Shown here one piece after another: positions 1 to 32,442 of a DNA stretch of 32,442 nt. The DNA comes from Spirochaetales bacterium. GTDB lineage: Bacteria > Spirochaetota > Spirochaetia > UBA9216. Both the position numbers and the translations under genes were made by a program. The DNA is taken from NCBI GenBank assembly GCA_031273605.1, contig JAISRN010000071.1:1-32442 (forward strand), read 5' to 3'. Numbering within the stretch: position 1 is the first letter of the stretch; the number at the start of each line of letters is the position of its first letter. The notes beneath the pieces were generated by a model, which worked only from the letters and a program-made list of their open reading frames with translations, was not told the DNA's origin and ran no database searches.

Positions 1-2249
1 AAATGGGGCTGCATACGGCGGGCTTCGCTCCGCTCCATATCTTCCCGGATTTCCTGTACTTTTTTTATGCCAAGACCCTGCCCCGCAAGGGAGCGTTCTT
101 CCAAAAGGCGCTCAAGTTCTTTTGTGTCCAGTGCGCTGTTTATAATCTGGTCAAGCCGTTTTTTAACCTCGATCTGGTTACCATAGCGGATTGCCTGGAT
201 AAGAAGATCCCGCAGAGGTTTATCATCAAAGCTTACTTTTCCCAATACATCAAAAACCCTGCCGCCAAGAGCTTTGCGTTCACGATCCAGTTTCTCAAAA
301 AGCCGGGTAAATACCTCGCCCTCTCTGGTTCCATTGGCAACCAAGTTCCAAAGATGGCAAACATCCCGCTGACCGATACGGTGGATACGGCCAAAACGCT
401 GCTCAAGGCGATTGGGGTTCCATGGTAGATCATAGTTGATCATGAGGTGCGCTTTTTGCAGATTTATGCCTTCACCTGCTGCATCGGTGGCTACAAGCAC
501 AGAAACCGTGGCGTCATTTTTAAAACTCTCCTCAATAAGCTTACGCTCTTCCCTTTTCATGCCGCCTTGTATGGTTACTACCGCATCGGGATTACCAAGC
601 ATGGTGCGAATTTTACCAGCAAGATAATAAAGGGTATCACGGTGTTCAGTAAAGATAATAATTTTCTGGCGAACACCGCGCGGCATGGATGCCGCTGTAT
701 CTACTGCATCCGACAAGATGTTGGATTTTGAGTACATAAGAGCTTCATCTTGCAGGGTCGTTGAAAGCTGTTCCCATTTTTTATCAACGCCGCTATTACG
801 CAGTTTAAAAGACAACAGTTCAAGATCCTTTAGGGTATGTATTTCTATCTCAAGTTCCGCTATGGTTTTTGAAGCGGTCGCTTCGTCAAGAAATTCTTCT
901 TCTATATCGTTTTTATCTTCTTCGGGTGCGTCATCGTAATCAGCCCAATCATCATCGGAAAAAGATCTGATATGCGATTGCACATCCGGATCATATTCAT
1001 GTTGTAAATCCCGCCTTTCCTGAAATTCAACAAGCCGTTTTTCAAGGCGCTGCCGACGGCGGGTAAGGGACTGGTAGATAGCCTCCGGGGAAGATGCAAG
1101 ACGGCGCTGTAAAACGGTAAGGGCGAAACCTACAGCATGGAAACGTTTTGGGTCAAGAATTTTTTCAGCCTTGGCAAAGCCGGTCCGTACATAATCTGTT
1201 ACTTTCTCGTAAATATCCATCTCCGCGGGGCTTAGGCTGTATTTGAGGGTATAGGCTATGCGCTCGGGAAACAGGGGCTTCCCTTCAAAGGTAACCAGTT
1301 CCTCTTTTACAAGACGGCGCATAATATCTGATACATTGATTGTATCCTTTTTATTTCGCTGCTTTCCTTCAAACCGCTCTTTATCAAGCAGGCGGAGAAA
1401 CAACTGAAAATCGTCGTCCTTGCCATTATGAGGCGTAGCGGTGAGCAACAGGAAATGACGGGTCAGACCTGAGAGCAGCTCCCCCAAATGATAACGCTTG
1501 GTATAATGCGGTTCATCACCGAAGTTGGAAGCCGACATTTTGTGAGCTTCATCACAAATGATTAAATCCCAATCCAAAGCCTGGCCTGCGGCCTTGAGTT
1601 TTTCCTGTATATCCTCGTTTCGGGACAGCTTGTCCAGACGGGCAATACAGTAGGGAATATCCATAAAGGCATTTCCCCGGACAGAGGATTCAAGGCGGTC
1701 ATTGGTGAGAAGTTCAAACTCAAGCTGGAAGCGGGAATAGAGTTCATCCTGCCATTGCTCTACAAGATTGCCGGGACATACAATGAGACAGCGGTTGAGG
1801 TCGCCACGAACTTTGAGTTCCTTGATGAGAAGGCCGGTCATGATGGTTTTTCCGGCTCCCGGATCATCCGCCAGGAGAAAGCGAAGGGGCTGCCGGGGAA
1901 GCATTTCGCTATAAACGGCGGTTATCTGATGCGGCAGGGGCTGGATCATGGATGTGTGGACTGCCAGATGGGGGTCAAAAAGATGGGCTAACCGGATGCG
2001 GTAAGCCTCGGAAACCAGGCGATATTGGGCGGCATTGGCATCGAATTTCCAAGGCAAATCCCCCGCTTCTATGGAAAGGGTGTCCAAAACATCCGCATAA
2101 AGGAATCGTTGGCCCAGACTGCCATCGTTTTTACGGTATACGAGGTCAACAGCATCATCCCCCAAGGGTTGAGCAGAGACCACTTGGACGGCTTCATTGG
2201 AGAGTATTCCGCGGATACGGGCTGCTGGTCTTATGTCCTGAAGTGTCAT
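1..2249 (-). CDS. SNF2-type helicase, DISARM-like defence family (C-terminus beyond window)
   Basis: The minus-strand frame is open from an ATG at 2249-2247 to the window edge, about 749 codons with no stop. AAGGA lies six bases upstream of the ATG. Helicase motifs appear in order. Walker A (DDPGAGKT) is coded near 1840-1866, the DEAH box (ICDEAHK) near 1541-1566 and motif III (TATPHNG) near 1430. Motif V (ATDAAGEGINL) lies near 460-490 and motif VI (EQRFGRIHRIGQ) near 375-410. Between the RecA lobes is an acidic, charged helical insert (coded roughly 780-1130). Such ATP-driven DNA translocases, with the DDPGAGKT variant, are typical of SNF2 proteins found with DNA methylases, DUF499-like ATPases or DISARM genes (family knowledge). 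Partner genes would lie left of the window, so the system cannot be named. Three separated checkpoints are in the same frame, so there is no sign of a frameshift. Confidence 0.88.
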   Translation of the reverse strand, partial: MTLQDIRPAARIRGILSNEAVQVVSAQPLGDDAVDLVYRKNDGSLGQRFLYADVLDTLSIEAGDLPWKFDANAAQYRLVSEAYRIRLAHLFDPHLAVHTSMIQPLPHQITAVYSEMLPRQPLRFLLADDPGAGKTIMTGLLIKELKVRGDLNRCLIVCPGNLVEQWQDELYSRFQLEFELLTNDRLESSVRGNAFMDIPYCIARLDKLSRNEDIQEKLKAAGQALDWDLIICDEAHKMSASNFGDEPHYTKRYHLGELLSGLTRHFLLLTATPHNGKDDDFQLFLRLLDKERFEGKQRNKKDTINVSDIMRRLVKEELVTFEGKPLFPERIAYTLKYSLSPAEMDIYEKVTDYVRTGFAKAEKILDPKRFHAVGFALTVLQRRLASSPEAIYQSLTRRRQRLEKRLVEFQERRDLQHEYDPDVQSHIRSFSDDDWADYDDAPEEDKNDIEEEFLDEATASKTIAELEIEIHTLKDLELLSFKLRNSGVDKKWEQLSTTLQDEALMYSKSNILSDAVDTAASMPRGVRQKIIIFTEHRDTLYYLAGKIRTMLGNPDAVVTIQGGMKREERKLIEESFKNDATVSVLVATDAAGEGINLQKAHLMINYDLPWNPNRLEQRFGRIHRIGQRDVCHLWNLVANGTREGEVFTRLFEKLDRERKALGGRVFDVLGKVSFDDKPLRDLLIQAIRYGNQIEVKKRLDQIINSALDTKELERLLEERSLAGQGLGIKKVQEIREDMERSEARRMQPH

Positions 2250-2339
2250 CTCAATTCCTTGTATAGGCAATATTATCATACATCAGGCCCTAAGAAAAGG
2301 AAGCTGTAGGGCTCTTTCGAAGTAACTTCACCCCAAAAT

Positions 2340-2368
2340 TTGACACCATAAAATTCTTGTTCTATGAT
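2340..2368 (+). promoter_or_regulatory. Sigma-70 type promoter for the flavoprotein gene
   Basis: A perfect -35 box TTGACA (2340-2345) is separated by 17 bases from the -10 box TATGAT (2363-2368, five of six matches). Transcription would start near 2375, giving an untranslated leader of about 83 bases. That leader holds a small inverted repeat (TTCAAAA near 2398 with TTTTGAA near 2413) and a very short ATG-initiated frame (MSYF) starting at 2406. The role of both is unknown. Confidence 0.7.
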
Positions 2369-2457
2369 AATTAGAAAGGGGCGACAAGAAAGGAGCCATT
2401 TCAAAATGTCCTATTTTTGAAGGATAAGCTCTAAACCGGTTCATAACGAGGAGACCC

Positions 2458-3909
2458 ATGAAAAATAGCTTAAAAATACTAGGATGGGCATTGGTTTTGG
2501 CCTGCTCCGCCTGCGCTTCCGGGGGGAACCGGACCTTTAACCAGGAGGCGGATCTGGTGATCATCGGGGCCGGCCCGGCGGGTTTGGCGGCCGCGGTGGA
2601 AGCGGCGGATAGGGGGGTCAAGAGGATTCTCATTCTGGAAAAGATGCCCTACCTAGGGGGAACGGCCTTTGTTTCCCACGGCCTATTGGCGGGCTACGAA
2701 ACCCAAATCACCAAGGCTCTGGGCATCCATGACACGGAGGAAGCCCTCTACGCCCTTCTTAATGAAAATGCGGAGTACCGCCTTGATCCTATGATGGCCC
2801 GGATTACCGTCCGGCAGTCGGGGCCCACCATTGATTGGCTTATCGACCGGATCAAGGTTCCCTTTCTTCCCGCCACCCGCCGGGGTTACGGTTCCCCCAC
2901 CATGATGCACACCATCGAAGGGGGCGGCCAGGGCCTAAGGGAGCCCTTTATCCGGGTTTTGGAAGAAGGGGGAATCCCGGTACTCTTTGAAACCCGGGCG
3001 ACAAAACTAATCCGCAGCGCCGAAGATCGGATTATCGGTGTCGAGGCGGTTTCCGGCGGGAAGACCCTCGCCATCGGCGCCAAAGCCGTGGTAGTGGCCA
3101 CCGGCGGCTATTCGGCCAACAACCGGCTGGCGGAGGTTCTGGACCCCTTTTACCGGGATGTGCTGCAAACCGGCCTTTCCTCCTCCACCGGGGACGGCCT
3201 CATCATGGCCTCCGCCGCCGGGGCGGGGGTGAGCAGCACCCGGCTTTTAAGCCTGGATTTCAAGGATTACGAAATTATCACCGCCCATAACGGCTCCTCC
3301 GATGCGGCTAACTGCAATCCCATTATGAGCGCCCCGGGAGTCATTTATCTGAATCCCCAGGGCCTAAGATTTATGAACGAAAAAAACCTAGGCTTTATGT
3401 TTCAGCGCCTGGGAGAACCTTTTTTCCGGGAGATGCACCGGACCAACTCCCCCTTCCTCTGGGCTGTGGTGGATCAGGAAACCTTTACCGCCGTTAGTGC
3501 CAAGCGGGGCCTGAACTTGGAGTACCTTAACGCCGCCGGCCCTGGGGAACTGGCGTCCCTGATGGGAATAACCCCCCAGGTTCTGGAAGACACCCTGGCG
3601 GTCTATAATCTGGCCGCCGCCGCCGGCCGGGATGAGGAATTTAACCGCCCCGCCGCCACCCTAAAACCCCTTTCCGGCCGGTTGTATGCGGTCAAGTTTG
3701 CCCCGGTTTTGGGGATCACCTACGGCGGCCTGTTAAAAAACGAAAAGGCCCAGGTTCTCCGGCTGGACGAAACCCCCATAGAGGGCTTGTACTGCGCCGG
3801 AGAGGTTTCCGCGTCCACCGCGTGGATGGGCTGGACCTTGAGCAGTTGCTTTAGCTGGGGCCGGATTGCCGGCGCTTCGGCGGCGGAGTTCATTCGCGGC
3901 GGGGCCTGA
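2458..3909 (+). CDS. Lipoprotein-like FAD-dependent oxidoreductase (FAD_binding_2 / flavocytochrome c family)
   Basis: The 483-residue product opens with a lipoprotein-type signal (hydrophobic residues 5-15, Cys16 in VLAC; Cys19 is an alternative). A dinucleotide-binding motif GAGPAGLAAA (37-46) with acidic E61 follows, then ATGG (214-217) and a C-terminal FAD motif GLYCAGEV (443-450). This is the flavoprotein fold of fumarate, urocanate and ketosteroid reductases. The His and Arg residues that fumarate reductases use are not evident: HHTMGG is replaced by GITYGG (419-424), and the usual NRLGG stretch by WTLSS. The substrate is therefore probably not fumarate (inference). No FMN-binding or haem domain is fused, so an external electron donor is needed. 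If exported, it would act at the cytoplasmic membrane facing the periplasm. GAGGAG five bases before the ATG fixes the start. It stands alone between a defence gene and the housekeeping operon. Confidence 0.85.
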   Translation: MKNSLKILGWALVLACSACASGGNRTFNQEADLVIIGAGPAGLAAAVEAADRGVKRILILEKMPYLGGTAFVSHGLLAGYETQITKALGIHDTEEALYALLNENAEYRLDPMMARITVRQSGPTIDWLIDRIKVPFLPATRRGYGSPTMMHTIEGGGQGLREPFIRVLEEGGIPVLFETRATKLIRSAEDRIIGVEAVSGGKTLAIGAKAVVVATGGYSANNRLAEVLDPFYRDVLQTGLSSSTGDGLIMASAAGAGVSSTRLLSLDFKDYEIITAHNGSSDAANCNPIMSAPGVIYLNPQGLRFMNEKNLGFMFQRLGEPFFREMHRTNSPFLWAVVDQETFTAVSAKRGLNLEYLNAAGPGELASLMGITPQVLEDTLAVYNLAAAAGRDEEFNRPAATLKPLSGRLYAVKFAPVLGITYGGLLKNEKAQVLRLDETPIEGLYCAGEVSASTAWMGWTLSSCFSWGRIAGASAAEFIRGGA

Positions 3910-3940
3910 TATGCCGTTAACTAACCGCAAAAACACGGGG

Positions 3941-3964
3941 GGAGGGAAAAAGAAAAAACCCTCC
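3941..3964 (+). terminator. Possible terminator hairpin after the flavoprotein gene
   Basis: GGAGGG (3941-3946) can pair with CCCTCC (3959-3964) across an A-rich loop of 12 bases, 32 bases after the stop codon. The downstream sequence is only moderately T-rich, so it is a weak candidate. A second weak hairpin, CCTTTTT with AAAAAGG (4027-4055), follows before the next promoter. Confidence 0.3.
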
Positions 3965-4076
3965 GCTGGTTATTCTTAAATTCCCTTAAAATCCCCGAAA
4001 GGCTGGGGTTTCCGCCGCCGCCCCTGCCTTTTTGTCTTCTTTTTGGGGAAAAAGGGCAAAAAACACCTCCCCAGGG

Positions 4077-4105
4077 TTGACGATTTTTCTTCCCCATGAT
4101 ATTAT
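4077..4105 (+). promoter_or_regulatory. Promoter of the rimP-nusA-infB operon
   Basis: TTGACG (4077-4082) and TATTAT (4100-4105) are separated by exactly 17 bases, each matching the sigma-70 consensus at five of six positions. The predicted start point is about 4112, leaving a leader of about 80 bases before rimP. It is the only clear promoter seen for the long gene series that follows. Confidence 0.8.
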
Positions 4106-4133
4106 TCTATTAAAGTTGAGCTCGATAGCGTAG

Positions 4134-4161
4134 AAGAAGTCCCGCAAGACTTCTTTTTTTT
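4134..4161 (+). terminator. Intrinsic terminator / attenuator in the rimP-nusA leader
   Basis: AAGAAGTC (4134-4141) pairs with GACTTCTT (4148-4155), an eight-base-pair stem around the loop CCGCAA, followed directly by a T run to 4161. It lies about 25 bases after the predicted transcription start and 30 bases before rimP, so it would stop most transcripts before any gene. In Bacillus subtilis and E. coli, NusA is known to control its own operon through termination in the leader. This element is well placed for the same feedback loop (inference). Confidence 0.82.
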
Positions 4162-4191
4162 ATTCTTTTTGACCGGCGGCCGGGAGAAAAA

Positions 4192-4641
4192 ATGGATTTT
4201 GCTGCCCCCAGGGATGAGTTGTATCCCCTGATTGAACCGGTAACCAGCGCCCTGGGACACCGCATCGTAGAGTTAAAAAGCCGAACCCGGGACGGTCGGC
4301 TTAAGATAAGCCTGGTGCTTTTTAACCCCCGGGGCCTGGGAGTCAATGACTGCGCCGGGGTTTACCGGACCGTCCTGGCCCGGATCGAAGCGGCCCTGGC
4401 CTGCCGGGATGTGGCCCTGGAAGTCTGTTCACCGGGGCTGGGGCGCAGCCTGAAAACCCTGGAGGAAGCGGCGGTTTTCGCCGGTCTGCCGGTCCGGGTT
4501 TTAACCGCGGCCGGTCCAACCTGGCTTTCGGGCCGCCTGGGCGCCCTTGGCGAGGGGGCTTTGGAACTCCTGCCCCCGGAGGGGGAAGGAGAGGGGATTA
4601 AACTGTCCCCGGAGGACATCAAAAAGATTGAACTTTTATAG
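4192..4641 (+). CDS. rimP: Ribosome maturation factor RimP
   Basis: The 149-residue protein has the RimP layout. An N-terminal alpha/beta domain contains the family stretch around LEVCSPGLGRSLKT (near residues 81-95), where most family members have EVSSPGLDRPL. A C-terminal SH3-like barrel ends in LSPEDIKKIEL. RimP assists late folding of the 30S subunit in the cytoplasm. The start ATG follows GGGAG at a normal distance. It is the first gene of the operon and precedes nusA by 47 bases, the usual bacterial neighbour. The usual aspartate of SPGLDRP is Gly here. Confidence 0.93.
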   Translation: MDFAAPRDELYPLIEPVTSALGHRIVELKSRTRDGRLKISLVLFNPRGLGVNDCAGVYRTVLARIEAALACRDVALEVCSPGLGRSLKTLEEAAVFAGLPVRVLTAAGPTWLSGRLGALGEGALELLPPEGEGEGIKLSPEDIKKIELL

Positions 4642-4688
4642 AGTTTTGCCCAAAGGCATCCATTACAAAACCGCTTAGGAGGTTTGGC

Positions 4689-6224
4689 ATGGCATCTGAT
4701 TTAGCCGAGGCTATCAGACAGATCGTACAGGATCGGGGTATTTCCGAAGACCTGGTAAAAAAGACCATCGAAGAATTTCTCTTGGCCGCCTATAAGAAAA
4801 AATTCGGCACCATGGATAACGCGGTGGTCCAGTTTTCCGAGGACGGTTCCACCGTTTCCCTTTACGCCCGCAAATGTATTGTGGAAGACCTCTACGATCC
4901 CGTATCGGAAATTGAACTTGAAGAGGCCCTGCAGTTAAACGATGAATCGGAAATTGGGGACGAGCTTTTAATTGCCATTGATCCCTATAAAGATTTTGAC
5001 CGGGTAGCGGTTCAGTCGGCCAAACAAAAGGCCAAGCAGACCCTCAAGGACATTCAAAAGGACACCCTGTATTCGGAGTATAAAGAAAAAGAAGGGGAAA
5101 TGGTGATTGGTTACTACCAGCGGGAACGGAACGGCAACATTTTTGTCGATCTGGGTAAAATCGAAGGCATCCTGCCCAAAAAATACCAAAGCCCCCGGGA
5201 GGTTTACCACCCCAACGACCGCATTAAAGCCCTGATCTACGATGTTAATAAAACCTCCGCCGGGCTTAACGTGGTCCTGTCCCGGACGCATACGGACTTT
5301 GTCAAAAGAATCTTCGAACTGGAAGTACCCGAAATTTACGATAAAACCGTGGAAATCTTTAAGATTGTCCGGGAGCCGGGATACCGGACCAAGATTGCCG
5401 TTTATTCCCACCGGGAGGATGTCGATCCCGTGGGGGCCTGCGTGGGGATGAAGGGCGTGCGGATTCAGTCCATCGTCCGGGAACTGGAAGGCGAAAAGAT
5501 TGACATCTTAAAATACGAAACGGATCCCCGGATTTTCATTAAAAACGCCCTTTCCCCGGCGGAGATTGACCAGGTGGTTATTTTAGACGAGGCCAAACGC
5601 CAGGCTTTGGTGATTGTCCAGGAGAGCCAGCTCTCCCTGGCCATCGGCAAACAGGGCCTCAATGTCCGCCTGGCCAACCGGCTGGCGGACTGGAATATTG
5701 ATGTCAAAACCGAAGTACAGTTTAACGATTTGGACCTCTCCGCGGATTCCAAAAAGGCGGTTTCCGCCCTCTTTGGCGAAGGGGAACAGGTGGAGATCAC
5801 CAACATCTCCGAACTGCCGGACATTCCCCAGCGGATTGTTTCCATCCTGGCCGCCAACGGGGTGGAACTTATTGAAACCCTGGTGGCCCTCTCTCCGGAG
5901 GAAATTCAGGAGTTGGAGGGGATCAACGCCGAAGACGGCGCCACCATCCAAAAGATCATCTCGGAAAACCTCAGTATTATCGAAGAAGAAGAAACGCCCC
6001 CCGAATCCCCGGGTCCCCCCCCAGAGGAGGGAAGGGAAGAACCGGAGGCCCCCGAATTGAAGGGGTACCCCGGCGCCTCTGTTCCGGATTCCCAGGAAGC
6101 CGCCGACGAGGAAGAAGCCCACCCTGAAATTTATGAGTGTCCGGAATGTGGGGGCGAAATCAAACTCGGAATGACCGTCTGTCCCAACTGCGGCGTAGGC
6201 CTCAGTTTTGAAGAAGAGGAATAA
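4689..6224 (+). CDS. nusA: Transcription termination/antitermination factor NusA with C-terminal zinc ribbon
   Basis: This 511-residue protein has the RNA polymerase-binding N-terminal domain (1-130) and an S1 domain (about 136-200). KH1 carries the GMKG loop near 253, and KH2 carries AIGKQG near 318-323. A helix-hairpin-helix-like acidic repeat follows (about 368-430). It binds RNA polymerase and nascent RNA to tune pausing, termination and antitermination. The oddity is the tail: a Pro/Glu-rich acidic linker (432-480) leads to a four-cysteine zinc ribbon (C484, C487, C498, C501). I do not know this as a standard NusA domain. AGGAGG six bases before the ATG supports the start. infB begins eight bases after the stop. 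Confidence 0.96.
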   Translation: MASDLAEAIRQIVQDRGISEDLVKKTIEEFLLAAYKKKFGTMDNAVVQFSEDGSTVSLYARKCIVEDLYDPVSEIELEEALQLNDESEIGDELLIAIDPYKDFDRVAVQSAKQKAKQTLKDIQKDTLYSEYKEKEGEMVIGYYQRERNGNIFVDLGKIEGILPKKYQSPREVYHPNDRIKALIYDVNKTSAGLNVVLSRTHTDFVKRIFELEVPEIYDKTVEIFKIVREPGYRTKIAVYSHREDVDPVGACVGMKGVRIQSIVRELEGEKIDILKYETDPRIFIKNALSPAEIDQVVILDEAKRQALVIVQESQLSLAIGKQGLNVRLANRLADWNIDVKTEVQFNDLDLSADSKKAVSALFGEGEQVEITNISELPDIPQRIVSILAANGVELIETLVALSPEEIQELEGINAEDGATIQKIISENLSIIEEEETPPESPGPPPEEGREEPEAPELKGYPGASVPDSQEAADEEEAHPEIYECPECGGEIKLGMTVCPNCGVGLSFEEEE

Positions 6225-6232
6225 TAAACTAT

Positions 6233-8743
6233 ATGTCGGAAGAAAACGGTAACCAAAAACCCAAGGCAACCTTAATCAAACACCGCAAACCGGAACCCGC
6301 CCCGGCGGCGGAAACGGAAAAGCAGGAACGCAAAAAGGTGGTGGTGGTTAAGAAAAAGGTTCCCCTCAAACCGGAGGCCGCTCCCCAGGCGTCCCCGCCG
6401 CCTCCGCCGCCTCCTTCTCCTCCGGTCAAGCCGGTTCCGCCTCCTCCGGCCCCCCCGGCTCAGGAGCGAAGCTCCTTCCGGCCTTCCTATGCCCAGGACC
6501 GCCAGCCCTCTTCCTATAACCAGGACCGTAGGCCCCCTTCTTCCGGCAGCCCCATGAGAAAGGGCCCCCGGGAGGCTGGCGGCTTCGGCGGGCGTCCCCA
6601 GACCTCCGGCGGGCGTCCTCCGGGCCCGGGGGGCCGTCCTCCGGGACCAGGAGGCTACGCGCCCCGTCCCTCCTCAGGGGGGCGGCCCGGCGGCCAAAGA
6701 CCCTACGCGCCCCAGGACGGACGGGGCGACCGGCCCGGCTTTTTTAGGCCCGGCGGAGGCGCCCCCGGCCCCCGGCCCGGAGGGTTTAAACCCTTCGCCG
6801 GCCGCCCCGCCGCCCCGGCTTCCGAAGAGATCTCCCGGAACGGCGAGAAAAAAACCGGCGCCAAGAAATTTTTTAAATCCAAAAAAAAGGAAGCCTATAC
6901 CAAAACAAAAAAGGAGATCCTTAGAGAAAAGGATTTTCTTTTAACCAAAAAAAAGAACGCCCAGATCATCGCCAATCCCATTCCCAAGGAAATTAACATC
7001 ATTGACGTGATCACCGTATCAGAGCTTGCCCGCAAGATGAACCTCAAAGCGCCGGAACTCATTACCAAGCTCATGGGAATGGGAATGATGGTAACCATTA
7101 ACCAGCAGATTGATGTGGACACCGTGGAGATCATTGCCGCGGAGTACGGCTGCAAGGTGAATATCGTGTCCCTCTATGATGAAACTTTAATTGATAGGGA
7201 CACCAGGGGAGACGACGACCTTAAACCCAGGGCGCCCATTGTTACCATCATGGGGCACGTCGATCACGGAAAAACCAAACTTCTGGATGCCATCCGGTCC
7301 ACCGACGTGGTGGCGGGGGAATTCGGAGGCATCACCCAGCACATCTCCGCCTACCGGGTAACCATTCCCCAGGGGGAGATTGTCTTTCTGGATACCCCGG
7401 GACACGCGGCTTTTACCCTGATGCGGGAAAGGGGCGCCAAAATTACGGATATTGTTATCCTGGTGGTGGCCGCCAACGATGGAGTCATGCCTCAAACGGT
7501 AGAGGCTATCCGCATGGCCAAGGAAGCCAAGGTGCCAATTCTGGTGGCCATTAACAAGATGGACCTCCCCGACGCCAACATGGATAAGGTTAAGCAGCAG
7601 CTTTCCGAATATGACGTTCTTTCGGAAGAATGGGGAGGCAGCACCCTCTTTGTGCCCATATCGGCCCTTAAAAAAGAAGGAATTAACGAACTGCTGGAAG
7701 CCGTTCTTCTCCAGGCGGAACTTTTAGAATTAAAAGCCAATTATAACTGCCGCGCCGAAGGGCAGGTACTGGAATCCCGGATTGATCAGGGCCGGGGCAT
7801 TATCTCAACGATCATTATTCAAAGGGGCACCCTCCGGGTGGGAGACGCCTTTGTCGCCGGCGTTTATCCCGGCAAGGTTAAGGCTATGTTTAACGACCGG
7901 AACGAAAGGATCGAAAGCGCCGGCCCCTCCTGCCCGGTGGAGATTTTAGGGATAGACGGGGTGGTCAGCCCCGGAGCGCCCTTTCAGGTAACGGAAAATG
8001 AAAAAATTGCCCGGATGGTGGGGACCAAGCGGCAGGAACTGGAAAAAAACAGCGAAATTAAAAACCTCAAGAAAGTAACCCTGGACAACCTCTATGATAC
8101 CATTCGGCACGGGGAAATTAAGGAACTCAAGGTTATCATTAAAGGGGATGTTCACGGTTCCGTGGAGGCCCTGAAATCGACCCTGGAAAGACTCTCCACT
8201 AAAGATATCAGACTCCTGGTTATCCGGGCTCAGGCGGGGGCTATCATCGAAGACGATGTTAATTTTGCCAATACCTCCGGCGCCATCATCATTGGTTTTC
8301 ACGTGCGTCCCACCGCCAAGGCCCAGGCCCTGGCGGATCAGGAAAAAGTGGAAATTCGAAAGTACAACGTGATCTACGACGCGGTGGATGACATTCGGTC
8401 CGCCATGGAGGGCCTTCTGGCGCCGGAACTCCAGGAGGAGATCATCGGTACCCTGGAAGTCCGCAAAACCTTCAAGGTTCCCAAGGTAGGCGTTATTGCC
8501 GGTTCCTACGTTACCTCCGGGAAAATCATCCGGAACGGCAACATCCGGGTTTTCCGGGAGGGCCTTGAGATTTACAAGGGCAAGGTCAGTTCCCTAAAGC
8601 GCATTAAAGACGACGCCAAAGAAGTGGAAAAGGGCTTTGAGTGCGGCGTGGGAATCGATAACTTCATGGACATTGAACCGGGGGACCTCTTTGAGGTTTA
8701 TATCGTAAAAGAAGTGGCTAAAAAGCTGAATAGCGGGGAATGA
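6233..8743 (+). CDS. infB: Translation initiation factor IF-2
   Basis: The 836-residue GTPase brings initiator tRNA to the ribosome. The G domain shows GHVDHGKT (341-348), DTPGH (387-391) and NKMD (441-444). Beta-barrel domains and the C-terminal tRNA-binding region follow. A short IF2 N-terminal module (about 256-310) precedes the G domain. The first 200 residues are low complexity: a basic start, proline runs (54-76) and Gly/Arg/Pro-rich repeats such as GGRPPGP (about 127-195), then a Lys-rich segment (205-240). Such tails vary widely between bacteria. The ribosome-binding site GAGGA lies inside the nusA end, 12 bases from the ATG, slightly far. The gene ends in TGA directly abutting the rbfA ATG. 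Confidence 0.97.
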
Positions 8744-9100
8744 ATGTCCGACATTAGAATTCGCCGGGTGGAAAGCCTTTTACAGGATGAAATCGGTCTC
8801 CTCATCGTTACCCACCGGATTAAAGACCCCCGGGTGAGTCCCTTTCTTACCGTAACCCGGGTACAGGCGGCTAGGGATTTTTCCTTTGCCCGGGTCTTTA
8901 TTTCCAGCTTTGAAAGCGAACCTGATCTGACCCAGGGCGTCGAGGCCTTAAATCATGCCGCCGGTTTTATTCAGGTAGAGGTTGCCAAAAAATTAAAAAC
9001 CCGTCAAACCCCCAAACTCAATTTTGTGGGGGATAATTCCATCCTTAAAAGCATGGAATTAAACCGTAAGATCGAGGAACTGCACAGGGATGAAGCCTAG
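8744..9100 (+). CDS. rbfA: 30S ribosome-binding factor RbfA
   Basis: The 118-residue protein matches the KH-fold assembly factor that binds immature 30S subunits near the 16S rRNA 5' end. Family features include the start with RRVESLLQDEIG, then IKDPRVSPFLTVTRV and a C-terminal half ending with PKLNFVGDNS. It starts immediately after the infB stop (no gap), with GGGGA in the infB end as ribosome-binding site, so its translation is probably coupled. It overlaps truB by 11 bases. Confidence 0.93.
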   Translation: MSDIRIRRVESLLQDEIGLLIVTHRIKDPRVSPFLTVTRVQAARDFSFARVFISSFESEPDLTQGVEALNHAAGFIQVEVAKKLKTRQTPKLNFVGDNSILKSMELNRKIEELHRDEA

Positions 9101-9968
9101 CGGCATTGTTTTTCTAAACAAACCCCCCGGGCGGACCTCCTTCCACTCCCTTGACCTCCTTAAAAAGGGGCTGGGACATTCCCGGGTGGGACATTCCGGC
9201 ACCCTGGACCGCTTTGCCTCGGGGCTTATGATTGCCCTGGCGGGAAACTGCACCAGGATGGCGGGGTTTTTTACGGGGCTGGATAAAACCTATCTGGCGG
9301 TGATGCGCTTTGGCGAGGAGACGGACACCCTGGACCCCGAAGGCCGGGTGGTAGCCGCCGGTCCGGTTCCCGGCTATCCCCAAATCATGGAGGCCCTGCC
9401 CCTCTTTACCGGGAAAATTTCCCAGGTTCCTCCGGCCTACTCGGCTATCCACGTCAACGGCCGGCGGGCCTACCGGTCGGCCCTGGCGGGCGAAACCCCG
9501 GAACTCAAGCCCCGGGAGGTGGAGATTGCCTGGATTCACCCCCTCTCCTATGAGCCCCCGGATTTTTGTTTCCGGGTTCGCTGTTCCAAAGGCACCTATA
9601 TCCGTTCCCTGGCCAGGGATTTGGCCGCCGCCCTGGGCACCCGGGGCCGGCTGGAAAGCCTCTGCCGGGAGGCCGTGGGGGATTTCACCCTCCAAGAAGG
9701 GGTAAGGCCGGAGGCTTTCCACCTGGGGGACCTCAAAACCCCGGAAGAGGTTCTGCCCCGGATTCGGGGATTTTCCTCCGCCGGGGTAAAACCCGAGGCC
9801 TGGACCAAGATTCAAAGCGGCCGGGCCTTTGAGGAGGATTTTCTTGAGGTTCCCCGGGAGATGGCGCCGGGAAACTGGCTTCTCCTGGCCGCCGGGCGGA
9901 CCATCGCCGTCCTGGAAGTGGGGGAGGGGGGGCGCCGTTACCGCCTGATCCGGGGGGTGGAAGCATGA
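9090..9968 (+). CDS. truB: tRNA pseudouridine(55) synthase TruB
   Basis: The 292-residue enzyme forms pseudouridine 55 in the T-loop of tRNAs. The catalytic aspartate is D40 in the motif GHSGTLDRFASG (34-45). Most family members have Pro after the Asp where this one has Arg. The second family signature is VRCSKGTYIRSLARDL (about 161-176), and a small C-terminal PUA-like tail follows. The start ATG overlaps the rbfA end, and its stop overlaps the ribF start (ATGA), an arrangement typical of coupled translation. Confidence 0.94.
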   Translation: MKPSGIVFLNKPPGRTSFHSLDLLKKGLGHSRVGHSGTLDRFASGLMIALAGNCTRMAGFFTGLDKTYLAVMRFGEETDTLDPEGRVVAAGPVPGYPQIMEALPLFTGKISQVPPAYSAIHVNGRRAYRSALAGETPELKPREVEIAWIHPLSYEPPDFCFRVRCSKGTYIRSLARDLAAALGTRGRLESLCREAVGDFTLQEGVRPEAFHLGDLKTPEEVLPRIRGFSSAGVKPEAWTKIQSGRAFEEDFLEVPREMAPGNWLLLAAGRTIAVLEVGEGGRRYRLIRGVEA

Positions 9969-10885
9969 GAGGGGAGGATGGGGAAGTTTTGGGCATGGAT
10001 GTTCTGGACTGGAAGGACTTCTGCGCCGCCGGGGCGCCGGTTTTCGGAGACCGGGAGATTGCCATGACTCTGGGAGTCTTTGACGGTTTTCACCTGGGGC
10101 ATCAGCGTCTCATTCAGAAGGTGGTCTCCCAACCCCGGACCTACCCGGTACTGTTTACCTTCCGCCGAAGCCCGGCGGAGCTGCTGCCCCACAGGGCCTT
10201 TTTGGGCAGCCTGGCCACCACCGGGCAGAAGTTAGAAGAATGTGCCGGTTTTGGCATGAAAGCCGCCGTGCTCATTGACTTTTCTATGGATTTCAGTAAA
10301 CTAACAGCTAAAGAATTTCTTGACATCATCCTTGACCGGATGAGGCTGTCAAAACTCATCCTGGGGGAGAACCACCGCCTGGGATACCGGGGGGAAGCGG
10401 GGGCCCGGGAGGTTCAGGTTCTTCTAAACCGCCGGGGTATAGAGGTTGATATCATCCCGACTTTGTACTGCCGGGGTCTGCGGATTTCCAGCACCCGGAT
10501 CAGGCAAACCATCCTGGAGGGGGATCTGGCCCTGGCGGAAGAGATGCTTGGTCGGCCCTATGCGCTGGACCTGGGTTTTCTAAAGGAAGGCGGTTTTTTT
10601 CAGGGGGCGGAGCGGAAAAGCGGCGGCGAAGGGTTTATTTATGCGGTTCCGGTCCGGGGATTTCCCCAAATCCTGCCGCCGCCGGGGGAGTATCCGGTAC
10701 TCTACGAGTCCTCCGGGGAGTTTTTCCCCGCAAGGCTTGTACTGGATAATGGGTATATGCAATGGGAGCAGGTCCGGGAAATTCCCGGGACAAAAATATT
10801 CTTTTGTCATTCTAAGAACACAGGAGACGGCGATGTCGTTAACAAAAGAAAAAAAGCAGAGCATTATAAAGGACTTCGGAGCTAA
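9965..10885 (+). CDS. ribF: RibF-type FAD synthetase with degenerate riboflavin kinase domain
   Basis: The first ~185 of 306 residues form a clear FMN adenylyltransferase domain, with the nucleotide-binding motif [10 protein letters not shown] (37-46) and ISSTRIR (174-180). Bifunctional RibF proteins then carry a riboflavin kinase domain with a G.GR.LGFPTAN signature just after LGRPY. Here LGRPY is present (195-199), but the signature is not visible and the remaining ~106 residues are short and divergent. The last ~18 codons read through the start of rpsO, an overlap of 53 bases. Reading the other frames downstream did not reveal a kinase domain. Either the kinase activity is lost or it is strongly diverged. 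The start overlaps truB by four bases; M11 (9995) is a possible alternative start. Confidence 0.85.
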
Positions 10886-11102
10886 TGAAAAAGACTCCGG
10901 TTCCACCGAGGTACAGATTGCCCTATTAAGCGCCCGCATAAGCGATCTGACCGAGCATTTCCGGATTCACAAAAAGGACCACAACTCCCGCCGGGGATTG
11001 TTAAAACTGGTGGGGCAGAGGCGCAGGCTTCTTAAGTATCTCCAGAGGGAAGATCTGGAAAAATACCGGGAAATCATCAAACGCCTCAATTTACGAAAAT
11101 AA
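10833..11102 (+). CDS. rpsO: 30S ribosomal protein S15
   Basis: The 89-residue protein is a standard S15, showing the family pattern in [14 protein letters not shown] and [19 protein letters not shown]. It binds the central domain of 16S rRNA. The start is set by AGGAG six bases before the ATG at 10833 and by the family length. Upstream in-frame codons are translated part of ribF in another frame and should not be included. It overlaps the ribF end by 53 bases. S15 often represses its own mRNA, but I see no convincing pseudoknot here. Confidence 0.96.
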
Positions 11103-11180
11103 GGCCCTTTCCTCCTTTGGGATTCAAGGGATTTGGGTCTTATAAAATGCCTAAGAATGATTTTTGTTTAAGGAATAACT

Positions 11181-13271
11181 ATGGTAAATAAAGTAAGCGT
11201 CCGGATTGGCGACAGCGATCTTGTTTTGGAAACCGGCCGCATAGCCAAACAGGCTAACGGAGCGGTATTTGCCACCTATGGGGGCAGCGCCGTACTTTCT
11301 ACGGTTTGCTGCGGAAAAAAGGTGGATGATCTGGATTATGTGCCCCTCCAGGTGGAATACAACGAAAAATTCTACGCCGCGGGAAAGATTCCCGGCGGAT
11401 TTTTAAAGCGGGAGGGGCGCCCCAAGGATAAAGAGATTCTGGTAAGCCGGCTGATAGACCGGCCCATGCGCCCCCTCTTTTATAAAGAGTTTTCCCGGGA
11501 AATTCAGGTGATTCCCACGGTTATCTCCGCCGACATGATTAACCCTCCGGATATTATCGCCATGGTTGCCGCCTCCGCTTCGGTGCTCATCTCCGATATT
11601 CCCTTTAACGGCCCTGTGGGAGCCGCCCGGGTCTGCCTGGTGGGGGACGAGTTCATCGTTAATCCCACCTTTGCCCAGATAAGCGAAAGCAGCATGGACA
11701 TTGTGGTGGCCGGAACCGCCCAGGGCATCACCATGGTCGAGGGGGGGGGCAAGGAGGTTTCGGAGGAGGTTCTTCTCTCGGCCATTGCCAAAGCGGACGA
11801 AGTGATTAAGGGGCTTTGCGCTCTCCAGGAGGAGTTGGCCGCCAAGGTGGGGGTCTCTAAACTTCCGGTAGAAAAATCCCAGGCCGGGCTTCCCGGACAG
11901 GAGGAGATTTCCCATTTTGCCCGGCCTCTCTTAGAAGAGGCCTGTTTTGTTAAGGGCAAAATGAAACGCCACGAGGCCATTGCCCAGGTAAAAGCCCAGA
12001 CCATCGAAAAATTTGCCCAGGATTTTTCCGAAGACCAGTACAAACTCCTGGGGGCCCTCCTGGAAAATCTGGAGTACCGCATCGTCCGCTCAAGTATCCT
12101 GGACCGGGGGGTCCGAACCGACGGCAGGGGAACGGAGGATATCCGCCCCATTTCCTGCGAGGTGGGGGTTCTTCCCCGGACCCACGGTTCCGCCCTCTTT
12201 ACCCGGGGAGAGACCCAATCCCTGGTCATCACTACCCTGGGGACGGTTTTTGACGAACAGATGATGGACGACATTGACGGCGAAAAACGTTACGCCAATT
12301 TTATGCTCCATTATAATTTTCCTCCCTTTTCGGTGGGGGAAACGGGCCGCCTTGCCACGGGCCGGCGGGAGATTGGGCATGGCCACCTGGCCCAGCGGGC
12401 CATTGCGGCGGTTCTGCCTAACAAGAACAGCTTTCCCTATACCATCCGGGTTGTTTCCGAGATCTGCGAATCCAACGGCTCCTCTTCCATGGCCTCGGTC
12501 TGCGGGGGAACCCTATCCCTGCTTAACGCGGGGGTCCCCATGGGCAAACCCGTAGCCGGAATTGCCATGGGGCTTATCTCCGGCGAGGAAGGCAAGGTGG
12601 CGGTGTTAAGCGACATCCTGGGAGAAGAGGACCACCTGGGGGACATGGATTTTAAGGTGGCGGGAACCCAAGACGGGATTACCGCTTTTCAGATGGACAT
12701 TAAAATCGCCAATGTTACCCCCCAGATCATGTCCCAGGCCCTGGCCCAGGCCAAGCGGGGCCGGCTGCACATCCTCAACATTATGAATCAGACGATTTCC
12801 GAACCCCAAAAGAACCTTTCCGAATTTGCTCCTAAGATTGTTACCATCAAGGTTGACCCGGAAAAAATCGGCGGCATCATCGGGCCCGGGGGAAAAACCA
12901 TAAAGAGCATTACCGAGGCCACCGGCGCCAACATCAATATCGAAAACGACGGGTCCGTTACCATTTATTCCCGGGAACAGGCCGGGGCCAACAAGGCGGT
13001 GGAGATCATCAAGAGCATAGTCGAAGAACCGGAAGTGGGAAACACCTACACCGGCAAGGTTCGGCGCATCATGGATTTTGGCGCCTTTGTGGAATTTTTG
13101 CCCGGCAAGGAAGGGCTGGTTCACATTTCCAAACTCTCCCGGCAAAGGGTTAACGCCGTTACCGATGTTCTTAAAATTGATCAGGAAATTCCGGTCAAGA
13201 TTATCGAAATTGACCGCATGGGACGGATTAATTTAAGCTATGTCGACGCCCTTCCCAACGGCGGAAAATAA
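11181..13271 (+). CDS. pnp: Polyribonucleotide nucleotidyltransferase (PNPase)
   Basis: The 696-residue 3'-5' phosphorolytic exonuclease acts in mRNA decay and RNA quality control. It has an N-terminal RNase PH domain, a helical linker (about 215-300) and a catalytic RNase PH domain, including DILGEEDHLGDMDFKV with the key acidic residues. A KH domain (about 552-618, GPGG at 568-571) and an S1 domain (about 619-690) complete it. Its position after rpsO is the classic bacterial arrangement. AAGGA six bases upstream of the ATG supports the start. The 78-base gap from rpsO is the widest within this operon and contains a weak -10-like TATAAA but no good -35. A G9 run at 11741-11749 lies in frame. 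Confidence 0.97.
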   Translation: MVNKVSVRIGDSDLVLETGRIAKQANGAVFATYGGSAVLSTVCCGKKVDDLDYVPLQVEYNEKFYAAGKIPGGFLKREGRPKDKEILVSRLIDRPMRPLFYKEFSREIQVIPTVISADMINPPDIIAMVAASASVLISDIPFNGPVGAARVCLVGDEFIVNPTFAQISESSMDIVVAGTAQGITMVEGGGKEVSEEVLLSAIAKADEVIKGLCALQEELAAKVGVSKLPVEKSQAGLPGQEEISHFARPLLEEACFVKGKMKRHEAIAQVKAQTIEKFAQDFSEDQYKLLGALLENLEYRIVRSSILDRGVRTDGRGTEDIRPISCEVGVLPRTHGSALFTRGETQSLVITTLGTVFDEQMMDDIDGEKRYANFMLHYNFPPFSVGETGRLATGRREIGHGHLAQRAIAAVLPNKNSFPYTIRVVSEICESNGSSSMASVCGGTLSLLNAGVPMGKPVAGIAMGLISGEEGKVAVLSDILGEEDHLGDMDFKVAGTQDGITAFQMDIKIANVTPQIMSQALAQAKRGRLHILNIMNQTISEPQKNLSEFAPKIVTIKVDPEKIGGIIGPGGKTIKSITEATGANINIENDGSVTIYSREQAGANKAVEIIKSIVEEPEVGNTYTGKVRRIMDFGAFVEFLPGKEGLVHISKLSRQRVNAVTDVLKIDQEIPVKIIEIDRMGRINLSYVDALPNGGK

Positions 13272-13283
13272 GCGGAAGGGGAA

Positions 13284-13724
13284 ATGAATAAAATCATTAT
13301 TCACTTTTCCGGAAACGAAGAGGGAATGCCGGCTTACCAGAGCGCCCTGGCCGCGGGGGCGGATTTAAGGGCCTCTGTGCCCGAAGACCTGGTGATAAAA
13401 CCGGGCGGCCGGGCCTTGGTTCCCACGGGGATTCATCTTCAGATTCCCGCCGGTTATGAAGGGCAGGTCCGTCCCCGGTCGGGGCTGGCCCTGGAATATG
13501 GCGTTACCATGCTTAACTCCCCGGGTACCATCGATGCGGATTACCGGGGAGAAATTCGGGTTTTGCTGATCAACCACGGAAACAGGGATTTTACCGTCAA
13601 GAAGGGCGACCGAATCGGTCAAATTATTTTTTCTCCGGTAATCCGGGGGGAATTTATTTTTACCCAGGAGCTTTCTGAATCCGAGCGGGGAGAGGGGGGA
13701 TTTGGCTCTACCGGTATCAGTTAA
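13284..13724 (+). CDS. dut: Deoxyuridine 5'-triphosphate nucleotidohydrolase (dUTPase)
   Basis: The 146-residue trimeric dUTPase converts dUTP to dUMP and pyrophosphate, keeping uracil out of DNA. All five motifs are visible: AGADLRAS (24-31), RPRSGLA (near 64-70), the uracil-pocket segment [22 protein letters not shown], and the C-terminal GEGGFGSTG that closes over the triphosphate. It starts 12 bases after pnp with a GGAAGGGG ribosome-binding site. It overlaps the following permease gene by 23 bases. Confidence 0.95.
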
Positions 13725-15006
13725 GATCCCCAAGTTTAACCTGCCCATCCCCCGGCTGCCGATAGTTGATTCTTACTTAATCGGAGAGTATCTCCTTTCT
13801 TTTTTGGCGGCCTTTGCTTTCTTTTTTATCATTTTTTTTATTAACCAGATCATCCTTATGGCCGAGGATATTCTTTCCAAAAATGTTCCCCTGGATAAAG
13901 TCGCGAGGCTTGTATTTTTTTCCCTTCCGGCGGTGGTGGCCTTTGCCCTGCCTTTTTCCTCCCTGGTGGGGGCCTTGATTGCCCTGGGGCGGTTTTCCAT
14001 GGACAATGAGATTTTGGCTTTTTTTTCTTCGGGATTTTCAACCCTCAGGCTGTTTCTCCCCATCTTTGCTTTCAGCCTTCTCTTGTCTCTCTTTACCTTC
14101 GGGTTTACCGATTATTTTATTCCTTTGGCCAACATGCGGTTTAACAGCCTGTACCGGGAGGTTATTTTTTCTAATCCCGCCCTGGAATTAGAATCCCACT
14201 CCTTTAAAAATTACCAGGACAGCATCATCATTCCCGGAAATGTTTCCGGGGTTTCCCTGGGCTCCCTGGTAATCATTGACAAGGACGAAAACCAGGATCA
14301 GCGGATCATCCTTTCCGAGGAGGCGGCCCTGGAGAAGCGTTCGGTCCAGGAAGGGGTAATTTCCCTTCGCCTGGAAAATGTGGTTACCCATAGTACCCCC
14401 GAACAAATAGAAACGGAGTATCAGTATTCAACCTCCGAAGTTTTGATTTACAATATCCTATTGCAGGAGATTGCCCCCTCCATTTATACTCCCGGCCCCC
14501 GGGAGATGCGGGCCGCCGATGTTTGGGCCGGCATTAAGGTCAAGCGCCGGGAACAGGAAACCCTGTACCGGCAAAACAGGCTTGCCACCGACCGGCTGGC
14601 CGTTGATTTTGCCGGAGTCTATGCCCTGCCGGAAGAGGGCCGGGGCGGGGAAAACCGAAGCCGCCTTTCAACCCTTTACAAACGGCTTGTCGAGCTTCCT
14701 AAGCAGATTGTTTTTGATGATTCCCTTCAAAGGCACGAGGTGGAATTTCACAAGAAATTTTCCATGCCCCTTTCCTGCCTCTGCTTTGTCTGTTTGGCCT
14801 TTCCCGTGGGCCTGGGGGGGCATTCCAACCGGAGCGTCGGATTTGCCCTGGGCATCATCGTTTCGATCATTTATTACGGCCTTCTTTTTACCGGGCAGAC
14901 CATCGGCCTTGACTGGGGGTTTAATCCCTTTTGGGCAATGTGGCTGCCGAATTTCATCATTCTTTTCTGCGGGGCGGCAGCCTTTGCGGTCCGGCTTAAA
15001 CGATGA
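13702..15006 (+). CDS. lptF: LptF/LptG-family (YjgP/YjgQ) permease, first copy
   Basis: The 434-residue membrane protein has three N-terminal helices (about 30-52, 66-92, 115-138), a periplasmic domain of about 200 residues and three C-terminal helices (about 350-430), the YjgP/YjgQ topology. In Gram-negative bacteria LptF and LptG, with the LptB ATPase, extract lipopolysaccharide for export. Treponemes are thought to lack LPS, so the cargo is probably another glycolipid or lipid (inference). The start must be the TTG at 13702, since no ATG or GTG lies in frame before the first helix. GGGGAG lies about ten bases upstream. It overlaps dut by 23 bases and the next permease by four. Which copy is F or G is uncertain. 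Confidence 0.85.
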
Positions 15007-16082
15007 AAACCTTAAACCGGATGTTCCTGCTTTCCATTATTCCCGGCTTCCTGGGAGCTTTGTTATTATCGATCATCCTTCTGGAAATGCTGGATCTTTT
15101 TTCCAATATCTATCGTTATATTAATAATGATGTCGGCATAAAAAATATCCTTACCATCTGTCTTTACTACATACCTAAGTGCATCAGTTACTGCCTTCCC
15201 TTTGCCCTGCTTTTTTCGGTTTCCTTTTCCCTGGGTACCTATCAGTCCCGGAATGAACTTTTGGCTGTTTTTGGCGCCGGGGTTTCCCTTTCCCGGTTTG
15301 TGCGCCCCGTTGTTTTTCTGGGGCTGTTTTTAAGCCTTTTTTTATTTTTCTTTGAAGACCGGGTGGTTATTCCCAGCTTTTATCAAAAAAATTCCCTCAC
15401 CCGGAATTACCTTAACATGAGCTTATCATTAAGTTCCGCGTCTCCCACGGTACTGGATGACAATAACCGGATTATCTACCATGCGGAATACTATAACGAC
15501 GAGCGTTCCTACCTTTCTAACCTGATCATCATTCAGCGGGACGATTCCGGCAGGCTGCAAAGGCGGATTAACGCTAAATGGGCAGAGTTCAGCGAAGGGC
15601 TGTGGAGGCTTCAGGACTGCCGAATTTTTACCTATCTTCCGGACAGCCAAAGGATTACCGAAGAAAAGGTTCAAAACTTTTCTTCTCCTGAGTTTAACGC
15701 CAATCCTTCCCGGTTCCGAAGGCTTGACCGCACCATCGAAGAGATTCCCCTCATCGAGGCCAGGGAAGTTATTGATTCTTTAATTAAATCTGGCCTTCCT
15801 TACCGCCGGGAACTTTTAGGATACTACCGGCGGTTCTCCTTTTCCCTGACTCCCTTTATCGTATCCTTTTTGGCCTGTAGTCTGGGGGGGCGTTTTAAAA
15901 AAAATATTCTCCTGCTCTGTCTTTTGGGCAGCCTGGGCCTTGCGGTGGTGTTTTACGTTATGCAGATGATTTTGGGAATCATGGCCGTCAATAATTACAT
16001 GGCCCCCCTTTCGGCGGCCTGGATTCCCCTGGTGTTTTTTACCATAGTCGGGGAGTTCCTTTTTTGGACGGGCAGGCGGTGA
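15003..16082 (+). CDS. lptG: LptF/LptG-family (YjgP/YjgQ) permease, second copy
   Basis: The 359-residue partner of the preceding permease has the same topology. N-terminal helices lie at about 8-30, 48-75 and 98-117, then come a jellyroll-like periplasmic region and C-terminal helices (about 273-355). Sequence near residues 80-100 (SRNELLAVFGAGVS) is typical of the family's coupling region for the ATPase. It starts with ATG overlapping the stop of the first copy (ATGA), so the two are probably made in equal amounts as a heterodimer. The ATPase LptB is not in the window. Confidence 0.85.
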   Translation: MKTLNRMFLLSIIPGFLGALLLSIILLEMLDLFSNIYRYINNDVGIKNILTICLYYIPKCISYCLPFALLFSVSFSLGTYQSRNELLAVFGAGVSLSRFVRPVVFLGLFLSLFLFFFEDRVVIPSFYQKNSLTRNYLNMSLSLSSASPTVLDDNNRIIYHAEYYNDERSYLSNLIIIQRDDSGRLQRRINAKWAEFSEGLWRLQDCRIFTYLPDSQRITEEKVQNFSSPEFNANPSRFRRLDRTIEEIPLIEAREVIDSLIKSGLPYRRELLGYYRRFSFSLTPFIVSFLACSLGGRFKKNILLLCLLGSLGLAVVFYVMQMILGIMAVNNYMAPLSAAWIPLVFFTIVGEFLFWTGRR

Positions 16083-17224
16083 GGCGCCTCTTTACCCAGG
16101 AAACAACCCAGCCCGGAGGCCGCGCCCGGACGGGGGTTTTAAACCTTAACCACGGCGGGGTTAGCACTCCGGCTTTTATGCCTGTGGGCACCAACGGGGC
16201 CGTTAAAGCCATAAGCCAGGCCGGGGTAAAAAATATCGGGTACAATTTGATTCTGGCCAACACCTACCACCTCTATCTGCGGCCAGGGGCCGCTTTAATA
16301 CAGGCGGCCGGCGGGCTTCACCGTTTTTCCGGCTGGGATGGCAACATTCTCACCGATTCCGGGGGGTTTCAAATTTTCTCCCTGGCCTCCCTGCAAAAAA
16401 TCACCGACGCAGGAATTTCCTTCCGGTCCCACATTGACGGCTCAAAACACGCCTTGACTCCGGAGAAGGTCATCGAGATTCAGGAGATTCTCGGTTCCGA
16501 CATTCTCATGCCCCTGGATGTCTGCACCCCCCCGGGGCTGGATCGCCGGCAAGCCCAAAAAGCCCTGGACATAACCGGCCTTTGGCTTGCCCGTTCCCTG
16601 GAGGCCCACAGGGCGGGGGCTTCCCGGGGAGCGCCGGAGGCTCAGGGCAGCCTCTTTGGAATCATTCAGGGCAATTTTTATCCGGACCTAAGGCGGATTT
16701 CCGCGGAATTAACCTGCCAGTCCGCCGTGGAGGGCCTGGCCATCGGCGGGCTTTCCGTGGGGGAACCCTACCCTCAGTTTCTTGATTTTTTAGCCCTTAC
16801 CGCCGAAAGGCTGGATCCCGAAAGGCCCCGCTACCTTATGGGCATCGGAACTCCGGAGTACATCCTGGACGCGGTGGAAAACGGAATTGACATTTTTGAC
16901 TGTGTTCTTCCCACCCGGATTGCCCGAAACGGGGCGGCCCTTACCCCCGAAGGGATTCTGGACCTCAAAAAGGCCCCCTCGGCCCATAATCTGGAACCCC
17001 TTTCCCAAACCTGCCCCTGTTCCGCCTGCCGGACCTACAGCCGGGCTTATATCCATCATCTCTTTAAGGCCAGGGAAATCCTGGGCCCCATGCTGCTTAC
17101 CGAACATAACCTGGTTTTTTTGTACCGGCTTTTGGAGGACGTGGGGCAGGCCATCCGGGAACACCGGTTTGCCGGGTTTAAAAAAGATTTCTTAAACCGC
17201 TACCGCCAAGGGAAAACCCCATGA
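16064..17224 (+). CDS. tgt: tRNA-guanine transglycosylase (queuine tRNA-ribosyltransferase)
   Basis: The 386-residue enzyme swaps guanine 34 of GUN-anticodon tRNAs for a queuosine precursor. The substrate motif ILTDSGGFQIFSL carries the first catalytic aspartate, and FDCVLPTRIARNG the nucleophile. Zinc ligands are in CPCSACRTYSRAYIHHL (C.C..C plus downstream His). The start is ambiguous. TTG at 16064 has GGGGAG eight bases upstream and overlaps lptG by 19 bases. GTG at 16079 overlaps the stop by four bases (GTGA) and would give 381 residues. Its stop overlaps the murJ start. Confidence 0.94.
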   Translation: MDGQAVRRLFTQETTQPGGRARTGVLNLNHGGVSTPAFMPVGTNGAVKAISQAGVKNIGYNLILANTYHLYLRPGAALIQAAGGLHRFSGWDGNILTDSGGFQIFSLASLQKITDAGISFRSHIDGSKHALTPEKVIEIQEILGSDILMPLDVCTPPGLDRRQAQKALDITGLWLARSLEAHRAGASRGAPEAQGSLFGIIQGNFYPDLRRISAELTCQSAVEGLAIGGLSVGEPYPQFLDFLALTAERLDPERPRYLMGIGTPEYILDAVENGIDIFDCVLPTRIARNGAALTPEGILDLKKAPSAHNLEPLSQTCPCSACRTYSRAYIHHLFKAREILGPMLLTEHNLVFLYRLLEDVGQAIREHRFAGFKKDFLNRYRQGKTP

Positions 17225-18831
17225 AAAACCAGCCCCCCTCCGCCCCGGAGAGTTCCGCTCCGCCGGAAGATACCGGCAAGGCCAACACCCTGTCCACCAT
17301 CGGGGTAAGCCTTATGACCCTGATCTCCCGCATTTTGGGATTTGTCCGGATTGCCGTAACCACCTATTATTTTGGGGCCGGGGGGCAGGCGGATGTTATC
17401 AACCTTACCTTTAACATTCCCAACAACCTGCGGAAACTCATGGCCGAAGGCGCCCTTTCCTCGGCTTTTATTCCGGTTTTTTCCGAAAGCCTGCTGCTGG
17501 ATAAAACCGGCGGCAAGGCCAAATCCATTGTCTGCAACATCTTTTATTTTCAGATTTTTATTTTGGTTCCCCTGTGCCTCTTTTCCGTTGTTTTTGCCCG
17601 GCCCCTTATTCATTTAATTCTGGCGGATTTTAAAAACCCCTGGCAGGCGGATCTGGCGGTTTCGTTATTCCGGTATTTTATTCATTATTTATTTTTTATT
17701 TCTATTGCCGCCTTATTTATGGGGGTGCTCAATTCCCACCGGCATTTTCTTATTCCCGCCATTACGCCGGTTTTATTTTCGGTTTTTGTCATAGCCTGTA
17801 TTGTGCTTTTTACCCGATCCCTCTCGGTCTATTCCATTGTGCTGGGAGTCCTTTTAGGGGGGCTGGCTCAGGTTCTTTTTCAAATGCCCCTGTTCCTCCG
17901 GCTGGGCTACGGTTTTGCCCCCCGGTTTAACTTTAAAAGCCCCGAATTTAAACGGGTGCTGGCCCAGTGGCTGCCGGTTATTGCGAGCTCCTTGGTTTTT
18001 ACGGTTACCCAGGCGGTGGCCTTTCGTTTAGCCTCCTCTCTGGAAGAGGGCAGCGCCTCGGCCTTGTCCAACGCCGTGGTTTTTTGGCAGCTCCCCATGG
18101 GGATTTTTTCCGCATCGATCATCACCGTACTTTTTCCCCAAATGAGCCGCCAGGCCGCCGGCGGCGATTCAAAGGGTCTTTCGGACAGCATAAGGTTTGG
18201 CGTAAGCTTTCTCTTTGTCTTTCTGGCCCCCACCACGGTTTACTTTTTTTTTAACGGTTCCCGCATCATTACCCTGGCCCTGGAGCGGGGACTCTTTACC
18301 CGGCAGAATACCCTGATGACAAGCCGGGTGCTAAGGGGCTACTCCCTGGGGCTTTTTAGCTCAGGGCTCTTTAACTTTCTTCAACGGTATTTCTACGCTA
18401 TAAAAAAATTCCGGTCCACCTTTTTTGTCTGCCTGGCTGCCGGAGCCCTGGACCTGGGGCTGTCCCTAATCCTTATGCGGACCTCCTTAAGGGTTTCCGG
18501 CTTGGCCCTGGCCAACACCTTAGCCTTTACCCTGGGGAGCGCCTTTTTCCTTTTTTCTATGCCCAGAAAAGGGGGGATGGGAAAAATAGCTTTGCTCCTG
18601 GCTAACTTTGGCAAGGCCCTGGCCGCCTCGGCTGTCCTGGGCCTCTTTCTCTGGATCTTCAACAGCCTTTCCCACAATGCCTGGGAGCAGGCTTCTTTGG
18701 GAGGCCGGGTAATCCTCTTTGCCGCCGAAAGCCTGGGCGCCCTGGGGCTTGTTTTTTTGTGTTATGTTTTATTTAAGGTAGAAATGTTGTATTATTTCTT
18801 AAAGAGGAAAAAGGGACATGGCAAGGCTTGA
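17221..18831 (+). CDS. murJ: Lipid II flippase MurJ (MviN)
   Basis: The 536-residue protein with about 14 hydrophobic segments fits the MOP-superfamily flippase that moves lipid II across the membrane for peptidoglycan synthesis. Family signatures are visible near the N-terminus (SLMTLISRILGFVRIA, then GAGGQADVINLTFNIPNNLR) and in the following stretch AEGALSSAFIPVFSE. The 35-residue cytoplasmic start is rich in Pro, Ser and Ala. The ATG overlaps the tgt stop (ATGA), and the 3' end overlaps the next gene by 14 bases. Confidence 0.95.
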   Translation: MKNQPPSAPESSAPPEDTGKANTLSTIGVSLMTLISRILGFVRIAVTTYYFGAGGQADVINLTFNIPNNLRKLMAEGALSSAFIPVFSESLLLDKTGGKAKSIVCNIFYFQIFILVPLCLFSVVFARPLIHLILADFKNPWQADLAVSLFRYFIHYLFFISIAALFMGVLNSHRHFLIPAITPVLFSVFVIACIVLFTRSLSVYSIVLGVLLGGLAQVLFQMPLFLRLGYGFAPRFNFKSPEFKRVLAQWLPVIASSLVFTVTQAVAFRLASSLEEGSASALSNAVVFWQLPMGIFSASIITVLFPQMSRQAAGGDSKGLSDSIRFGVSFLFVFLAPTTVYFFFNGSRIITLALERGLFTRQNTLMTSRVLRGYSLGLFSSGLFNFLQRYFYAIKKFRSTFFVCLAAGALDLGLSLILMRTSLRVSGLALANTLAFTLGSAFFLFSMPRKGGMGKIALLLANFGKALAASAVLGLFLWIFNSLSHNAWEQASLGGRVILFAAESLGALGLVFLCYVLFKVEMLYYFLKRKKGHGKA

Positions 18832-20173
18832 CGGGATTAAAAATTGGCTGTCGGCGCTTCTGGGGCTTGTTCTCCTTTTGGGCGGGGGAGTTTCCCTTTC
18901 CGGCGAGGAGGATGAGCTGGAAAGGCTGCGCCGGGAAAGAACCGATATCCTGCAATTTGGCATTGATTCGGAGGTCTTAAGTCTTCTCACCACCCTAAGG
19001 GCCGAAAAAACCCCGGAGTTTAACGAACTTATCCTGGAGCAGGCTTCCAAAACCGTTAATCAGGACCTCGTTGCCGCAGCCCTGGACCTTTTTAAAGAGG
19101 TTAATTTTGCCGGGGCCCAGGAACTGGCCCTGGGGATAATCCAGGACTATAACCAATACCGTACCCCCGTCCTTCTTTCCGGCCTTGCCTATTTAAAGAG
19201 CCACGTAACGCCCCGGCATACCCAGGCCGTGCTGGCCCTCTTGGGAAGCTCCAATGAGGCCCTGCTCCTGGGGGCGATAGATTACGTGGGCAGCTGCGGG
19301 GATGAAAACCAGGTGGTCACCCTGCTGGATTTATACGAAGATTCCCGCACCCCGGAGAATGCCAAACCGGCGGTATTAAGCGCCCTGGGCAATTTGGGTT
19401 TTCCCGCCGCCTCCGAAAGGCTCACCGAAATTGCGGTGGACCCTTACGAGCGGGCCGCCAACCGCTGGTATGCCGCCCAGGCCCTGGGCAAGATAGGGGA
19501 GGCCGGGGCCTTTACCGCCCTTCAGGGCCTTTTGGGAGACCCCGACCCAAACCTGCGTTCCTATGTGGTGGAGGCGGTGGGCCGGTATCCCCAGGGAGAG
19601 GATGTCTTAATTGAGGCTCTGCGGGATTCTTTTTGGAGGGTCCGTCTAAGCGCCGCCCGCCAACTGGGGGAGAGGGGGTCCGAAAGGGCGGTGGATATCC
19701 TTATCTACAAGGCCAAAAACGATCCGGAAAACAACGTGCGAAACGAGGCCATTTCCGCCCTGGGCAAAATTGGACGGCAGGAAGGCTTTGAGACCCTGCG
19801 GGAAATGGCGGAGGCCAGGGCCACCCTTGCCCCTGCCGTGTGGGCCCAGGCTGTGCAGGTACTGATTCAGTACGATTTGCGCTCCAGCCTGCCGGCAATT
19901 GAAAAAATCATTGACGAAGAGTTTGCCGGAAACAATCCTTATTTTTTAAATCACATCGGCCGGCTTTTGTCGGAAAAAGCCGACGCCCCCTACCTGGCGG
20001 ATATCTACGGCAAATTCATGGACCATCCTTCCCTTATCATTAAGATTTACGGAATCCGGGGGGCGGAATTAAACCAAATCACCGGGCTGCGCAGCCGAAT
20101 TACGGAGCTTTCCGGCGAGGCCAACCATCTGTCGGTCCGCCAGGCCGCCCGGCGGGCCTTGGAAAATCTGTAA
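18818..20173 (+). CDS. Exported HEAT-repeat protein
   Basis: The 451-residue protein begins with a signal peptide (hydrophobic residues about 11-27, cleavage near LSGEE). A short charged helix precedes a long array of PBS-lyase/HEAT-like repeats (about 100-440). Examples are ANRWYAAQALGKIGEAGAF, RLSAARQLGERGSERAVDI and VRNEAISALGKIGRQEGF. HEAT arrays form curved scaffolds for protein contacts, here presumably in the periplasm. The function is unknown. Its ATG lies inside the murJ end (14-base overlap) with AGAGG upstream, so it is the last gene of the operon. A role in cell envelope assembly with MurJ or the Lpt-like pair is only a guess. Confidence 0.82.
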   Translation: MARLDGIKNWLSALLGLVLLLGGGVSLSGEEDELERLRRERTDILQFGIDSEVLSLLTTLRAEKTPEFNELILEQASKTVNQDLVAAALDLFKEVNFAGAQELALGIIQDYNQYRTPVLLSGLAYLKSHVTPRHTQAVLALLGSSNEALLLGAIDYVGSCGDENQVVTLLDLYEDSRTPENAKPAVLSALGNLGFPAASERLTEIAVDPYERAANRWYAAQALGKIGEAGAFTALQGLLGDPDPNLRSYVVEAVGRYPQGEDVLIEALRDSFWRVRLSAARQLGERGSERAVDILIYKAKNDPENNVRNEAISALGKIGRQEGFETLREMAEARATLAPAVWAQAVQVLIQYDLRSSLPAIEKIIDEEFAGNNPYFLNHIGRLLSEKADAPYLADIYGKFMDHPSLIIKIYGIRGAELNQITGLRSRITELSGEANHLSVRQAARRALENL

Positions 20174-20176
20174 GCC

Positions 20177-20203
20177 CTAAACCCCTTTTACCGGCGGGTT
20201 TAG
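20177..20203. terminator. Hairpin between convergent genes, possible bidirectional terminator
   Basis: CTAAACCC (20177-20184) pairs with GGGTTTAG (20196-20203), a perfect eight-base-pair stem with an 11-base loop. It lies in the 26 bases separating the stops of two convergent genes and overlaps the stop of the minus-strand gene. No strong T run follows on either strand, so termination would be weak or factor-aided. Confidence 0.45.
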
Positions 20204-22080
20204 CCGTTCCTCTCGTGCTGATGCATGATGCGGTTAACCCTGGACAGGGGAGATTCCCACTTGCTAAAGATGATCTGGGTTCTCCGGCCGTCGGGGTCCC
20301 TAACGCTGATGTACCGCTCCAAACAATCAGGCATATCCCCGGGCAAATCAGGAAAGTAATCCGGATCAAGGGGAGAAAAGGTGTAACCTTTGCCGTCAAA
20401 AGAAATCCGGGCAATGGGGTGATCCACATTGATAATGAAGATTGAAAAAACCGAGTTGCGGCCTCCGATTTCCTTTTTTTCTCCCTTTCGAATAACACAA
20501 ATGTTACGGTTGATGGTATGGGGATTCTGCTCGCTTACCTGCATCTGTACGGCCAGGCCAATATCTGCGGGGGAAATCCTAATCTCCCCGGGGGCCCGGG
20601 CGGGGACATTCCGGGTTGTGGCAGGAACCTTGGGCTTGGGCTGGGCCTGGGAAAGGGCGGAGTAGTCATTTTTGCGAACCTGGCCGCTCAAAATAGAAAG
20701 ATCCTTTTTGGTGGACAGGGAGCGGTAAGAATTTTCGGAAGCGGGCTTTCCCGGAGCGGCCGTCTTTAGCTTTAAAGCGGGGGCCGCCGCCCGGCGGGCA
20801 GGGGAGGGGGCCGATTTTAAAGACCCGGAGTAAAGAGTCCGGGAGGCGGAAGCCATCCTCGAAGCCGTCCCGGGAGCCGCCCTCGAAGCTGTTCCCGGTG
20901 TTGTCCTGGAAGCCATTCCCGGCGCCATCCTCGAAGCCGTCCCCAAGGGCATCCCCGAAGCCGTCCCCAAGCCCGGGGAATCCCCGGTGTTTTCCCCATC
21001 CTCGGAGGCGGCGGCAAAGGCAATTTTCCGGACCAGAAGAATAATCGCGAAGATCACCAGGGCGGCAAGAAGGGCGGCCAGCAAAATCAAAAGAACCAGT
21101 CTCAGGGTTCCCCCGGATTTTTGGCTCGTCAAATTAACCTGGACCCGAAAGGTATCAGGGTTAACCCGGCCGGTTTCCGAAAAAACAAATTTAAGATCAA
21201 GCTGGTAAACCCCAAGGGCTGTTTCGGCGGGCAGCTTAACGGCAAAATTAAGGGCCTTTTCCTGGCCGGGCAAAAGATTAATCCTAAGCCGTTTTTGAAG
21301 AATGTCGGCGCCCTCCCACAGGATTTCCTTAAGATTAACAATGGCCGCCTCTTCGGAGTAGTTTTGAATAAGGCCGGGAATGTTAAATTGACGGGAAACC
21401 TCCCCCAAATCCGGGGAAGGAAGGGTCAAATGCTGATTGCCCATAACCTGGCTTGAAAAATTTTCCTTCCCCGCCTCATACCGGACAATGGGGGCCCCCA
21501 GAGTCTCCGAAAGGGTTTCTAAATAAGAAACGCCGGCGTCCTCCGAACCGGGGGGGGGATCCGGTATGGCCACGAGCCGGACGTTCCAGCCGCTCCTGCC
21601 GATCTTTCCGGCAATCTCGTTTAAACTGGACCGGACAAAGTCCTCATCCCGGCCGTAGAACAGGGAGTCCGGAGGAGGATCATGGATGCCGTCGGTTAAA
21701 ATAATAAGGGTTTTCCGGGTGCCGGAATTGAGATCATTGGCAAACCGGTAAAGGTAATTCAGCGCGCTGATGAGATCGGTATGCTGCCCCATGGGTTTAA
21801 GCACCGAAATATAGGTGATAATCCGGTCCTCCTCCGTTTTTCCGCTCATGGACTGGGAAAATTCATAATCCGGAGTATCGGCAAAACTAAGGAGATGAAA
21901 TTTATCCCCCTGGCGGAGTTGAACCTGCAAAAGTTCCCTAACCAGATTTTCCGATAACTCATCAAAGATGGGCAGGACGCTCACCGAAGTATCAAACAGG
22001 ACCACCATATCCTGGCTTTGCTGGGCGGATACCCCCAGGGAAAAGAAAAGGGCCGGGATAAGGAATAGAGACTTCTTCAT
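20200..22080 (-). CDS. Exported von Willebrand factor A protein with transmembrane anchor
   Basis: This 626-residue protein has a signal peptide (1-19, ending VSAQ) and a vWA domain with a complete metal site: DTSVS (D30, S32, S34), T101 and D130. A beta-rich region (about 230-318) leads to one strong transmembrane helix (326-350). After the membrane comes an Ala/Ser/Pro-rich low-complexity tail with five 8-residue repeats (about 370-410). The final ~110 residues are globular and beta-rich, of unknown family, perhaps FHA-like. vWA domains bind partners through a divalent metal, here in the periplasm. It is last in a three-gene operon, starting three bases after the greA stop, with GGAG inside the greA end 12 bases upstream. 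Confidence 0.82.
   Translation of the reverse strand: MKKSLFLIPALFFSLGVSAQQSQDMVVLFDTSVSVLPIFDELSENLVRELLQVQLRQGDKFHLLSFADTPDYEFSQSMSGKTEEDRIITYISVLKPMGQHTDLISALNYLYRFANDLNSGTRKTLIILTDGIHDPPPDSLFYGRDEDFVRSSLNEIAGKIGRSGWNVRLVAIPDPPPGSEDAGVSYLETLSETLGAPIVRYEAGKENFSSQVMGNQHLTLPSPDLGEVSRQFNIPGLIQNYSEEAAIVNLKEILWEGADILQKRLRINLLPGQEKALNFAVKLPAETALGVYQLDLKFVFSETGRVNPDTFRVQVNLTSQKSGGTLRLVLLILLAALLAALVIFAIILLVRKIAFAAASEDGENTGDSPGLGTASGMPLGTASRMAPGMASRTTPGTASRAAPGTASRMASASRTLYSGSLKSAPSPARRAAAPALKLKTAAPGKPASENSYRSLSTKKDLSILSGQVRKNDYSALSQAQPKPKVPATTRNVPARAPGEIRISPADIGLAVQMQVSEQNPHTINRNICVIRKGEKKEIGGRNSVFSIFIINVDHPIARISFDGKGYTFSPLDPDYFPDLPGDMPDCLERYISVRDPDGRRTQIIFSKWESPLSRVNRIMHQHERNG
20857..20976 (-). 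repeat. Five in-frame 24-bp tandem repeats
   Basis: Five consecutive 24-base units run through the vWA gene: 20857-20880, 20881-20904, 20905-20928, 20929-20952 and 20953-20976. They share a core CCTCGAAGCCGTCCC with a few changes each. They encode the eight-residue pattern GTASRMAP and variants. Since 24 is a multiple of three, gain or loss of units would alter linker length without breaking the frame. Confidence 0.85.
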
Positions 22081-22083
22081 TTT

Positions 22084-24777
22084 TTATACAAACTCCGATC
22101 TTTCAATCTTAACAATCTTGAGTTTGTAACTCCGCTCGTTGATCACAAACTCAAGTTCCTCCCCCTGGGTCCGTCCGTAAAGCTCCATTCCCAGGGGCGC
22201 CAGGTAGGAGATTATCCTATTATCCGGATCGGATTCCCAGGGACCAAGGATGGTATAAATATCTTCCGAACCGGTAAGGAGATTCTGCAGGGTTACTTTG
22301 GTTCCAAAGGAAACAGCCCCCAGGTTAATGTCCGCCGAATCGAAAATGACCGCCTTGTCCAGTTCATCCTTCATTTTCTTGGCGCTTAGATTTAAGAATT
22401 CCTGTTTTTCCTTTCCCGCCTTATACTCGGCGTTTTCGCTTAAGTCCCCCAGCTCAATGGCGGCGCCGATTTCCCGGCTGTTTTCCGGCATTTCCACGTC
22501 AATGAGATTTTGATAGGATTTTTGCCTTTTCTTATAGCTTGCCTCAAGAACCGTAAGCTGCCGGGGCGTTACATCCGCCTTTCCTGCCGGGGTTATCTCC
22601 CCGTAAAACTTAAAATCAGGAAAGCGTTTGATGATGTTTTCTTTTAGGCCGATCCACAGGGAAGGATCCAGGTCTTTCACATCCTCTACCAGGGTATAGA
22701 TCCTGGTAACCGATTCCTGATCCCGGGTGTTAAGGTAAGCCTCCAACCGGCCGTCGTTAAATAAAAAGCTCTGAATCTGCTTGTTTAACCTGCGGTTAAG
22801 GCTTACCTCCCGGCGGTTGGAAATTTCCCGGTAGGTAATGTCTAAGAGGAGCAGCATGCCGATAAGAATTTTTTCGTATTTTAAGCCGTAGGTTTCGCAC
22901 CATTTTTCATCGGCATAATTCCGGGCAACCCAGATAAAGGCTTCCCGGTTATCCCGGTAATTATCGGCAATCTGGGCAAAGAGGTCCCTTAATTCCTGGG
23001 TTTTGCCGCTTTTTTCCAGTTCCGCCACAATGCTTGGGTTAAGGCAGCGGGGCAGAATTTTAAGGTAGATCTTTTCCCAGCCGTCAAGCTCCTTTAATTT
23101 TTGAAGAAATAACTGTTTAAGGTGGCTGCTTTCGATGTTCATAAAAACCGATTCAACGTTGGGAATCCGGTCCATGAGCTCCTTAAAATTCTGGTTTACC
23201 CCCGGATTCAGAAAGGAATATTTTTCCGTAATCTGGTTAATGATAAAATACGAGCTGATCACCTGGGCGTCCACATTGTTGTAAGCCCTCAAAAAACCGG
23301 CAAAGTAGGAGACAATTTCGGTAAAGTATTCGTTTGCCGCATCCGCGCTTTCTAAAAATTCCGACAGGGCTTTGTACTTGCCGAAAAAGTCCGTTTCGGC
23401 CTTAAATTTATTATAAGCCTTTTCTTCGGCGGAAACAGGATTCTCCTGAACCTTAAAGGTGTCAATTTTATCGGGCAGGTTGGCAAAAACGGGGTCTTCT
23501 TTAAGGATTTTCCGGGCGGCGGCGCTCCAACTGTTCCATTCCTTGGCGTCCAGAATGGCCGGCACCAACTCCGCCTTAATCTGTTTTGTGCTGGCCTGGT
23601 TGCCGTAGCTTTTTATCAGCGCCCGGAGCGCCCAGGGGATATTTTCCTTAATCTGCTTTTTAAGCTCCTCCCTTTTTTTGGTTACCTTGAGAACCCAGAT
23701 ATGATCCTTTTCAAGGTAGGTAAGGGACCCCACCGCCATTTTCAGGCTCATCTTATGGTCGGCCTTGCGGGTAAAATTAATGACAATTTCATCGTCTTCG
23801 ATGGTTTTAATCTTGCCGATTCCCCAGGACCGGTGATAAACAAAGTTGCCCACATCAAAAGAAATATGCTTTTGAAAGTCTTCGATGGCTTCGTGGATGC
23901 TTCTAAAACTCTGATTCAGGTTGGAAAGTTTAATGTAGTCTTCCAAGTGGCTGTGATAACTGTACTTTTGCCTGAAACACTCGGTAATCTCCTTGCGGGC
24001 CCAGGGGTTTTTGGGATCATAATCTAAAATCCGCTTTAAAATTTCAATGCACCGGTCCCAGTTTTCCATTTTTTTATAAGTCAGGTAAAGCTCTTCTAAA
24101 AGCTGGGCGGACCTGTCCGGGGTGATCTGTTTGGCAATCTTAGAATCCACATGAAAAAAGAATTCTATGTCCTGGGGGTTGTGATCCAAAATTTTATGCC
24201 AAATGTCCTTTACCTGGGGAAAAGACTTTTTATTAATATAGCGGTAAATGGCCTTTTTATAATAATCCAGGGCATCTTCGGTTCTGCCGGCGGCCTCAAA
24301 TCTTTCAGCCAACTGCTTAACAATATCCGCCTCTTCGTGGTCAATCTTTACCAGCCTAACCCAAACTTCCTGTTTTTTTTCATCCTCATTTTCGTTTTCA
24401 TAACACTCCGCCAAAAGCCGCAGGGCGTATTTGTTTTCCCCGAAAGACAGGATGCGGTTGCACAGGTACTCCACGATGTTCCATTTGTGGTTATCCACGA
24501 AAAAGTTAATCACCGTTAATAAATTTGAATCATCCAGCATGCGTTTTCTTAGGGAAAGAATGCCGGACAGGTAAAGGGCAATAATGCTGTTTTTGGAGCG
24601 GCTAAGGTGCTCCTCGCAGACGGCCAGGGTTTCTTCCTGGTTTTCTCCCGCTGCGACGGCTTCCACCATTTCATCCAGCTCCCGGAAATTGTTGATGGTA
24701 TAGCTGTTAATGGTAGCCCGGGTCCATTTTTCTTCGTTCAGCAATTCAGAAATCGTTGTTAGAATATTTTCCGCCAT
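22084..24777 (-). CDS. greA: GreA transcript cleavage factor fused to a long TPR and SH3-like extension
   Basis: Only the last ~152 of 897 residues are GreA. A coiled coil carries the catalytic-tip motif GDLSENAEY (777-785, acidic D778 and E781), and the FKBP-like C-terminal domain follows. GreA inserts into the RNA polymerase secondary channel to rescue backtracked complexes. The usual protein is about 160 residues. The extension contains helical TPR-like repeats (about 50-300), a small beta module (about 306-365, DVGNFVYHRSWGIGKI) resembling CarD/Tudor SH3-like domains, and a long helical region. Extended GreA proteins are known in spirochaetes and chlamydiae (family knowledge). GAGGAA seven bases before the ATG supports the start. 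It sits between a TPR protein and a vWA protein in one operon. Confidence 0.93.
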   Translation of the reverse strand: MAENILTTISELLNEEKWTRATINSYTINNFRELDEMVEAVAAGENQEETLAVCEEHLSRSKNSIIALYLSGILSLRKRMLDDSNLLTVINFFVDNHKWNIVEYLCNRILSFGENKYALRLLAECYENENEDEKKQEVWVRLVKIDHEEADIVKQLAERFEAAGRTEDALDYYKKAIYRYINKKSFPQVKDIWHKILDHNPQDIEFFFHVDSKIAKQITPDRSAQLLEELYLTYKKMENWDRCIEILKRILDYDPKNPWARKEITECFRQKYSYHSHLEDYIKLSNLNQSFRSIHEAIEDFQKHISFDVGNFVYHRSWGIGKIKTIEDDEIVINFTRKADHKMSLKMAVGSLTYLEKDHIWVLKVTKKREELKKQIKENIPWALRALIKSYGNQASTKQIKAELVPAILDAKEWNSWSAAARKILKEDPVFANLPDKIDTFKVQENPVSAEEKAYNKFKAETDFFGKYKALSEFLESADAANEYFTEIVSYFAGFLRAYNNVDAQVISSYFIINQITEKYSFLNPGVNQNFKELMDRIPNVESVFMNIESSHLKQLFLQKLKELDGWEKIYLKILPRCLNPSIVAELEKSGKTQELRDLFAQIADNYRDNREAFIWVARNYADEKWCETYGLKYEKILIGMLLLLDITYREISNRREVSLNRRLNKQIQSFLFNDGRLEAYLNTRDQESVTRIYTLVEDVKDLDPSLWIGLKENIIKRFPDFKFYGEITPAGKADVTPRQLTVLEASYKKRQKSYQNLIDVEMPENSREIGAAIELGDLSENAEYKAGKEKQEFLNLSAKKMKDELDKAVIFDSADINLGAVSFGTKVTLQNLLTGSEDIYTILGPWESDPDNRIISYLAPLGMELYGRTQGEELEFVINERSYKLKIVKIERSEFV

Positions 24778-24815
24778 TAGGGGTTCCTCATTTTACCGTG
24801 TCTTTTAAAGCCGTT

Positions 24816-25796
24816 TTAAAATTGACATTTTGAAACGGCCTCTTTTGTCTGAAGAAACTGTTCGTGAACGCTTGAGTTTAGGATTTTCAGCTTTTCCAAA
24901 ACTTCCTCAATCTTGTGCCGACTCTCCTGAATAAACATATAATGATCAATAAGCCAAAAATACCGGTTGATCAGCCGGGGAATGATCCTTTCTTCCCTTT
25001 CCTTTTGCCCCGATTTAACTTCGTTTTCCAAGGTGTAAATGGATTGGCGAAGTTTGGCAAACTCCAGGGATTTAAGCTCCCGTTTTACGTTAAACACATC
25101 GGTCAACACCCCGTAAACGGGAATCCATTCGGCCACATAGGCCGGGTCAACCGCAAGTTCTTCGACCCTTTCGATAAGACGTCTGATAACCCGGGATTCT
25201 AAAAAAACCAGATCCACCTTTTGGGGATCAATAAAAAAGGCCTCGCGGAAAAAAATCTTGGCGCTTTTTATCTCGTTAATTAAGGCGTAAACATCCGCCA
25301 GTTCCGCCAGGATTTCCGCATCCTCCCGCTTGCGATGGTTGGCCATTTCCATTAAGGAAAGGGCGTTTTCATAATCCCCGATGCCCTTGTAACACCGGCC
25401 CATCCGGAAAAGCACCTCCCGGTCCAGGCCGTCGTTGGTCCGGGATATTTGCTTAAAGGCCGACAGGGCGGCGCCGAAAACCCAGCGCTGAACGGCCATG
25501 ATACAGGGTTTTAAACGGCAGGTTTTAAGCCGGATAAAGCTGTCAAAGTTCTTCCATTCCCGGAGGAGAAACTCCCCCGATTCAAAGGGATCGTCAAAGG
25601 CGGCAAACCTATCCTTCCGGGGATTCCAAAAATGGCAGCACTTTAGCCCTATCTGAACCTCCGGGGAGTCAAAATCGATCTCCAGAGCCTTGTCCAGTTG
25701 AAGGCCGGCCTGATAGAAATTGCCTTCGGCAAAATACTTGTCTACCAGGAGAATCTGTTCTTTTAAAGAGTTCGGTTCGACCGTGCTATTATTCAT
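24816..25796 (-). CDS. TPR-repeat protein, cytoplasmic
   Basis: The 326-residue protein has no signal peptide or membrane helix. TPR-like helix pairs run through residues ~10-190, for example YFAEGNFYQAGLQLDKALEID and MGRCYKGIGDYENALSLME. A long, probably coiled-coil C-terminal half carries many Lys, Glu and Arg residues (about 235-325). TPR domains bind other proteins. As first gene of the operon ahead of the TPR-GreA fusion (38-base gap), it may work with that protein, but this is inference. The start is the ATG at 25796, only about 33 bases after the predicted transcription start. The ribosome-binding site is weak, because AGGG touches the ATG. Confidence 0.8.
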   Translation of the reverse strand: MNNSTVEPNSLKEQILLVDKYFAEGNFYQAGLQLDKALEIDFDSPEVQIGLKCCHFWNPRKDRFAAFDDPFESGEFLLREWKNFDSFIRLKTCRLKPCIMAVQRWVFGAALSAFKQISRTNDGLDREVLFRMGRCYKGIGDYENALSLMEMANHRKREDAEILAELADVYALINEIKSAKIFFREAFFIDPQKVDLVFLESRVIRRLIERVEELAVDPAYVAEWIPVYGVLTDVFNVKRELKSLEFAKLRQSIYTLENEVKSGQKEREERIIPRLINRYFWLIDHYMFIQESRHKIEEVLEKLKILNSSVHEQFLQTKEAVSKCQF

Positions 25797-25835
25797 CCCT
25801 GGGAAAAACCTGAAAGTGTATACTTATCCTGTTTT

Positions 25836-25863
25836 ATTATATCAGATCGGCCATTATAGTCAA
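25836..25863 (-). promoter_or_regulatory. Promoter of the TPR-greA-vWA operon
   Basis: Read on the minus strand, TTGACT (25863-25858) and a perfect TATAAT (25841-25836) are separated by 16 bases. Transcription should start near 25829, about 33 bases before the first gene. It is divergent from the rpe promoter 85 bases away. Confidence 0.8.
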
Positions 25864-25910
25864 CGCTGCGGGGCCGAAAACGCCGAATTTTATAGAAAGA
25901 AACAAAAAAA

Positions 25911-25945
25911 GGGCCGCCGGAGGGCCAAAAAAGAAGGGCCGCCGG
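25911..25945 (+). repeat. Two direct copies of GGGCCGCCGG between divergent promoters
   Basis: The ten-base word occurs at 25911-25920 and 25936-25945, a period of 25 bases. The second copy ends two bases before the rpe -35 box. An A-rich stretch precedes each copy. It could be an operator pair or a chance duplication in GC-rich sequence. Confidence 0.5.
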
Positions 25946-25947
25946 TC

Positions 25948-25976
25948 TGGACAAAATCCTTATTAGCTTTTATAAT
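25948..25976 (+). promoter_or_regulatory. Promoter of rpe
   Basis: TGGACA (25948-25953, five of six) and TATAAT (25971-25976, perfect) are spaced by 17 bases. The -10 box ends only eight bases before the rpe ATG at 25985. The expected start of transcription therefore falls within two or three bases of the start codon, leaving no room for a ribosome-binding site. Confidence 0.8.
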
Positions 25977-25984
25977 AGGTTTTC

Positions 25985-26647
25985 ATGGAAAAGAAAATAG
26001 GAATCCTTGCCCCTTCACTCCTCTCCGCCGATTTTGGCCGCCTGGCGGAGGGTGTCGGGCTTATTGAAACCGCCGGGGGAGACTGGATACACGTGGACGT
26101 GATGGACGGCCACTTTGCCGAGAATCTCAGCTTTGGGCCTAAAACGGTTTCCGATCTCCGGCCCTGCACCAAGCTTCCCATGGATGTGCATCTCATGGTG
26201 GATAATCCGGCGGCTTTTATCCGGCCCTTTGCTTCCGCCGGGGCGGATTACCTCACCTTCCAGATCGAGGCGGCGGTTCATACCCATAGAATCATTCAAA
26301 GCATCCGGGAAGCCGGGGCTAAGCCGGGAATCTGCCTGGTTCCCGGCACTCCCATCAGTTTGGCGGAGGAACTTCTCCCCCTGGTGGATCTGGTTTTGAT
26401 TCTCATGGTTAATCCCGGTTTCGGGGGGCAAAAGCTGATTCCCCCCTGCCTGGAGAAGATCAGCCGGCTCTCCCTAATTCGCAGGGAAAAAAACTATCAG
26501 TACCTGATCTCGGTGGACGGAGGAGTTACCGAAGAGAACGCCTCCGGCCTGCTGTCCCGGGGCGCCGATGTCCTCATCGCCGGCAGCTCCTTTTTTGGCG
26601 CCAAAGCCCCGGGCTTAAGCTGCCGCCGGTTAAAGGGCCAGGACTAA
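25985..26647 (+). CDS. rpe: Ribulose-phosphate 3-epimerase
   Basis: The 220-residue TIM-barrel enzyme interconverts ribulose 5-phosphate and xylulose 5-phosphate in the pentose phosphate pathway. Metal ligands are visible as H36 and D38 (HVDVMDGHF), H69 (DVHLM) and D178 (VDGG). The phosphate-binding loop NPGFGGQ (143-149) and IAGSS (198-202) are present. S11 of APSLLSADF is conserved. Two changes from the usual pattern are Gln93 in TFQIEA (usually His) and PGTP in place of NPATP. The ATG at 25985 is the only start giving the normal N-terminus and sits almost on the predicted transcription start, so the mRNA looks leaderless. Confidence 0.95.
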   Translation: MEKKIGILAPSLLSADFGRLAEGVGLIETAGGDWIHVDVMDGHFAENLSFGPKTVSDLRPCTKLPMDVHLMVDNPAAFIRPFASAGADYLTFQIEAAVHTHRIIQSIREAGAKPGICLVPGTPISLAEELLPLVDLVLILMVNPGFGGQKLIPPCLEKISRLSLIRREKNYQYLISVDGGVTEENASGLLSRGADVLIAGSSFFGAKAPGLSCRRLKGQD

Positions 26648-26736
26648 CCCCGCCCCAGCGGCAGGGCCCGGGCTTGAGGGTTTTTCCATAAAACAAACCG
26701 GGACATCTGCCGATGATAAGATAGGGGGATGAAGTG

Positions 26737-27702
26737 ATGACCAAGGCAGCCCATATCGTCTTAACCTTTTGTCTGGGCGGATTAGTTTTCCTCTCCGCCC
26801 AGGAGACCGGTTTGTCCTCCCCTCCGGGCCCGGCCTCAGAAGAATCCCCCCTGCCCCCCGGGGATTCCCCCATGCGCCGGGGTTTGGAAAAATTTCAGGC
26901 CGGGGATTACCAGGGCGCCCTCTACGATTTTCGGGAGACCCTTCTGGACTCCCGTCTGGGGGGGTATCATGGTTCCGCCTATTTTTGGATCGGCAAGTCC
27001 TACCTGGGTCTGGAAAATCCCCGGCCGGCCCGGGATAACCTAGCCCTCTTCCTGGAAAACTATCCCGATCATCCCCTAACGGAGGAAGCCCGGTATCAAA
27101 TGGGCCGGACCCTTCACCTCCTCTCGGATCATCAGGAGGCCATTCTCTGGCTTTCCCAATTCATCAATGATTACCCTGAATCCGGGTTTATCCCCAACAG
27201 CTATTTTTGGATCGGGGAATCCCTCTTTAGCCTGGGTTACTATGGGGAATCGGAAAGGATCTTTCAAAAGGTCCGGCAGGATTTTCCCGAGAGCTACAAG
27301 GCCGAGGCCGCGGGATACCGGCTGGCCCTGATTGAAATGGCCTACCGGGAGAGGGTTCTGCTGAACCTGGTTAAACTAAGCCACGAGCAGACCATGCGAG
27401 AGCGGGAGGACTACCAGCGAAGGCTGAGGAGTTATGAGCAGGCCCTTTCGGCCTATCAAAGGCGGATCCGCCTTCAGGCGGAGATGGAGGTCCTTCCCCC
27501 AGCGCCGAGGATTTCCCCTCCTTCTCCCCCTTCCGGGGGAAACCCTCCCCCGGAGAGCCCCCCGGCGCCCTCCTCGGGGAGTTCCGCCCCTTCCGGGAGT
27601 TTAGGGATCAACCTTGAGGGTTACCAGAGCGCCGCCGAGGATCTCCGGGCGGAACTCTTAAACCTTCTGGAAGATCGGGTGTTAAGGGAGCCGCCGGAAT
27701 GA
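26737..27702 (+). CDS. Exported TPR protein, YbgF/BamD-like repeats
   Basis: The 321-residue protein has a signal peptide (about 1-22, ending LSAQE). A run of TPR units (about 45-210) follows, in which the repeated words YFWIGKSYLGL and YFWIGESLFSLGYYGESE stand out, together with a coiled-coil segment (about 205-250) and a Pro/Ser-rich linker (about 250-290). The overall style matches periplasmic YbgF/CpoB or BamD helpers of outer-membrane systems, but the precise role is unknown. ATG at 26737 is chosen because GGGGG ends eight bases before it; a GTG codon three bases upstream is an alternative. It lies 89 bases after rpe and overlaps the next gene by four bases. Confidence 0.78.
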   Translation: MTKAAHIVLTFCLGGLVFLSAQETGLSSPPGPASEESPLPPGDSPMRRGLEKFQAGDYQGALYDFRETLLDSRLGGYHGSAYFWIGKSYLGLENPRPARDNLALFLENYPDHPLTEEARYQMGRTLHLLSDHQEAILWLSQFINDYPESGFIPNSYFWIGESLFSLGYYGESERIFQKVRQDFPESYKAEAAGYRLALIEMAYRERVLLNLVKLSHEQTMREREDYQRRLRSYEQALSAYQRRIRLQAEMEVLPPAPRISPPSPPSGGNPPPESPPAPSSGSSAPSGSLGINLEGYQSAAEDLRAELLNLLEDRVLREPPE

Positions 27703-28721
27703 AAGGGGTTTTTTTCTTTCTCTTTGCCGCCGCCGGGTTAAGCCTTTCCGGGCTGGAGATAGCCGAAGGCAGCCTCAAACTGGTTCTCCACGAAAGGCAG
27801 GGGGCCTTTAGCCTTTTTGTTCTGGATTCCGAAGGGGAGGAGCGGGCCTGGCTGGATTCCCGGGACCCTTCCAGCACTTTTTTTACCCTCCTTCTGAACG
27901 ACCGGATCTACCGTCCCGCCGCAGACTTAGCCTTTGTCCGGTGGATCCAAATTATTCCCGGAGGGGCGGAATTCCAGTGGCGCCACCCCCAGGCCGAGGT
28001 GTCCCTGGCCTTTGAATTCCTGGGCTCCGCTCCGGACCGGGGGGCCGACGGATGCCGCTTAACCCTCAAGGTAACAAACTCCCTTTCCCGCCCCCTTTCG
28101 GCGGAACTGCGGTTTCTTCTGGATACCCGGCTGGGGGAGGATTCCGGGTTTCCCTTTGTTCTCCCAGGCACAGGCCCCTTAAATCACGAGTTGGAAATTA
28201 CCCGGGACCTTCCTGAATTTTTTTCCTCCGGCCCCCCGGAGGCCCCGGGGAGTCTCATCGTCCGCCTGGAAGGGCCGGAACCGGCACGGCTCGTCATGGC
28301 CAACTGGAAGCGCCTTGCCGAAACTCCCTGGCGTTTTTCCGTCCGTCCCCGGCGTAATTTTAGCTACCCCCCTTACTCCCGGAACGACGGGGCGGCGGCC
28401 CTCTATTACGACCTGAGCCCCCTGGGGGCCGGGGAAACCGCCCAGGTTAGTTTTATCCTGGGGGGCGCCGGTTTTGGGGAGGCCTACGACCCGGCGGCCT
28501 TTGTCCCCCCCGCCCCTTTGGAAGCGTCGGCCCTCGACCGGAGCGAGATTGCCGAAAGAATGCGCCGGGACCTGGCCCTGGTGGATCAATTACTGGCCGA
28601 ACTGGACGTTCTTTTGACGGGGGAAGAGGAACCTGAGCCGGGAAGGGTGGAATTCCTGCGTCAAAACATAGAAGATCTTTACCAAAGAATTCTTGGCTAC
28701 CAGCGGGCCCTTTCCCTCTAG
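27699..28721 (+). CDS. Secreted protein of unknown function
   Basis: The 340-residue product has a signal peptide (hydrophobic residues 3-18). The body is beta-rich (about 20-265) with alternating hydrophobic positions, ending in FILGGAGF. A Pro/Ala spacer and a C-terminal helical segment (about 280-338), probably a short coiled coil, follow. I do not recognise the family. The ATG overlaps the upstream TPR gene stop (ATGA), and the next TPR gene begins 21 bases after the stop. The three genes are probably co-expressed and may build one envelope structure. Confidence 0.7.
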   Translation: MKGVFFFLFAAAGLSLSGLEIAEGSLKLVLHERQGAFSLFVLDSEGEERAWLDSRDPSSTFFTLLLNDRIYRPAADLAFVRWIQIIPGGAEFQWRHPQAEVSLAFEFLGSAPDRGADGCRLTLKVTNSLSRPLSAELRFLLDTRLGEDSGFPFVLPGTGPLNHELEITRDLPEFFSSGPPEAPGSLIVRLEGPEPARLVMANWKRLAETPWRFSVRPRRNFSYPPYSRNDGAAALYYDLSPLGAGETAQVSFILGGAGFGEAYDPAAFVPPAPLEASALDRSEIAERMRRDLALVDQLLAELDVLLTGEEEPEPGRVEFLRQNIEDLYQRILGYQRALSL

Positions 28722-28742
28722 GAAGCCGGGTTTCCGGACATT

Positions 28743-29828
28743 ATGGCAGGAAGTTTTAAAAAAGCCCTTTCCTTTTTCCACAAAGGAAATTACTCCGAAG
28801 TTATCCGCATCCTGGAACCCCAGATCTTCCGCTTCCGGGAAAGCGGGGATTTTTATTATCTCCTGGGGGTTTCCTGCCTTTTTCAGGGGGACATCGGAGC
28901 CGCCTATACCTACCTGAGGAGGGCGGGGGACATCAAGCCCCAGGATACTTCGGTTCTTCTCTGCCTGGCCATGGTTCATCTTCACCGCCAGGAGAATCCC
29001 GAGGCCCTGGACTGCTGGCTAAAGGTTTTAGAGATCGATCCCAAGAACCGCCGGGCCCAGCGGGGGCTTAATTTTTTAAAAAATTCCCCCCCCCGGGAGG
29101 TGATCAACGATTACCTGGAAGAAGGAAAACTCCGCCGGCTTCTGCCCCTGGGCAGGGGGAGGCCCAAACTCAAGGCCCGGTTCCTCTGGTTCCTGGGCAT
29201 CCCGGCGCTGCTCTTGATCCTGATTCCCCTGGGAATCTCCCATGTTCCCCGGCTTTTGGCCTCCCTTTCCGGGGAGAGTTCCCGGGAGGATTACGAAAGG
29301 ATTCGCCTTTCCGATTTTGACATCCCCTTTGAAACCGGGGGCAGTTTTCAACTGATCCTCACCCAGGGCGAACTGGAAAGGGCCCTCAACGACCTGAACC
29401 GTTACCTCGTTGCCTACCGGGACAACCGGGCCATGGCGGAGATTAACCGCATCCTGCTGTCCAACGCCCACGGGGACATCAAAAACAAGGTCCGGCTTCT
29501 GGAAAGCCACATTAGGGAACCCAATTTTGCCGGCTTTCGGGACAACTACACCTACCAGGAAATACAGGAAAACCCTCCCTTGTACCGGGGCTGTTTCGTG
29601 GCCTGGAAGGGGAGGGGGGTAAACATAGCCGTCGGGGAGGATAACATTACCTTTGATTTTTTAGTGGATTACCAGGACCGGCGGACCCTTTCGGGGATCG
29701 TGCCGGTGGTCCTGGAATTTGCCGCCGAGGTAAGCCCGGATTTCCCTATGGAGCTCCTGGCCGAGGTTATTCCCACTGCGGGGGGGTTCCGGCTCCGGGG
29801 GGTGTCCTTTCACCGCCTCCGGGGATAG
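28743..29828 (+). CDS. TPR protein with central transmembrane helix
   Basis: The 361-residue protein has no signal peptide. TPR units lie at about 5-110 (SFFHKGNYSEVIRILEPQI, YLLGVSCLFQGDIGAAYTYL, VLLCLAMVHLHRQENPEAL). One strong membrane helix follows a basic stretch (about 146-168). The last ~190 residues are presumably periplasmic, of an unknown alpha/beta family with a beta-rich end (about 290-358). The TPR part should therefore face the cytoplasm. A C9 run at 29086-29094 is in frame in this sequence. No strong ribosome-binding site precedes the ATG, although AGGAAG occurs about 18 bases upstream. It is last in the rpe gene series. Confidence 0.75.
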   Translation: MAGSFKKALSFFHKGNYSEVIRILEPQIFRFRESGDFYYLLGVSCLFQGDIGAAYTYLRRAGDIKPQDTSVLLCLAMVHLHRQENPEALDCWLKVLEIDPKNRRAQRGLNFLKNSPPREVINDYLEEGKLRRLLPLGRGRPKLKARFLWFLGIPALLLILIPLGISHVPRLLASLSGESSREDYERIRLSDFDIPFETGGSFQLILTQGELERALNDLNRYLVAYRDNRAMAEINRILLSNAHGDIKNKVRLLESHIREPNFAGFRDNYTYQEIQENPPLYRGCFVAWKGRGVNIAVGEDNITFDFLVDYQDRRTLSGIVPVVLEFAAEVSPDFPMELLAEVIPTAGGFRLRGVSFHRLRG

Positions 29829-29842
29829 GCCCGGCCTATTCC
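29821..29842 (+). terminator. Hairpin overlapping the stop of the TPR/membrane gene
   Basis: GGGATAGG (29822-29829) pairs with CCTATTCC (29835-29842), including one G-T pair, around the loop CCCGG. It could end the rpe gene series. No good T run follows, so it is only a candidate. A second hairpin, TAACCAC (29859-29865) with GTGGTTA (29878-29884), lies just downstream. Confidence 0.4.
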
Positions 29843-29895
29843 TCTTGCCACTAACCACTAACCACTTTTTCCCTCGGGTGGTTATCCTAAATTGA

Positions 29896-29910
29896 GAATT
29901 GCTGCAATTC
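29896..29910. promoter_or_regulatory. Perfect inverted repeat upstream of the lipoprotein promoter
   Basis: GAATTGC (29896-29902), one central T, then GCAATTC (29904-29910). The symmetry and the position 13 bases ahead of the putative -35 box would suit a regulator-binding site. No regulator is known from this window. Confidence 0.35.
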
Positions 29911-29922
29911 CCCGACGGGGAC

Positions 29923-29951
29923 TTGAGGATTCCCCCCCGGCATGGTAAAAT
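29923..29951 (+). promoter_or_regulatory. Putative promoter of the phase-variable lipoprotein gene
   Basis: TTGAGG (29923-29928, four of six) and TAAAAT (29946-29951, five of six) are separated by 17 bases. The spacer contains a run of seven C (29932-29938). Transcription would begin near 29958, giving a leader of about 76 bases. Confidence 0.5.
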
Positions 29952-29961
29952 GACCCTAAAA

Positions 29962-30022
29962 TTCCCGGCAGGAAGTACAGATTCCTGCCGCCCTTCGGCT
30001 TTGGCGGGGGGTAAACCGGGAA
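29962..30022 (+). promoter_or_regulatory. Structured leader ahead of the lipoprotein gene
   Basis: CGGCAGGAA (29966-29974) pairs with TTCCTGCCG (29982-29990), a perfect nine-base-pair hairpin with a seven-base loop. Alternatively TTCCCGG (29962-29968) can pair with CCGGGAA (30016-30022), which would cover part of the AAAGGA ribosome-binding site at 30021-30026. The two pairings share bases 29966-29968 and exclude each other, so a switch is possible but unproven. Confidence 0.35.
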
Positions 30023-30033
30023 AGGATTAAAAA

Positions 30034-32442
30034 ATGAAAAATTTGCGGAACACCCTTGCCCTTGGCGCTGATAAATCAGTCCCGTTTACCCCCCCCCCCC
30101 CCCCCGATAGGAATACTAAGATATAAACCCCTCCGGGCCTTCGCTTGTTTTGTTCCCTCCTTCAGCCTGATAAGCCTTATCGTCCTCGTGTTGGCGCTGG
30201 CCTCCTGCCCCAGCCCGACCGGCGGCGGGGAGGAAACTCCACATATTGTTTCTGTCGGAGATATACAAATAGTAACTAATGGATTTCCGGAGGGTTATAC
30301 CGGTATACCGCAAGTAACGATAAATGGTACCAGTTTGAATGTGAGTATGTTGAACGGAGTAATTATCTTAAGATTTCCCGCTTCTTTGCAGAAACACACT
30401 TCCGAAGGCATTATCGAGATCAAAATTTCTAAGACTTTGATGCAGAGCATGGTTAGCAATGGAGCAATTCCGGGTCTAAAATTTGAGCAAGGCATAGACA
30501 GTAATGATGAGATTAGCGAACAGGATGCTGAAACAATTAGACAGCGTATTGTGGATGCTATAAAGTCTATTACTATCGCTTATACTGCGACTGCAGAATA
30601 TTCTAATGAAACGACTGGTCCTATCAGCGATAGCGGAACCATTGGGGTATTAGGAACCTTTGCGCTGCCTAGTATTGATTATAGCGCAATGACAGTAAAA
30701 AATTCTGATTATACGACAAATGAGCAAAATCCTACCCCTACGCAGGATGTTACGTTGTGGGGACTCACCGCCACGTTCACCAAAACGAGCGAAACTACAG
30801 TGACTTTGGATATACCTTGGACTGGCTCTGTTAGTGGCGATTTGTCCGATATAGCTACCTACGCCACCAGCTATGTAACTGGGAAAAGTATTACCGTCAC
30901 ATTTACCAAAACTGGCGGAAACGCAGGCAACGACAGGGTCAGTTTCGGCAAGATAGCCGAATTGAAATCGGCTCTTGCCGGTGCGGCTTCTGTCAGTATG
31001 CAATCGTCCACCGAGTCCGGCAAGGAGGTCGCTCCGCTGTTCAACGGGGATGATATGTATGGCGATCCGTATGAAAATGCTGCTTATTTATATAATAAAG
31101 ATAGGGTGTTTTATTTATATAACAATGGTGATGAAATTTTTGAAGGGTATGAAGTACGATATGGGGCTAATAAGAATAACGCACATATTTATGTCAAAAC
31201 TGGCCATAGTATAATTGTAGACAAGCTAAGATTTTTTAAGACTTCAGACAGTTCTAAATTGTCTACTAAAGGTTTTGGTCTTGAGCTTCAGAGCGGTGCA
31301 ACTATTTCTTTTGTCTCAAATCCTAGTATTTCTCTAGATTTAATTGGAGATAGTACTGTACAAGCTATTACACCAGCGGATCTTGCTAGCGCATTGTGTT
31401 ATATAGGGTTAGATTATACTAGTTATATCTCAGGTTCTTCTAGTTCTTCATCTACTCCAACAGCTCCATTATTTACTATAAATGCTGGTAAATTATTGAA
31501 TGATTATTCTAGCAGTTTAATAGATGTAAATATTGCTTCATCTTTAAACGCTCTGAAGTTCCTCGAGAAACATGCGGATGCTAGCAAGTTAGGTAATCTT
31601 GCTCTTTCTGTTACTACTCCACATCTCATTCTCCAAAAATCCAACCCCTACACCGGAAATACCGCTCCTGCCGCCAATCAGGTGAGCGGCAACCTCGCCG
31701 TCTGGCTCGGTAACAAGGGCGTCGCACTTAGGGAGGTCTATCTGACCAATCCAAACTTGTATACTTCCGCCACTTCAGGGGGCACACTAAGGAATGTTGT
31801 ATTAGAGGGAAATAATTGGAAAAATATTACTGTTGCTGAGGCTCATGGCGTTATTGTATCGGTAAATACTCCGGTTGCAGCTCTCAATAATCCCAACAAC
31901 TCCAACCTCTGGTACGTCGTCCAGGGCGGGAATCCTTCTACGCAGGTGCAAATCAATGCCAAGGTTCTTGAACTTGGTTATAGTCATCCCTATGCAAACT
32001 TGGCACCGGTCGGAGGATCTATCACGCTGGATGGCCTTATAACTCCGACTAGTGATAGAACTGGATTGAGTAGTAATTTTTCGGCCACTAAGCATTATTA
32101 CACCGGTTCCCCTAACAGCGCTCGTCCCACGATAACATGGCAGCAGTATGCCGCGACAGTAGCGGGGGGTGGTACGCCCACCTTCGCCTTCGCTCCTATG
32201 GATAATTCAATCCGTCTGGCCGAAGGGAAAACCGATGCAAAGGATAACGATTACTTGCGCATGCTTGCGAACATTCCGACGCACGAGCTGGCCGATGCCG
32301 GCCGTACCGCATTGGAAAGCTTCCTGGGTTCCGTCTATGCGTCGTTTGAAAACGGCACGATGACTTCGGCCGACCGCCGTCTGGCCAACCAAATTATGGC
32401 CAGCATCTCCAAAGCGAATGGATTCAATCCGAGAAATGTACG
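30034..32442 (+). CDS. Large phase-variable lipoprotein, frame closed at 17 C; 3' end beyond window
   Basis: ATG at 30034 has AAAGGA seven bases upstream. Translation runs 24 codons through a C17 run (30089-30105), then meets TAA at 30124-30126, giving a 30-residue peptide. The frame one position away is open from 30038 to the window edge, about 800 codons. It encodes a signal peptide (LISLIVLVLALASC, lipid Cys codon at 30206-30208) and a long Ser/Thr/Asn/Gly-rich, beta-style protein. That frame has no ATG or suitable GTG before its signal peptide, so the upstream ATG must be its start, joined when the run is 16 or 19 C. Later stretches include SSSSSTPTAP (coded near 31440) and repeated Asn/Pro/Ser words. 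A surface-exposed lipoprotein is likely; the family is not recognised. Base composition is patchy, very AT-rich in parts, unlike all neighbours. Confidence 0.72.
30089..30105 (+). repeat. Homopolymer run of 17 C inside a start region (phase-variation switch)
   Basis: Seventeen consecutive C residues sit 55 bases after a well-formed start codon and before the signal-peptide coding sequence. The next-longest homopolymers I noticed are nine bases (11741, 21550 and 29086). With 17 or 18 C the frame meets a stop within ten codons of the run; 16 or 19 C joins it to the long downstream frame. Confidence 0.85.

Follow-up and report, generated by a model that had tools for sequence, protein, structure and literature searches.

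A long GreA of Spirochaetota with a Tudor-bearing helical platform and a linked TPR gene

Gre factors are usually viewed as small free proteins and as transient visitors of RNA polymerase. PcrA binds the polymerase through its Tudor domain. Exchange of H681, W684, K712 or L714 for alanine severely reduces polymerase binding by PcrA (PMC5397179). The target of this domain on RpoB is the TGE hairpin, and the PcrA/UvrD Tudor and CarD/Mfd have different docking places on the beta subunit (PMC8318588).

In Spirochaetota, GreA occurs in a long form, which is not itself new: it is a catalogued and annotated but uncharacterised family. In the literature searched, in part with an unspecific keyword, no functional work on the long spirochaete GreA, its platform or its partner was found except a co-purification (PMC7237435). 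Here we describe the long greA gene in a 32,442-nucleotide stretch of DNA from a Spirochaetales bacterium (the window; contig JAISRN010000071.1), together with its relatives across the phylum. What the analysis adds is the kinship of a small barrel in the platform, the specificity of the TPR partner, the platform without GreA and a genus whose GreA has no tip.

Table 1 Features of the long greA locus, with positions in the window.
Feature	Positions	Strand	Basis
Long GreA, 897 aa: helical platform, Tudor barrel, winged-helix-like segment and GreA	22084..24777	-	
N-terminal TPR-like helical repeats, residues 2-305	23863..24774	-	AlphaFold2 and DSSP; weak Pfam TPR matches
Tudor/SH3-like barrel, PcrA/UvrD type, residues 311-356	23710..23847	-	
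Winged-helix-like segment, residues 380-443	23449..23640	-	H-E-H-H-E-E in the DSSP assignment of the model
C-terminal helical part of the platform, residues 450-718	22624..23430	-	AlphaFold2 model
Disordered tether to GreA, residues 727-738, pLDDT < 50	22564..22599	-	AlphaFold2 model
GreA: coiled coil and C-terminal domain, residues 745-893	22099..22545	-	Pfam, PDB, Foldseek
Acidic tip GDLSENAEY, residues 777-785 (D778, E781)	22423..22449	-	
TPR partner gene, 326 aa, 38 bp upstream of greA	24816..25796	-	
13-pair hairpin in the gap between TPR gene and greA, overlapping the TPR gene end	24810..24839	weak T-run on the operon strand, terminator-like on plus	
Promoter-like site before the TPR gene: TTGACT, 16 nt, TATAAT, TG before the second hexamer	25836..25863	-	
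VWA-domain gene, 626 aa, 3 bp downstream of greA	20200..22080	-	

The long GreA and its family

The 897-residue open reading frame is real. A sequence-only reading of the window had described a complete GreA with its acidic tip behind a platform of about 745 residues, and the reading frame, Pfam, PDB and fold matches agree with this. In Pfam, GreA_GreB_N matches at residues 745–811 (58.6 bits) and the C-terminal GreA_GreB domain at residues 820–892 (71.5 bits), both above their cut-offs. E. coli GreA is the PDB sequence match of this part, and Foldseek aligns its model with 1grj at a TM of 0.77 on the target. The acidic tip of the coiled coil is intact and includes D778 and E781, which we take to be the counterparts of the catalytic D41 and E44 of E. 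coli GreA. From both domains and the tip, the window GreA is predicted to stimulate transcript cleavage.

AlphaFold2, supplied with 57 homologues, modelled the full protein with a mean pLDDT of 88.7. The platform of about 740 residues that precedes GreA is predicted to comprise well-defined helices, a small barrel and a winged-helix-like segment. TPR-type Pfam matches within about residues 120–290 are weak. A relationship of these repeats to Ctr9/Paf1 or Ski3 was considered and rejected, the global TM being just 0.1–0.17, and the repeats are generic TPR. A Pfam scan of the winged-helix-like segments of family members returned no convincingly recurring family.

The window protein is a member of NCBIfam NF011309 / PRK14720, which it matches over residues 6–896 with 1044 bits (cut-off 714). 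Of 149 genomes sampled across the phylum, 148 match this model, the weakest through the GreA part alone, and 72 exceed its cut-off; thus, the architecture of the reading frame is not a product of chance. Each of the 24 sampled genomes of the window's class carries exactly one GreA, the fusion. The 80 loci listed by one scan of genome contigs were all titled as spirochaetes or without a phylum, and those with names include Treponema bryantii and many Leptospirales. No platform was found in plasmids or viral contigs.

The Tudor barrel and its proposed docking to polymerase

The earlier reading had placed a CarD/Tudor-like module at residues 306–365. AlphaFold2 puts a barrel at residues 311–356, so that the boundaries were right within a few residues. 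Folded alone with 59 relatives, the barrel has a core pLDDT of about 94 and is predicted to adopt a five-stranded Tudor fold. A Foldseek search of the whole PDB returned UvrD/PcrA Tudors as the top four matches, with E-values of about 0.01 that are modest, as expected at so small a domain size. The best is 7egt_B, in which the C-terminal domain of UvrD is paired with UvrB (TM on target 0.85 at an rmsd of 1.4). It is followed by 5dma, by 7egs_B, where UvrD is in complex with the polymerase lobe of E. coli, and by 9dqs. Mfd appears from rank 20. Comparison by HHalign gave 96.2% for the barrel against an alignment of spirochaete UvrD Tudors, with 100 column-shuffled controls at or below 5.8%, and 45.8% against the TRCF RID, with shuffled controls at or below 18.4%. 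CarD/Mfd as the closest kin was therefore rejected, being weaker than PcrA/UvrD by both HHalign and PDB ranking. As judged from alignments and models, the closest kin of the barrel is the PcrA/UvrD Tudor; the Tudor/SH3-like part of the earlier claim stands, with CarD/Mfd as a weaker match.

Scanning 60 modules against all of Pfam gave CarD_TRCF_RID (24), PcrA_UvrD_tudor (17) and DUF3553 (13) as the sole recurring families, and the segment neighbouring the barrel, scanned as a control, yielded nothing comparable. The window protein falls below the cut-off of PcrA_UvrD_tudor (PF21196, 23.9 bits), which one long GreA relative exceeds with 24.8 bits in an unbiased genome scan. For CarD_TRCF_RID (PF02559, cut-off 23 bits) the window module scores 17.1 and the best long GreA 22.2, both below.

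Residues H315, G321 and F335, all within the barrel, are the only invariant positions of a 58-sequence family alignment. When the PcrA residue numbers were placed by hand on the HHalign alignment, the position of H681 was histidine in 60 of 60 modules and that of W684 tryptophan or phenylalanine in 52 of 60 (W318 in the window protein). The L714 position is mostly leucine, isoleucine or phenylalanine (L345 in the window protein), and the K712 position is methionine in 57 of 60, the window protein included. The PcrA-like binding face thus appears largely, not wholly, retained, and we infer that the platform binds RNA polymerase through the barrel. One published observation supports such an association: LC-MS of RNA polymerase purified via tagged beta' from B. 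burgdorferi detected GreA, unquantified, among other proteins (PMC7237435). Its greA would have the long form provided that the Borrelia-like locus found here is representative, and free GreA would co-purify too.

In the RpoB of the window's own genome, the position of the SI1 helicase-interaction motif is taken by a TGE triad. This place could be located by motif in 18 of 30 fetched RpoB sequences, and TGE was found solely in that of the window's own genome. The docking motif of PcrA on RpoB was accordingly rejected as a conserved target.

The platform could instead be a structural extension with no docking role, with GreA using its own contacts and the barrel serving folding, self-association or an unrelated partner. 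Tudor barrels have a wide range of partners, E. coli GreA binds polymerase on its own, and in the spirochaetes checked the RpoB motif is not conserved and K712 is replaced. Against this, no other part of the protein is as conserved as the barrel, which is retained where GreA is absent and whose Pfam and PDB relatives are mainly polymerase-interaction domains; we consider the structural explanation unlikely. A second alternative has the barrel docking a repair protein such as UvrB, so that the scaffold, instead of being a general elongation factor, would link excision repair to the rescue of backtracked polymerase. The identity of the best structural match, a UvrD domain with UvrB, speaks for it, as do the binding of UvrB by the PcrA Tudor via the same motif (PMC8318588) and a recA-like gene next downstream in the Borrelia-like locus. 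However, the recA neighbour occurs in one lineage only, no repair gene is generally linked, and Mfd-type RID proteins are also present in the sampled genomes, which makes coupling to repair quite improbable. We favour docking of the barrel to the polymerase.

The TPR partner and the platform without GreA

Conserved linkage to a TPR gene had also been predicted from the window. Among 132 genomes with both genes listed, the TPR partner lies upstream on the same strand in 92 and is unlinked in the rest; linkage is seen in 30 of 40 families, and its state is uniform within families, one split contig excepted. A fold other than Tudor and an absence of TPR linkage were both looked for, and neither occurred. 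The partner is one specific family of about 320 residues with near-invariant positions. With a profile built from 39 copies, most genomes yield a full-length homologue, at 380 down to about 60 bits, and generic TPR genes score about 50 bits or less; a strong match is not listed in 11 genomes, several of them incomplete. TPR-like sequences are abundant (13 to 183 first-look candidates per genome), but with full-length matches of this specificity and linkage in so many families, the notion of a generic TPR gene lying beside greA by chance is hardly credible.

The matches are separated by less than 600 bases in 83 of the linked genomes and by about 1.1–1.3 kb in the other 9. Where loci with the wider spacing were read (families f21, f31 and f38), a gene of about 300 residues, sugar-kinase-like by its N-terminal sequence, lies between TPR partner and greA (L038 3339–4241, L069 7215–8123).

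Co-transcription of the TPR gene and greA, as the earlier reading had it, is suggested by the short gap between them and by the promoter-like site, which has 11 of 12 consensus matches in a scan whose total of sites was as expected by chance; the hairpin in the gap speaks for caution. This hairpin may act as an attenuator or be a site of processing. A divergent pair of strong promoter-like sites, with 11 of 12 matches each, lies at 25836–25976 between the TPR gene and a ribulose-phosphate 3-epimerase gene. Downstream of greA, counterparts of the VWA gene are found in a few relatives only, and in the Borrelia-like locus (L042 3157–4224) the directly following gene looks like recA from its N-terminal sequence. 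Elsewhere in the window, positions 4192–13724 of the plus strand hold a standard run of rimP, nusA, infB, rbfA, truB, FAD synthetase, pnp and dUTPase.

GreA is fused to the platform in most of the spirochaetes checked. Seven families, represented by 30 sampled genomes, have the platform as a protein of its own with no fused GreA. Those read have about 725–770 residues, and one (L030) has 904 with an N-terminal extension. Nearly all of these genomes also encode GreA separately; the greA profile found none in G012 and G044, whose assemblies are fragmented (200 and 770 contigs). The TPR gene adjoins the platform in 30 of 30. The TPR gene thus accompanies the platform and not GreA. In a maximum-likelihood phylogeny of 60 platforms, a single change accounts for fused and unfused forms, compared with about 12 in shuffles. 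The midpoint root falls among unfused lineages, and the change may have been either one fusion or one fission of GreA and platform.

In one genus (g51 of family f34; G052, G059, G084 and G109, loci L033, L243, L244 and L245) ten residues, the catalytic tip among them, are missing from the fused GreA. The four genomes yielded no further GreA and may have no transcript-cleavage factor of the Gre kind. Since platform-only genomes keep the TPR gene and one genus has lost the tip, the conserved unit, as read from genes and their order, is the platform with its TPR partner and not transcript cleavage, GreA being attached.

A proposed scaffold and its comparison with known systems

We propose, with confidence that is evenly balanced, a Gre cleavage factor built into a polymerase-associated scaffold, which combines Tudor docking, TPR assembly and a tethered, resident GreA. 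The helical platform would dock to RNA polymerase through its PcrA/UvrD-type Tudor barrel and, as the linkage suggests, assemble with the neighbouring TPR protein. The short flexible tether would hold GreA in place, so that backtracked complexes might be cleaved by resident GreA and not by GreA from solution. GreA would be an attached function, which some lineages, as their sequences show, keep as a separate protein or in a tip-less form. Docking to the polymerase at two sites and coupling of transcript cleavage to another process, as the sequence-only reading envisaged, are conjectural. A wider reading is possible, and we offer it tentatively: the Tudor platform and TPR partner may constitute an undescribed, near-universal polymerase-associated complex of Spirochaetota with an elongation job of its own, to which GreA was joined, or from which it was separated, once, and in which GreA can be dispensed with or disabled without losing the complex.

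It appears that in a whole phylum, including the groups that cause syphilis, Lyme disease and leptospirosis, GreA is borne by a large scaffold that has its own dedicated partner. A scaffold that remained on the polymerase would give spirochaetes a resident arm for proofreading, together with a core elongation complex not described before.

Of the described families, PRK14720 covers the same whole length, but its model gives no function for the platform, the Tudor barrel or the TPR partner; platform-only relatives match it too, below its cut-off. NCBIfam NF004969 / PRK06330, the “transcript cleavage factor/unknown domain fusion protein”, presumably a chlamydial family, was compared through its NCBIfam model. 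It gives a colinear match to residues 177–889, barrel included but without about the first 170 residues, and scores 149 bits for the window protein and up to 252 in relatives, which does not reach its cut-off of 697.

The PcrA/UvrD Tudors (5dma, 7egs, 7egt) have the same fold as the barrel (TM on target 0.72–0.85) and share with it the HxxW/FGxG motif. The barrel differs in lying mid-protein in a non-helicase, in a longer strand-helix connection and in the methionine at K712, and the target motif on RpoB is not conserved in the spirochaetes checked. The RID of CarD and Mfd (TRCF), a domain that binds the beta1 lobe of polymerase, is matched weakly but repeatedly in Pfam, by 24 of 60 modules, and reaches only 46% by HHalign. 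Finally, E. coli GreA (1grj) shares both GreA domains and the acidic tip with the long form, and Gfh1 shares both domains, but each is a short free protein of about 158 residues with no scaffold.
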